Source of the DNA: Verrucomicrobium sp. | GTDB taxonomy: Bacteria > Verrucomicrobiota > Verrucomicrobiia > Methylacidiphilales > UBA1321 | Assembly (NCBI GenBank): GCA_017849585.1 | Contig: JAFIGT010000037.1 | Location: 1-54,569 of the forward strand | Direction of reading: 5' to 3' | DNA length: 54,569 nucleotides | Shown here: positions 1-54,569 of the stretch, piece by piece | Layout: every line of letters starts with the position of its first letter | Numbering within the stretch: the first letter of the stretch is position 1 | Program-made: the position numbers and the translations under genes | Notes under the pieces: model-generated | What the model saw: only the letters and a program-made list of their open reading frames with translations | Database searches by the model: none | What the model was told of the DNA's origin: nothing

Positions 1-354
1 GAGCGGTGCGATTTTGCCACGGTCTTCCGCTTCATCCAGATTCTCGAAAAGAAAAAGCTCGTCGTCCGCCACACATGGAATGATCGCCAGTTGCGTTACG
101 AACTGGCTGCCCGGCCGGGGGCGCACCACCATCACCACCTCATCTGCAAGAGCTGCCATCGCGTCGAGGAAATCGATGCCTGCACCGTGGCCTCGGTGGA
201 GAAAGAACTCGCCCGCCAAAAGGGCTACGCCGAGGTGACGCACTCCCTGGAATTTTTTGGCGTCTGTCCCGAGTGTCAGGAGGACCCTCCCACCGCAAAA
301 ACGGCGGCCACCGCCAAATCGCGTAAAAAAGCGACCGATCCTTTTCATCCATGA
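1..354 (+). CDS. Fur-family metal-responsive repressor, C-terminal part (5' end outside window)
   Basis: The frame is open from base 1 and gives about 117 residues. It begins inside the winged-helix DNA-binding domain and then enters the Fur dimerisation and metal domain. A run of five His (codons 41-45) followed by CKSC and, later, CPEC matches the conserved Fur metal ligands and the structural zinc site of two CxxC pairs. The tail is short, basic and Ala/Lys-rich. Fur proteins repress iron, zinc or peroxide-stress genes when metal-loaded; which metal applies cannot be read here. The stop overlaps the start of the next gene by 4 bases (ATGA), so the two are probably co-transcribed. Confidence 0.9.
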   Translation, partial: ERCDFATVFRFIQILEKKKLVVRHTWNDRQLRYELAARPGAHHHHHLICKSCHRVEEIDACTVASVEKELARQKGYAEVTHSLEFFGVCPECQEDPPTAKTAATAKSRKKATDPFHP

Positions 355-2297
355 GCGATACCAAGACTCCACCGTTGGCCACCCCACGCGGTCAGGAACC
401 GCGATTCTGGGGTTCCTTCTTCACCAGCGTTTTTCTCGCTTCGATACTCTCCGTCGGCCCCTTGCTACTGGGGGGATTTCGCCTCTGGATCATGCTACCC
501 CTGTTGGGCGCGGTTGGGGCTTTGGTGCTTTTTCAGGGAGTCCGATTGCTCTATCGCGGTCCCAGTCTGGCGGGCCGTTTTGGCGATGGCGTGGATGTCA
601 GCGTGGTGTTGTTTCTGCTCTACGCGGCGTTTCGTTATGTCACCGCGTCGGCGGAATTTATCGCTCGTATCGAAGTACTACATATCTATGCCTACGCGGC
701 TGTCTTCTGGATCGCCCGCTACGGTTTCAGCCGCCGCAAGCATGTACTGTACTTGCTGGGCGCGCTGGTGGTGGTCGGACTCATCGTGGCGTTCTCGGGT
801 TTTCTATTCCGGTTTCGTCCGGAACTCCGGCCCTACGCGCCGGAGTTGCTCAAACATTACGCCCCCCGCTTTTGCGGCACCTATGGCTGCCCGAATCATT
901 TTGGTGAACTGGTGGTCATGACGTTGGGGATTTTGATCGGCTTCTGCCTCTTCTACCGCATCCGGTGGACGCCGCGCATCATCGCCTTTTATCTGGCGGG
1001 CATGATGATTGTGGCTGTGGGACTTTCCCTGTCCCGCGGCAGTTGGCTGGCGCTGGTCACCAGCCTGATGGTGATGGCGTTTTTTCTCGTCCGACACGAC
1101 AAATTGCGTTGGCACTGGGTGGCCGCGGGATTGGTCTTGGCCATAGGTGCCGCCGTAGCCTTTTACGCCACCTCTACCACGGCCCAGCAACGGATTGAGG
1201 AAATTGCCTACTATAAACAGAACGGCAACTGGGATGCCTATGTGCGCATTGAACTCGCGCGCGACGCCCTGAAAATCGCGAATGATCATCCATGGCTTGG
1301 CACCGGTCCGGCCACTTTCCGCTATGTGCATCCGCGTTACCAGTCATCCACCTACAGCAGTTTGGCGGAGTACACGCACAACGATTATCTGAATCTGCTG
1401 GCCGATTACGGCGTCGTCGGTGTGCTCCTTGTGCTGCTCTTCATTGTCCTCGTGACGCGTCAATTGTTCCGGCATTTGGGCCCGCTGCCGGATTCGGATG
1501 AATCCCTGATTCTGGTCAGCGCCCTCTGTGCCTGGTGCGCGATGCTGGTCCATGCGACGGTGGACTTCAACCTGCACATTCCGGCCAATGCGTATGTCTT
1601 TTTTACGCTCATCGGACTGGGCTTGCGCCGCTCGGCGGCGCAGGTCGAGTTAACTCTCGGCTATCTGCCGCGCGCCCCGCTGGCACGTCCCCTGGGCGTA
1701 CTGGTCCTGCTCGGTGGTGGCGTGTTAGTGGCGGGCGCCTGGTATACCTCCCGCGGCTATTTCGCCCATCATCTGGCCAACCGGGATTACGGCACGCGCC
1801 CCTTTCCGGCCGCCTTTGTGGCGGGGAAAAAAGCAGTGGAAGCCGATCCGCAATCGCCACTCGCCTTGCGCTATCTGGGCGATCTGTACCGGAACCGTGC
1901 CGCCGCTGAGGTGGATTTCGCAAAGCGGACTGTGGATGCGCAACAGGCTGCCGCGTTATATCAGCGCGCGGTGCAGGCCAATCCGGTTGATGACGAGTTG
2001 CTCGCCTTGCAGGGCCTTTCCTACGATCTGGCCGGACGCTACTCAGAGGCCTATCTGATCCATGCGACGGTGATCAAGCGGCAGCCTTACAACGGCTATT
2101 TTCGGCTCCTGCTGGGGCTCCACTTCTGGAGGCGCAACATGCTGGAGGAAGCGCAGAAGGTGTTCGAAGTCGGTGCCAAATGCCCGCATGGCAACGTGGA
2201 CAATGCCAAGGCGTTGAATGAAATCAACCGCATCCTCGGCGAACGCAAGGTGCAGGAACAACTGCCGGTCCCCGAGCACGCTCCGACGATGCCGTAG
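351..2297 (+). CDS. O-antigen ligase/polymerase (Wzy_C-type) membrane protein with C-terminal TPR-like region
   Basis: This 648-residue protein has about ten hydrophobic segments up to residue ~470. The Wzy_C/WaaL hallmark lies in the middle: LSLSRGSWLAL before a large periplasmic loop, then DHPWLGTGP and THNDYLNLLADYG, followed by VHATVDFNLHIPANA. Such enzymes polymerise or ligate lipid-linked glycans at the periplasmic face of the inner membrane. The last ~160 residues are soluble and helical, with TPR-like spacing of A, L and Y around residues 490-625, a fusion known in this family. No other polysaccharide genes flank it, so its glycan is unknown. It is translationally coupled to the upstream Fur-like gene. 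Confidence 0.82.
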   Translation: MSDTKTPPLATPRGQEPRFWGSFFTSVFLASILSVGPLLLGGFRLWIMLPLLGAVGALVLFQGVRLLYRGPSLAGRFGDGVDVSVVLFLLYAAFRYVTASAEFIARIEVLHIYAYAAVFWIARYGFSRRKHVLYLLGALVVVGLIVAFSGFLFRFRPELRPYAPELLKHYAPRFCGTYGCPNHFGELVVMTLGILIGFCLFYRIRWTPRIIAFYLAGMMIVAVGLSLSRGSWLALVTSLMVMAFFLVRHDKLRWHWVAAGLVLAIGAAVAFYATSTTAQQRIEEIAYYKQNGNWDAYVRIELARDALKIANDHPWLGTGPATFRYVHPRYQSSTYSSLAEYTHNDYLNLLADYGVVGVLLVLLFIVLVTRQLFRHLGPLPDSDESLILVSALCAWCAMLVHATVDFNLHIPANAYVFFTLIGLGLRRSAAQVELTLGYLPRAPLARPLGVLVLLGGGVLVAGAWYTSRGYFAHHLANRDYGTRPFPAAFVAGKKAVEADPQSPLALRYLGDLYRNRAAAEVDFAKRTVDAQQAAALYQRAVQANPVDDELLALQGLSYDLAGRYSEAYLIHATVIKRQPYNGYFRLLLGLHFWRRNMLEEAQKVFEVGAKCPHGNVDNAKALNEINRILGERKVQEQLPVPEHAPTMP

Positions 2298-2304
2298 CAG
2301 GCCC

Positions 2305-2336
2305 CATTTCCAATTGGCATTTGGCAATTGGAAATG
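2305..2336. terminator. Perfect 12-bp inverted repeat between convergent genes
   Basis: CATTTCCAATTG (2305-2316) and CAATTGGAAATG (2325-2336) pair perfectly around an 8-base loop. The hairpin lies 8 bases after the stop of the rightward ligase gene and touches the stop of the leftward SUI1 gene, where a bidirectional terminator would sit. The stem is AT-rich and neither side has a long T tract, so intrinsic termination is plausible but not certain. Confidence 0.5.
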
Positions 2337-2795
2337 TCAGGACGTCACGCCTTCGACGCGGAAGCCCATGTCGCGGAGCACTTGCGTGACCTCGGCGGGG
2401 CGGTCGCCTTGCAGCATGATTTCCGATCGGTCGAACGATCCTCCGCAGCCGAGTTTGTTGCGGAGTTTCTTCGCGAGATCGCCGATCATTACCGCGTTGA
2501 ATGCGGGAAGCTCGCGGAAGCCGGAAATAATCACGACGGTTTTTCCGCCGCGATCCTTCGTTTCCCGCCGCAGCACAACCCGGCCCATGCTGTTAGGTGG
2601 TGCCGTTGGCTCGGATTTTTTCGGTGCGGGCGGGACGGACACCTTCTTCTCCGATTTGGGAGCGGGCGGCGGTTCCGGCGAGGGCGCGAGCTGACTCGGA
2701 TCAATCAGGGAGTCGAGCGCGGAAAAAGCGTTTTGGAGCAGCGGCTTCGAGGGCCGCGGCGCCACATCAACTCGTTGTCTTTCCTTGCGGGACAT
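2337..2795 (-). CDS. SUI1/eIF1-like translation factor (YciH-type)
   Basis: The protein has 152 residues. Residues ~1-70 are a Pro/Lys-rich, probably disordered leader. Residues ~70-150 are a SUI1 domain: RGGKTVVIISGF, then a helix, then KLGCGGSF and a final LRDMGFRVEGV strand, matching eIF1/YciH. In archaea and eukaryotes this fold governs start-codon selection; in bacteria YciH-type proteins are sporadic and poorly defined, with possible effects on initiation fidelity. It is the last gene of the leftward tmk-to-SUI1 run, 25 bases after the pfkB-type gene. The long N-terminal leader is unusual for YciH, which is normally about 110 residues. Confidence 0.85.
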   Translation of the reverse strand: MSRKERQRVDVAPRPSKPLLQNAFSALDSLIDPSQLAPSPEPPPAPKSEKKVSVPPAPKKSEPTAPPNSMGRVVLRRETKDRGGKTVVIISGFRELPAFNAVMIGDLAKKLRNKLGCGGSFDRSEIMLQGDRPAEVTQVLRDMGFRVEGVTS

Positions 2796-2820
2796 GGATG
2801 ATCAAGGCCTCGGCGAATGG

Positions 2821-3729
2821 CTAGACGATGGAGAGCGACTGCATGAACGCGGTTTCGCGCGCGGCGATTTCCTCGCGCGTCAGTTTTTCCAGACGGCGCA
2901 GGCTGAACTCTTCCACGTTGAAGGACGCGACGAGCGTGCCCTGGATGACGGCTTTCTTGAGCGACGCGAAGGAGGTGTCGCCGAGTTGTGCCAGCGAACC
3001 CACGAAAGCCCCGGCAAAGCAATCGCCCGCGCCGGTCGGATCATGGATATCCTCGAGCGGAACCGCGCTGGTGGAGAAAAATTCGCCCGTCTTTGCTCCG
3101 AAGAGCAACGCGCCATGTTCGCCCTTCTTCACGATGACATATTTCGGCCCGAGCTTCAGCACGGCGCGACCGGCGCGAATCAGGTTGTTTTCACCGGTGA
3201 GGAGTTTCACCTCGCTGTCATTGAGGATGAGCATGTCGATCTTCTTCAGGAGTTCCAGAAGATCGGCTTTCGCCAGATTGATCCAGAGATCCATCGTGTC
3301 GGCGATGATGAACTTCGGATGTTCGACCTGCTTGAGCACTTGCAGTTGGAGCGAGGGCGCGATATTGCCGAGCAGGATGAACTCGGTCTGCTTCCACTTG
3401 GCGGGCAGTTTCGGTTCGAATTTTTCGAAGACATTCAGCGCGATGGAGAGGGTCTTGCGGTTGTTGAGATTCTCCTCGTATTCGCCCGACCAGCGGAAGG
3501 TCTTGCCGGGGACGATCTCCAAACCTTCGACGTCGATCTGACGAGCGTTGAAAAGAGCGCGATGTTCGGGCGGGAAATCCTCGCCAACGACGCCGACGAG
3601 ACGGACGGGACCGTAGAAGCTGGCCGCCACGGCCGCGTAGGAAGCAGAACCGCCGAGCAGATCTTTATGTTCGGCAGCGGGAGTTTTGACGTCATCCAGT
3701 GCAATGGAGCCAACAACGAGTACGGACAT
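2821..3729 (-). CDS. PfkB-family sugar/nucleoside kinase
   Basis: The protein is 302 residues from the ATG at 3729, giving MSVLVVGSIALDD; a TTG two codons upstream is less likely. A ribokinase-like fold is clear: the N-terminal G-S-I-A-x-D strand, the first PfkB signature region around GGSASYAAVAAS, and the C-terminal signature DPTGAGDCFAGAFVG. In the latter the second Asp is the catalytic base and GAGD forms the anion hole. The enzyme phosphorylates a sugar or nucleoside hydroxyl with ATP. The substrate is not evident; adenosine-kinase-like and ribokinase-like members both fit. It sits between thiE and the SUI1 gene on the same strand. Confidence 0.85.
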   Translation of the reverse strand: MSVLVVGSIALDDVKTPAAEHKDLLGGSASYAAVAASFYGPVRLVGVVGEDFPPEHRALFNARQIDVEGLEIVPGKTFRWSGEYEENLNNRKTLSIALNVFEKFEPKLPAKWKQTEFILLGNIAPSLQLQVLKQVEHPKFIIADTMDLWINLAKADLLELLKKIDMLILNDSEVKLLTGENNLIRAGRAVLKLGPKYVIVKKGEHGALLFGAKTGEFFSTSAVPLEDIHDPTGAGDCFAGAFVGSLAQLGDTSFASLKKAVIQGTLVASFNVEEFSLRRLEKLTREEIAARETAFMQSLSIV

Positions 3730-3788
3730 GAGCAATTTTCGGTTCGGAGTTTTGGTTTAAGTGTGAAAACCGGAAGGCACGACGCGAA

Positions 3789-4463
3789 TCACGCCCCCGG
3801 CGTGGCGTCCAAAAGAGCACGCACCCGGCGACAATAGTTGAGAACGTCCCCGCTTTGCAAGATCGCTGAGACGACCACAACGCGATTGGCTCCGGCGGCG
3901 AGGACTTGGGGCAGCGTATCAAGGTTGACCCCGCCAATGCAGAACTGGGGCATCTTGACGGCCGCCTTGACCTGACCGATGAGGGGCAACCCGACCGGGG
4001 TGTAATCCGGTTTGGTCGGCGTGGCGAAAATCGGACCGACCCCGATGTAATCAGGCTCATCCTTGGCCGCCTCGAGAGCCTGCTCCACGCTGTGGGTCGA
4101 GACGCCCAACAGCTGATCGCTGGCGAGCTGGCTCCAGCCCCACGGAATGCCGCCATCGTCCTGGCCGATGTGCGCGCCGTCCGTGCCGATCTCGGCCGCG
4201 AGGGTGGGATGATCGTTGAGAATGAAAAGCGCCCCGGCATCGGCGATGGGCGGCATTACCTTTTCGCACAGCGCGGTCAGTTCCTTTTCCGAGGCATTCT
4301 TGCCCCGAAGCTGGATGATGTCCACGCCGCCAGCGGTCATGTCCTTCACCACCTGCACCGGGTCCTGTCGACCGAGATACGAGAGATCGAGAATGGCGTA
4401 GAAGCGGGACCGCGCGAGCCGCTCGCGGCGCTGGATCAGGAGATTATTGGGTGCGAATGCCAT
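3789..4463 (-). CDS. thiE: Thiamine-phosphate synthase
   Basis: This 224-residue TIM barrel matches ThiE. It has DIIQLRGKN (usually QLR-K), LFILNDHPTLAAEIGTDGAHIGQDD (the ThiE NDR..A...DGVHLGQ-D region, here NDH instead of NDR), YIGVGPIFATPTK, and the IGGVN...GANRVVVVSAIL phosphate-binding end. ThiE couples hydroxymethylpyrimidine diphosphate to the thiazole phosphate to give thiamine monophosphate. No other thiamine gene is adjacent and no TPP riboswitch is apparent, so it is probably carried along in the acc operon. The NDR-to-NDH change is worth noting but does not change the call. Confidence 0.9.
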   Translation of the reverse strand: MAFAPNNLLIQRRERLARSRFYAILDLSYLGRQDPVQVVKDMTAGGVDIIQLRGKNASEKELTALCEKVMPPIADAGALFILNDHPTLAAEIGTDGAHIGQDDGGIPWGWSQLASDQLLGVSTHSVEQALEAAKDEPDYIGVGPIFATPTKPDYTPVGLPLIGQVKAAVKMPQFCIGGVNLDTLPQVLAAGANRVVVVSAILQSGDVLNYCRRVRALLDATPGA

Positions 4464-4516
4464 AAGGTTAACCGTGATGCTCGCACCATTTGAGGCGAAG
4501 AAAAGCGGAAAGACAG

Positions 4517-5896
<1,380 letters not shown>

Positions 5897-5903
5897 GGAG
5901 GAG

Positions 5904-6012
5904 GAAAGTTTTCAGTTTTGGGTTTTCAGTTTTCAGTGGAAGGTCTCTTTGACTCTTCCGGCAGGCCCAGTCACGTGAACTGAAAGCCTGGAACTGAAAA
6001 CCGAAAACTCTC
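5904..6012. repeat. Imperfect inverted repeat built of TTTTCAG/CTGAAAA units in the accB-accC gap
   Basis: The 118-base gap between accB and accC starts with several TTTTCAGTTTT-type units (about 5904-5936). It ends with their complement, CTGAAAGCC...CTGAAAACC (about 5976-6012). The two arms can fold into a long imperfect stem. A similar GCTGAAAACTGAAAGCC string precedes rplT near 24740. It could be an mRNA stability or processing element between the two cistrons, or a remnant of a small dispersed repeat. Confidence 0.5.
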
Positions 6013-6014
6013 TT

Positions 6015-6497
6015 TTACAGCGGTTTGATCGCGAACAGCGGCTTGCCGAATTCGACCGGCTTGTTGCTTTGCGCGAGTACCTCGACGATCACGCCCTTCA
6101 TCTCGGCCTTGATTTCGTTCATGACCTTCATCGCTTCGATGATGCAGACCACGGTGTCCTCGTTGACTTCCTGACCGACTTCGACGTAGGCCGAGGAATC
6201 GGGCGAGGGCGAGCGGTAAAAAGTGCCCACCATGGGGGAAAGGATTTGTTTCAGGGCCGGATCTTTGGCGGCCGAGGCCGAAGCGGCCAGGCTGGCGACC
6301 GCATTGGCGGCGGCGGGAGAAACGGTGGGAGCGACAGGAGCCGGTGCGGGGGCAGAGTAGACCACGGGAGCGGCCGTGACCTCACCATCGGCACCGCGAC
6401 GGACGCGAATTTTGAACTCAGGCTTCTCCAACTCAAACTCGGAAAGGCCGTTTTTTGTCATCAAATCAATGACTGCTTTAATTTCCTTTAAGTCCAT
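6015..6497 (-). CDS. accB: Acetyl-CoA carboxylase biotin carboxyl carrier protein
   Basis: The protein has 160 residues, typical of AccB. It has an N-terminal MDLKEIKAVIDLMTKNGLSEFELE helix, an Ala/Pro-rich flexible linker (about residues 40-80), and a C-terminal biotinyl domain. The domain carries the biotinylation motif EAMKVMNEI with Lys ~124, preceded by PMVGTFYRSPSP. It carries carboxybiotin between AccC and the carboxyltransferase. It is the first acc gene in the leftward run, with holB and tmk upstream. Confidence 0.96.
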   Translation of the reverse strand: MDLKEIKAVIDLMTKNGLSEFELEKPEFKIRVRRGADGEVTAAPVVYSAPAPAPVAPTVSPAAANAVASLAASASAAKDPALKQILSPMVGTFYRSPSPDSSAYVEVGQEVNEDTVVCIIEAMKVMNEIKAEMKGVIVEVLAQSNKPVEFGKPLFAIKPL

Positions 6498-6573
6498 AGT
6501 TCTCCGAAAGTTGGCAACATAGAGGAATTGTTCGGAAGGTCAAAGAAAAAGTGCTTTATCGCTACAGATTCGC

Positions 6574-7443
6574 CTAAATCAGGGCTTCCAAGGCCAAAAG
6601 AGCCCGCTCCACGGCCAGATTTTGCTCGATATTCTGGGAGAGACTTTGTTGCAACTCTTCCAGCGCAATGACCGCCCGGAGCGTGGTTTTGGGGATTTCG
6701 GCTTCATTTTGACCGACGGCCCGCTTCCAATACTCTCGTTGGATCGTAGCAAGCGTTTCCTGCCGTGCAAGCTGGAATTCACCCTCCAGCAGGGCCTTGA
6801 ACGCTTCCTCGCTCACCCCGTCGCCATCGGTTGGCGTTTCGCGGTCTTCCAGTTTTTCGCGGACGAGTTGCCAGTAGGCACTTAATGCCGCGGCGCGGGC
6901 ATAGGCACGGACGGCGGGGGGCTGATTATTTCCAAACCACTCCGATAGGAATTGCGTCATCTCCGGAGTCGGGTCCGGCACGCCTTCCGCGAGCAGGTCG
7001 AGCCGCAGGCAGCGGGAGATAATCGTCGGCAATAAAAGCTGAGGCCGGTTGGTGCAGATCAGAATCAGCGTGGCGGCGGGCGGCTCCTCCAGAGTCTTCA
7101 GGAAGGCGTTGGCCGCTTCGGCCTGCCCGAGACACATCCGCTCGGCGGAGGTGATCATGGCGACCTTCATGGGGGCCTTGAACGGTTTCAGGTAGAGCGA
7201 TTTTTCCAGATCGCGCATCTGCTCGATGGTGATGCGGCGGGATTTGGATTCGGGTCGAACGCGGTAGAAGTCGGGGTGTTGGTCGATCTCGCCGCTTTCG
7301 TTCAGCAGGGTGGCGGAAAGCCGGAGACCGAGCTTCTCGATGTCGTCCTCGCTCGTTCCGGTCAACAGGTATGCGTGGCCGAGCCGATGGGAGGCGCGGC
7401 TGGCTTCGAAACGTTCGATGATGGCGTCAGAGCGAAAAGGCAT
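6574..7443 (-). CDS. holB: DNA polymerase III delta-prime subunit
   Basis: The protein has 289 residues and an AAA+-like clamp-loader fold. It begins FEASRASHRLGHAYLLTGT and continues with a sensor-type segment, AEAANAFLKTLEEPPAATLILICTNRPQLLLPTIISRC. This last part, with LKTLEEPP and SRC, is diagnostic of delta-prime/tau. The position of the Walker A loop reads TGTSEDDI, so there is no ATP-binding GKT, as expected for delta-prime. There is no cysteine zinc module like that of DnaX. Its start overlaps the end of tmk by 17 bases, and tmk-holB is a classic bacterial pair. Confidence 0.9.
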   Translation of the reverse strand: MPFRSDAIIERFEASRASHRLGHAYLLTGTSEDDIEKLGLRLSATLLNESGEIDQHPDFYRVRPESKSRRITIEQMRDLEKSLYLKPFKAPMKVAMITSAERMCLGQAEAANAFLKTLEEPPAATLILICTNRPQLLLPTIISRCLRLDLLAEGVPDPTPEMTQFLSEWFGNNQPPAVRAYARAAALSAYWQLVREKLEDRETPTDGDGVSEEAFKALLEGEFQLARQETLATIQREYWKRAVGQNEAEIPKTTLRAVIALEELQQSLSQNIEQNLAVERALLALEALI

Positions 7444-8068
7444 GGCTTACCAAACTCCAGATGGTTTCTTCGACTTCATTGAGCTTCCCCGCGGCAGAGA
7501 TCAGCTTCACGCGATCCGGCTCGGCTTGGGCGAGGGCGCGGTACCCCTCGCGGACGCGGTCGAAAAAGTCGGCGGGTTGATCCTCCATCCGGTCGGTGGC
7601 CTGACCGACCGGCCGGGGTCGGCGCAGCAAACGGCGCTTGGCTTCCTCCGGGTCGAGGTCGAGCACGATGGTAAGGCTGGGCCGGATCGCGCCCATGGCG
7701 AAGTTATTAATAGAGGCCACATCGGCGGGGGCGAGCTTGCGGGCGACGCCTTGATACACCGTCGTGGAATCGCCGAAGCGATCGCTGATCACCCAGCCCC
7801 CGGCGGCGAGGGTGGGGGCGATGACCTCGCGGCAAAGCTGGGCGCGGCTGGCGGTGAAGAGGAGCAGCTCGGCTTCGGCACACATGCCACGGCCTTCCGG
7901 GGCGTGCTTCAAGAGGTGGCGCAGCGTCTCGCCGAGCGCTGTGCCGCCTGGCTCGCGGGTCAGGAGCACGGTATCGCCGCGTGCCTCGAGGCGGGCTTTG
8001 AGCCGTTCGATCTGGGTGGACTTGCCGCAGGCTTCAGAGCCTTCGAGAGTAATAAAATGGGGTTTCAT
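7427..8068 (-). CDS. tmk: Thymidylate kinase
   Basis: The protein has 213 residues. The P-loop GSEACGKST lies near residues 10-18, followed by TREPGGTALGE (the DR/REPGG motif), the base-binding SDRFGDSTTVYQG, and LDLDPEEAKRRLLRR, the start of the LID region. It phosphorylates dTMP to dTDP for DNA synthesis. The P-loop has EACGKST where many Tmk proteins have EGAGKST, a conservative variant. It is the first gene of the leftward tmk-holB-accB-accC-thiE run. Confidence 0.96.
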   Translation of the reverse strand: MKPHFITLEGSEACGKSTQIERLKARLEARGDTVLLTREPGGTALGETLRHLLKHAPEGRGMCAEAELLLFTASRAQLCREVIAPTLAAGGWVISDRFGDSTTVYQGVARKLAPADVASINNFAMGAIRPSLTIVLDLDPEEAKRRLLRRPRPVGQATDRMEDQPADFFDRVREGYRALAQAEPDRVKLISAAGKLNEVEETIWSLVSHAFSL

Positions 8069-8190
8069 GGCGAATGCGAATCAGGAAACGAAAGCGGGAT
8101 TATTCAGCAAATCCCCCGGCAAGCGAGACTGAAATTGCAGCGGAAGGCCGGCGGGTATTCCTACAAGGACGATGCGGAAGGAAAGTAATC

Positions 8191-8261
8191 GGGCGGCTTG
8201 CCGCCTCCGGCTGCAAAATATCGCACACCTAACCAACGTAGCGCACCTAAGCCTAACGTCT
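8191..8261 (-). repeat. Partial, inverted copy of the dispersed intergenic repeat (copy C)
   Basis: Read on the minus strand, this stretch carries TTAGGTGCGCTACGTTGG, then TTAGGTGTGCGATATTTTGC and a GCCGGAGGCGGC hairpin. This matches the 3' part of copy A (17964-18020) and copy B (38124-38166). The 5' half of the element (the GAGCGTCGACAAAGGGC part) is absent. Confidence 0.65.
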
Positions 8262-8460
8262 TGGCCTGAACCGTGCTTAAATAGGCGCATGAATCGGACG
8301 CTCTCGACCCTTTGGCTCGACGCCATTCCTGCGCTTGCCGGGCAGTGGCCTCCTCAAAGCGGTGGAGACGTTCGGAGCTGTTGGGAGTCGCGCGCGTTTT
8401 TTTTCGGCAGGGGCAGGGGTGGCGGTCGATCCGTGCCCGACCCGGTCCGAGTTTTAAAGC

Positions 8461-8487
8461 TTTTATTTCCCACGAATTCTTTATAAT
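8461..8487 (+). promoter_or_regulatory. Candidate promoter of the coaD-fabH operon
   Basis: A perfect TATAAT at 8482-8487 lies 11 bases before the coaD ATG, preceded by a T-rich -35 region (TTTTAT, 8461-8466, spacing 15). If it is used, the mRNA would be almost leaderless, and no Shine-Dalgarno sequence is visible before this ATG, which agrees with that. The -35 match is weak. Confidence 0.35.
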
Positions 8488-8498
8488 GCCCCTTCCCA

Positions 8499-8999
8499 AT
8501 GAAACGCGTCATCTATCCCGGTACCTTTGATCCCATCACCAATGGGCACATTGATATTATCCAGCGGGCCACCCGGATCTTTGACAACGTCACCGTCGCG
8601 GTCGCCAAAAGCACCGGCAAGAACACGCTCTTCACCACCGAGGAGCGGCTCCAACTCGTGGAGGAAACGTTGCGCCAGCTCAAGGTTCCCGCCAAGGTCA
8701 CCATTTTCGACGGCCTGCTGGTCGATTTCGTCCGCCGGAAAAAGGCTCAGGTCGTGGTGCGCGGCCTGCGCGCCGTGTCCGATTTCGAGTTCGAATTCCA
8801 GATGGCGCTCATGAACCGCAAGCTCGATGAGCAGATCGAAACACTCTTTTTGATGCCCAAGGATACCTATAGCTATCTCAGCTCCTCCATCATCAAACAA
8901 ATCGCCAAACTGCACGGACCGGTCACCGCTTTCGTGCCCAAGCACGTCGAAAAGGCGTTACGGGCCAAGTACGTTAACGTTCCGCCCACCCGAGAATGA
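8499..8999 (+). CDS. coaD: Phosphopantetheine adenylyltransferase
   Basis: The 166 residues match CoaD throughout. YPGTFDPITNGHIDII carries the TxGH nucleotidyltransferase motif, and VVRGLRAVSDFEFEFQMALMNRKL and YSYLSSSIIKQIA (the ISSS-x-R/K region) follow. It transfers AMP from ATP to 4'-phosphopantetheine, giving dephospho-CoA, the penultimate step of coenzyme A synthesis. It heads a rightward operon and overlaps the DUF177 gene by 4 bases (ATGA). Confidence 0.97.
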   Translation: MKRVIYPGTFDPITNGHIDIIQRATRIFDNVTVAVAKSTGKNTLFTTEERLQLVEETLRQLKVPAKVTIFDGLLVDFVRRKKAQVVVRGLRAVSDFEFEFQMALMNRKLDEQIETLFLMPKDTYSYLSSSIIKQIAKLHGPVTAFVPKHVEKALRAKYVNVPPTRE

Positions 9000-9460
9000 A
9001 ATTTTACCCTGCCGAAATTGGAGCCGACGAGATCCTCCCGCTCAGCGGAAGGCTTCCCGCGTCCATCCTCGAATTGAACGAGGAAGGGATCAAGGCGGAG
9101 ACGGAAATTGTTGTGGATCTGCATGTTCAGCGCGACGGCGAAACCATGATCGTCATGGGCAAACTGCAAACGGCGCTGCAATTACAGTGCGGTCGCTGCC
9201 CGGAATGGCTGGACTATCCCATTGCCATCGATGATTTTTGCGTGACATTCGAGCCGCCGCTGGCAACCTCCATCGACTTGACTGAGCCGATTCGTGAGGA
9301 TATTATCCTCCGATTGCCCCTGAGGGCTGCGTGCCAGCTCGATGACGAACATCGTTGCCCGCGCTCAGGTAAGTCATACCCGCCTGCTAATGAGGCACCC
9401 GGTTCAATACTGGGCGGGGAGGCTTGGCAAGATTTGGATAAATTGAAAATCAAGGAGTAG
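8996..9460 (+). CDS. DUF177 (YceD-type) protein
   Basis: The 154-residue protein has the DUF177 layout: a beta-rich N-terminal half, LQCGRCPEWLDYPI carrying the conserved C-x2-C, and a C-terminal acidic stretch ending LGGEAWQDLDKLKIKE. The function is not firmly known. YceD is nearly always immediately upstream of rpmF, as here, and is implicated in 23S rRNA metabolism in some lineages. The four-base spacing to rpmF and the overlap with coaD imply strong co-translation. Confidence 0.85.
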   Translation: MKFYPAEIGADEILPLSGRLPASILELNEEGIKAETEIVVDLHVQRDGETMIVMGKLQTALQLQCGRCPEWLDYPIAIDDFCVTFEPPLATSIDLTEPIREDIILRLPLRAACQLDDEHRCPRSGKSYPPANEAPGSILGGEAWQDLDKLKIKE

Positions 9461-9464
9461 TGTT

Positions 9465-9650
9465 ATGGGAGTTCCGAAACGTAAAACGTCGAAAATGAGA
9501 CTGCGCACCCGCAAGGCCGCCAACGCGTGGAAAAAACCGAGTCTCTATGTGGACCCGAAGACGGGCAACCGTCACCGCGGTCATTGTGTCGATCCTGAAA
9601 CTGGCACCTATCGTGGTCGTCAGATCATCACGAAGACGGCTGGCGCCTAA
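9465..9650 (+). CDS. rpmF: 50S ribosomal protein L32
   Basis: The 61 residues start MGVPKRKTSKMR and are strongly basic, the classic L32 N-terminus. A GGAG ribosome-binding site lies just upstream, inside the end of the DUF177 gene. Only one cysteine is present (HRGHCVDP), so this is a zinc-free type of L32 rather than the four-cysteine form. It is followed by plsX, the standard yceD-rpmF-plsX-fabH order. Confidence 0.95.
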   Translation: MGVPKRKTSKMRLRTRKAANAWKKPSLYVDPKTGNRHRGHCVDPETGTYRGRQIITKTAGA

Positions 9651-9697
9651 TTTCCAGTTGTTTTCTAACCCGTTCTAGCACAGCGCAAAGCAGAACA

Positions 9698-10714
9698 ATG
9701 AAGATCGCCCTCGATGCGATGGGCGGGGATTTCGCCCCGGCCAATCCCGTTGCTGGCGCTGTAGCCGCCCTCAAGGAATACAAGGACGTCGAGCTAATCC
9801 TTGTAGGTGACGAGACGCGCCTGAATCACGAATTGAAGGAGCACAGCCGTGGCTCCTGGCAGGATCGCCTCTCCATCAAGCATGCCAGTGAAGTCATCGG
9901 CATGAGCGAAGGCGCGGTGGAAGGAGTCCGACGCAAGAAGGATTCCTCCATCAACCGCGCGGTGGAGCTCATCAAGGAAGGCAAAGCCGAAGCCATCGTT
10001 TCGGCGGGTCACACCGGCGCGTTGGTCGCCTCTGCCACAATCAAGCTGCGCACCTTGCCGGGTATTGACCGGCCCGGCCTCGCCACCATTCTCCCCACCG
10101 AACGCAACGTCTTTCTGCTCATCGACGGTGGCGCGAACATCGATGCGGCTCCCGAGCACCTCGTCGGCTATGCTGTCATGGGCTCGATCTACTCTCACGA
10201 AATTCTTGGCTACCCCAAGCCCCGCGTGGCCATCATGAGCATTGGCTCCGAGGCCGGCAAGGGCAACGATTTCACCCGCGAGACCTACAAGCTTTTGAGC
10301 ACTACCGACGTCATTAATTTCGTCGGCAACATCGAAGGTCACGCCCTCTTCAACGACCCCGTGGAAGTCGTCGTCTGCGACGGCTTCGTCGGCAATGTCG
10401 TGCTCAAGACGGCGGAAAGCCTCGCCACAGGTATTTTCTCGTGGCTCAAGCACGAGCTGAAAAAGAACCCCCTCCGGCAGGCGGGCGCTCTCATGGCCAA
10501 GGAAGCTTTCATGGCCATCCGCAAGAAGACCAACACCGAGGAATACGGCGGCGTGCCGCTCCTCGGCGTCAACGGTATCTGCATCAAGGCCCACGGCAAT
10601 TCCACCGCCAAGGCCATCAAGAACGCCATCCGCGTCGCTCGCGAATCCGTTTTGCAACAGGTCAATGGCCGTATTATCACAGCCATGTCCAAACTCCATG
10701 ACCATGAAAAATAG
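9698..10714 (+). CDS. plsX: Phosphate acyltransferase PlsX
   Basis: The 338 residues begin MKIALDAMGGDFAP, the PlsX hallmark, and continue with AIVSAGHTGALVASA, DGGANIDAAPEHLVGYAVMGS and VVCDGFVGNVVLKTAE. The enzyme converts acyl-ACP to acyl phosphate for phospholipid synthesis at the membrane surface. It lies between rpmF and fabH, and its 3' end overlaps the fabH start. Confidence 0.97.
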   Translation: MKIALDAMGGDFAPANPVAGAVAALKEYKDVELILVGDETRLNHELKEHSRGSWQDRLSIKHASEVIGMSEGAVEGVRRKKDSSINRAVELIKEGKAEAIVSAGHTGALVASATIKLRTLPGIDRPGLATILPTERNVFLLIDGGANIDAAPEHLVGYAVMGSIYSHEILGYPKPRVAIMSIGSEAGKGNDFTRETYKLLSTTDVINFVGNIEGHALFNDPVEVVVCDGFVGNVVLKTAESLATGIFSWLKHELKKNPLRQAGALMAKEAFMAIRKKTNTEEYGGVPLLGVNGICIKAHGNSTAKAIKNAIRVARESVLQQVNGRIITAMSKLHDHEK

Positions 10715-11723
10715 GCCTCATCCCCGTCCCTCTCACCCCCGCCGCAATGCTGCCATTGTCGGCACCGGGGCCTATCTTCCCGAGCGCGTGCTCACCAACG
10801 CCGAGTTGGAAAAAATGGTCGATACGACCAACGACTGGATTATTACCCGCACTGGCATCAGTGAACGCCGCATTGCCGCCGCCGACGAGTTCACCTCTGA
10901 CATGGGGGCTGCTGCCGCGCGCATGGCGATTGCCAAAGCCGGAATCTCCCCGACCGACATCGATCTCGTCATTCTCGCCACCAGTACGCCCGACACGATT
11001 TTCCCCTCCGCCGCCTGCCGCATTCAACACATGATCGGTGCCACCCGCGCCGCCGCGTTTGACCTGCAGGCCGCCTGTTCGGGCTTCCTTTACGGCATGA
11101 TCATTGCCGAGCAGTTCATCGCTTCGCACGCGCACGAAACCGTGCTCGTCATCGGCTCGGAAAAACTTTCTTCCATCGTCAACTGGGAAGACCGCAATAC
11201 CTGCGTGCTCTTCGGTGACGGAGCGGGCGCGGCCATCATGCAGGCGGCTCCCGAAGGCAAGCGCGGCTTGCTCGCCACAGACATGGGGTCGGACGGCGCG
11301 CAGACCGATATTCTCCACATGCCTGCTGGTGGTTGCCGTATGCCAATCACGCCCGAAGTGCTCGCGCAGAAAAAGAATAGCATCCACATGTCCGGCAAGG
11401 AAGTCTACCGCTACGCCGTCGGTGCGATGAACGCCTCGGCGGAACGTTCGCTGCAACTTTCCGGCCTCAGCGCGGCCGATCTGCAATGGGTGATCCCGCA
11501 CCAAGCCAATCTGCGCATCATCAGTTCCGTGACGGAACGACTCGGAGTGGGCATGGATCGCGTCATTCTCAATCTCGAGCGCTACGGCAATACCTCCGCC
11601 GCGTGCATCCCGATTGCGCTACACGAAAGCAGCGAATCCGGCAAGATCAAGGCCGGTGACAATCTCCTTCTCGTCGCCTTCGGTGGCGGCCTCACTTGGG
11701 CCAGCGCTGTGCTGGAATGGTAG
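10698..11723 (+). CDS. fabH: 3-oxoacyl-ACP synthase III (KAS III)
   Basis: The protein is 341 residues from the ATG at 10698; an ATG at 10704 is equally possible, and both lie inside the end of plsX. Conserved FabH features are NDWIITRTGISERRI near the N-terminus, the catalytic Cys in LQAACSGFLYG, the His in WVIPHQANLRI, and the Asn in YGNTSAACIPIAL. FabH condenses acetyl-CoA with malonyl-ACP to start fatty-acid elongation. An open frame extends back to 10665, but the extra residues do not resemble FabH. Confidence 0.95.
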   Translation: MTMKNRPHPRPSHPRRNAAIVGTGAYLPERVLTNAELEKMVDTTNDWIITRTGISERRIAAADEFTSDMGAAAARMAIAKAGISPTDIDLVILATSTPDTIFPSAACRIQHMIGATRAAAFDLQAACSGFLYGMIIAEQFIASHAHETVLVIGSEKLSSIVNWEDRNTCVLFGDGAGAAIMQAAPEGKRGLLATDMGSDGAQTDILHMPAGGCRMPITPEVLAQKKNSIHMSGKEVYRYAVGAMNASAERSLQLSGLSAADLQWVIPHQANLRIISSVTERLGVGMDRVILNLERYGNTSAACIPIALHESSESGKIKAGDNLLLVAFGGGLTWASAVLEW

Positions 11724-11734
11724 TGGAAAAGGCT

Positions 11735-12706
11735 CTAAGCTTTGCTTAAGAAGTAATTCCGCTGCTTTTCCGAGATGGGGAGTTCCAGCTTTTCCATCGC
11801 CATCAACAGGTCTTCCCAGACTTTGCGTTTTTCCAGGATGCTTTGATTGCGCAGCAGGTAGGACGGATGGTAAGTCGGCATCACCGGCGTGCCGCGAAAA
11901 TCCATGAACTTTCCCCGCAAACGACCAATCGACGTGCCTTGCTGGAACGGACCAAAAAGACCTTCCACGGCGGTGGCGCCGAGAGCGACCATCAGAGTCG
12001 GCTGGATAATTTCAATTTGCGCAAGAAGGTACGGCAGGCAGGTCTGCATCTCCGCCGGGGTTGGTTTGCGATTGCCGGTGGACCCTTTCGGCATATCAGG
12101 CCGACATTTCAAAACGTTCGCAATGTAGACCTGTTCGCGCGAGAGACCCATCGCCGCGATCATCTTGGTGAGCAGTTGACCTGCCGCGCCAACAAACGGC
12201 TCGCCCTGCTTGTCTTCATCTGCCCCCGGTGCTTCCCCGACGAACATCAATTTTGCTTCCGGATTGCCTACGCCGAACACCGTCTGCGTGCGCGTGGCGG
12301 CGAGGTGCGGACAGAGCTGGCACGGTCTCACCTTTTCCGCGAGATTCGCGAGCTTTTCGATGCGTGTGGAGCCGATGATCTCGATGGGGGGCGCTTCCAC
12401 TCCGGTGAATCGCGGCGGTAGCGGAGTCGCTTCGGGGCGTGGCGCGCGGACGGGAGTGGGGCTGGAAGTGCGGGCTGAAGCCGGGGCGGAAACTTGAGGC
12501 GTCGGCGCGGGGGATGTTCGCTGAACAGCAGGGGCTGAGGGAGTGGGAGCGGCGACCGGAGTTTTTGACGCGGGGGACGTGAGTGCGATGAAGGCGCGTT
12601 TCGCTTCCGCGCTGAGGCGCACGGAGGTCTGGCCACTTTCCCGTAAATTGCGGACGTATGCGCCGAGCGCTTCGCGCAAGGTCAGGGTGATGGGGGTATC
12701 AGACAT
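11735..12706 (-). CDS. Family 4 (iron-sulfur) uracil-DNA glycosylase
   Basis: The protein has 323 residues. The C-terminal ~200 are a type 4/5 [11 protein letters not shown], the active-site motif [22 protein letters not shown] and the second motif HPSYLLRN. The cysteines in CxxC, KCRP and TCLP fit the 4Fe-4S cluster ligands. It removes uracil from DNA in base-excision repair. Residues ~45-105 are a long Pro/Ala/Thr-rich low-complexity linker after a short helical N-terminus, making the protein about 100 residues longer than typical family members. It lies 8 bases downstream of rluD on the same strand. Confidence 0.9.
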
Positions 12707-12714
12707 TGGGAAAA

Positions 12715-13653
12715 TTATTTTTTAGCGAGTTGATCCAACGCGCGGATGAGTTCCTGGAAATCTTCGGGGAGTGGCGCGGAGAATTCAACTTTTTTCCCGG
12801 TGATCGGATGCTTAAAAGAGAGCCGGGCCGCGTGCAGCATCTGACGCGCTGGCTTGGGCAGGCCATCGCCATTCCATGCGCGGCTGTACAAGCTATCTCC
12901 GAGGATGGGGTGGCCGAGGTTGGAGAGATGGACGCGGATCTGGTGGGTGCGGCCGGTGTGCAGATGGCATTCGACGAGGGCAGCTTGTGGCCATTGTTTT
13001 TGTACGACGTAATCGGTGTGGGCTTCACGCCCGGACGCCACCACGGCCATTTTCTTGCGTGCGACGGGATGGCGGCCAATCGGCTCGAGACACTTTCCGG
13101 ACGCGCGGCGGAATTGTCCCCGGGCGAGGGCCAGATAGATTTTGGTGATCTCGCGGTTCTGGAACTGGACGCCGAGCGATTCATGTGCGGCATTGGTCTT
13201 GGCTACGACGAGCAGCCCGCTGGTGTCTTTGTCGAGGCGATGCACGATGCCGAGCCGCTCCGCTCCGCCGTGGGAGGAGAGTTCCTCGCCGCAATGATGG
13301 AGCAATCCATGGACGAGCGTTCCGGTGTGGTGACCCGCTGCGGGATGGACCACGAGCCCTGGTGGCTTATTGATCACCAGCAACGATTTATCCTCGAAGA
13401 TCACCTCAAGGGGAATGTCTTCGGCCTGCATATCGGGGAGCGATGGCATCGGTTCGTCGTCCACGGTGATGCAGTCGCCGGGACGGAGCTTGTAATTGGC
13501 CACAAGTCGTTCGCGCGCTGGGGCGAGTTGGACGCGCCCCCCCTTGATCATCGCCTGCACCTGGCTGCGGGAACGACCGAGGGCTTCGGTCAAAAAGACG
13601 TCGAGTCTCTGGCCGCGGGCGGTGTCGATGGCTTCTCCGGAAAATTCCTTCAT
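12715..13653 (-). CDS. rluD: 23S rRNA pseudouridine synthase, RluD/RluA family
   Basis: The protein is 312 residues from the ATG at 13653 (MKEFSGEAI). The frame is open a further 74 codons upstream, but that part overlaps the divergent kinase gene and has no family likeness. An N-terminal S4 RNA-binding domain (RLDVFLTEALGRSRSQVQAMIKGG) precedes the catalytic domain with HRLDKDTSGLLVVAK, whose Asp is the nucleophile, and RTHQIRVHLSNLGHPILGD. RluD modifies helix 69 of 23S rRNA; RluC or another RluA-type specificity cannot be excluded by reading alone. Confidence 0.9.
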   Translation of the reverse strand: MKEFSGEAIDTARGQRLDVFLTEALGRSRSQVQAMIKGGRVQLAPARERLVANYKLRPGDCITVDDEPMPSLPDMQAEDIPLEVIFEDKSLLVINKPPGLVVHPAAGHHTGTLVHGLLHHCGEELSSHGGAERLGIVHRLDKDTSGLLVVAKTNAAHESLGVQFQNREITKIYLALARGQFRRASGKCLEPIGRHPVARKKMAVVASGREAHTDYVVQKQWPQAALVECHLHTGRTHQIRVHLSNLGHPILGDSLYSRAWNGDGLPKPARQMLHAARLSFKHPITGKKVEFSAPLPEDFQELIRALDQLAKK

Positions 13654-13744
13654 GGGATTAAAACGAAGCGTAGCAATAAATTGACGCCGCTGGAACAGAT
13701 AAACCCATTGCCATTCTTGCTGCGCATTGTTAACATGCCTGCAC

Positions 13745-14908
13745 ATGAGCGGCGATGTTTCTGAAGTGGAGCATGTCATCGGGTGTCCGACGTGCCAAAA
13801 GGAGATCAATGTCACAGGGTTTGAGCCGGGAGACCTGATCAATTGTCCCCATTGCGGGCACGAATTTACGGTCACGCGTCAATTCGGACATTACCTTCTT
13901 CAAAAACAAATCGGCGCGGGCGGCATGGGTGCCGTCTATCTCGGCACCGACCTGAAGCTCAATCGCGTGGTGGCCATTAAACTCCTGAAACCGGAGTTGT
14001 GCGCGGACCAGAAGTTTCTCAGCACCTTCCTGCGCGAAGCGGAGATCACCGCTTCGTTGAATCATCCGAACATCGTTCAGGTGTATGCCTTCGGCCAGGA
14101 GGGGGAGAATTATTATCTCGTCATGGAGCATATCTCCGGCGGGACTCTCGATGACAAGATTGTCAAAAACGGACGCATCACCGAGCTTGAAGGCTTGGAG
14201 ATCGGCATCGCCGTTTCGGCGGGACTCGATTTTGCGCATCAGCGTGGGCTGATCCATCGAGACATCAAGCCGGGCAATATTCTTTTCGGCACGAACAACA
14301 CGCCGAAGGTGGTGGACTTCGGTCTCTCGCTGTCGCATGACACGACGGACCAGTTTGCCGGGGAAATCTGGGGCACGCCTTATTACGTCGCGCCCGAGAA
14401 ACTGGAGAATCAGCCGGAAGATTTCCGCAGCGATATGTACAGTCTCGGCACGACGCTCTTTCACGCCATGGCGGGTCGTCCGCCGTATGAAGCGGAAGAT
14501 CCGACTGAGGTGGCGATGAAGCATCTCAGCGGCAAGATTGTTTCTCTGAAGGCGTTTGTCCCCACCATTTCCAGCCAGACGGCGTTCGCCATCAGCAAGT
14601 CCATCGCGCGCTATCCGAAGGATCGCTACGAATCGTACGAAGAATTCATCAGCCAGCTGGAAGATGCGAAACGTCGCTTGCAGGAAAGCGGCGGCAAAGC
14701 GGAAGTCTCCGAGCCGGTGGCGATTGTGGAAACGGCGGAAGAGAGCAAGTCGTCCCTCTACATCATTATTGCCGTCGTGGTCCTCATCATCGGATTGACC
14801 GGGGCGCTCTACTTTTTCCGCGGCAGTTTGTTCAAGGAAAAGAACGCCGTGGCGGAAGAGTTGCAAGGCTACGATCCGAGCGCGGCAAAGCCGAAGCAGA
14901 AGAGGTAG
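13745..14908 (+). CDS. Membrane-anchored Ser/Thr protein kinase with N-terminal zinc ribbon
   Basis: The protein is 387 residues from the ATG at 13745. Residues 14-37 hold two CxxC pairs (CPTC, CPHC), a zinc-ribbon module. The Hanks-type kinase domain follows (about 48-315): the glycine loop GAGGMGAVYLG, Lys79 in VAIKLL, HRDIKPGNILF with catalytic Asp173, DFG at 191, and TPYYVAPEKL with the APE motif. All catalytic residues are present. One transmembrane helix lies at about residues 338-358 with a short tail beyond it. The kinase is presumably cytoplasmic and tethered to the inner membrane; targets are unknown. The next gene, 23 bases on, encodes an exported peptidase-like protein. Confidence 0.92.
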   Translation: MSGDVSEVEHVIGCPTCQKEINVTGFEPGDLINCPHCGHEFTVTRQFGHYLLQKQIGAGGMGAVYLGTDLKLNRVVAIKLLKPELCADQKFLSTFLREAEITASLNHPNIVQVYAFGQEGENYYLVMEHISGGTLDDKIVKNGRITELEGLEIGIAVSAGLDFAHQRGLIHRDIKPGNILFGTNNTPKVVDFGLSLSHDTTDQFAGEIWGTPYYVAPEKLENQPEDFRSDMYSLGTTLFHAMAGRPPYEAEDPTEVAMKHLSGKIVSLKAFVPTISSQTAFAISKSIARYPKDRYESYEEFISQLEDAKRRLQESGGKAEVSEPVAIVETAEESKSSLYIIIAVVVLIIGLTGALYFFRGSLFKEKNAVAEELQGYDPSAAKPKQKR

Positions 14909-14931
14909 CGTCTCAATACGGGGGGGATGGA

Positions 14932-15771
14932 ATGAGGGGACGCGATTTATGGTTTGGGATCATTACCCGGTGGGGTCTGCTGCTATTTACTTTTGGATCC
15001 GTGACTGGATCTGCCGCGATGCTGTCGGTGAATCTACCGGCTTCCAATTACGGAAATCTCAATCAGCACGACATGTCTGTATACCCTACCATGGCTTGTG
15101 GTCCCGCCTCTGTGGTTAACACTCTCTACTATTTACAAACGGCTAATTCAGCTCTCTACGGAAATTCATTAGTCCCTAACAGCAGTTATGCTGGCTTAAA
15201 ATCACTAGGGAATACTCTGGCTGGTGCCAGTTACATGCAGACCGATTCTACCAATGGTACTTGGCATGACACTCTGATGTGGGAAACGGCGGACTATATT
15301 GAAAGCGTATCTGCCGGACACACTCTGTACGCAGCTCAGGACTATTGGAGTTGGATTCATCGGACACGTCCTGCCTGGATGACCTATCAATCTCCAACAT
15401 GGAATTTCATTTACCAATCGCTGGTTGCTGGGAGCGGTTTGGAAATCTTGCTAACCTATCATGCGGGCGGCGGTCATTTTGTTAGTGTGAATGGTTTTTC
15501 TTGGAATGACATTGATACTGATGGGCTTATCGATAGCAGTGAAAATGCATACTTAAATTTTATCAATCCTTGGACTGGATCGAGTGAAAGTACGCACATT
15601 TGGCAGACGGTGGCCAATGGAGTGATTGAGACCGATTATTCCAATAGCTGGGTGAGTTCAGCGTTTAGCCTGACGGCGGTTCCCGAACCCAGTGCGGTGC
15701 TTTTGTTTGGATTGGGACTCGTCATTATTTTATGGAGGTTGCAACGAGCGGCCTTCGAGCGTGAGTCGTAG
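14932..15771 (+). CDS. Exported PEP-CTERM protein with C39-like cysteine-peptidase fold
   Basis: The 279-residue protein has a signal peptide (hydrophobic, about residues 10-29) and a C-terminal PEP-CTERM tail: VPEP at 250-253, a hydrophobic helix, then Arg residues. Between them YPTMACGPASVVN (Cys56), AGGGHFVSVNGF (His182) and LNFINPW (Asn212) reproduce the order Cys-His-Asn and the context of C39-type papain-fold domains. It is likely to be secreted and sorted by an exosortase encoded elsewhere. Whether it cleaves anything is unproven. The gene is AT-rich against its neighbours (one 60-base line, 15121-15180, counts 23 G+C), suggesting transfer or special surface-gene composition. A GGGGGG run provides the ribosome-binding site. 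Confidence 0.75.
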   Translation: MRGRDLWFGIITRWGLLLFTFGSVTGSAAMLSVNLPASNYGNLNQHDMSVYPTMACGPASVVNTLYYLQTANSALYGNSLVPNSSYAGLKSLGNTLAGASYMQTDSTNGTWHDTLMWETADYIESVSAGHTLYAAQDYWSWIHRTRPAWMTYQSPTWNFIYQSLVAGSGLEILLTYHAGGGHFVSVNGFSWNDIDTDGLIDSSENAYLNFINPWTGSSESTHIWQTVANGVIETDYSNSWVSSAFSLTAVPEPSAVLLFGLGLVIILWRLQRAAFERES

Positions 15772-15774
15772 AGA

Positions 15775-17742
15775 TTATCTTCTCCTAAGCAAGCGATCCT
15801 TGGTTTCCTGCGGGAGGTTGGAGGCATTGACCCAGGCGGTGGCGGCTTCGGGATTGGATCGCATCCATGTGCGGGCCACTTGCTGGATGCTTTGGTTGCG
15901 GGCATTTGGGTCGGAAATGCTGGAGGCCCATTGAATCGCATTTTCCGGGTCTTGGTCGGCGACGCGGCGGGAGAAATTGCTGACGGCGGAATCGCGTGAG
16001 GCGCCCGCGGGCAGGCTGCCGAGCCAGAGCGACGCTTTGTATGGATCGTTTTCCACCCAGTTGTTTACGATGGAATTGAGCGCGCTCGTGCGGGCTTTTC
16101 CCTCGGGGAGCGAGTTGGCCCAAGTTGACGCGGCGACCACATCGTTTTGCGCCCATTGGCTGGCCACGGAACCGGCGGCGCGCTCGCGATCGCTCTCGCG
16201 GAGATTGCTGACATAGTTCGCGGCCGCCTTGGGATCTTGTTGCGCCCAGCCGTCGACGAGGCTGCCGATCATGCTCAACTTTGCTTTGCCTTCGGGCAGG
16301 TTTTGGGCATAGGCGAGCCCGGCTTTGGGATCGTTGCGTGCCCATTGGTAGGCGATGCTGCCCATGAGTTTGTTCTGCATTTCCTCCGAGCCCTTGGTCA
16401 TCAGGAAATCGGCGGCGGCCTTGGGGTCTTGCTGGGCCCATTGTCCGGCGATTTGGCTGATGGCGCTGTCTTGCGCTTTGCCGGCGGGAAGTTTTTGCGC
16501 CCAATTCATCGCCTCCTGCACATCTGCGCGCGCCATCTGGAAGGTGATGTGATTGACCGCTTCGTTTTGCGCGGCGCCGGGTTCCATGGTCAGGATGAAA
16601 TTGGCCGCTGCTTTGGGATCGCTCTGGCTCCAGCTCGAGAGCGCGTTGTTGAGCGCCTGCCGTTGGGCCTGTCCCTCGGGCAGTTGCTGCGCCCAGCGCA
16701 AGGCCCCTTGCGGATCATTTTGCGCCCACGCGGAAGCGATGGATGAAATGGCCCGGTTTTGTCCTTGGCCGGGTTCGAGTTTGGCCGCGTACTGTGCGGC
16801 GGCTTGGGGATCGCGTTGGGCCCAGCCCATCACGATCGATTCCATCGCGGTATTGCGGTCGGCGGGCGTGGCGAGCGTCTGCGCCCAGTTGAGCGCGGCT
16901 TGATTGTCGCTTTGCGCCCAGATGGAGGCCACGGAACGCAGCGCATTTTCCTTGCCTGGACCGGTGGCCAGTTGCATGGCGTAATCGGCGGCTTTCTTCG
17001 GGTCATTCTGCGCCATGGAGCTGAAGAGGCCGTAGGAGACGTTCTGGAATTCCGCGGGTGAGAGGTTGGCTTTGGCCAGTTGCAGCGCCTTGTCCGCATC
17101 GGTGCGGCCGAGCGTGAAAATGGCGGAGAACATGGCCTGCTGCTTCGCCTGGCCGGGTGGCATTTTGCCGATGTACTGGAGTGCCGCTTCCGGTTCCTTG
17201 CTCGCCCACGACGCAAGCGCGGAGGCGGTGGCCCACATTTTGGTCTGGTTGTCGGGAAGGTTTTGCGCGTAGGCGAGTGCGGCTTGCGGGTCGAGTTGCG
17301 CCCAGCGATTGACCAGCATGGTGAGCATCATGCGCGACTGCTGGTTTTTGGCTGCGGGTAAATCCTCGAGTGTTTTTTTGACCGTGTCGGCATCCAGATT
17401 TTGCGCGAGCTGCATCATCGCGAGGTACTGCTTCTGCGGATCTTTTTCCGCGAGGGCGTCCTGCAGTTTTTTCTTCAGCTCCTCGGGCGAGAGTGGTTTG
17501 GCCGGGGTGGTTGATTTTTCGTCGCTGGTCCACGCGGGTGTTTCGCCGGTCTTGATGGCGGAGGCGAGTTCCGCTGGCGTGGCGGGAGCGGGAGGTGTTG
17601 CCGACGCGGAGGTGGCGGGTGTCTGGAGCGCGGCGTGTTTGAGGCCGCGTTCAAAGCCCACGGTCTGTCCCCAGAAAAAGCCTCCCGCCAGGCATCCGGT
17701 GGCGATGACGATGAGGCCGATCGTCCATTTGACCATGGTCAT
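15775..17742 (-). CDS. Membrane-anchored or secreted helical-repeat protein (WAQ-DPxAA repeats)
   Basis: The protein is 655 residues from the ATG at 17742; an ATG at 17736 is the alternative. A single N-terminal hydrophobic segment (VKWTIGLIVIATGCLAGGFF) anchors or exports it. An Ala/Pro/Thr linker follows, and then from about residue 95 to the end come some 16 degenerate helical repeats of about 30-33 residues. Their consensus is roughly WAQxDPxAAxxYAxxLPxGxxxxxA. This resembles TPR/HEAT-like solenoids common in Verrucomicrobiota and Planctomycetota exported proteins. No catalytic motif is visible; a protein-binding scaffold is the natural guess. It converges on the PEP-CTERM gene with only 3 bases between stops. 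Confidence 0.75.
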   Translation of the reverse strand: MTMVKWTIGLIVIATGCLAGGFFWGQTVGFERGLKHAALQTPATSASATPPAPATPAELASAIKTGETPAWTSDEKSTTPAKPLSPEELKKKLQDALAEKDPQKQYLAMMQLAQNLDADTVKKTLEDLPAAKNQQSRMMLTMLVNRWAQLDPQAALAYAQNLPDNQTKMWATASALASWASKEPEAALQYIGKMPPGQAKQQAMFSAIFTLGRTDADKALQLAKANLSPAEFQNVSYGLFSSMAQNDPKKAADYAMQLATGPGKENALRSVASIWAQSDNQAALNWAQTLATPADRNTAMESIVMGWAQRDPQAAAQYAAKLEPGQGQNRAISSIASAWAQNDPQGALRWAQQLPEGQAQRQALNNALSSWSQSDPKAAANFILTMEPGAAQNEAVNHITFQMARADVQEAMNWAQKLPAGKAQDSAISQIAGQWAQQDPKAAADFLMTKGSEEMQNKLMGSIAYQWARNDPKAGLAYAQNLPEGKAKLSMIGSLVDGWAQQDPKAAANYVSNLRESDRERAAGSVASQWAQNDVVAASTWANSLPEGKARTSALNSIVNNWVENDPYKASLWLGSLPAGASRDSAVSNFSRRVADQDPENAIQWASSISDPNARNQSIQQVARTWMRSNPEAATAWVNASNLPQETKDRLLRRR

Positions 17743-17806
17743 GATGTAGCAAGAAGAGCGGGAGTTTGCAATCAAGGCCGTGTGGGAGAATCTGGCGTCG
17801 CGTGCG

Positions 17807-18020
17807 AAAAAAAGAGCGTCGACAAAGGGCTACAAGAATCGACCGACTCTGTTGGGTGTCGCGGTTGCTGTCGTCGGGACCGTTCAAGCATCCGATTTGA
17901 GGGTTCACCGGGGCAGAGGCTGGGCATGCCACAAGTTATAGCACAGAAACGCGAAGGGTGTTTGCGTTAGGTTGGCTACGTTTGTTAGGTGTGCGAGATT
18001 TTGCTGCCGAAGGCAGCAAA
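17807..18020 (+). repeat. Dispersed intergenic repeat, copy A
   Basis: About 210 bases are shared with copy B (37967-38166) at high identity and near-constant spacing. The shared part starts with an A-run plus GAGCGTCGACAAAGGGC and includes a ACAAGTTATAGCACAGAAAC block. It ends in two 18-base direct units, GTTAGGTTGGCTACGTTT and GTTAGGTGTGCGAGATTT. Copy A then adds a perfect hairpin, TTTTGCTGCC / GGCAGCAAAA, with loop GAA. It fills most of the 298-base gap between the helical-repeat gene and the L,D-transpeptidase gene. I see no protein-coding potential. Confidence 0.85.
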
Positions 18021-18040
18021 AAGTACGAGGTGCTGAGTTG

Positions 18041-18814
18041 TTACTTTGTGCCGAACCGCTGTGGCGAGGGGAGGTCCCAGGTTTGCCAGAGGCGGTTGTA
18101 ATCGACTTGGGCGAGGAGGACGAATTGCGGATTGGCGGCGGGCCGGAGCCAGCGGAGGATTTGCTCGAGTCGTTCCTGCGGCATGGTGGTGCAGCCGGCG
18201 GTGGGGACGAATTCGCCGCGCCGGACGTGGAAGAAAATCGCGCTGCCTGCGCCGGGAACGGAGTCGGGATAATTGTGTTCGATGACGAGGAGCCAGTGGT
18301 AGGCGGGATCGTCGAGCTTGAGCCGTTGTTTGTCGAACCACGCGGGGCGGTCTTTTTCGGGGACGGTGACAAGGTGGTTGTAATTCGGCAGGGTCGGGTC
18401 TTCGATCCATGCGTCGTTTGGCGATTTGGCGTGGTAGGGCCATTGCGCGCCCGAGGGGAGTTGCGGTTCGTTGCCGAGGGCGAAGCCGATGCGGAAGCGA
18501 CCGGCGGGGGAGCGACCGTCGCGCTCCGCTTTTTGCAGGCCGGGCTGCGCGGGATGCAGGCCGCGACCCCAAGCGAGTCCTTTTTTGCCGAAGAGGACGG
18601 GCCACGGCTCCGAGTCGGCGATCCATTGCCCGGAGTCGTTGCGGTGAAAGAGGCGGATCGTGCCGGTGAAGGTTTCCGTGTTCGGTGCGATGGCGAGGAG
18701 AAGTTGGCGCGGCGCGGCGAGCGTGGCCGGGGTGGTCGCCTCGGCCCGGAGGAGGGGGCTGGCGAGTCCGAGCGCGCAGAGGAGACTGGCCATCATTGAC
18801 AGAGCGCGTAACAT
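18041..18814 (-). CDS. L,D-transpeptidase (YkuD-family) catalytic protein
   Basis: The 257-residue protein has an N-terminal signal peptide ending near LLRAEA. The C-terminal half carries the YkuD motif: His196 in FFHVRRGE and the nucleophile Cys208 in PTAGCTTM. Further upstream GLHPAQPG and RSPAGRFRIG fit the YkuD beta-sandwich (typically P-x-G-x-F/Y-x-I). Such enzymes form 3-3 peptidoglycan cross-links or anchor proteins to the wall in the periplasm; ErfK/YafK-type variants also occur. It is divergent from the COG0523 gene with 41 bases between starts. Confidence 0.85.
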   Translation of the reverse strand: MLRALSMMASLLCALGLASPLLRAEATTPATLAAPRQLLLAIAPNTETFTGTIRLFHRNDSGQWIADSEPWPVLFGKKGLAWGRGLHPAQPGLQKAERDGRSPAGRFRIGFALGNEPQLPSGAQWPYHAKSPNDAWIEDPTLPNYNHLVTVPEKDRPAWFDKQRLKLDDPAYHWLLVIEHNYPDSVPGAGSAIFFHVRRGEFVPTAGCTTMPQERLEQILRWLRPAANPQFVLLAQVDYNRLWQTWDLPSPQRFGTK

Positions 18815-18855
18815 GAACGAAAGAGTATCGGTTGATTCGAAAAAGGCACTTCCAA

Positions 18856-19872
18856 ATGCGCACGACTCCGCTTCCTGTCATTGCCCTCACCGGATTTCTT
18901 GGGAGCGGCAAGACCACCCTGTTGGAACATTGGCTGGCGAAAAGCCCGGTCGCGGCGGAGAAGTCGGCGCTGGTGATCAATGACTTTGGTCCGGTGAATA
19001 TCGATGCGCTGTTGCTCAACCGGCCGAACCTGCAACTGCTGAGCATCGCGGGCGGTTGCGTTTGCTGCACCAGCTACGGCGAGTTGATCGACAATCTGGC
19101 CAAGCTCGCGGAGAACCCGGAGTTGGAACTGGTCTGGATGGAGACGTCGGGACTCGCCGAGCCGGACGAGATTCTCGACCATCTCACCTCGCCCAAGTTG
19201 CAGGGGAAGATTCGCGTGCAGCGACTCGTGCAGGTGATCGATGCGGCACATTATCCCGGCCCGTGGCGGCTGCGGGCACTGGAAGAAGAACAGCTGCGTT
19301 ACGCGGATTGGATTGTGTTGAATAAAGCGGATCTCGTCACCCCGGATTTGCTTGAAAAGCTCACTGCGAAAATTCGCGCGATCAATCCGCACGCGGTGCT
19401 GCATCGCGCTACGCGCGGCGAAACGGAGTCGGCCCATTTTTGGGACGCGCATGATGGCGCGGTACTGGCATCTGTGGCGGAAGCTCATGAGGCGCACGAG
19501 CACGATGATTGCGGGCACGATCACGCATGTCAGCATGTGCCCGCGCCGACTCCGGCGGCGACACTTTATTATCCGTTGAGCCAGCCGATTCCGCGCGCGG
19601 CGTTCGATCGCTTTTTGAGCGAGCTGCCGCCGAGTGTTTATCGCGCGAAGGGGTTTGTGCGCTTTGCCGAAGAGCCCGCGGTGGTGCAGACGTTTCAGCG
19701 TGTGTGCGAGCAACAGGAGACGCTTATCCTACCAGTGAGTAAAGCGGGAGCGCCTCCTGCGCCGGGTTTGGTTTTTATCGGGCCACAACTGGATGAGGCG
19801 TGGTTTCGGCAGCAATTGGCGCCGTGGATGTCGCGTCCCGCTTCAGGCGGTACACGACTGAAAATGATATAG
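18856..19872 (+). CDS. COG0523 (CobW/ZNG-type) metallochaperone GTPase
   Basis: The protein is 338 residues from the ATG at 18856; an upstream in-frame ATA-initiated extension is unlikely. The P-loop GFLGSGKTT lies at residues 13-21, the metal-binding C-x-C-C at 68-71 (GGCVCCT), and WMETSGLAEP and VLNKADLV (NKxD) follow. A His/Asp-rich loop (HEAHEHDDCGHDHACQH) lies near residues 213-232, before the CobW C-terminal domain. These GTPases insert or deliver zinc, cobalt or other metals. The His-rich loop favours zinc or nickel over cobalamin synthesis, for which there is no gene nearby. No Zur box could be recognised. Confidence 0.9.
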   Translation: MRTTPLPVIALTGFLGSGKTTLLEHWLAKSPVAAEKSALVINDFGPVNIDALLLNRPNLQLLSIAGGCVCCTSYGELIDNLAKLAENPELELVWMETSGLAEPDEILDHLTSPKLQGKIRVQRLVQVIDAAHYPGPWRLRALEEEQLRYADWIVLNKADLVTPDLLEKLTAKIRAINPHAVLHRATRGETESAHFWDAHDGAVLASVAEAHEAHEHDDCGHDHACQHVPAPTPAATLYYPLSQPIPRAAFDRFLSELPPSVYRAKGFVRFAEEPAVVQTFQRVCEQQETLILPVSKAGAPPAPGLVFIGPQLDEAWFRQQLAPWMSRPASGGTRLKMI

Positions 19873-20187
19873 AAATCGTATAGATTTTCGATAGAGAGTG
19901 GAGCCGGACCCGCCCTGTGGTGATCTGTGAAATAATCACCAATAGCATGGGAAAAATTCAGCACGTATGAGATCAATGCGGGCTATGTATTTTGTCATCA
20001 CTATCGTCACGGTTTTTGCTTGACCTTCGGTCGAAAAACATCAGTATCTGGCTTTGTCTTACGAGACTTTCTTGTGTCAAATTCTGACCGCTTCAATTTC
20101 TTCTGTCCGTTCCATTATTCGGAAAAATCGGAAATCATTTTTCTTGGTAATCCGTAACTCAATATAAATTCAGGGGGGTGAGTTCAG
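19873..20187 (+). other. 315-bp gap holding the presumed cold-shock gene leader
   Basis: This stretch is clearly more AT-rich than its surroundings and contains no convincing gene. Its second half precedes a cold-shock gene, and long structured 5' leaders are typical of that family. T-rich runs at about 20000-20160 fit such a leader. I cannot place the promoter: TATAAA at 20163-20168 is too close to the Shine-Dalgarno sequence to be a clear -10. Confidence 0.4.
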
Positions 20188-20391
20188 TTGGCACAAGGTG
20201 TGATCAAATGGTTCGATAACAAGAAGGGATTCGGTTTCATCGCTCAGGAGGGCGGCGGTCAGGATGTTTTTGTACACTTCTCTTCCATCAAGGGGGAAGG
20301 GTTCAAGACTCTGGAGGAAGGTGACCGCGTCGAGTTTGAAGTTCTGCAATCCGACAAGGGGTTGAAGGCGGCAAACGTCGTGAAACCGTAA
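20188..20391 (+). CDS. Cold-shock domain protein (CspA family)
   Basis: The 67-residue protein matches CspA. The RNA-binding motifs are KKGFGFI (RNP1) and DVFVHFSSI (RNP2), after GVIKWFDN. The start is a TTG: no ATG fits, and a GGGGGGTGA Shine-Dalgarno sequence lies 7-8 bases upstream (20173-20181). It binds single-stranded RNA and melts secondary structure during cold or growth transitions. It is monocistronic, with a strong hairpin after its stop. Confidence 0.95.
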
Positions 20392-20409
20392 ACCAGCTGT
20401 TTTAATTGA

Positions 20410-20429
20410 TCCGGCGCTTCGGCGCCGGA
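20410..20429. terminator. GC-rich UUCG hairpin after the cold-shock gene
   Basis: TCCGGCGC and GCGCCGGA form a perfect 8-bp stem capped by a TTCG tetraloop. It lies between the converging cold-shock and Nudix genes, 18 bases past the first stop. There is no T tract on the plus side, but the stem is very stable. Confidence 0.6.
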
Positions 20430-20445
20430 AGGAAACTCGGGAAAG

Positions 20446-20991
20446 TCAGCCTTGCGGTTCCAATCCGCAGGCAGACTGAAGCCTGCTCCAGAGCAGGGCG
20501 AAGGCGGGGGCGAAATCGTCCGCATTCTCGCTGATCTGGCGGGTGATTTCCATGGCCTCGAAGAACTCGCCCCGGCTGATTTCAGTGGGGTGGAGGACGA
20601 AGGGACCGTCGTGTCTGATCCGGTAGACGTGGACAAATTCCTGTCCGGTCTGCTCGCAGCAGTCGAGTTTGAAGAGGAGTTCCAGGCTTTCCGGTTTCAC
20701 GCCGGGCAGGCCCAGTTCCTCTCCGAGTTCGCGCACGGCGCTCTGGAGGTAATCCTCTCCGGTGTCCACGTGGCCGCTGCAGGAGGAGTCCCAGCGATCG
20801 GGGAAGGTGTCCTTGGTCGGGGCGCGGCGTTGGAGGAAGAGTTGTCCCTGGGCATTGAAAACCAGCACGTGAACGGCGCGGTGGCGCAGTCGGCGGGCAT
20901 GGATGAGGCCGCGTTTTTCAGGCCCGATGACACGGTCGTGTTCATCGACGACGTCGAGCAGTTCATCTTCCACGCGGTGCGGGGCGGTCAT
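20446..20991 (-). CDS. Nudix hydrolase (YfcD/isopentenyl-isomerase-like subgroup)
   Basis: The 181-residue protein carries a complete Nudix box, GHVDTGEDYLQSAV-REL-GEELGL (G-x5-E-x7-RE-x2-EE-x-G). The surrounding sequence EDELLDVVDEHDRVIGPEKRG, RAVHVLVFNAQGQLFLQRRAPTKDTFPDRWD is typical of the YfcD group, which also resembles isopentenyl-diphosphate isomerase. The substrate is unknown; a nucleotide-sugar or other diphosphate is expected. It lies 21 bases downstream of the ComB-type gene on the same strand. Confidence 0.88.
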   Translation of the reverse strand: MTAPHRVEDELLDVVDEHDRVIGPEKRGLIHARRLRHRAVHVLVFNAQGQLFLQRRAPTKDTFPDRWDSSCSGHVDTGEDYLQSAVRELGEELGLPGVKPESLELLFKLDCCEQTGQEFVHVYRIRHDGPFVLHPTEISRGEFFEAMEITRQISENADDFAPAFALLWSRLQSACGLEPQG

Positions 20992-21012
20992 GTTTTTTTG
21001 AGTGGTTGATTT

Positions 21013-21708
21013 TTAAATCCGAATCCAGCCGTCCGGGCCAAGTTTCGGTACGAGATCGAACTGATCCTGCTGGATGCAAAACTCGATGTCACCGGTCCGC
21101 TTGGCGCGGATCAGATTCCGGCCGTTGCGGGTCTCGTAGAGCGACTCGGGAAACCGGCTCGCAATGGAGCGGTAGATCGAGCGCGCGGGGTGATCGATAT
21201 CGAGCGCGTCCAGAATGGCCGAGGCGAGGGTGGCGTCTTCCATCGCAAACGCGCGACCCGTTCCCGCGCACAGCAGCAGGGTCGGGCGATTCGCTGCGCG
21301 CAGGAACTTCACGACTGCGGCCAGATTCAACCAGCAAGCGGTGACCACGGTATGCGCGCCGCGCACGGCGACGAGCGCCTGCGTGCCGTTGGTGGTGGTG
21401 TGGAAAACGCGCTTTCCCTTGATCCGCTCCGGGGTGAAATCGCGCGGGCTGTTGCCGAGGTCGAAACCGGTGGGTGCTTCGCCGCCCCGTTCACCGGCTA
21501 GCAGGACGTCCGGATTCTTGGCCTTGAGTTCGAGTCCCTCTTCCACCGTGGCGATGGGAAAGAAAGCTTCCGCGCCGTGGGCCAATCCGGTGGCGATGGT
21601 CGAGGTGGCGCGAAAGACGTCGATCACGACGGCGAGATGCTGGGACAGGTCGCGCTGGGGCAGCCGGCCAATGGCTTGCGGGGTATAAATCACTTCAAAT
21701 AAAGACAT
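21013..21708 (-). CDS. ComB-type 2-phosphosulfolactate phosphatase
   Basis: The protein is 231 residues from the ATG at 21708 (MSLFEV). It follows the ComB family along its length: VVIDVFRATSTIATGLAHGA, LLAGERGGEAPTGFDLGNSP, FHTTTNGTQAL, TACWLN and LLCAGTGRAFAMEDATLA. In methanogens ComB is a Mg-dependent phosphatase of coenzyme M synthesis. Bacterial homologues are widespread and their substrate is often unknown. There is no other sulfolactate or coenzyme M gene here, so I name the family rather than the role. It is divergent from thrS. Confidence 0.85.
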   Translation of the reverse strand: MSLFEVIYTPQAIGRLPQRDLSQHLAVVIDVFRATSTIATGLAHGAEAFFPIATVEEGLELKAKNPDVLLAGERGGEAPTGFDLGNSPRDFTPERIKGKRVFHTTTNGTQALVAVRGAHTVVTACWLNLAAVVKFLRAANRPTLLLCAGTGRAFAMEDATLASAILDALDIDHPARSIYRSIASRFPESLYETRNGRNLIRAKRTGDIEFCIQQDQFDLVPKLGPDGWIRI

Positions 21709-21866
21709 AGTCAATACATGCCATAGCAAATTTTGGGCACATTCCCAAGCGGAAAGGCTTTGAGTCGGGCAGAATGCGAGATTTTTCGTGCAGGCCGTTC
21801 GATTTTTCAGGATGTCGGTTCCAAGACAAAACTATACAGCGGGAAACTTTTTGCTAGAGTGGCCAA

Positions 21867-23726
21867 ATGTCTCATGATGCTACACCCAAAATGACCGATT
21901 TAGAGCGCCTGCGCCATTCCGCTGCGCATATCCTCGCCACGGCCATTACCAAGCTGTGGCCGGAAGCTCAACTCGCCGCCGGTCCTCCCGTGGAAAACGG
22001 CTTTTACTACGATATCGACCTCAAGCACCGCATCACGCCGGACGATTTCGCCAAGATTGAATCCGAGATGAAGGCCGTCACCAAGGCCAACCAGACTTTC
22101 GAGCGCATCGTCGTCACCCGTCAGGAAGCGGTCAAGATGGGCCAGGCCGGACGCCTCGGCGCGCAGCAGGATCGTCCCGAACCGAGCCGCTACAAACTCG
22201 ACATTCTCGAAGGCATTCCCGACGACGAACAGATCACGCTCTACAAGAACGGCGAGTTCATCGACTTGTGCGTCGGCCCCCACGTCATGCGCACCGGCAA
22301 CGTCGGCGCGTTCAAGATCACCCATGTCTCCAGCTCCTATTACAAGGGCGACGAGAAGAATCCGCAGCTTCAGCGCATCTACGGCACCGCGTTCAAGAAC
22401 AAGACCGAGATGGAGGCGCACTTCACGCTCCTTGAGGAAGCCAAGAAGCGCGATCACCGCAAGCTCGGCAAGGAACTTCAGCTCTTCCACATCGACGACG
22501 AAGTCGGGCAGGGGCTCATCCTCTGGACTCCCAAGGGCGCGATCATCCGTCAGGAATTGCAGAATTTCATCAGCGAAGAACTGCGCAAGCAGGGCTACTC
22601 GCAGGTCTTCACGCCGCACATCGGCAAGCTCGGGCTCTACCGCACCAGCGGTCACTTCCCGTACTACAAGGAATCGCAGTACCCGCCCATCGTGGAGCGC
22701 GAAACGCTTGATCTCCTTGCGAAGGAAGGCTGCACCTGTTCCGAGCTGACCAACCGCCTCGATGCGGGCGAAATCAACGGCTACATGCTCAAGCCGATGA
22801 ACTGCCCGCACCACATCAAGATCTTCGCCAGCCAGCCGCATTCGTATCGCGACTTGCCCGTGCGCCTTGCGGAATTCGGCACCGTCTACCGCTGGGAACA
22901 ATCCGGCGAACTCGGCGGCATGACCCGCGTGCGCGGCTTTACCCAGGACGATGCCCACCTCTTCGTCACCGAGGATCAAGTCCCGGCGGAAGTGAAGGGC
23001 TGTCTGAGCCTCGTGAAGTTGATCTTCTCCAAGCTCAACATGACCGATTACCGCGTCCGCGTCGGCCTGCGCGATCCGGACAGCAACAAATACACCGGCG
23101 ATCCCGCCAATTGGGACAAGGCCGAACAAGCCTGTCGCGAAGCCGCCGCCAGCCTCGGCGTGCCCTTCAGCGAGGAAGCCGGCGAAGCCGCCTTTTACGG
23201 CCCCAAGATTGACTTTGTCGTGAAGGACGTCATCGGCCGCGAATGGCAGCTCGGCACCGTGCAGGTGGATTACAATCTGCCGATCCGGTTCGATCTGAAC
23301 TACGTCGGTTCCGATGGCAAGCAGCACCGCCCGGTCATGATCCACCGCGCGCCCTTCGGCAGCATGGAGCGGTTCATCGGCTGCCTGATCGAGCACTTCG
23401 CCGGGGCCTTCCCGACGTGGCTCTCGCCCGAGCAGGTCCGCTTCCTGCCCGTCACCGAAGCGCAGAATGAGTACGCCCGAAAATTGCATGAGCAGTGCCT
23501 CGCGCACAACATCCGCTCGGTCCTCGATGACTCCCGCGAAAAGCTGGGGGCAAAGATCCGGCTTGCGCAATTGGAAAAAGTACCCTATATGCTCATCATC
23601 GGTGAAAAGGAACTCAACAGCGACCATGTTTCCGTGCGTAGCAGAAAGTTAAACGACGAAGGCCCCAAGCCCTGGGCTGAGTTTTTCACCCGTCTCCAAG
23701 GCGAGATCAGTAATCGGCTCGCCTAA
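21867..23726 (+). CDS. thrS: Threonyl-tRNA synthetase lacking the TGS domain
   Basis: The 619-residue protein begins directly at the editing domain: RHSAAHILA gives the HxxxH site and DLCVGPH its Cys. It continues with class II motif 1 through PKGAIIRQELQNFI, KPMNCPHHIKIF (zinc Cys), RVRGFTQDDAHLF (zinc His) and HRAPFGSMERFIG (motif 3), then the anticodon-binding domain. The usual ~60-residue N-terminal TGS domain is missing, and an in-frame TAG lies only three codons before the ATG, so no longer start exists. An insertion around KEGCTCSELTNRLDAGEING precedes motif 2. It heads the thrS-infC-rpmI-rplT-pheS cluster. Confidence 0.96.
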   Translation: MSHDATPKMTDLERLRHSAAHILATAITKLWPEAQLAAGPPVENGFYYDIDLKHRITPDDFAKIESEMKAVTKANQTFERIVVTRQEAVKMGQAGRLGAQQDRPEPSRYKLDILEGIPDDEQITLYKNGEFIDLCVGPHVMRTGNVGAFKITHVSSSYYKGDEKNPQLQRIYGTAFKNKTEMEAHFTLLEEAKKRDHRKLGKELQLFHIDDEVGQGLILWTPKGAIIRQELQNFISEELRKQGYSQVFTPHIGKLGLYRTSGHFPYYKESQYPPIVERETLDLLAKEGCTCSELTNRLDAGEINGYMLKPMNCPHHIKIFASQPHSYRDLPVRLAEFGTVYRWEQSGELGGMTRVRGFTQDDAHLFVTEDQVPAEVKGCLSLVKLIFSKLNMTDYRVRVGLRDPDSNKYTGDPANWDKAEQACREAAASLGVPFSEEAGEAAFYGPKIDFVVKDVIGREWQLGTVQVDYNLPIRFDLNYVGSDGKQHRPVMIHRAPFGSMERFIGCLIEHFAGAFPTWLSPEQVRFLPVTEAQNEYARKLHEQCLAHNIRSVLDDSREKLGAKIRLAQLEKVPYMLIIGEKELNSDHVSVRSRKLNDEGPKPWAEFFTRLQGEISNRLA

Positions 23727-23753
23727 ACCGCCCAGGACGGACCAATCCCCAAC

Positions 23754-23768
23754 AGGAGTGCAGTTATT
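23754..23768 (+). promoter_or_regulatory. Shine-Dalgarno and rare ATT start codon of infC
   Basis: AGGAG at 23754-23758 is followed, after 7 bases, by ATT at 23766. From ATT the frame gives IQHYIRVNQKIRAREVMVIG, which aligns with the IF3 N-terminus (xxxRINxxIRAxEVRxIG). The next ATG, at 23814, would delete that conserved segment and has no such site. ATT is the known discriminated start of infC in many bacteria and is the basis of IF3 autoregulation. Confidence 0.85.
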
Positions 23769-24395
23769 CAACACTATATCCGCGTAAATCAGAAGATCAG
23801 AGCCCGTGAGGTCATGGTAATCGGACCCGATTCCAAACCCATGGGCGTGATGACCCTCAATGAAGCCCTCGCCAATGCCCGACGGCTGGGGCACGATCTG
23901 GTCGAAATTTCCCCCAACGCGAATCCGCCGGTTTGTAAGATCCTGGATTACGGCAAGTACCGCTACGAACTCGCCAAAAAGGATCGCGAGGCCCGCAAGA
24001 ACACCTTCGCCACCAAGGTCAAGGAACTCAAGTTCCACATCAACATCGATGAGCACGACTACGGGGTGAAGATGCGCCATGCCGAGCAATTCATGCTCAA
24101 GGGCATGAAGGTCAAGCTTTTGATGGTGTTCCGTGGTCGCGAAATGATGCACCAGGACATCGGGGTGAACCTGATGAAGCGCATCCGCGCCGACCTCATT
24201 CATATCGGGGCAGCCGATGCCGAACCGAAAATGATTGGCAAAAGCATCAATATGATGTTAACTCCGAACCCCGTTCAAAAGAGGGTCCGGAAATGGACCC
24301 GTGAGGATGAACCTGAACTCGCCGAAGAAGGCGACGAGGGCGATGAAGAATCCGCTTCCTCCGAGGACGCTCAAGCGTCCACGAACGGCAACTGA
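23766..24395 (+). CDS. infC: Translation initiation factor IF-3
   Basis: The protein has 209 residues when started at the ATT at 23766. The N-domain (IRVNQKIRAREVMVIGPDS, LVEISPNANPPVCKILDYGKYRYE) and the C-domain (KELKFHINIDEHDYGVKMRHAEQFM, KVKLLMVFRGREMMH) are complete. IF3 binds the 30S subunit, prevents early 50S joining and rejects non-canonical start codons. An acidic tail of ~35 residues (EDEPELAEEGDEGDEE...) extends beyond the usual C-terminus. It lies in the conserved infC-rpmI-rplT cluster after thrS. Confidence 0.96.
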   Translation: MQHYIRVNQKIRAREVMVIGPDSKPMGVMTLNEALANARRLGHDLVEISPNANPPVCKILDYGKYRYELAKKDREARKNTFATKVKELKFHINIDEHDYGVKMRHAEQFMLKGMKVKLLMVFRGREMMHQDIGVNLMKRIRADLIHIGAADAEPKMIGKSINMMLTPNPVQKRVRKWTREDEPELAEEGDEGDEESASSEDAQASTNGN

Positions 24396-24419
24396 ATATA
24401 ACACGAGAAGAGTATAGCC

Positions 24420-24629
24420 ATGCCGAGACCAATAGCACGTCGCAAGACGAAGAAAGCCGTCGCCAAGCGCTTTAAGATTACCGCCACGGGCAAAGTCATC
24501 ACGTCCCAATCGGGCCGTCGTCACCTTTCCGCCAGCAAAAATCGCAAGCGCATGCGTCATCTTGCCAAAAGCAAGGAAGTCGACGTCACTGACGTCTATC
24601 GCATTAAGTCGAACCTCCCGTTCGCTTAA
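24420..24629 (+). CDS. rpmI: 50S ribosomal protein L35
   Basis: The 69 residues are highly basic, with KTKKAVAKRFKITATGKV and SKNRKRMRHL, matching L35. It lies 24 bases after infC and 133 before rplT, the standard order. The 133-base gap to rplT is longer than usual; it contains small hairpins (CCTGC/GCAGG, GCCGT/ACGGC) and the CTGAAAACTGAAAGCC string, which might serve L20 autoregulation or may be repeat debris. Confidence 0.95.
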   Translation: MPRPIARRKTKKAVAKRFKITATGKVITSQSGRRHLSASKNRKRMRHLAKSKEVDVTDVYRIKSNLPFA

Positions 24630-24762
24630 GCACAACTGCCAGCCTGCCTTCAGCTACGAGCAGGCGGCCCAACAAAGCCGATCCAAAAACCAAAACAAAA
24701 TGTTGTTTCAGACTGGTGCCGTTAGCTGACGGCTGAGTGCTGAAAACTGAAAGCCAAGTCCT

Positions 24763-25107
24763 ATGCCACGCGCAACGAATGCCCCGGCCTCACGCGAGCG
24801 CCGCAAACGGGTAGTCCAAAAAGCCAAAGGTTACCGCGGTCGCCGCAGTAAACTCTTCCGCTACGCCAAAGATGCGACCATGAAGGGCCAATACTGGTCC
24901 TACCGCGATCGCAAAGCTCGCAAGCGTAATTTCCGCAACCTCTGGGTTGTCCGTATCAACGCCGCCTGCCGCGCCCTTGATATCACCTACAGCCGCCTCA
25001 TCGAAGCCCTCAAAAAGGCCAAGATTGAAGTCGATCGCAAGATATTGGCCGATATCGCCGTGAACGAGCCCAATACCTTTGCTTCGATCGTTAACTCGAT
25101 CAAATAA
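24763..25107 (+). CDS. rplT: 50S ribosomal protein L20
   Basis: The 114 residues match L20: a basic N-terminal arm with RERRKRVVQKAKGYRGRRSK, then YWSYRDRKARKRNFRNLWVVRINAACR. L20 is an early assembly protein binding 23S rRNA and often represses its own operon. The basic arm and the globular domain are both of normal length. A strong hairpin follows the stop. Confidence 0.96.
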   Translation: MPRATNAPASRERRKRVVQKAKGYRGRRSKLFRYAKDATMKGQYWSYRDRKARKRNFRNLWVVRINAACRALDITYSRLIEALKKAKIEVDRKILADIAVNEPNTFASIVNSIK

Positions 25108-25129
25108 AGCCCGGAAATTGCAGTAGCGC

Positions 25130-25186
25130 GTGCGCGAAGTTGGCCGGGTCTCACGACCTCGTGCGGACTTCGCGCACTTGCTTTTT
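25130..25186 (+). terminator. Terminator or attenuator hairpin between rplT and pheS
   Basis: GTGCGCGAAGT (25130-25140) pairs perfectly with ACTTCGCGCAC (25167-25177), and the loop itself holds a GGTC/GACC pair. A run of five T follows at 25182-25186. This has the form of an intrinsic terminator for infC-rpmI-rplT. Because pheS begins only 53 bases later, partial read-through or attenuation of pheS is possible. I could not find a clear T-box or a Phe-rich leader peptide. Confidence 0.75.
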
Positions 25187-25239
25187 AGGGGGCAAGTCCG
25201 CAGGCTTTTCCCTTGCTCCTCGCCAACCCGAATTTTCCT

Positions 25240-26271
25240 ATGAAAGACCAGATTCTCACTCTTCAGGCCGAAGTTCTCGCCGCCATTTCCGCCGCTGCGG
25301 ACGCCGCCGCGCTGGAGTCGGTTCGCATCGCCTATCTCGGCCGTAGCGGCAGCATTCCCGCCCTGCTGGAAAAGATGCGCGACGTTCCCAAGGAAGAGCG
25401 CCCCATTATCGGCAAACTGGTCAACGAATTTAAAACCACCGTCAACGAAGCGTTCGATTCCCGCAAGAACGCGCTGCAAGATTCCGCCGACGAACAATCG
25501 GTCGATGCCACGCTTCCCGGCCGCACGCAGCCATACGGCTCGCTTCACCCGGTGCAGCAGGTCATCGAGCGCAGTCTCGAAATCTTCCGCCGTCTCGGCT
25601 TTGCCATCAACGAAGGTCCCGAGGTCGAAAGCGAATTCAATAACTTCGACGCGCTCAACACGCCGAAGGATCACCCTGCCCGCGCCGAGCAGGACACCTT
25701 CTACATTCTGGAAAACGCCCTCAAGCCGCTCGGCGACAAAGAAGGCCGCCGCCTCCTGCGCACGCACACTTCGCCCGTGCAGATCCGCACGATGAAAACC
25801 TGGCAGCCGCCGATCCGCATGGTCGCTCCCGGCCGTTGCTACCGACGCGACGAAATCGACGCGACGCATTTGATGTCGTTCTTCCAGATCGAAGGTCTCG
25901 CCATCGGCGAAGGCGTCACGCTCGCGGACCTCAAAGGCACGCTCGAATATTTCTTCCGCGAATTGCTCGGACAGGATTTGCAGTTTCGTTTCCGCCCGCA
26001 TTTCTTCCCCTTCACCGAACCCAGCTTCGAAGTCGATTGCGCCCGCGCCACCAAACCCGGTCAGCCCGTGAAATGGTTGGAAATCTGCGGTTGCGGCATG
26101 GTCGATCCCCAAGTGCTCCTCAACGTCGGACTCGACCCCGAGAAGTACAGCGGCTGGGCCTTCGGCTTCGGTCCGGAACGCATTGCCATGCTCCGCCACG
26201 AAATTCCCGACCTGCGCACCTTCACTGAGAACGATGTGCGCTTCCTCCAGCAATTCAGCAAGATTGGTTGA
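25240..26271 (+). CDS. pheS: Phenylalanyl-tRNA synthetase alpha chain
   Basis: The protein is 343 residues from the ATG at 25240 (MKDQILTL). An N-terminal coiled-coil arm is followed by the class II core: HPVQQVIERSLEIFRRLGF, DHPARAEQDTFY, RTHTSPVQIRTM, GRCYRRDEIDATHLMSFFQIEG, FPFTEPSFEVD, GCGMVDPQVL and GFGPERIAML. All PheS signatures are present. PheS needs PheT, but the next gene is ileS, so pheT must lie elsewhere, unlike the common pheST operon. Confidence 0.96.
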   Translation: MKDQILTLQAEVLAAISAAADAAALESVRIAYLGRSGSIPALLEKMRDVPKEERPIIGKLVNEFKTTVNEAFDSRKNALQDSADEQSVDATLPGRTQPYGSLHPVQQVIERSLEIFRRLGFAINEGPEVESEFNNFDALNTPKDHPARAEQDTFYILENALKPLGDKEGRRLLRTHTSPVQIRTMKTWQPPIRMVAPGRCYRRDEIDATHLMSFFQIEGLAIGEGVTLADLKGTLEYFFRELLGQDLQFRFRPHFFPFTEPSFEVDCARATKPGQPVKWLEICGCGMVDPQVLLNVGLDPEKYSGWAFGFGPERIAMLRHEIPDLRTFTENDVRFLQQFSKIG

Positions 26272-26279
26272 GCCACGCC

Positions 26280-28976
26280 ATGGACTACAAGAACACGATC
26301 CTCCTACCGAAAACAGATTTCCCGATGCGGGCCGAGTTGCCCAAGCGCGAACCGGCTTTTCTCGAACAATGGCAGAAGCAGGATCTCTACAATCAGATTC
26401 TCAAGGCGCGCGCCAACGGCCCGAAATTTCTCCTGCACGACGGCCCGCCCTTCGCCAACGGCGATGCCCACATCGGTCACGTGTTGAACATGACGCTCAA
26501 GGACATTGTCCTGAAGAGCAAAAACATGACCGGCTTCTATTCGCCGTTCATCCCCGGCTGGGATTGCCACGGTCTGCCCATCGAGCACAAAGTCACGAAA
26601 GAGCTCAATGAAAAAGGCGAGAAGACCGACGACGCGCTCGTGATTCGCCAGAAAAGCGAAGCGATGGCGCGCAAGTACATCGGCATTCAGCGCGAACAAT
26701 TCCAGCGCCTCGGCGTGTTCGGCGAATGGGACAAGCCCTATCTCACGCTCGACCCCGCGTACGAAGCGGAGGAACTCCGCAACTTTGCCAAGCTCGTCGA
26801 CAAGGATCTCGTCTATCAAGGCATGCGTCCCGTCTCGTGGAGCTACGGCTGCCAGACCGCGCTCGCGGAAGCCGAAGTGGAATATCAATCCAAGACCGAT
26901 CCCGCGATCTTCGTCAAGTTCCCGCTGGCCGAGGCGAGTGCCGCGAAATTCCCCGGTGCGGGCAAGCTCTCGCTTCTCATCTGGACGACCACTCCGTGGA
27001 CACTTCCCGCCAATCTCGCGGTCGCTTTCTCCAAGGCAATTCCTTACGTCATCGTCGAGCATAAGGGCGAGCGACTCATCGTGGCGGCCACGACTCTGGA
27101 ATCTATTCCCGGTATTGGAGGTGCCAAGGTTATCACGGAAAACGTCGCCATCGAAGGTCTCGAGTATCAACACCCCTTCCTCCCGCGTACCGGAAAGGTT
27201 TATCCCGCCGATTTCGTCACGGCTGATACCGGAACGGGCATGGTCCATATCGCCCCCGGTCACGGTCAGGATGACTACATTCTCGGTCGTCAGGTGGGGC
27301 TCGATGTTCTTTCGCCTGTGGACGATTACGGTCGTCTCACCGCCGAATGTGGCATGCCCGAATGGGTCGGCCTCAACGTCTTCAAGGCGAACCCGCTTGT
27401 CATAGAGCATCTCGAAAAGACGGGCTACCTCGTCGCGAAGGAAGATTACACGCACGAGTACCCGCATTGCTGGCGCTCGAAAACGCCCATCGTTTTCCGC
27501 TCGGTGAAACAGTGGTTCATCAAGATGGACCGCATTCGGTTGGACGTGCTCACCGCCATCGACCGCGATGTGAACTGGATTCCCGATTGGGGCCGCAACC
27601 GCATTCACGGCACGGTGTCGAATCGTCCCGACTGGTGCATCTCGCGTCAGCGCACCTGGGGCGTGCCGATTCCCGTGTTCTACGCCGAGGGTGAGCAACC
27701 GCTCATCAGCAGCGCGGTCATTAATAAATTTGCCGACATCGTTGAGAAGGAAGGTACCAACGTCTGGTTCAGTTCCACCGCGGACGAACTCGCCGCGCGC
27801 CTTGGCCTGCCTGCGGGCCTGCGCAAGGGCAAGGACACGATCGACGTGTGGATCGATTCCGGTTCGAGCTGGACCTCCGTGCTGCTTAAGCGGCTCGAGT
27901 ATTTTCCCGCCGATCTTTACCTCGAAGGCAGCGATCAACATCGCGGCTGGTTCAATTCCTCGCTTTGTCTCGCCGTTGCGGCGACGGGCAAGGCGCCGTA
28001 CAAGAACGTGCTCACGCACGGCTTCATCGTCGACGAGACTGGAAAAAAATATTCCAAGTCGAGCGGCGCGACCGATCTCATCACGCTCGTCAACGACAGC
28101 GGCGCGGATGTGCTGCGTCTCTGGGTGGCCGGTCAGGATTATCGCGGTGATGTCCCATTCTCGAAGAACATCTTTTCGCGCGTGTCCGACGTCTATCGCG
28201 GCATTCGCAATACGCTGCGCATCCTCCTCGGCAACCTGCACGATTTCAATCCCGCCACGGACAGCGTGGCTCGCGAACAATGGACCGAGCTGGATCGCTA
28301 CATCTACGCGCGTCTGCAGGAAGTCATTGCGGAAGCGCGCAGTGGCTACGAGGCCTACGAATTCCATCGCGTGTACCATGCCATCAGCCGTTTCTGTACC
28401 GTGGATCTTTCCTCGCTCTACGTCGATGTGTTGAAAGACCGCATGTATTGCAACGCGCAGAACGATTCCGCCCGCCGCGCCGCGCAGACGGTCATGCGCG
28501 CGACGATTGAGGCTCTGGTGAAATTGCTCGCCCCGCTCACACCCTACACGGCGGAAGAGACGTGGCAGTTCCTCGGCGAAAAGGAATCGGTCCATCTGCA
28601 GCTATTCCCGGTCGTCGACGCGAAAGCCGAAGCCCCCGAGTTCATGGCGCGCTGGACCAATCTCATTGCCCTGCGTGGCAAGGTCACCGAAGCGATCGAG
28701 CCGGTCCGTCAGCGGAAGGAAATCGGCAAGAGTCTCGAAGCCAAAGTCGTCATCGAATCGAACGACTGGAAATCCGGGGACGAAGCGTTGCTCGCGGAGC
28801 TCTGCATTGTTTCCAAGGTCACTGTTACAGCTGGCTCCGAGCTGAAGGTCACCGTTTCCAAGGCTGATGGCAAGAAGTGCATTCGCTGCTGGAAATATGA
28901 TGAGCATACTGGAGACGATGCGAATCATCCCGAGCTCTGCCCGCGTTGCGCGAAGGTCGTAAGTCTGATCAAATGA
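26280..28976 (+). CDS. ileS: Isoleucyl-tRNA synthetase with variant KYSKS loop
   Basis: The protein is 898 residues from the ATG at 26280, which gives MDYKNTILLPKTDFPMRAEL as in other IleRS proteins; a TTG at 26268 overlapping the pheS stop is less likely. The class I motif HIGH lies in GDAHIGHVLNMTLKD. The second motif reads KKYSKSSGA near residue 588, where KMSKSxGN is usual. The editing domain (TTPWTLPANLAV, DTGTGMVHIAPGHGQDDY) and the C-terminal zinc module (CIRC...CPRC) are present. It begins 8 bases after pheS and may be co-transcribed with it. Confidence 0.96.
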   Translation: MDYKNTILLPKTDFPMRAELPKREPAFLEQWQKQDLYNQILKARANGPKFLLHDGPPFANGDAHIGHVLNMTLKDIVLKSKNMTGFYSPFIPGWDCHGLPIEHKVTKELNEKGEKTDDALVIRQKSEAMARKYIGIQREQFQRLGVFGEWDKPYLTLDPAYEAEELRNFAKLVDKDLVYQGMRPVSWSYGCQTALAEAEVEYQSKTDPAIFVKFPLAEASAAKFPGAGKLSLLIWTTTPWTLPANLAVAFSKAIPYVIVEHKGERLIVAATTLESIPGIGGAKVITENVAIEGLEYQHPFLPRTGKVYPADFVTADTGTGMVHIAPGHGQDDYILGRQVGLDVLSPVDDYGRLTAECGMPEWVGLNVFKANPLVIEHLEKTGYLVAKEDYTHEYPHCWRSKTPIVFRSVKQWFIKMDRIRLDVLTAIDRDVNWIPDWGRNRIHGTVSNRPDWCISRQRTWGVPIPVFYAEGEQPLISSAVINKFADIVEKEGTNVWFSSTADELAARLGLPAGLRKGKDTIDVWIDSGSSWTSVLLKRLEYFPADLYLEGSDQHRGWFNSSLCLAVAATGKAPYKNVLTHGFIVDETGKKYSKSSGATDLITLVNDSGADVLRLWVAGQDYRGDVPFSKNIFSRVSDVYRGIRNTLRILLGNLHDFNPATDSVAREQWTELDRYIYARLQEVIAEARSGYEAYEFHRVYHAISRFCTVDLSSLYVDVLKDRMYCNAQNDSARRAAQTVMRATIEALVKLLAPLTPYTAEETWQFLGEKESVHLQLFPVVDAKAEAPEFMARWTNLIALRGKVTEAIEPVRQRKEIGKSLEAKVVIESNDWKSGDEALLAELCIVSKVTVTAGSELKVTVSKADGKKCIRCWKYDEHTGDDANHPELCPRCAKVVSLIK

Positions 28977-29044
28977 TCCGACGGTGCGATACAGCATGTC
29001 ATCATTGAATTCTGGCCAAGAGCCAGTACGTTGATGGTTCGACT

Positions 29045-31105
29045 ATGCCGCCCCGCAACTCTCCCCGCAAAACGCAATACCTGAGCGCCCAATGGCGGCG
29101 GAAAATCTGGCGCGGTCTTCTCGCCTTGGGTACGGCGGGATTGGTCGGCATCGGGATGGTCATCCTGATCTACTCCATTCGCGCTGCGGGGGTGGATTTG
29201 TCTGTGGTCGAGAAGATGCCGGAGGCGTCGCTCATCTTTGATTATAAGGGGCAGAATCTCGGCCGTTTCTTCGACGAGAACCGCATTCTCATGCCGCCCG
29301 GTCCGTTGCCGAAGCAATTAGTCGAGGCTGTGATTGCGACGGAAGATCAGCGTTTTTATTCGCACAAGGGTATCGATCCATTTGGCATTTTGCGGGCGAT
29401 CATCATTAATGTCACCGGCTCCGGCATCCGGCAGGGAGCCAGTACGATCACGCAGCAATTGGCGCGAAATTCAATCGGTCGTTTCGAGCGCACGTACGAC
29501 CGCAAATTGCTGGAGGTGTTTCTCGCGCTGCGCATCGAACGGCGTTTCAGCAAGGAACAGATTTTGCGCTCGTATCTGAACCGGATTTATTACGGGCAGG
29601 GCATCTATGGGGCGGAGACGGCGGCGAGCGCGTTCTTTGGAAAATCGGTGGGAGCGCTTGACCTGAGCGAATCCGCCTTGCTCGCAGGCATGATCTCGGG
29701 ACCGAATTCATTTTCACCCTGGAAGAATTACAATCTGGCTCTCGCCTCGCGCTCGCGTGCGCTGGCCCGCATGGCCAAGGAAGGTGTCATCACCGAGGCG
29801 CAGCGCAAGCAGGCCGAGGCGCAACCGCTCTCGTTGCGTCCACGCACGAGTTTTGCCGGGAGTTATTATCAGGACGAAATTCGAAAGATTCTCGAGCAGT
29901 ACATTGATGCCGATCAGTTGTCGCAAGGCGGCATGAAAATTTTTTGCACGATTGATTATGGTTTGCAGGATACGGCGGAACGGGCTCTGACCCAATCGCT
30001 GGCGGAAGTGGAGCAAGCTCCCGACTACCCACGCCGTCGCAACAAGGTGGCGGTGGCGTTGCAGGGAGCATTTTATGCGCTCGACCCGGGATCGGGTGCG
30101 ATTCGCGCGATGGTCGGCGGTCGCGACTATGCGACGAGTCCTTTTAATCGCGCGACGATGGCCCATCGGCAGGTCGGTTCCACGCTCAAGCCGTTGGTCT
30201 ATGCGATTACTTTTGCGGAAAAAGGATTTTCACCTGCGAGCTGGATTGAGAACACGCCCTTTGATCTCACGCGGACGGATGGAGCTGAGGTTGCGTCGGG
30301 TGGTGCGCGTACGTTCCTGCGCGTGAACGATGCGATCGTCAAATCGGATAACTACGCGGCAGTTCGCGCGGGCAATCTGGTGGGGCCGGAGCTTTTTGTT
30401 TATTACGCACAGCAGGCGGGAATTCAAAGCGGCATTCCGCCTTTTCCCTCCTCTTACATCGGTGCCTGCCAGTTGACGCTGGCGGAAATGACGGGACTTT
30501 ACGCCATGTTCGCCAACGGCGGTGTTTGGAATAGACCGTATCTGATCACTGAGGTGCAGGACGAAAACGGCCAGGTGCTCTACCGCAACGAGCCGGAATC
30601 GCGCCGCGTGTTTTCGCCTGAGATTTCCTATCAAGTCACCGGTATTCTCCAGAACGCAGTCAATTACGGCACAGGTCAATCGTTGCGTTCCAAATTTAAT
30701 TTCCAACCACCTGCGGCCGGGAAAACCGGGACGACGAACGACTACCGGGACGCGTGGTTCATGGGCTACACCACGTCACTCGTGGCGGGGGTGTGGGTGG
30801 GATTGGATCAGCCGGACACGACTATGGCCGGAGGATACGGCGGACGTCTTGCCTTGCCGATATGGGCGCGGGTTTTTCTCGCGGCGAAGGATCATTATGC
30901 GATGAACGAATTTGCCAAGCCGGAAACACTCGTGCAAAAGACGCTCGATGGCGGCTTGTTTACGGGCAAGCCGGATCAATCGGTTTTTCTTTTGCCGGAG
31001 CAGGAATGGCAACTGGACGCCAAACCGGATCAGGGGAATGAGCCGGGGCCCGGCACACCCGGGAAAAAACGCGGTTTTTTTGAGCGTCTCTTTGGAGACG
31101 ATTAA
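29045..31105 (+). CDS. Class A penicillin-binding protein (bifunctional glycosyltransferase/transpeptidase)
   Basis: The 686-residue protein has one N-terminal membrane helix (about 22-45). The GT51 domain has catalytic Glu100 in ATEDQRFYSHKGID, then QGASTITQQLARN and KEQILRSYLNRIYYGQGIYG. The transpeptidase domain has SxxK at Ser379 (GSTLKPLVY), SDN and KTGTTNDYRDAWF at Lys560. It polymerises and cross-links peptidoglycan in the periplasm. It ends in a short basic tail, GKKRGFFERLFGDD. It is a PBP1A/PBP1C-like protein; I do not assign ponA or mrcA with certainty. Confidence 0.94.
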   Translation: MPPRNSPRKTQYLSAQWRRKIWRGLLALGTAGLVGIGMVILIYSIRAAGVDLSVVEKMPEASLIFDYKGQNLGRFFDENRILMPPGPLPKQLVEAVIATEDQRFYSHKGIDPFGILRAIIINVTGSGIRQGASTITQQLARNSIGRFERTYDRKLLEVFLALRIERRFSKEQILRSYLNRIYYGQGIYGAETAASAFFGKSVGALDLSESALLAGMISGPNSFSPWKNYNLALASRSRALARMAKEGVITEAQRKQAEAQPLSLRPRTSFAGSYYQDEIRKILEQYIDADQLSQGGMKIFCTIDYGLQDTAERALTQSLAEVEQAPDYPRRRNKVAVALQGAFYALDPGSGAIRAMVGGRDYATSPFNRATMAHRQVGSTLKPLVYAITFAEKGFSPASWIENTPFDLTRTDGAEVASGGARTFLRVNDAIVKSDNYAAVRAGNLVGPELFVYYAQQAGIQSGIPPFPSSYIGACQLTLAEMTGLYAMFANGGVWNRPYLITEVQDENGQVLYRNEPESRRVFSPEISYQVTGILQNAVNYGTGQSLRSKFNFQPPAAGKTGTTNDYRDAWFMGYTTSLVAGVWVGLDQPDTTMAGGYGGRLALPIWARVFLAAKDHYAMNEFAKPETLVQKTLDGGLFTGKPDQSVFLLPEQEWQLDAKPDQGNEPGPGTPGKKRGFFERLFGDD

Positions 31106-31155
31106 TCACGTTCTTGCTTTGACCGCTATTTTAGCACAGCCTTGATGACCAAGTC

Positions 31156-33087
31156 ATGAACGCCGCTTCTCTTTCGCTCCATTTGCACTGTGATCTCCTG
31201 TTTCAACCGGAACTCACCCGCATCGCTACCCGCACCCCCCTCTTCGGATGGGCGATTCATACGGATGGTTCTTTTTTTACGCAAGCAACCTATCACGTGT
31301 TGGTATCGAGTGCCGAAAAGCTGGCACTCGAGCAGCGCGGCGATCTGTGGGATTCCGGGCGCGTGGTTTCGCCTCAATCGCTCGGTGTGTCTTATGCGGG
31401 CAAGCCGCTCGCTTGGGGACAAACGTGTTATTGGACAGTGCAGATCACGGATGCCACCGGGGCCGTGAGTGGTTGGGCAAAGCCGCAGCGCTTCACCCTG
31501 ACCGACTCGGAGCCCGCTGAGCCGACGAGTGTTTATCCGCAGGAAGTGGTGACGATTTTTCCCGCGACGGTGCAGCCGTTGGCGGATGCCAGTTGGCTGA
31601 TCGATTTCGGCCGCGATGCGTTTGGCTGGCTGGAGCTGACCTTGGCCGAGCCGTTGCCGGGGCGCGTGATATCGCTTCGTGTGGGCGAAGCCTTGAAGGC
31701 GGGGCGCGTGGATATGGAGCCGGGCGGATCGATTCGCGCGGAGGAATTTTCGATTACGCTGGAAAAAGAGCGCACGCATTATCGCATCGAAATGAAGCCC
31801 GGGCCGATCAATCTTCGCCCGGCTGCCATCAAGATTCCGGAGAAGTTTGGGGTGATCATGCCGTTTCGCTACGTCGAAATCTCCGGGTTGGCCGAAGCGG
31901 ATCCGACCGTCGTGCAGAAACGATTGCAGTCACATTTCGATGAGAAAGCCGCGTGCTTCCGCTCGTCGTCGGCAGATCTGGATGCGGTGTGGGAGTTGTG
32001 CCGGTACAGCATGTTGGCGACCTCGTTCGCGGGCTACTATGTGGATGGCGACCGCGAGCGTATTCCCTACGAAGCAGACGTGACAATCAACCAGCTCAGT
32101 CACTACGCGGTGGATCGGGAGTTTTCCCTGGCGCGGCGTTCGCATGAATACCTGCTGCACACGCCGACATGGCCAACGGAGTGGAAGCAACATTCGGTGA
32201 TCATCGCGTGGCAGGATTATGAAGCGACCGGTGATGCGCGTTCGCTGGCGCGGAGTTATCCGGTTTTGCGAGATGAAAAAATGCATCTCAATTACGCGCG
32301 ACCGGATGGCCTGCTCGATACGCATGAACTGCGCGATATCGTGGATTGGCCTCTGGCCGAGCGGGACAACTATGAATTCGTGCCGGTCAATACCGTGGTC
32401 AATGCATTCCATTATCGCACGTTGATTCTCATGGCGCGGATCGCGCGCGTCTTGGGCAGGGAGACGGATGCGGTGGATTGGGAGGCGCGCGCAGTGACGG
32501 TGCATCATGTGTTCAATGAGCGATTGTTTGACGTGGAACAAGGCTTGTACGTGGATGGCGAGGGGAGCAAGCATGTGTCGATTCATGCGAATCTTTTTGC
32601 ACTCGCTTTCGGACTCGTACCTGCGGAACGCAAGACTGCGGTGGTGACCTATCTGAAATCGCGTGGCATGGCGTGTTCGGTTTATCCGGCGCAATTTTTG
32701 TTGGAAGGTTTGTTCGAAGCGCGCGAAGCGGACTACGCGATTGGCTTGATGACCAGTCACGATCTGCGCAGTTGGCACAACATGATGGCCAAGGGAGCGA
32801 CGATCACCATGGAGGCATGGGACCAGACCTTTAAACCGAATCAGGATTGGAACCATGCCTGGGGCGCAGCCCCGGCCAATATCATCGCGCGGTATGTGCT
32901 CGGCGTGCGTCCGTTGGAGCCGGGTTATGGCCGCCTCGTGATCGATCCGCAATTGGGTCCATTGAGCGAAGCGGAAGGGACCGTGCCGACCATTCGCGGA
33001 CCTGTCTGGGTGAGGGCTTGGCGCGATGCCGAGACGGGGCAAATTCAGAAAGAATTCAAGGTTCCGGGCAACGTTTCGCTCGGATAG
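31156..33087 (+). CDS. GH78-like alpha-L-rhamnosidase family hydrolase
   Basis: The 643-residue protein follows the bacterial rhamnosidase layout. The N-terminal beta domain contains LFGWAIHTDG, DLWDSGRV and CYWTVQITDATG. A second beta domain follows (WLIDFGRDAFGWLEL). The (alpha/alpha)6 barrel contains DGDRERIPYEADVTINQLSHY near residues 296-316 (the family's D-x-R-x-E...D segment), and a C-terminal sandwich starts after WNHAWGAAPANIIARYVLGV. No signal peptide is visible, so it probably acts in the cytoplasm on imported oligosaccharides. The substrate is inferred only; distant GH78 relatives can act on other sugars. It precedes a sugar-type regulator and a GH36 gene on the same strand. Confidence 0.75.
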   Translation: MNAASLSLHLHCDLLFQPELTRIATRTPLFGWAIHTDGSFFTQATYHVLVSSAEKLALEQRGDLWDSGRVVSPQSLGVSYAGKPLAWGQTCYWTVQITDATGAVSGWAKPQRFTLTDSEPAEPTSVYPQEVVTIFPATVQPLADASWLIDFGRDAFGWLELTLAEPLPGRVISLRVGEALKAGRVDMEPGGSIRAEEFSITLEKERTHYRIEMKPGPINLRPAAIKIPEKFGVIMPFRYVEISGLAEADPTVVQKRLQSHFDEKAACFRSSSADLDAVWELCRYSMLATSFAGYYVDGDRERIPYEADVTINQLSHYAVDREFSLARRSHEYLLHTPTWPTEWKQHSVIIAWQDYEATGDARSLARSYPVLRDEKMHLNYARPDGLLDTHELRDIVDWPLAERDNYEFVPVNTVVNAFHYRTLILMARIARVLGRETDAVDWEARAVTVHHVFNERLFDVEQGLYVDGEGSKHVSIHANLFALAFGLVPAERKTAVVTYLKSRGMACSVYPAQFLLEGLFEAREADYAIGLMTSHDLRSWHNMMAKGATITMEAWDQTFKPNQDWNHAWGAAPANIIARYVLGVRPLEPGYGRLVIDPQLGPLSEAEGTVPTIRGPVWVRAWRDAETGQIQKEFKVPGNVSLG

Positions 33088-33132
33088 GTTTATTGTAAAT
33101 TGTTTATATATAAAAACTTAAGTATTATATTT

Positions 33133-33170
33133 AAAATAATACGATTAATTAAATCTGAGCGTATTATTTT
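33133..33170. promoter_or_regulatory. AT-rich perfect inverted repeat upstream of the GntR/LacI-type regulator
   Basis: AAAATAATACG (33133-33143) and CGTATTATTTT (33160-33170) are perfect 11-base inverted arms around a 16-base spacer. They lie in an AT-rich island (33088-33206) that stands out from the G+C-rich surroundings. The centre is 55 bases before the regulator's ATG. It could be the regulator's own operator together with its promoter, or the terminator of the preceding rhamnosidase gene; the wide spacer favours an operator. Confidence 0.5.
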
Positions 33171-33206
33171 ATTGCGTAAGCCTCCTACAGTGCCAATGTA
33201 AGGTGC

Positions 33207-34298
33207 ATGGCGCAGACGCTTTCCAAGATCGCGGTGATTCAAAAGGAATTGCTCCATGCTTTGCGCAGTAATCGCTGGAAGGTGGGCGACAAGCTTCCGG
33301 CCGATGGGGAGCTGGCGCGGCAATTCGATTGCGGGCTCGGCACGATTGGCCGCGCGTTGGCGTTGCTGGCGCACGACGGTTGGGTGGAGCGCAAGACGCG
33401 CGTGGGCACGCGGGTGTTGAGGACAGGTTCGGAACAGGCCGGCGTGCAGATGGATGCACTGGCTTTCGTTTACCCGAGTACGCAGCACGAGGGCATCTGG
33501 AAAATGGCGAAGGGATTCCAGGATGCGGCGAAACAAGCGGGGCGTCGCGTGGTGATGCTCTCGACCGGTAGCGATTACGAGAAGGAAGCGGAGTATATTG
33601 CGCGACTCTCGGAATTTGATGTGCGCGGGGCGATGACGTGTCCGAATATTTCCTCGCCCGAGGAGCAGGTTCAATTTTCTCAATTGCTCGTGCAGTCGAA
33701 ATTTCCCGTGGTTCTGGGTGGCACGAATTTTCCCGGTCTGGGTTGTTCCGCTGCGACGGTCGATCGTTTTCACGTGGGCTATACGATGACGCGCCACTTG
33801 CTGGGGCAGGGGCTGCGACGAATCGGATTTTTTTCGAATCTCTCGTGGGTCGGTTCGTTGCACGATATGTATCAAGGGTATTGCTGGGCGTTGGACGAAG
33901 CGGGCATCCGCGAGCGGACGGAGTGGGCGACGCTGGAGCCGAGCGTGGTGATCGATTTCGATGAGCCGGTGCGCGAGTCGATTGGCATGGGCCGGAATTT
34001 TCTGGCGCGCTACTCCGGACTGGATGGTGTGGTGGCAGCGAGTGATTACCTGGCGCTGGGATTGATGGCTGCGGCCCAGGAGCAAGGGCTGCGTGTGCCG
34101 GAAGATGTGAAGATTACCGGCTCGGATGATTTTGTGCTCGGGTTGCAAGCGGCGGTCCCGTTGACCACCTATCGCGTTCCCTACGAGAACGTCGGACGCC
34201 GATGCTTTGCGCTGTTGCAGGAGCGAGTGTTGCAACCAGGGTCGCCTGTGCAGATGGAGGCGTTGCGCGGCGAAATCGTCGTGCGTGCCAGCGCGTGA
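33207..34298 (+). CDS. GntR-type winged helix / LacI-type sugar-binding transcriptional regulator
   Basis: The protein has 363 residues. Residues ~5-72 are a GntR winged helix (ALRSNRWKVGDKLPADGELARQFDCGLGTIGRALALLAHDGWVERK). The rest is a LacI/periplasmic-binding-type effector domain (LAFVYPSTQHEGIWKMAKGFQDAAKQAG, VVAASDYLALGLMAAAQEQGLRVPEDVKITGSDD), the AraR-like architecture. Such regulators usually repress sugar-utilisation genes until a sugar binds. Placed between a rhamnosidase-like gene and an alpha-galactosidase gene, it likely controls one or both. It is 12 bases upstream of the GH36 gene, which has a GAGGAG site. Confidence 0.9.
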   Translation: MAQTLSKIAVIQKELLHALRSNRWKVGDKLPADGELARQFDCGLGTIGRALALLAHDGWVERKTRVGTRVLRTGSEQAGVQMDALAFVYPSTQHEGIWKMAKGFQDAAKQAGRRVVMLSTGSDYEKEAEYIARLSEFDVRGAMTCPNISSPEEQVQFSQLLVQSKFPVVLGGTNFPGLGCSAATVDRFHVGYTMTRHLLGQGLRRIGFFSNLSWVGSLHDMYQGYCWALDEAGIRERTEWATLEPSVVIDFDEPVRESIGMGRNFLARYSGLDGVVAASDYLALGLMAAAQEQGLRVPEDVKITGSDDFVLGLQAAVPLTTYRVPYENVGRRCFALLQERVLQPGSPVQMEALRGEIVVRASA

Positions 34299-34310
34299 GG
34301 AGATTTTTTT

Positions 34311-36506
34311 ATGATCGAAATTCAAACGGATAAACTCTCGTTTTTTTTGCATGCCGGAAATGTGACCTATGCCATGGAGGTCAATGCCCAGGGCGATCTC
34401 ACGCATCTGTACTGGGGGCCGCGACTCGCCGCGCACGATCTCAGTCATCTCGGACGGGTACGCGGACGGGCCTTCAGTCCGAACCCGCACGGGTGCGACG
34501 ATCAGTACACGCTCGACAGTCTGCCGCAGGAATATCCGGTCTACGGCACCTCCGATTTTCGCTCGCCTGCGGTGGAAGTACACCAGCCGCGCGATGGGTC
34601 GCGCATCGTGGAGTTGAAGTATGCGGGGCATCGCGTTCTGCCCGGAAAACCGAAGCTGGAGGGATTGCCCGCCACGCTTGCTCCGGAAGCGGGCGACGCG
34701 GAATCTCTTGCGATCACTTTGCGCGATGCCAAGACCGGCTTCGAAGTGGAATTGCTCTACACCGTATTTGCGGCCCATCCGGTGATCACCCGGTCGGCGC
34801 GATTGGTGAATGGCGGTAGCGATCCGTTGCAGTTGCGCCGGGCGCTCTCGTGCAGCGTCGATTTCATTCCCGAGTATGCGCGCTATTCGTTCCTGCATTT
34901 GTCCGGCGCGTGGACGCAGGAGCGCAATCTGTTCACCGCGCCGTTGCGGCCCGGCATGCAATCGGTCGAGAGCCGTCGCGGGGCGAGCAGTCACCAGCAT
35001 AATCCTTTCGTCGCGTTGACCGAGCTTGGTACGAGCGAGGAGCATGGTCGTGTCTATGGGATGAATCTCGTCTATAGTGGCAATTTTCTCGGAGCGGCGG
35101 AGGTTGATATCGATGGTCAGCCGCGCCTGCAAATCGGCATCAACCCATTCGATTTCGGCTGGCTGCTGAATCCCGGCGAAGCATTTCAAACGCCCGAAGC
35201 AGTGCTGGTCTTTTCCGCGGAAGGACTGGGCGGTATGTCGCGCGCATTGCACCGGTTTTATCGACGCCATCTGCTGAGCGCGAGATGGGTGGATCGTCCG
35301 CGTCCCATCGTGATCAACAATTGGGAGGCGACCTACTTCAATTTTACGACGGACAAACTGTGCGCCATCGCGGAGCAAGCGGCCAAGGTAGGTGTGGAGA
35401 TGCTCGTGGTCGATGACGGCTGGTTCGGGCACCGCACAGACGATAAATCGTCGCTGGGCGATTGGACGCCCGACCTGTCGCGCCTGCCGGGTGGATTGGA
35501 AGAACTGGGCCGTCGCGTGACGGCGCAGGGGTTGAAGCTGGGACTGTGGTTCGAGCCGGAGATGATTTCCCCCGACAGCGATTTGTTCCGGCAACATCCC
35601 GACTGGCGTTTACACGTGCCGGGACGGCCGGGCACGTTGGGCCGCGCGCAGCATGTGCTCGATTTTTCGCGGCCCGAAGTGAGGGAGGAAATCTTCCGGC
35701 AGATGGCGGCGATCTTGCGGTCTGCGCCGATTACGTTTGTGAAGTGGGATATGAACCGGCACATGACGGAGATTGGTTCCGCGTCGTTGCCGCCGGAACG
35801 GCAGATGGAAACCGCGCACCGATACATGCTGGGCGTGTACGATTTCCTGGAGCGATTCACGCGCGAGTTTCCCGAGATCCTGATCGAGGGTTGCTCCGGC
35901 GGCGGCGGACGATTCGATCCGGCGATGCTTTACTACACGCCGCAGATTTGGACGAGCGACAACTCGGATGCGATCTCTCGCTTGAAGATCCAGTACGGCA
36001 CGAGTCTGCTCTATCCCTTCTCCACGCTCTCGGCGCATGTCTCCCACGTGCCGAATAGCGCGGTCGGGCGCGTCACGCCCTTCACCACGCGCGGGCATGT
36101 GGCGTTGACCGGGGCGTTCGGTTACGAGCTCGACCTGACCGAGTGCACGCCGGAGGAGCTGGATGAAATCCGCCTGCAGGTTGCGGCGTACAAGACGCAT
36201 GCCCAGCTGTTGCTCGAGGGCGACCTCTACCGGTTGCGCAGTCCCTTCGACAGCAATGAGTCGGCATGGATGGTTGTCTCGCCCGATCGGCGTGAAGCGC
36301 TCGTGACCTACGTGCTGGTTCTCTCCGATTGCAATACGGCGAATCGCAATCTGCCGTTGCGCGGACTCGACCCGGCGCGGCGTTACCGGCTGAGCGGGAC
36401 GGAGCGGATTTACAGCGGCGAGTCGTTGCTCTACGGCGGCGTGGAGTTACCGATTCCGGATCGCGATTTCCGCAGTCACCAGTGGCATTTGGTGGCAGTG
36501 GAGTAA
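34311..36506 (+). CDS. GH36 alpha-galactosidase
   Basis: The 731-residue length is that of bacterial GH36 enzymes (about 720-740). It has an N-terminal beta-supersandwich, then NNWEATYFNFT, LVVDDGWFGHRTDD, SLGDW, the nucleophile Asp480 in FVKWDMNRHMTE, GCSGGGGRFDPAMLYYTPQIW and the acid/base Asp550 in TSDNSDA. These residues match the GH36 active site. It hydrolyses alpha-1,6-galactosides such as melibiose, raffinose or galactomannan side chains. There is no signal peptide, so the action is cytoplasmic. It is co-transcribed with the regulator just upstream. Confidence 0.95.
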   Translation: MIEIQTDKLSFFLHAGNVTYAMEVNAQGDLTHLYWGPRLAAHDLSHLGRVRGRAFSPNPHGCDDQYTLDSLPQEYPVYGTSDFRSPAVEVHQPRDGSRIVELKYAGHRVLPGKPKLEGLPATLAPEAGDAESLAITLRDAKTGFEVELLYTVFAAHPVITRSARLVNGGSDPLQLRRALSCSVDFIPEYARYSFLHLSGAWTQERNLFTAPLRPGMQSVESRRGASSHQHNPFVALTELGTSEEHGRVYGMNLVYSGNFLGAAEVDIDGQPRLQIGINPFDFGWLLNPGEAFQTPEAVLVFSAEGLGGMSRALHRFYRRHLLSARWVDRPRPIVINNWEATYFNFTTDKLCAIAEQAAKVGVEMLVVDDGWFGHRTDDKSSLGDWTPDLSRLPGGLEELGRRVTAQGLKLGLWFEPEMISPDSDLFRQHPDWRLHVPGRPGTLGRAQHVLDFSRPEVREEIFRQMAAILRSAPITFVKWDMNRHMTEIGSASLPPERQMETAHRYMLGVYDFLERFTREFPEILIEGCSGGGGRFDPAMLYYTPQIWTSDNSDAISRLKIQYGTSLLYPFSTLSAHVSHVPNSAVGRVTPFTTRGHVALTGAFGYELDLTECTPEELDEIRLQVAAYKTHAQLLLEGDLYRLRSPFDSNESAWMVVSPDRREALVTYVLVLSDCNTANRNLPLRGLDPARRYRLSGTERIYSGESLLYGGVELPIPDRDFRSHQWHLVAVE

Positions 36507-36551
36507 AAAGGAGCCAGGGTGGGGGCGGGTAAGTTTTCACTGCACTTTTCC

Positions 36552-36579
36552 TTGTCGACCTCGGCGGGCCATGCATAAT
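36552..36579 (+). promoter_or_regulatory. Candidate sigma-70-type promoter for tRNA-Leu
   Basis: TTGTCG (36552-36557) and CATAAT (36574-36579) are separated by 16 bases. This places the transcription start about 50 bases before the tRNA. Each hexamer differs from consensus by one or two bases. Confidence 0.4.
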
Positions 36580-36635
36580 GGCCGACAGCTTGACGAGCAC
36601 CGTTCTCCGGGACGGGTTTGATCGGGCGAGCTTTA

Positions 36636-36718
36636 GCCGGCGTGGCGAAATGGCAGACGCGACAGACTCAAAATCTGTTATACGCAAGTATGTGTGGGTT
36701 CAAGTCCCTCCGCCGGCA
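36636..36718 (+). tRNA. tRNA-Leu (anticodon CAA)
   Basis: The 7-bp acceptor stem GCCGGCG/CGCCGGC is perfect. The anticodon stem ACAGA/UCUGU encloses the loop CTCAAAA, giving anticodon CAA, which reads UUG. A long variable arm (ATACGCAAGTATG) follows, as required for leucine, and the T loop has GGTTCAAGTCC. The discriminator base is A at 36718, and CCA is not encoded. Confidence 0.96.
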
Positions 36719-36783
36719 CTCTCACTTTGAGTCTTTTCCAGCCAGCCACTTTTTCGTAGCGGAACGACTTCCCCCACTTTTTT

Positions 36784-37776
36784 ATGAGCCATCAAGCGGA
36801 CCCGAATCGTTACCAGAACATGACCTATGCGCGCTGTGGGCGCAGCGGGTTGAAACTGCCGCGCATCTCGCTGGGGCTGTGGCATAATTTCGGGTACGTG
36901 GATAACTACGCGGTGGGGCGTCACATCGTGCTGCGGGCCTTCGATCTGGGCGTCACCCACTTTGACTTGGCGAACAATTACGGGCCGCCCCCCGGCTCGG
37001 CGGAGACGAACTTTGGTTGCATGCTGCGTCAGGATCTGGCCGCGTATCGCGACGAGTTGATCGTTTCGACGAAGGCGGGCTACGACATGTGGCCGGGACC
37101 GTACGGCGAATGGGGTTCGCGAAAGAATTTGCTGGCGAGCCTCGACCAGAGTCTGAAGCGCATGGGGCTGGACTACGTGGACATTTTCTATTCGCACCGC
37201 TTTGACCCCGAGACGCCGCTGGAGGAAACGATGGGGGCGCTCGATCACGCCGTGCGCAGCGGCAAGGCGTTGTACGCGGGCATCTCGTCGTATCGACCGG
37301 AGCAGACGCGGCAGGCGGCGGCGATTTTGAAGAAGCTCGGGACGCCGTGTGTGATTCATCAGCCGTCCTACAACATGCTGGATCGCTGGATCGAGGAGGG
37401 TCTGACGACGGTGCTGCGGGAGGAGGGGATCGGGAGCATTGTGTTTTGTCCGCTCGCGCAGGGGCAACTGACGAATCGGTATCTGAAGGATATCCCGAAG
37501 GATTCGCGCGCGGCGCGGGAGCATTTCCTGAAACCGGCGGCGGTGCAGAAGCAGTTGCCGAAGATCCAGAAGCTGGATGCGCTGGCGCAACAGCGGGGGC
37601 AGACCTTGGCGCAAATGGCGCTGGCGTGGGTGCTGCGGTTGCCGGAGGTGACGTCGGCGCTGATCGGGGCGAGTAGCGTGGCGCAGTTGGAGGATAATGT
37701 GAAGGCTCTGGAGAAGCTGGAGTTCACCGCAGCGGAGCTGGCCCAGATCGAGTCGATTCTGGCAGCGGCAGCGTGA
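36784..37776 (+). CDS. Aldo/keto reductase, YghZ-like
   Basis: The 330-residue protein closely follows E. coli YghZ. It has LGLWHNFGYVDNY, HFDLANNYGPPPGSAE (catalytic Asp and Tyr), ELIVSTKAGYDMWPGPYGEW (Lys), SLKRMGLDYVDIFYSHRFD (His) and LIGASSVAQLEDNV for the NADPH 2'-phosphate. YghZ reduces L-glyceraldehyde 3-phosphate and methylglyoxal with NADPH. The physiological substrate here is not proven. It is monocistronic, and its TGA stop lies inside the first unit of a 75-bp tandem repeat. Confidence 0.93.
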   Translation: MSHQADPNRYQNMTYARCGRSGLKLPRISLGLWHNFGYVDNYAVGRHIVLRAFDLGVTHFDLANNYGPPPGSAETNFGCMLRQDLAAYRDELIVSTKAGYDMWPGPYGEWGSRKNLLASLDQSLKRMGLDYVDIFYSHRFDPETPLEETMGALDHAVRSGKALYAGISSYRPEQTRQAAAILKKLGTPCVIHQPSYNMLDRWIEEGLTTVLREEGIGSIVFCPLAQGQLTNRYLKDIPKDSRAAREHFLKPAAVQKQLPKIQKLDALAQQRGQTLAQMALAWVLRLPEVTSALIGASSVAQLEDNVKALEKLEFTAAELAQIESILAAAA

Positions 37777-37967
37777 CGCTGCACCCAGTAACGCTTCGCC
37801 CCAAGTGGAGCAGGTAGGGAAGGAGTGTGGCCGGTGCTTGCGGCAGCGTGACGCTGCACCCGGTAACGCTTCGCCCCAAGTGGAGCAGGTAGGGAAGGAG
37901 TGTGGCCGGTGCTTGCGGCAGCGTGACGCTGTACCCGGTAACGCTTCGCTCCAGACGGAGGCGATAG
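37767..37967 (+). repeat. 75-bp tandem repeat, 2.7 copies, with a 15-base palindrome per unit
   Basis: Units start at 37767, 37842 and 37917. The first two are almost identical, and the third diverges after about 35 bases and ends near 37967. Each begins GGCAGCGTGACGCTGYACCC, of which GCAGCGT-G-ACGCTGC is a perfect palindrome (the third unit has one change). The first unit overlaps the last codons and stop of the aldo/keto reductase gene. The array runs straight into dispersed repeat copy B. Confidence 0.92.
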
Positions 37968-38166
37968 AAAAAAGAGCGTCGACAAAGGGCTACAAGAATC
38001 GACCGACTCTGTTGGGTGTCGCAGGGGTGTCGTCGGGGCGTTTCCCATTTCAGGTTTGAGATTTCAACCGGGCAGGCGCGGGGCATGCCACAAGTTATAG
38101 CACAGAAACGCGAAGGACGTTTGCGTTAGGTTGGCTACGTTTGCTAGGTGTGCGACATTTTTGCAG
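37967..38166 (+). repeat. Dispersed intergenic repeat, copy B
   Basis: This copy is colinear with copy A (17807-18020): GAGCGTCGACAAAGGGC, then CTACAAGAATCGACCGACTC, a variable middle, CCACAAGTTATAGCACAGAA, and the paired 18-base units GTTAGGTTGGCTACGTTT and GCTAGGTGTGCGACATTT. The spacing from the first to the last block differs from copy A by one base. The terminal hairpin of copy A is not kept. The remaining stretch up to 38279 shows no gene. Confidence 0.85.
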
Positions 38167-38279
38167 AGGGAGTGGAATGTCTCGCGGAGCGCGTTAAGAC
38201 CGCCAAGGGGGAGAGGGGGGGCAAAGAAAATCCCCTCGACGCCGCAGCGAGGAGGGGGTTTTGGGGAGAGAGAGGAAAA

Positions 38280-38828
38280 CTAGCGGCGGCGCAGGGAGCG
38301 GCGCATCGCGATTCCGGCAAGGCCCATGCCGAGCAACAGCAGCGCGGTCGGTTCCGGTACGGCGGAGAGGGCGTCGAAGGTGAATGAGAGGGGCTCTGAC
38401 ACGGACAGATTAGAGAACAGTGTGAGCTTGCTGACGGTGCCATTAAAACCATAAGAGTCTGACAGGGATAATAAAGCTGATTGGGCAGATCCAGCTGAGA
38501 ATACCGACCAGTTTCCAGAGAACATCAAATAACCATCATTGCTGTCCTGAAGATATAAATCGAAAGATGTATTGTAGCTGCTGCCGAGTGTTCCGGTGAG
38601 ACTTAACTGGGTGATTCCTCCAGAGAGTACAAGTGGCGTAATTGTTCCGCTAAAATAACCAGTCAATCCAGAGCCTGAAATACTGTAAGAAGAAGCGGTC
38701 TGCGAGGATGTACCAAAGCTGGAGTCGACCAATGTCAAATCACCAGTTCCAAACCCAGTGATGAATTGAGCGTGTAGTGCTTGTAGAAAAAAAGCGCTGA
38801 GCGCAAATGCCAATAGTAATTTTTTCAT
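38280..38828 (-). CDS. Small exported PEP-CTERM protein
   Basis: The 182-residue protein has a clear signal peptide (MKKLLLAFALSAFFLQALHAQ) and a beta-rich, Ser/Gly/Thr-rich body. The PEP-CTERM tail has VPEP, then LLLLGMGLAGIA and a final run of arginines. It should be exported and processed by an exosortase/archaeosortase-like system, presumably for outer-surface display or release into matrix. No catalytic motif is seen. It lies 12 bases after the 357-residue gene on the same strand, so the two probably act together. The body is AT-richer than the housekeeping genes. Confidence 0.85.
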   Translation of the reverse strand: MKKLLLAFALSAFFLQALHAQFITGFGTGDLTLVDSSFGTSSQTASSYSISGSGLTGYFSGTITPLVLSGGITQLSLTGTLGSSYNTSFDLYLQDSNDGYLMFSGNWSVFSAGSAQSALLSLSDSYGFNGTVSKLTLFSNLSVSEPLSFTFDALSAVPEPTALLLLGMGLAGIAMRRSLRRR

Positions 38829-38840
38829 GAGAATCAGATT

Positions 38841-39914
38841 TTAAAGAGCGTATGGGGGTGTTTGTGAGAGTAAGGCATTGCCTGTTGCGCTTCCTCGTTT
38901 ATTGATTACGGCACCTCCGCCTACTGGTATAACGACGCTATCACTTAGTAAGTTTGTGCCAACCATACGCCAATGGGTTCCATCGTAATAGTATACTCTC
39001 CATGAACCATTAACTAGGATTTGCACTAAATCGGCAGTACCGGAATTGCTCGAACTTTGCCAGCCACTAATTTGGTTGATGCCGCTCGATGACAGCGTCA
39101 TGGAGGTGGGCCATCCATTTGATACGCAGCTGTAGCCAGCATTTGCTACTGAAACAGATCGTTTCATGTTTGGCACTCGTCCAGTCACTGTAAAAGTCAG
39201 TGAAGTATTGGCCTTACGATTATAAATGATGGCGCTGTGCGGCGGGATGGGGATATTGTTGCTAGCCGTATTGACTCCTGCAAGTCTCCAATCATTGCTA
39301 GTTGTATTATAAAAGTACACGCGCCAAGAGCCTTTGACTAAGAGCAGAACTTGGTCGGCTTGTGAAGCTGAGGAGCCACCTAAAACTCCTGTGGTTGCCG
39401 GAGTGCCGAAGATGCTTGCGAGAGTATCGCAAGGGATTATTTCGTAGGTATCCGTACCTGCGGTGATGCCCAAAGTAGTTAGATCGATAGCCTCATTTGC
39501 ATCAATGGTTACACTAGTAGCTGTATTAGCGGTCGCGGTTGAAATAAGAAATGTGCGCCCTTGTGCTACACCACTCGTTATACGGATTAAGTGCGGCGAA
39601 GTAGTCGTAGACAGGGCTCCTGCAGTCCATCCCGCATTTGCATTCGTCAGGGAATTACTAGCAACACTAGTGATAATACCTGTAGTTTGTCCCCCTGCGG
39701 TAGATGTAGCTAGCAAAGGAAGAGAAAGAATCGAAGACGCATATGCAGATCCCGTTCCTGCAGAGACGGTCAAAGTGACATAACCCTCTGGTACGGTCGC
39801 GACGCTGGTTTCGGCGTGGATGAGGGTGGGCAGGCAGAGGCTACCGGTGGCGAGGACGCCGCTGAGGAGGGTTTTGGTAATTAAATGTGAGAACGCTTTC
39901 CCGGTGGTTTTCAT
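38841..39914 (-). CDS. Exported protein resembling the TIGR02597 family
   Basis: The 357-residue protein has a signal peptide ending near LIHAETS. The body is rich in Ser, Thr, Ala and Gly. It contains two related segments, VLLLVKGSWRVYFYNTTSND followed by WRLAGVNTAS, and VQILVNGSWRVYYYDGTHW followed by RMVGTNLLS, so the C-terminal half looks like an internal duplication. The opening VATVPEGYVTLTVSAGTG and overall plan recall the TIGR02597 family of Verrucomicrobiota, from memory and unverified. The function is unknown. One line of the gene (39481-39540) counts 27 G+C of 60, below the regional level. It is the first gene of a two-gene unit with the PEP-CTERM protein. Confidence 0.7.
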   Translation of the reverse strand: MKTTGKAFSHLITKTLLSGVLATGSLCLPTLIHAETSVATVPEGYVTLTVSAGTGSAYASSILSLPLLATSTAGGQTTGIITSVASNSLTNANAGWTAGALSTTTSPHLIRITSGVAQGRTFLISTATANTATSVTIDANEAIDLTTLGITAGTDTYEIIPCDTLASIFGTPATTGVLGGSSASQADQVLLLVKGSWRVYFYNTTSNDWRLAGVNTASNNIPIPPHSAIIYNRKANTSLTFTVTGRVPNMKRSVSVANAGYSCVSNGWPTSMTLSSSGINQISGWQSSSNSGTADLVQILVNGSWRVYYYDGTHWRMVGTNLLSDSVVIPVGGGAVINKRGSATGNALLSQTPPYAL

Positions 39915-40442
39915 AGTTGGTGGCCCTGTGTTTCTCTGTCTATAAAACGCTTCGCCGTGGCACTCATTGGCTGAGTGTTCTGGACGCTTCTTGTTTCTAG
40001 TTCATTAGGTGGAGTGTTGTCGAGATTATTGAGTCGATTAGCAACACTAAACGGGTGAAAAGAAATCTTTTTTCGGGGTTAAGATATTGTGGTTTCTATT
40101 CGTTGTGCTGAATTTTTGCTGTTTTAGGCTCGTCAAAAGTGAGGATTGAGTGAGGTCTATTTAGATGGGGTGCTCTCGATGGTTGGTGAAGGCGGGAGTA
40201 AAGACGGGTGGGAGATTTGGTAGGGGGCGGGTTGGGCGATAATCTCAGGATGATGATGGCAGGTGTTGGGGCGGGTGCAAAGTCATTCGTGAGTGAACTT
40301 TATTGAACCTATTAAAGGGGGTGAGGCTTTATTTCTCGCGGAGTTCGCCACGAACGCCAAGGGGCAGAAGGAAGGGGCGGCAACGTTGTTCAGCGAATTA
40401 AAAGGTTGCGCGTTTTGGACAGGAAGCATAAATGAATGCCAG
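39915..40442. other. 528-bp intergenic region between divergent secreted-protein and ABC-transporter genes
   Basis: Near the leftward gene it holds small inverted repeats: CACTCA/TGAGTG at about 39960-39976, and AGTGTTG/CAACACT at about 40012-40047. These could be regulatory. The part from about 40293 to 40442 is open in the ABC-transporter frame, but its translation has no family likeness, so I treat it as leader. Nothing else is recognised. Confidence 0.5.
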
Positions 40443-42197
40443 ATGTTAGAGATACGCGAGGCGACGTTGCGGTTGGGTGATGCGGAAGCCAGTGTTCCGA
40501 TTTTGCAGGGGGTGTCGCTTCATTTTCCCCGGCCGCATTTTGCGGCCATCGTGGGGCCGTCGGGTTGTGGCAAGAGTACGTTGCTGAAGGTCATCGCGGG
40601 ATTATTTGATCCACAGGTGGGGACGATTTGCTGGGATGGGCGTAATCTGGCGACGGAGGGCGATATTCCCCCGGCGGAGCTGGGGTATGTGCCGCAGTTC
40701 AGTATTGTGCATGAGTCGCTCACGATCGCGGAGTCGATGGATTACGCGTTGCGGTTGCGGTTGAGCGGTCTTTCCTACGAGGAGCGCGGGGAGCGGGCGC
40801 AGCAGATTCTGGAAGTGGTGGGGCTTTTTGAAATCCGGGACCGTCCGGCGTCGCAGCTTTCGGGGGGGCAACGCCGTCGTCTGGCGTTGGCGCTGGAGGT
40901 GGTGACGCGGCCGTCGTTGCTGTTGTGCGATGAGGTGACGTCGGGGCTCGATCCGAAGTCGGAGGATGAGATCGTGCAGTTGCTGCATCAGTTGTCGCGG
41001 GATGGGAGCCGGTTGGTGTTGAGCGTGACGCATAGTCTGCGCCATTTGCGGTTGTATGATTCGGTGACGGTGCTGCGCGAGGGGAGTGTGTTGTACTCGG
41101 GCCCGGCGGAGAATCTGCTGGAGTATTTCAACGTGAGTACGCCGGAGGATCTCTTTCCGCAACTGGAGTCGAAGGAGACGGCGGCGTGGAGCGAACGCTG
41201 GGCGATTTACCGGGAGAATTTCGCGTTGCCGCTTTTGCCGGGAATGGTGGAAGCGGATCGGGATGATGAGGACGACGAGGAGGATTTTCCGGAGGACGCG
41301 GCGGCGGTGAAGGCGGAGTTGGCGGCTGTGCCGGAGGATCAGACGCCGGGGTTGCTGGCGCAGTTTTTCATTTTGCTGGGGCGTCGCTGGAGGTTGTTTT
41401 TTCGAGAAAAGAATCAGGTGTGGCTGCAGTTGGCGCTGCTGTTTCTTTTTCCCGCGCTAGTGGTGCCGTTCGCATTGAACGGGTTGCCGCAGATCCAGAA
41501 TCTGAGCTTGAGCGCGGATGGCAATATCGTGGCGCAGTTGAAGGAGTCGGTGTCGTTCACGGCGCAGTCGAGCCGGGTGGGGAGTCTGGTCTCGGGCTTG
41601 ATCATGTTTCAGGTGGTGCTGATGACGTTGATGGGGTCGAACAACGGGGCGCGGGAAATCGTGGCGGAGCGGTTGTTGTTCGAGAAGGAGAAGCTGGCGG
41701 GGCTGAATCCGCTGAGTTACCTGATCAGCAAGATTTTTTTCCTCGGGGTGCTGGTGCTGGCGCAGTCGTTCTGGATGACGATTTTCGTGAAGCTGATTGT
41801 GCGGTTCCCGGGCGATCTGGCCCCGCAGGCGGCGATGCTTTTTCTGGCGAACGCCGCGTTGACCTGCCTGTGTCTGGGGGTGTCGAGCTGGAGTCGGACG
41901 ACGGAGCAGTCGTCGCTGATCTCGGTTTATTTCGTGGGGTTCCAATTGCCGCTGTCGGGCGCGGTGCTGGCGTTGCCGGATTGGCTGGGGGTGATGACGC
42001 GGCCATTCATTTCGGCGTATTGGAGCTGGTCGGGCTTTCTGGAGACGATGCGGGATACGCGTTTTTATGATTTGGTGAAGATCATCACGGAGACGCCGCT
42101 GGCGAGCTATCCGGCGTGTTTCTGGGTGCTGGGTTGTCAGGCGTTGGTGGGGTTGATCATCGCGTATTTCGGTTGCGTCCGCGCGCAATGGGACTAA
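40443..42197 (+). CDS. ABCG-like half transporter (ATPase fused to ABC-2-type membrane domain)
   Basis: The protein is 584 residues from the ATG at 40443; a longer frame to 40293 is open but not conserved-looking. The N-terminal ATPase has Walker A GPSGCGKST (38-46), the signature LSGGQRRR and Walker B LLLCDEVTSGLD, then a switch His in VTHSLRHL. An acidic linker (EADRDDEDDEEDFPED) leads into about six membrane segments, with a motif region around NGAREIVAERLLFEKEKLAGLNPLSYLISK typical of ABCG/White proteins. Bacterial members export lipids, pigments or unknown substrates, or serve in gliding and cell-surface assembly. The substrate is unknown here. It is followed by two unknown exported proteins. 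Confidence 0.9.
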   Translation: MLEIREATLRLGDAEASVPILQGVSLHFPRPHFAAIVGPSGCGKSTLLKVIAGLFDPQVGTICWDGRNLATEGDIPPAELGYVPQFSIVHESLTIAESMDYALRLRLSGLSYEERGERAQQILEVVGLFEIRDRPASQLSGGQRRRLALALEVVTRPSLLLCDEVTSGLDPKSEDEIVQLLHQLSRDGSRLVLSVTHSLRHLRLYDSVTVLREGSVLYSGPAENLLEYFNVSTPEDLFPQLESKETAAWSERWAIYRENFALPLLPGMVEADRDDEDDEEDFPEDAAAVKAELAAVPEDQTPGLLAQFFILLGRRWRLFFREKNQVWLQLALLFLFPALVVPFALNGLPQIQNLSLSADGNIVAQLKESVSFTAQSSRVGSLVSGLIMFQVVLMTLMGSNNGAREIVAERLLFEKEKLAGLNPLSYLISKIFFLGVLVLAQSFWMTIFVKLIVRFPGDLAPQAAMLFLANAALTCLCLGVSSWSRTTEQSSLISVYFVGFQLPLSGAVLALPDWLGVMTRPFISAYWSWSGFLETMRDTRFYDLVKIITETPLASYPACFWVLGCQALVGLIIAYFGCVRAQWD

Positions 42198-42223
42198 CCA
42201 GCGTGATGCTGGACCCGGCAAGG
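42198..42223 (+). repeat. Relic of the palindromic 75-bp repeat head
   Basis: Immediately after the ABC-transporter stop, CAGCGTGATGCTGGACCCGG followed by CAAGGC matches the start of the repeat unit at 37767 at 22 of 26 positions by eye. Both copies sit at a gene 3' end. Confidence 0.55.
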
Positions 42224-42313
42224 CAGCTCGCGGTTGACCGTAATTCTAGGAAAGTGAATCCTGTAGAGATTGCGTTTGCCTCGTTGTGAGGGCATTGCTA
42301 TCAATGTGCATCC

Positions 42314-42718
42314 ATGTCACGTCGTGCCAGCTCCAAGGTTAGCTTGTTGAAGATTGTCGCCGCGCTTTTGCTTCTGATTTTGGCATTGGGTGGCGGCTAC
42401 TATCTGATTCGCAATCTGAACGATCCCTATCGCACGCTGCATCCGCTGGACGTGGCCGCGTATTACGAGAATGGCAACAGCCTGCGGGGGAATGTTTACA
42501 AGGTGGATGGCAAGGTGTTGAACCTGCTGGCGTGGTCGCCGGGCAAGGGGCGACTCTTTTCGATCGAGGTGGAGACGCGGTCGGGTTCCTCGCCGTTGGG
42601 CGTGATTGTGCCGGTGGATTTCAACCAGGTGAATTTGCAGAAGGGGCAGAACTTCGCGTTCAAAATCGAAGTTGGCCAGGATGGGCTTTTAACCGTGAAG
42701 GATCTCCAGAAAAAATGA
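42314..42718 (+). CDS. Small membrane-anchored protein of unknown function
   Basis: The 134-residue protein has a basic start and one hydrophobic helix (LLKIVAALLLLILALGGGYYLI, about residues 10-32). It then has a soluble beta-rich domain beginning LDVAAYYENGNSLRGNVYKVDGKV. The alternating strands and short turns, with GNVYKVDGKV and KVE-like ends, suggest an OB-type barrel, but I do not recognise a family. Its stop overlaps the start of the next gene by 4 bases (ATGA), so the two products are probably partners outside the inner membrane. Confidence 0.7.
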   Translation: MSRRASSKVSLLKIVAALLLLILALGGGYYLIRNLNDPYRTLHPLDVAAYYENGNSLRGNVYKVDGKVLNLLAWSPGKGRLFSIEVETRSGSSPLGVIVPVDFNQVNLQKGQNFAFKIEVGQDGLLTVKDLQKK

Positions 42719-44589
42719 GCACGCGCGCCTTGTCCTTTTCCTTGCTTCTCGCTTTCGTGTGCAGCGCGGGTGTGGCGTGGGCGCAGACGGCGGATTCCGT
42801 CAATAGCGGTGGCGGCGGGGCCGCTCCGGCCGCGAGCGCGCCGGCTTCCTCGGGCGCGTCTTCCGGCGGCTCCTCGTCGAAAGGCGGGACGCTGGGCAAT
42901 GACCTGCCGTTTTTTGATCCGGGCAATGAGGTGCTGAGCTGGGATGGCAAGAAGTGGAATGTGAACGACAACCGCATTTTCCGCGCGCGGTTTGAGAAGT
43001 ACTTGAATGCCGAGGAGGAGACCACGGCGGATGACGAGGCGTATCGCAAGGAATTGCAGGCGATCATGGACAAGATCACGCCCGGCCCGAACATCAATCT
43101 CGACGAGGCGTGGAGTCTTTTGCCGAAGGCGTCGAAGTATCGCATCGATGCGAACCTGTGCGATTCGCTGGCCAACGCGGTGTACACGGTGTGGCTTTCC
43201 AAGCGCGAGATCAATCGCCTGAGCAAGGCGAATGAAGCGCTTGAGAAGGAGCGCGAGACGCTGGAGTGGAATGCGCAGATGTCGGTGAGCGATCTCAGCA
43301 CCAACAAGGGGCCGAGCAAGGCGTGGTCGAGCGAAGCCGCCGCGCAGTGGGCGAAGGAAAATGAGATGAAGCGCGACATGCGGATGCAGCCGTACATCAA
43401 GCGGCTGGCCGAGGTGGAAGTGATGTCGAAGGCGAACCTGCTCAAGAAGGATGCTTCCGAGTTGCAGGCCAAGGTGGAGTTTCAAGCGCTGATCGTGCAG
43501 TTCTTTTTTCAACGCCGCTTCCAGCATGTGGTGATCGGAAGCCGGTTTTACCGCACGCTCTTTGGTGACGGCGACACGCAGTTGAAGCTGCAGGGCGACG
43601 CGAAGAAGTTGCTGACGGATTCCTCCGGGTTGCCGCCGACCCTGAGCGTGCTGGACAGTCTCGCCAACGAGGCGATGCGCGACGTGCAGGAGGGAATCGA
43701 GGCGTATAATTTCCTGTTGTCGAAGAATGAACTGAGCAGCGCGACGCAACGTCTGGCGGAATCGTTCGCCGTGGGCGAGTACATGCCCGCCGTGCGCACG
43801 CTGCCGCGGGAGAAGAAGCGCCGCGCGCTGGAGTTCACGCAGAAGACGAATCAACTCGTCGCGGCGATCGAGGTGAAGGATTACGCGCGTGCGGAAAAGA
43901 TCGTCAAGGAGCTCGACCAGACCGCGAAGGACTTTGATAATTCCAAGCCGATGGCGGCCATCGAAACGGCGAAGACGGTGAGCGCGCTGCATCTGGCCAA
44001 GGCGCGCAACGCGGCGGCGAGCGGGGATCGTTTGACGCTCGAAAACGAACTCAAGGCGGCAATGGAAATCTGGCCGCGCAACCCGGCGCTGGGTGAAGTC
44101 TCCGGCGCGATCTTCAGCCAAGCCGATGTGCAACAGCAAGCCTTGTCCGACTTGGATCGCCTGCTCAGCCAGAAGAATTACCGGCAGATTTTCGACGACA
44201 AGGTGAAGTTCATCGCCGCGACGGCGCTCTTCCCGGAGAGGCAGGAGAAGCTCCGGCTCGTGCTCGACAAGATGCAGACGATCGAAGGTGCCATCATTCG
44301 CGCCAACGAAGTGGCCAAGCGTGGCGACGCCTACGGCGCCTGGGAAAGTGTGGAGCAAGTTTTCCGCGCGAACCCGGAGGATATCAAGCTCAACCAGCTC
44401 CGGGCCGATCTCACGACACAGGCGGCGGAGTTTGTGCGAAGCCTGACGACGGCGCAGGATCTGGAGTCGAAGAAGCAGACCGGCTCTGCGCTGGCGTGGT
44501 ATTTGAAGGCGCAGCAGATTTATCCGCCGAGCGATTTTGCCCGCGAAGGCATCGCGCGCGTGGTGAAGCAGATTTTGCCCGACTCGTAG
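42715..44589 (+). CDS. Large exported helical protein of unknown function
   Basis: The protein is 624 residues from the ATG at 42715. A signal peptide (MSTRALSFSLLLAFVCSAGVAWAQ) is followed by a Gly/Ala/Ser-rich low-complexity stretch (about 25-60). The long, charged, mainly helical body has Ala-rich tetratricopeptide-like spacing near its end (MEIWPRNPALGEVSGAIF, AWESVEQVFRANPEDIKLNQ, SALAWYLKAQQIYPPSDFA). No catalytic motif or known family is evident. An in-frame extension to 42532 exists but lacks the signal peptide at its start. It is translationally coupled to the small anchored protein upstream and ends before a strong terminator. Confidence 0.8.
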   Translation: MSTRALSFSLLLAFVCSAGVAWAQTADSVNSGGGGAAPAASAPASSGASSGGSSSKGGTLGNDLPFFDPGNEVLSWDGKKWNVNDNRIFRARFEKYLNAEEETTADDEAYRKELQAIMDKITPGPNINLDEAWSLLPKASKYRIDANLCDSLANAVYTVWLSKREINRLSKANEALEKERETLEWNAQMSVSDLSTNKGPSKAWSSEAAAQWAKENEMKRDMRMQPYIKRLAEVEVMSKANLLKKDASELQAKVEFQALIVQFFFQRRFQHVVIGSRFYRTLFGDGDTQLKLQGDAKKLLTDSSGLPPTLSVLDSLANEAMRDVQEGIEAYNFLLSKNELSSATQRLAESFAVGEYMPAVRTLPREKKRRALEFTQKTNQLVAAIEVKDYARAEKIVKELDQTAKDFDNSKPMAAIETAKTVSALHLAKARNAAASGDRLTLENELKAAMEIWPRNPALGEVSGAIFSQADVQQQALSDLDRLLSQKNYRQIFDDKVKFIAATALFPERQEKLRLVLDKMQTIEGAIIRANEVAKRGDAYGAWESVEQVFRANPEDIKLNQLRADLTTQAAEFVRSLTTAQDLESKKQTGSALAWYLKAQQIYPPSDFAREGIARVVKQILPDS

Positions 44590-44688
44590 TGCCGGGCTGT
44601 GTCAATCTTCACGGGAGTTCCCGCGATCGCTGGCTCCACGTGGCACCTGATTTCTTGCGAGGATTCGCCGTGATGTTTCGGAAAAGCT

Positions 44689-44725
44689 CAAAACCCGTTT
44701 GACGGCTGGCGTCAAACGGGTTTTG
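44689..44725. terminator. Bidirectional terminator, perfect 16-bp stem
   Basis: CAAAACCCGTTTGACG (44689-44704) and CGTCAAACGGGTTTTG (44710-44725) pair perfectly around loop GCTGG. The stem ends in TTTT on both strands. It lies between the converging 624-residue gene and the DUF4410 lipoprotein gene. Confidence 0.88.
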
Positions 44726-44748
44726 GACTTGGTACGGTCGGCGATGGA

Positions 44749-45576
44749 TTATTGCGGACGGCTCTTGGCCATCGCCACGCGTTCGGAATCGTTCTTGGGC
44801 GTGCCGCTGTAATAGATCAGGGTGTCGCGGATGGTCCGGGCGGTGCGGGCCATGTCTTGATATTGGTTGGTGAACTGGTTGTTGTTCACTTCGGGAATCT
44901 CGTTCGCCTGCGTCGGGTTCGGGAAGGGACGGGTGCTGCCTTCGGAGTAGGCCACGGCGGCCCCGGCGGCGGTGCCACCGGCGATGAGGGAGATGCCGGT
45001 CGTGCCTTGGGCGCCCTTGGCGATTGCGCCGGCGGTGCCGCCCGCAGGCATCAAGCCGGGAACGTAGCTGCCGCTGCCTTTTTGGTCATCGGAGATGCCG
45101 GTATCGAACGACATGATGTAGGCGGTGGTGGAGACGCTGAGGTCGTAGACGTAGACGCGACAGGTGAAAACGGATTGTCCGGCACCCATGCCGATGCTGT
45201 TGCGGAGAATGCCACTGCCGGCATAGACGCGCAGGAATTCACCGCGAATGAGCCAGCCGCGATCCGGCAAGGCATCGGGGCCCCACGTTTTTTTGGCCGG
45301 GCCGATTTTTTGGAGTCGCTCGATCAAGACGTCCTGAAAGGAGGTGGTCAGCTCTTTCTTGTAGGTTTCGAGCTCGTGGCCGCTGCGCTTGACGAGGAAG
45401 CTGGCGTGCTCATTGGAAAAAGGTTCTACGAGGATCTCGGGCGGGTTGGCCGAGAGGCGCTCGCTGGGCGCTCGTTGCACGTTGGCATTATCAATTCCGG
45501 CGCAGGCACCGAGGAAAAGAGTTGCGCTGAGAATCGCCAAGAAGGCGGTCGGCTTCATCAGTCGAGGCGTTGCCAT
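44749..45576 (-). CDS. DUF4410-type lipoprotein
   Basis: The 275-residue protein has a lipoprotein signal: hydrophobic core FLAILSATLFLGAC with the lipobox LGAC (Cys ~25). An ATG at 45558 is an alternative start. The mature domain resembles DUF4410: ILVEPFSN, TTSFQDVLIERLQKIG, GWLIRGEFLRVYAGSGILRNSIGMGAGQSVF and CRVYVYDL. A glycine/alanine-rich, membrane-like stretch follows (about 185-210). It should be anchored to a membrane in the envelope. The function is unknown. Confidence 0.8.
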   Translation of the reverse strand: MATPRLMKPTAFLAILSATLFLGACAGIDNANVQRAPSERLSANPPEILVEPFSNEHASFLVKRSGHELETYKKELTTSFQDVLIERLQKIGPAKKTWGPDALPDRGWLIRGEFLRVYAGSGILRNSIGMGAGQSVFTCRVYVYDLSVSTTAYIMSFDTGISDDQKGSGSYVPGLMPAGGTAGAIAKGAQGTTGISLIAGGTAAGAAVAYSEGSTRPFPNPTQANEIPEVNNNQFTNQYQDMARTARTIRDTLIYYSGTPKNDSERVAMAKSRPQ

Positions 45577-45690
45577 AACTCAAGGTTTACTAGTTTTGGG
45601 GTATTGTGGGCAAGAGAATTTACTTATTTGACTGGAAAATCTCATTCGGAGTTCTAAAGTAAAGTTTTTGTCGCTACCTTACCTTTTCTT

Positions 45691-46332
45691 ATGTGGGCAA
45701 CGTTTCTATCGTGGGATTTACAGGTGCTTCACCTCATTAACAAGGTGTGGACGCATCCCGTGCTGGATGGGGTGATGGCGGTGGTGAGCAGCTTTGCGCT
45801 GTTCAAAATTCCGCTGGCGATTGGCGTGGTGGCGTTGCTGATCTGGGGGGGCTTTCGCGAGCGCGTGTTTCTGGTGTTGATGATTTTCTGCGTACTTCTG
45901 GGGGATACGGCGATCGATGGTGGATTGAAGAAGATGGTGCAGCGGCCGCGGCCGCATGAGTATCTGGAGCAGGTGCGCATCGTGGATCTCAACGAAGTGC
46001 AGTGGTCGAAGCCGCATGATCATCCCGGCGGGAAGTCGTTTCCGTCCGGTCATGCGTTTAACAATGTGGCCATCGCTTTGGTGGCGACGGTGCTGTATGG
46101 CCGCTGGGCATGGCTGTTGTGGCCGTGGGCGATGCTGGTGAGTTACTCGCGCGTCTACACGGGATCGCATCATCCGAGCGATGTGCTGGCGTCGTGGATT
46201 TTGTCGCTGATTTATACGTGGATTGTTTTGCTCGTGGCCGAATGGTGCTGGCAACGGTGGGGAGCGCGGGTTTTTCCGAAGCTTCACGCGCGGCATCCTC
46301 AACTCATTTTCCAAAAGAAACCGATTTCATGA
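45691..46332 (+). CDS. PAP2-family membrane phosphatase
   Basis: The 213-residue protein has about five to six membrane helices and the three PAP2 motifs: KKMVQRPRP, PSGHAFN and SRVYTGSHHPSDV with its catalytic His. PAP2 enzymes dephosphorylate lipids such as undecaprenyl diphosphate or phosphatidic acid, or LPS. Its stop overlaps the GT39 gene by 4 bases (ATGA), which suggests a lipid-carrier recycling partner for that glycosyltransferase. That link is inference. Confidence 0.92.
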   Translation: MWATFLSWDLQVLHLINKVWTHPVLDGVMAVVSSFALFKIPLAIGVVALLIWGGFRERVFLVLMIFCVLLGDTAIDGGLKKMVQRPRPHEYLEQVRIVDLNEVQWSKPHDHPGGKSFPSGHAFNNVAIALVATVLYGRWAWLLWPWAMLVSYSRVYTGSHHPSDVLASWILSLIYTWIVLLVAEWCWQRWGARVFPKLHARHPQLIFQKKPIS

Positions 46333-48377
46333 CGACAACGACTTTTCCGGGGTCCGCCCCGTTACGCTGGACGCGCGAGGTGATGGTCGCGCTGTTGGTC
46401 CTCGCGGTGCTGACGCTGTTCCGCCTGTGGTATTGCACTTACCCGGACATCATCGAGGACGAGGCGTACTACTGGCTGTGGTCGAATCATCTCGATGCGA
46501 GTTATTACAGCAAAGGGCCGGGCATCGCGTGGACCATCGCGCTCGGCACGGCGATCTTTGGCGACAACGCGTTTGGCATTCGCTGGATCAGTGTGATTCT
46601 TTCGGCCGGGACCGGCTGGCAGTTGTTCCTGCTGGCGCGGCGGTTGTTCGATGAGCGCACGGCGTTGACCGCGCTGATGGTGGCGTGCGTGGTGCCGCTG
46701 CTGGCAATCGGATCGGTGTTGATGACGATTGATCCGCTGAGTGTTTTCTTCTGGGTCTGGGCGGCGAATCTGTTTTGCGATGCGTTGGCGCAGGATCGTT
46801 GGCGCGATTGGCTGCTGACCGGGTTCGCGGTCGGGTGCGGTTTTCTGGCGAAGTACGTGAACGCGCTTGAGCTGCTCTGCTTCCTCGGGTTTCTCGCGTG
46901 GTCGCCCGCGCACCGCAAGCATCTGCGCAATCCGAAGGCACTCGCGGCGCTGGGCGTTTTTGTGCTCTGCACGATTCCGGTGTTCTGGTGGAACGCGCAT
47001 CATGGCTGGATCACGGCGACGCATTTGAAGGAGCGCGGTGCGTTGCAGAAGAAGTTCACAATCCGGCCCGGCGAGTTTTTCCAGTTCGTGACGATGCAGG
47101 CGGTGGTGATTTCGCCTCTGCTGTTCCTCGGCGTGTTGATTTCGATTGGGGCGACGGTGTGCAAGAAATTGAAGAGTGATTCGGAGCGCTTGTTGCTCTC
47201 GCTCCTGCTGCCGATCTTCGGTTTTTATTCCGTGCTGGCGTTGAACGATAACGGCGAGGCGAATTGGACGGCGACGGGCTACATCGGCGCACTCATCCTC
47301 ATGGCGGCGGACTGGCGGCAGCGGGTGCAACGCGCGCCGCGCTGGCGTTGGGCGGTGATCGCGGCGCTTTCCCTCGCCGCACTGGAAGCGGCTGCGCTGC
47401 ACGAGACCGCGCCGTTGAACCTGCCGCCAAAAAGCGATCCGCTGAACCGCGTGCGCGGCTGGGAGGGATTCGGTCAGCATGTCGATGCAGCGATCAAGCA
47501 GCATCAACCGCAAATCATTATCGGAAACCGGTATCAGGTTGCCGCGCTCATCGCGTGGTATGTGCCGGGTCACCCGCAGACCTTCGTTCCCAATGCGGAC
47601 CGCATCCAGAATCAATTCTCCTTCTGGCCCGGTTACAAGGCGGAGCCCGGTGCGACGGCGCTCTTTGTGACGGATGAGTTGGATGGATTGCCGGATCGGT
47701 TGAAGCAGGAATTCTCGTCGATTCGAAAGGTCACGTCCTTCAGTACGATGTTTCGCGGAAAGAGGCTGAAGTCATACGACGTATACGTTTGTAAGGTGAC
47801 TCCAAATTATAGTCAGCCAGTTTACAATAAGACTCCATTGCCGATTTCGGCGCGCGAAAAAGAAGTCTTTGCGGCATGGCTAAAAGAGGAGATGAAAGAG
47901 AGCGGTCGAACGAATCCGGTGATTCAGAATCAAACGAAATTGCCGCTGATGGACCCACATAAGAGTCTGGAGGGGTATATCAACTCCCTTTTGTATGATG
48001 TGCCCCGAGGAGTGCCGTTTGATTTGGTTGAAGACTTTGGGAATAAGAATGTCACGCAAGCGGAACTAACTTCACAAATGCTTCCGGGAATTACGGCTAT
48101 AGTTCTGTCTGCAAGCGATGTAGATAAAGTTTTTGATCCATCAATCCGCAAAGGGAAGAAGAGTGGATGGGATGAGTTTTATAAGCGTTTTCCTAATTCC
48201 ATCGGTCTCATAACCTTTTCGCGAGTGGGATTTTCAAAGGATGGTAAATGGGCTCTCGTTTATGTGAGTCATTCATTTGGGAGTCTCGGTGCGAAATCCT
48301 GTCTCTACGTATTATCCCGGCAGGAGGATGGCTGGAAGGTCACTCCCATTAAGATAGGGACAATTTGGGCCTCATGA
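46329..48377 (+). CDS. GT39/PMT-type membrane glycosyltransferase with extra C-terminal domain
   Basis: The protein is 682 residues from the ATG at 46329. About ten membrane helices follow an early loop, YPDIIEDEAYYWLWSNHLDA, whose D-E pair is the ArnT/PMT catalytic signature. The soluble part to about residue 480 completes the family. Residues ~490-682 form an unrelated soluble domain (ISAREKEVFAAWLKEEM, GWDEFYKRFPNSIGLITFSRVGF, CLYVLSRQEDGWKV). Base composition changes sharply there: 47281-47340 has 44 G+C of 60, against 26 of 60 in 47761-47820. The enzyme would move a sugar from a polyprenyl phosphate to an acceptor at the periplasmic face. It is coupled to the PAP2 gene. Confidence 0.85.
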   Translation: MTTTTFPGSAPLRWTREVMVALLVLAVLTLFRLWYCTYPDIIEDEAYYWLWSNHLDASYYSKGPGIAWTIALGTAIFGDNAFGIRWISVILSAGTGWQLFLLARRLFDERTALTALMVACVVPLLAIGSVLMTIDPLSVFFWVWAANLFCDALAQDRWRDWLLTGFAVGCGFLAKYVNALELLCFLGFLAWSPAHRKHLRNPKALAALGVFVLCTIPVFWWNAHHGWITATHLKERGALQKKFTIRPGEFFQFVTMQAVVISPLLFLGVLISIGATVCKKLKSDSERLLLSLLLPIFGFYSVLALNDNGEANWTATGYIGALILMAADWRQRVQRAPRWRWAVIAALSLAALEAAALHETAPLNLPPKSDPLNRVRGWEGFGQHVDAAIKQHQPQIIIGNRYQVAALIAWYVPGHPQTFVPNADRIQNQFSFWPGYKAEPGATALFVTDELDGLPDRLKQEFSSIRKVTSFSTMFRGKRLKSYDVYVCKVTPNYSQPVYNKTPLPISAREKEVFAAWLKEEMKESGRTNPVIQNQTKLPLMDPHKSLEGYINSLLYDVPRGVPFDLVEDFGNKNVTQAELTSQMLPGITAIVLSASDVDKVFDPSIRKGKKSGWDEFYKRFPNSIGLITFSRVGFSKDGKWALVYVSHSFGSLGAKSCLYVLSRQEDGWKVTPIKIGTIWAS

Positions 48378-48454
48378 TTTCAGATTATCGGAATTGAATC
48401 GCCGGAGTAGCGGGATTCTGCTCGAATGAGGCAACCCCAACCGGAGGTGACGCG

Positions 48455-48826
48455 GTGATCACGAAGAAAGTCAAAGACCATATCGTCAATCAAACGCCTA
48501 CTTGCGGCATTGTGCGCGGGATTCTGAATCGCGCGGATTACGAGGGCGTGAACATTGCGGAGGCGATCAATATCGAGCCGACGAAGGCGCATTTCCATCG
48601 GACGTTCGATGAGATTTATTTTGTGCTGGATGGGGAACTGCAATTGCGCTTTCACGATCCGCACAACGGTCGCACGTGGGATGAAGTCTTACGCGCGAAC
48701 GAACTATGCGTGATCACCAAGGGCGTGCATCACGTGGTGATTAATGCGTCATCTCCCAACCGGCTTTGCGTGATCACAGTGCCGCATTTCGATGGCACGG
48801 ACGAAACGCCATCGAACGTACTTTAA
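48455..48826 (+). CDS. Cupin-domain protein
   Basis: The 123-residue protein begins at GTG, with GGAGGTGA five bases upstream, and no ATG fits. A cupin-2 barrel is indicated by HFHRTFDEIYFVLDGELQLRF (metal-binding His-His-Glu) and GVHHVVINAS (final His). It is probably a small metal-binding enzyme or sugar/ligand sensor; no specificity can be read. Its stop codon lies within a perfect hairpin shared with the converging beta-CASP gene. Confidence 0.85.
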   Translation: MITKKVKDHIVNQTPTCGIVRGILNRADYEGVNIAEAINIEPTKAHFHRTFDEIYFVLDGELQLRFHDPHNGRTWDEVLRANELCVITKGVHHVVINASSPNRLCVITVPHFDGTDETPSNVL

Positions 48827-48851
48827 TGGAGGACTCCGTCCTCCATTAAAG
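48821..48851. terminator. Bidirectional hairpin containing both stop codons of a convergent pair
   Basis: CTTTAATGGAGGA (48821-48833) and TCCTCCATTAAAG (48839-48851) form a perfect 13-bp stem with loop CTCCG. The TAA of the cupin gene (48824-48826) and the TAA of the leftward gene (48846-48848) occupy symmetric places in the two arms. Confidence 0.75.
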
Positions 48852-50219
48852 AGTGATCTCTTTGCCGGGGGTGGGGATGAGAACGCGCATGTCGGGGCGA
48901 CGGTTCTGGAGTTCGTGCTGGAACCATTCGAGCGCGGGGGTGTCGCCGTGGACGAGCACGCAGGTGCGAGGGTTTACTTCGAGAATGTAGTTGAGGAGAT
49001 CTTCGCGTTTGGCATGGGCGGTGAGATCGAAGTAATCGAGCTTGCAGCGCACTTCCTGTTCGCCGGCCAGTGGATTGATCACCACTTTTTCGCCCGGCTT
49101 CGCGGCGCGGAGTCGTCCGGCGGGGGAGTCGGGATCGCAATAGCCGATGAAGAAAATGCCGTAGTGTTTTTGCGGGAGGAAGTGTTGCGCGAAAAGGTTG
49201 GAGAGCGTTTTCTCCGTCATCATGCCGGAGCTGATGAGGTAGATGTGGCCCTTCTTTGGACGTGATTCGCGGGCGCGGCGGCCATCCATGATCTCGGGTT
49301 GCATCTGCGGGAGGAGTTGCAGATTTGGATAGGCGCGGGGCGTGACGTGCGAGAGCTTGTCGTAGATCTGGGTGAAGGAGCGGCCGAGGCCGCCGATGAA
49401 AATCGGCGTGCGCGGGAGTCGTCCTTGCTTTTGCAGGAGATGGAGAATGGTGAGCGCTTCCTGCGTTTTGCCGAGGGCGAAGACGGGAATGAGCACCGCG
49501 CCGCCTTGGTCGAAGATGTCGAGGATCGACTCGGCGAGGCGGTTGATCACGTTCTCGCGGGTGAAGTCGGGCGGGGTGGGATGTGCGCCGCGGGTGGTCT
49601 CGATGATAAGCGTGTCGATTTTCTCGCGAGGGAACACGGCGGCCTGCATGAGGGTCTGGTCGGAGAAGTTGACGTCGCCGGTGTAGAGGACGCGCTGGCC
49701 GCGGTGGTTGAATTCGATGCCGACGGAGCCGAGGATGTGGCCGGCGTCGTGAAAGGTGAAGGAGAGCGGTTCGCCGCCGAGGATGGGTTGGCCGTGGAGG
49801 TCGAGGGGGCGGCGCAGGGTGCAGGGTTGCCAGCGGGCGACTTGGTTGCCGAGTTCTTTGTGGGTGAAGAGCGGGTATTCGAGGATGTTTTTGTCCAGCC
49901 GCTGCTTGAGCATGATCTCGATGGAATTGTGCAGGAGCGGGTCGGCGAGTTGATAAGTGCCCTGACTCATGAAGACGCGGGCGCGGGGCTGTTCGCGGGT
50001 GATAACGGGCAGCCCGCCGGTGTGATCGTGGTGGGCGTGACTGACGAAGATGGCGTCGACGGAATCGACGGGGAGGAGGGAGAAATCGGGGAGGGCTTCG
50101 AGGCCGTCGAGGCGGGGGTGCATGCCGGCGTCGAGCACGATGCGGCCGTCGCCGTCAAAGTCGAGAAGGTAGGAATTCGCGCCGATTTCGTTGGCGCGCG
50201 TGAGATTGGTTAAGCGCAC
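48846..50219 (-). CDS. Metallo-beta-lactamase/beta-CASP RNA-processing-type nuclease
   Basis: The 457-residue protein has the MBL motif SHAHHDHTGG (HxHxDH), DAGHILGSVGIEF (third His) and TGDVNFSDQ. The beta-CASP module follows (GGAVLIPVFALGKTQEAL, HIYLISSGMMT) and then NPLAGEQEV and LVHGD. It resembles the CPSF73/Ysh1-like exonuclease group of bacteria. Likely a zinc-dependent cytoplasmic RNase; the target is unknown. The gene is on the same strand as the PDZ gene, 87 bases downstream of it. Confidence 0.9.
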   Translation of the reverse strand: MRLTNLTRANEIGANSYLLDFDGDGRIVLDAGMHPRLDGLEALPDFSLLPVDSVDAIFVSHAHHDHTGGLPVITREQPRARVFMSQGTYQLADPLLHNSIEIMLKQRLDKNILEYPLFTHKELGNQVARWQPCTLRRPLDLHGQPILGGEPLSFTFHDAGHILGSVGIEFNHRGQRVLYTGDVNFSDQTLMQAAVFPREKIDTLIIETTRGAHPTPPDFTRENVINRLAESILDIFDQGGAVLIPVFALGKTQEALTILHLLQKQGRLPRTPIFIGGLGRSFTQIYDKLSHVTPRAYPNLQLLPQMQPEIMDGRRARESRPKKGHIYLISSGMMTEKTLSNLFAQHFLPQKHYGIFFIGYCDPDSPAGRLRAAKPGEKVVINPLAGEQEVRCKLDYFDLTAHAKREDLLNYILEVNPRTCVLVHGDTPALEWFQHELQNRRPDMRVLIPTPGKEITL

Positions 50220-50306
50220 AATCTCACCAGTAAAACACAGGAGGCCGGGTGTTGGCGATGGGGAATCTCAGATTTCAAATGGGTGATTTCAGAGGTGGCA
50301 AATCGC

Positions 50307-51200
50307 TTACGGATTCGGCGCGGCGGGCTGGGTGGGCTTTTTCTTTTCCCAGACTTCGGGGACGGTGAGGCTGGGGGTGTTGGTGGGGCTGGAGTTGGTC
50401 GAGGTCTTGGGGCTGGACTCGATGATGGGGGAATCGAGGAAGCTGGAGTTAATGGAGGGCGGGAGCTTGACGGTGGCGACGCGTTCGGTGCCGTCGGAGG
50501 CTTTCACGGTGATGGGGAAGGACGATTTCATGGCCCGGATGGCGTCTTTTTTGATGACGTGATAGTCGTTGAGGTACGCGGTGAGTGAACCGCCGATGGG
50601 TCGCTCGCCGATCTTGCTAAGGATGTCGCCGGCCTTGATGCCGGCGCGTTCGGCGGGTTTGGTTTTTTCCACGGCGAGGACCGTCACGGCACCATTGATT
50701 TCCGCGAGGAGCATGCCTTCGGGCAGGACGAGGCGTTGGTCGTAGAATTTGAAATCTTCCGGGGTTGCGCCTGTGACAATGTAAACGATGCGGAGGTCGT
50801 CCGCGCCGAGGTTGGCGAGGGCGAGTTGAAAGTTGGTGATGCTGGGCCAGTTGGTTTCGCGGGAAATTTTTTGCCGGGCGAGTTCGGAGGGGGAAAGTTT
50901 GTCGGTATCTTTGAGCCGGTTGTCGCGGGTCCAGGAGGCGTCGGAGTTATTGGCGCTGCGGATGGCGCGCATGCGGTCATCGTCGGTGCGTGGGGGGATG
51001 TAGATGACGCGGAGGGTGGATTGGGCGGGGAGGATGGTGTTGTCGTTGATGAGGACGGTGTGCTTGGCGCGGACGCCATCAACGGTTTCCTCCATGGGAA
51101 AGGCGAGGCTGATTTCAGGCGTGGTATCGAGCGGGCGGTTTTGCGCGCGGACGGGGACGAGACTGCTGAGGAGCATGAGGACGGCAAGGAATCGGCGCAT
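50307..51200 (-). CDS. Exported PDZ-like domain protein
   Basis: The protein is 297 residues from the ATG at 51200. A signal peptide (MRRFLAVLMLLSSLVPVRAQ) is followed by an uncharacterised beta-rich region and, near residues 175-245, a PDZ-like segment: GAVTVLAVEKTKPAERAGIKAGDILSKIGERPIGG, then a binding-groove strand. The C-terminus is Ser/Pro-rich and low in complexity. There is no protease triad, so it may be a periplasmic adaptor. It is divergent from rnpB. Confidence 0.75.
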   Translation of the reverse strand: MRRFLAVLMLLSSLVPVRAQNRPLDTTPEISLAFPMEETVDGVRAKHTVLINDNTILPAQSTLRVIYIPPRTDDDRMRAIRSANNSDASWTRDNRLKDTDKLSPSELARQKISRETNWPSITNFQLALANLGADDLRIVYIVTGATPEDFKFYDQRLVLPEGMLLAEINGAVTVLAVEKTKPAERAGIKAGDILSKIGERPIGGSLTAYLNDYHVIKKDAIRAMKSSFPITVKASDGTERVATVKLPPSINSSFLDSPIIESSPKTSTNSSPTNTPSLTVPEVWEKKKPTQPAAPNP

Positions 51201-51220
51201 GGGGTATACTGTTTCGCTGA

Positions 51221-51249
51221 TTGCGTTGGTTGTCAATCTGCGGTAGATA
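51221..51249 (+). promoter_or_regulatory. Candidate promoter of rnpB
   Basis: TTGCGT (51221-51226) and TAGATA (51244-51249) have a 17-base spacer. The predicted start near 51256 agrees with the 5' end of the RNase P RNA judged from its terminal stem. Confidence 0.5.
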
Positions 51250-51254
51250 AGGTG

Positions 51255-51685
51255 GTGGGTGGATGGTCGCTCTCGGCGCAAGCTGGGAGAGGAAAGTCCG
51301 AACACCAGAAGGCAGCGTGCCGCAGAAAAGCTGCGGAGCGGCGTGGCTCAAGCTGCGCTGGATGGAAAGTGTCACAGAAAACAAACCGCCCCGGTCGCAA
51401 GATCGGGGTAAGGGTGAAAAGGCGGGGTAAAAGCCCACCGCCCGGTGAGTAATCATCGGGGCATGATAAACCCCACGCGGTGCAAGGCCAAACAGAGGCG
51501 TCGGGCCGCCTGTCCTCCCGGCTCCCTTCACGGGGATTCGGGACGCCTCGGGTACAGGTCGCACTCCGGCACGGTTCGCCGTGTCGAGTCGATCGGGGAA
51601 ACCCGATCGAAGATAAATGACCATCGGTGAGTGTCCACCGCCGCAAGGCGGAGACGTTCATTACAGAATTCGGCTTACAGCCCAC
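51255..51685 (+). ncRNA. rnpB: RNase P RNA (class A)
   Basis: Conserved blocks occur in the right order: GAGGAAAGTCCGAACACC near the 5' end, the CACAGAAAAC and AGGGTGAAAAGGCGGGGTAA region, a GCCCACCG block, AGATAAATGACCATC and ACAGAATTCGGCTTA near the 3' end. The ends are set by the P1 stem, GTGGG (51255-51259) with CCCAC (51681-51685), so they may be off by a few bases. It is the catalytic RNA that matures tRNA 5' ends. A terminator follows at once. Confidence 0.95.
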
Positions 51686-51689
51686 GATG

Positions 51690-51720
51690 AAGGGCGCTTC
51701 GGGAAACCGGGGCGCCCTTT
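51690..51720 (+). terminator. rnpB terminator
   Basis: AAGGGCGC (51690-51697) pairs with GCGCCCTT (51712-51719), with a nested CGG/CCG pair around GAAA. A short T run follows. It lies directly after rnpB and before the end of the converging DUF4388 gene. Confidence 0.8.
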
Positions 51721-51754
51721 CCCTTGGCGGGGCATGCGGTTTTTTGGCGATTCG

Positions 51755-52462
51755 CTAATCGATGCGCTTGCCGCGCCAATAGCGAACGCCTTCCCCTTCG
51801 CCAGCATGGGAGGGATTGGGCAGTGGCGGTGGCGTGACGGCGGAGGTTTCCGGGATGCCGGGAATGATCGGATCTTCGGTCGGTTGTTCGGGCAGAGGTG
51901 TGTTGGCCGGGACGACCTGGGTGACGAGTTCGACGACACCGGCGAGGCGGAAGCGGGCCATGATGCGTGCGACTTCGAGGCCGTTCATCTGTACGCGCGT
52001 GGCGATTTGCTCGATGGTGTTTTTGCCATCGGCGAGGAGCAGGAGGCCGAGTTCGCTGGGGGTGGCGGTGGTGGTGCCGAGCGATTCGCTGCCGAGAAAG
52101 TAGAGAACGGAGTCAAGCGTGGGGACGGCCTGTTGCAGTGCGGCGAGTTCGTCGATCTTCTTGGCCACGCCGTCGATGAGAATGGCGGGATCGTAAGAAG
52201 CGAGTTCGCGGGGAGCGGTGGCTTCGATGGCTTGCTCCTTGAAGATGAAATCCGCATCGCGCCAGAGAATGAATTGATAGAGAGCCTGCGGACCGCTGAC
52301 GTTGCCAGTGAGGGCATTTAGAATCAGGCCCTGGTCCAATCCCATGAAGCCTTGCTCGAGGCCGAGGGTCATCCGGAGGATACCAGTTTGTTTGGTCATG
52401 GTGAGCATGCGCAACACCTCGGCCAAGTTGATGGTCTTAAAGTTTCCGGCAAATTCGGGCAT
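51755..52462 (-). CDS. DUF4388 (PATAN) domain protein
   Basis: The protein is 235 residues from the ATG at 52462 (MPEFAGNFKTI). The N-terminal ~100 residues match the DUF4388/PATAN pattern: FAGNFKTINLAEVLRMLTMTKQTGILRMTLG, GLILNALTGNVSGPQALYQFILW. A winged-helix-like stretch (LLADGKNTIEQIATRVQMNGLEVARIMARF) follows, then a Pro-rich tail. PATAN proteins connect signalling to motility or polarity; the role here is unknown. It is divergent from a receiver-DUF4388 protein across 148 bases. Confidence 0.8.
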   Translation of the reverse strand: MPEFAGNFKTINLAEVLRMLTMTKQTGILRMTLGLEQGFMGLDQGLILNALTGNVSGPQALYQFILWRDADFIFKEQAIEATAPRELASYDPAILIDGVAKKIDELAALQQAVPTLDSVLYFLGSESLGTTTATPSELGLLLLADGKNTIEQIATRVQMNGLEVARIMARFRLAGVVELVTQVVPANTPLPEQPTEDPIIPGIPETSAVTPPPLPNPSHAGEGEGVRYWRGKRID

Positions 52463-52610
52463 GGGATCTACTCTCTCAATTAGCAAAAGGCATTTAAGCA
52501 TCTCGCATGCCATTGGTACAAGAATGGTTACGTGACAAATTTACAATAGGAAATTCTTTTTTAATTCCGCCGCCCGGTGCGGCATGACACCTGCTTTTTA
52601 ACTTGGGGTC

Positions 52611-53429
52611 ATGTCTCGCCAGCTATTAATTATTGATGATCAGGATGATATCTTACGCATTCTCGATCGTGAATTGGTCAAAACCTACCAATGCACGGTC
52701 TATGTGGCGACGAATTCAGTGCAGGCCTTCGAGCAATTGGCGCAGCATCCGGTGGAGTTGATTATTAGTGATGTGCGCATTGGCGAAGAGAATGGGTTCA
52801 ACTTGCTGAAGGCGATTCGCTCCCGCTATCCGAATGTGGGGTTGATGATGATGACGGCGTACCGCTCGCCGGGGTACCGCCAGATGGCGGATGAACTGGG
52901 CGTGGCGTTTTTTATCGAGAAGCCGTTTGCGATTTCCATGCTGGCGAAAGCGGTGGACCGGTTCTTTACGCAGCGGGCCGCGCAGCTGCCACCCGCTCCG
53001 GCGATGGCTACTGGCAAAAATAATGCATTGGAGCATTTCAGCATTCAGGATCTGGTGCAGCTTTTTTGTCTCAATGGACGCAACGTACTCATTAGCGTCA
53101 CGGTTTCGCCCTTGCATCCGGTCGGTTCCATTTATCTCCAGCGGGGCCGGGTCGTGCACGCGGAATGGGGGGCGCAGAAGGGGGAGGAAGCCTTTTATTC
53201 ACTCTTGATGTGTTCTTCCGCGCAGCTCGGTCTGGAGGATCACGACGTTCCGGTGGCGGCAACGATCACCTCGGGCTGGGAGCAACTCTTGCTGGAATCG
53301 GCCCGGCGTGTGGACGAGGCGGCAGAGGTTGTCGAGGTCACGGGTTCGGCGGCTCCGGAAAAACCACCGCAAGATCCCTTTGCGGATTTCTGGAAAAGTG
53401 CGAGCCTGTCTCCCATCCACAAGTTGTAA
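52611..53429 (+). CDS. Response regulator: receiver domain fused to DUF4388 (PATAN)
   Basis: The protein has 272 residues. The receiver domain (1-120) has the acidic pair IIDDQDD, the phospho-acceptor Asp in LIISDVRIGEENG, the Thr in MMTAY and the Lys in IEKPFA, so it should be phosphorylatable. Residues ~135-240 are a DUF4388 domain (LEHFSIQDLVQLFCLNGRNVLISV, GSIYLQRGRVVHAEWG, GEEAFYSLLM). No sensor kinase is adjacent. A 37-base gap precedes the next gene on the same strand. Confidence 0.9.
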   Translation: MSRQLLIIDDQDDILRILDRELVKTYQCTVYVATNSVQAFEQLAQHPVELIISDVRIGEENGFNLLKAIRSRYPNVGLMMMTAYRSPGYRQMADELGVAFFIEKPFAISMLAKAVDRFFTQRAAQLPPAPAMATGKNNALEHFSIQDLVQLFCLNGRNVLISVTVSPLHPVGSIYLQRGRVVHAEWGAQKGEEAFYSLLMCSSAQLGLEDHDVPVAATITSGWEQLLLESARRVDEAAEVVEVTGSAAPEKPPQDPFADFWKSASLSPIHKL

Positions 53430-53466
53430 ACAGGAAAGCGGTCCTACCTAAGATGAAAGCGAGCGA

Positions 53467-54569
53467 ATGAGCCGGCAATGGCCTGACATGTTTTTTGGCA
53501 AGGTGGTTGGTGGGGTAACCACCAAGCGTCCGGTTCCCGCCAAATATCATCCGTCGACAACTCCTGCCGAGCCGTTCGGTTCGACGGGTACCGCGACGGC
53601 GTTGCTCGATCCGCCGGATCTTGCGCGCACGGCACCGATTCCGCTCCCGTTTCCGCCTGCCGCGACTCCACCCACTCCCGCTCCAGCGCCGGCGGCCCCG
53701 GCGTTTTCGTTGCCGCGCTCGAATGCGTCATCGAAAACGTGGCCTGGCATGTTCTTCGGTCAGCCGATTGCGGCTCATGCTCCCACGGCACCGCGTCCAG
53801 TGCCTGCATCGGTTTCCGAGCGACCGACCACGACGACCACGCGAGTGCCCTTGTTTGAACTACCTCCCGGTGCGCAACCGGCCTATTTGACTGCGGCACC
53901 GCCCGTTCCTCAAGCGGCTTCCCTGCACAAACCGGTGGCAACGAACTGGCCGGGAATGTTCTTTGGTGATCGCACGACCACCTCGGTACAGGTCTCCAGT
54001 GCTGCTCCAGCACCAGTTCCGGCTCCTGCCCCGGCGGTTGTGCCCGTGTCGGTTCAACCTCCGGTGACGCAGGTGCCCGTTCCTCCAGCGGTGACGCCTG
54101 CCCCGGCAATATTTCGCGCGCCCACACCCGCTCCGGCTCCCGCCGCTGGCGACAATCCTCTCAGCGCTTTCCTGACGCCGCTGGCGCAGCGACCGACGGG
54201 TGTATCGAAAATCAATCTCCCCGGTCGGCCTGCGACCGAAAAAGCGAGCCCCATCCCCGCCGCACCGACACCTGCTCCGGTGGCGTACCGTCCTCCACAA
54301 GCCGCGCCAGTTCCCGCCCCACAGGTTGCGCCGCCCCTTGCCCCAGTACCAGTTTTCGTTCCCGCTTCTTCCCTACCGACCAGCGTGGTACTGCCTCCGG
54401 CCTTCAGTCGTGAGTCCGCGCCTCCGGTGGCGCCGGTGTTCGTGCCGGACGAAAATTCGGCGGAGGTTTCCGCGCAGACCGATCCCGTGGGTGGGACGGA
54501 GGTGCATCGCGAATTTCTGCTCAATAACGGCGAACGCATTTCGGGCAAGGTGGTTTCCGAAACGGCCGA
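53467..54569 (+). CDS. Proline-rich protein with three WPxMFFG motifs (3' end outside window)
   Basis: A continuous frame of 367 codons runs from the ATG at 53467 to the window edge with no stop. The protein is Pro/Ala/Val/Thr-rich and probably disordered. It carries WPDMFFGK at residue 5, WPGMFFGQ at 92 and WPGMFFGD at 161. Near the end HREFLLNNGERISGKVVSETA begins what looks like a small folded domain, perhaps a Sm-like or PilZ-like barrel; I cannot name it. There is no signal peptide. It follows the receiver-DUF4388 gene and may be its partner. A tiny frame from 53452 (MKASE) ends on the ATGA overlap and could couple translation. Confidence 0.75.
   Translation, partial: MSRQWPDMFFGKVVGGVTTKRPVPAKYHPSTTPAEPFGSTGTATALLDPPDLARTAPIPLPFPPAATPPTPAPAPAAPAFSLPRSNASSKTWPGMFFGQPIAAHAPTAPRPVPASVSERPTTTTTRVPLFELPPGAQPAYLTAAPPVPQAASLHKPVATNWPGMFFGDRTTTSVQVSSAAPAPVPAPAPAVVPVSVQPPVTQVPVPPAVTPAPAIFRAPTPAPAPAAGDNPLSAFLTPLAQRPTGVSKINLPGRPATEKASPIPAAPTPAPVAYRPPQAAPVPAPQVAPPLAPVPVFVPASSLPTSVVLPPAFSRESAPPVAPVFVPDENSAEVSAQTDPVGGTEVHREFLLNNGERISGKVVSETA

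Follow-up and report, generated by a model that had tools for sequence, protein, structure and literature searches.

A gene that runs off the 3′ end of the window (the 54,569-nucleotide stretch of Verrucomicrobium sp. DNA analysed here, which is a whole contig, C18 of genome G000) probably encodes, as far as sequence comparison can tell, an undescribed, lineage-restricted signalling scaffold with putative partners. The main new observation concerns its neighbour, a receiver-PATAN (REC-DUF4388) response regulator: a DPFADFWK tail on this regulator was seen only where the scaffold gene adjoins (three genomes with both and three genomes of another genus with neither, a single phylogenetic contrast that amounts to effectively one gain or loss event), which suggests that tail and scaffold function together. 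We found no described family to which the scaffold belongs; it would work like known multivalent or tethering scaffolds. The original prediction of a signalling scaffold is thus partly supported: its motifs and its linkage to PATAN genes proved to be conserved and a scaffold role fits the data best, while the docking of these motifs on PATAN domains that it proposed has become an unlikely explanation (see below).

Table 1. Features of the candidate scaffold locus, in window positions (G002 and G003, genomes of the window's genus and of a second genus; G004, G006 and G008, a third genus)
Feature	Position	Strand	Remarks
PATAN (DUF4388) protein, divergent	51755..52462	-	winged-helix family HTH_47 match below cut-off
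RYWRGKRID C-terminal tail of the PATAN-winged-helix protein	51758..51784	-	invariant core R-[YF]-W-R-G in 6/6 family members examined
Receiver-PATAN (REC-DUF4388) response regulator, 272 aa	52611..53429	+	phosphorylation residues present: acidic pair D9 and D10, phospho-Asp D54, T82 and K104
DPFADFWK tail of the receiver-PATAN protein, after a Pro-rich linker	53373..53396	+	in G000, G002 and G003; absent in G004, G006 and G008
Candidate scaffold gene, 5′ part	53467..54569	+	367 of 492 aa; 3′ part on another contig of this genome, C37 (inferred join)
Motif 1, WPDMFFG (aa 5-11, extreme N-terminus)	53479..53499	+	WPDMFFG in G002, WPDIFFP in G003
Motif 2, WPGMFFG (aa 92-98)	53740..53760	+	WPGMFFG in G002, WPEMFFG in G003
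Motif 3, WPGMFFG (aa 161-167)	53947..53967	+	WPGLFFG in G002, absent in G003
KINLPGR peptide (aa 248-254)	54208..54228	+	KITLPAR in G003; common to both genera
First of three predicted 44-45-aa beta-barrel repeats, opening the C-terminal domain	54502..54569	+	remainder on C37

The scaffold reading frame (53467-54567 and beyond) is still open at the window edge. The original prediction had called for the rest of the gene, and the search for it yielded both a 3′ part, at the end of contig C37 on the reverse strand, and two orthologues. We infer the join of the window with C37 from their 15-base overlap and from the same-genus orthologue (509 aa in G002, Verrucomicrobia bacterium Tous-C9LFEB), which is intact across the junction; the other orthologue (506 aa from the first ATG) is found in G003, a member of a second genus of the family. 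The sample of scaffold proteins therefore consists of three sequences, two of them near-identical. The linker is rich in Pro (23%) and Ala (17%), and the protein is likely to be cytoplasmic, since no hydrophobic stretch of transmembrane strength was found in it.

Both neighbours are PATAN proteins, as had been claimed from the translations: DUF4388 (PF14332) scores 49.3 bits in one and 40.9 bits in the other, where 25 is the cut-off, and is likewise above it in the G003 orthologues; in the receiver-PATAN protein, a receiver domain (PF00072, aa 6-115, 72.1 bits) precedes DUF4388 (aa 140-237). Two genera of a single Verrucomicrobiota family share the gene order PATAN-winged-helix / receiver-PATAN / scaffold, and the linkage to PATAN genes, whose loss the original prediction would have counted against itself, holds in all three scaffold-bearing genomes. 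In G000 and G002, 37 bases separate the receiver-PATAN stop codon from the scaffold ATG; in G003 the distance is 380 bases, a less operon-like arrangement. A CheW-receiver (CheV-type) gene lies 3′ of the scaffold in the window's genus but not beside it in G003. On the other side of the locus, an RNase P RNA of bacterial class A (Rfam RF00010, 205 bits; 51251-51693, plus strand) sits between a minus-strand gene and the PATAN-winged-helix gene.

The Pro-rich linker that carries the tail differs strongly in length between the two scaffold-bearing genera, while the PP[QG]DPFADFWK sequence at its end is identical. In the third genus the receiver-PATAN protein stops before the tail, and no scaffold gene stands beside it: a convergent hybrid kinase gene is next in G006, the end of a convergent kinase gene is visible in G008 before the contig ends, and no motif-bearing frame was found in the ~1 kb flank in G004. 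This absence was judged by reading the loci because one early search with the partial scaffold missed the true orthologue in G003; a further genome, G001 (79% complete), is uninformative. The other terminal peptide of the locus behaves differently: R[YF]WRG[KR][KR]I (PRYWRGKRI in the window) ends the PATAN-winged-helix protein in all six family members, whether or not a scaffold gene is adjacent. Hence the DPFADFWK tail appears to travel with the scaffold, whereas the WRG tail does not. Neither tail, nor the identity of the folded domain, had featured in the original prediction.

The structure of the protein was modelled by AlphaFold2 on the G002 sequence with a two-row alignment, and the domain limits are given in G002 residue numbers. 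Residues 1-361 were modelled at pLDDT below 50 and without secondary structure, and this Pro/Ala-rich region is predicted to be disordered. Residues 362-497 form three four-stranded repeats at pLDDT of about 57-77 (about 65-77 over the barrels themselves; another model had 57.6 overall), each of 44-45 aa and following the pattern EVILLNGDRIxGDxIAETxDxIYxRNxxLGxLTIP, so that the folded domain suspected at the window edge is borne out as a set of beta repeats. In the models, at low-to-medium confidence, they appear as three Sm-like small beta-barrels. The single curated Pfam match above threshold (PF17357, FIT1_2 of yeast; 29.6 against a cut-off of 26.1, E 8e-7) was judged a chance match to repeats. 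The full-length model placed none of the motifs in a docked position, but it says nothing on docking because the linker has pLDDT below 50 throughout. The barrels are a likely partner of the DPFADFWK tail, since the tail is found only with an adjacent scaffold gene, and this pattern favours a tail-barrel pairing at least as much as a pairing of WPxMFF with PATAN.

The reading that we favour, tentatively and with a probability of about 0.4, is a cytoplasmic multivalent scaffold for the receiver-PATAN regulator. The barrels would grip up to three REC-PATAN molecules by their DPFADFWK tails, and the WPxMFF peptides would bring in a second partner in two or three copies; candidates for this partner are a PATAN domain, an ATPase of the pilus motor or a chemosensory coupling protein. 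Phosphorylation of D54 would switch what the cluster does, and the output would be to control or localise type IV pili or cell polarity. By analogy, such an output is likely because cyanobacterial PATAN regulators interact with the pilus motor PilB (PMC10519157; PMC7690835), and the genome carries members of the pilus/secretion motor ATPase family (PilB-family), a PilM-family protein and MglA-type genes. No pilus gene adjoins the scaffold locus in the DNA read there. A wider version of the proposal, a signal-switched multivalent system in which barrels bind regulator tails, WPxMFF binds a second client, phosphorylation controls a pilus or polarity cluster, and the PRYWRGKRI and STQRIVLP peptides (for the latter, see below) belong to the same short-motif network, is doubtful.

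The scaffold could instead assemble with itself, its barrels binding the WPxMFF peptides of other copies to build a network or condensate in which the regulator is concentrated. Motifs (two or three) and barrels (three) do reside on one chain, and barrels of the Sm/LSm type can bind peptides in multivalent networks (PMC4320757); however, the number of motifs (three and two) does not track that of barrels (three and three), and the REC-PATAN tail would be left without an explanation. We consider such a hub rather unlikely.

Docking of the WPxMFF peptides on PATAN domains, by which the scaffold would gather the REC-PATAN and PATAN-winged-helix proteins, is the mechanism put forward in the original prediction, and the three-gene neighbourhood conserved in two genera speaks for it. 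The REC-PATAN and PATAN-winged-helix genes, however, lie near each other without a scaffold gene in the three genomes of the third genus. Furthermore, WPxxFFG, counted as the nucleotide pattern TGGCCNNNNNTNTTYTTYGG over the 4.79-Mb genome, matched the three scaffold sites only (a reversed control pattern gave one match). A generic binding to PATAN is unlikely because the genome encodes eight DUF4388 proteins and has WPxxFFG in the scaffold alone.

A quite improbable alternative is a nucleic-acid-binding protein, with RNA or DNA as the ligand of the three barrels and the linker serving as a spacer. It draws on the structural matches, which are mostly to Hfq, Sm and KOW/Tudor chains: the structure comparison lists (for repeat 1 of one model and repeat 3 of the other) were filled by Hfq and Sm chains at Z of about 6-7.7, a range below 8 in which a match may reflect just a common arrangement, and Foldseek with the barrels returned KOW/Tudor tandems. 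Pfam matches below the cut-off were to the RNase P subunit p29 (E 0.00027) and to the Rho RNA-binding domain (E 0.021). No sequence match to a curated LSM or Hfq profile of Pfam was seen in the scaffold C-terminus, and the best hit of the barrels in a PDB sequence search had an uninformative E-value of 0.011. Against nucleic acids, Sm-like barrels bind peptides too, and the repeated motifs and the gene neighbours would remain unexplained.

The three WP[D/G]MFFG motifs in a Pro/Ala-rich chain, the starting point of the original prediction, were recovered as described, and their conservation in orthologues, on which that prediction had staked itself, extends to all three copies in the same genus and to two in the second genus. 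All three Trp residues of the 492-aa protein lie inside the motifs, and in each of the three scaffold sequences every linker Trp belongs to a WPx[MIL]FF. Between G000 and G002 the share of codons with a changed amino acid (1/21 in the motifs, 44/321 in the linker) does not differ significantly, so the case for motif conservation rests on the distant G003 copy, whose linker otherwise aligns with that of the window's genus mostly through its Pro/Ala composition. The linker was shuffled 20,000 times with its composition preserved, and no shuffle produced at least two copies of WPx[MILV]FF. It is accordingly very unlikely that we are dealing with a little-constrained, lineage-specific low-complexity protein whose motif repeats are recent duplicates devoid of any specific role: restriction to one family, the missing third motif in G003 and drift of the linker in length and sequence would fit, but motifs 1 and 2 survive there in a largely rewritten linker and no shuffle yields two of them. 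For the second conserved peptide of the linker, [KR][IV]xLPxR, the shuffle frequency was 0.0004-0.0015 for a pattern picked post hoc. The G003 linker (L012:5031-6611, minus strand) also contains near-tandem VIPGVPEEEGGTA repeats, of which there are none in the window's genus; an IIPGIPE stretch in the PATAN-winged-helix protein of the window resembles them, perhaps by chance.

The distribution of the scaffold is narrow, each absence holding within the sensitivity of the respective search. A wide occurrence in other Verrucomicrobiota, where the original prediction had proposed to look for further examples, did not materialize: 386 further genomes from the phylum had no scaffold at E<=1e-6. The receiver-PATAN protein was found in none of the 386 at E<=1e-40, a threshold that catches close relatives only, and the PATAN-winged-helix protein in one of them at E<=1e-20. 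Strict motif patterns picked out 29 stretches in GTDB-220, with Tous-C9LFEB as the sole relative, and 10 stretches in viral contigs, with no relative among them; plasmids gave nothing.

The nearest functional comparison is with the PATAN regulators of cyanobacterial phototaxis (PixG, PilG, TaxP2, PixE), which likewise unite a receiver and PATAN in one protein; the CheW-receiver gene following the scaffold in the window's genus adds to the likeness. The domain order differs, the receiver being N-terminal to PATAN here and PATAN coming first in the cyanobacterial pilus regulators, and no motif scaffold is described alongside the latter in the passages compared. The C-terminal pentapeptide tethers of chemoreceptors (NWETF type, binding CheR/CheB) resemble DPFADFWK and RYWRGKRI as aromatic peptides at the end of a chain after a flexible linker, but the peptide sequence and the host protein (PATAN) differ and no receptor is involved here (PMC7390727). 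Sm-type barrels and repeated motifs in disordered chains also make up the multivalent network of Edc3 LSm and the leucine-rich motifs of Dcp2; that system, however, is eukaryotic, acts in mRNA decapping, uses helical leucine-rich motifs and has barrels and motifs on separate proteins, so that the likeness is one of layout only (PMC4320757). In the pilus polarity system of Myxococcus (FrzS/SgmX/SopA), the pseudo-receiver protein FrzS and the partly disordered adaptor SopA gather regulators of the pilus motor, and a database search in the same study found two PATAN proteins co-occurring with SgmX (PMC11580455). FrzS is without critical phosphorylation residues, and SopA was found only in Myxococcales (PMC11580455).

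Much work has been done on short linear motifs in eukaryotic signalling; descriptions of them for the outputs of bacterial two-component systems are rare. If scaffold and tail are indeed a pair, they would provide a small three-gene model for the tethering and clustering of receiver-PATAN proteins and a handle on the roles of PATAN outside cyanobacteria, the narrow distribution restricting the general reach of the finding.

Pro-rich chains with short conserved peptides stand beside PATAN genes at two loci in the genome. At the other one (L033:7307-9562, plus strand, contig C39), a 752-aa Pro-rich protein (P0001) with a helix-hairpin-helix match is encoded divergently from an FHA-DUF4388 gene and is followed by a gene for an MglA-like small GTPase. 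A peptide of the STQRIVLP type is present in the Pro-rich part of 10 of the 11 family sequences (one genome has STQRLIVTP), and the folded C-terminus, which has no Pfam match, is one that we take for roadblock-like. PilN carries a PilM-binding 'INLLP' peptide, and KINLPGR of the scaffold was considered as its mimic; the likeness is weak, and the candidate was rejected, the fused PilM-PilN of this genome reading EISLIPPALK at that place. The latter is a 583-aa PilM-family protein (L084:9764-11515, minus strand, contig C43) with a PilN-like C-terminal part, and it looks like a PilM-PilN fusion. On contig C12 (L036:6239-11145, plus strand), a receiver-DUF4388 gene is followed by an Hpt-HATPase kinase gene, a CheY-like gene and two CheX genes, which together form a second chemosensory-like PATAN cluster.
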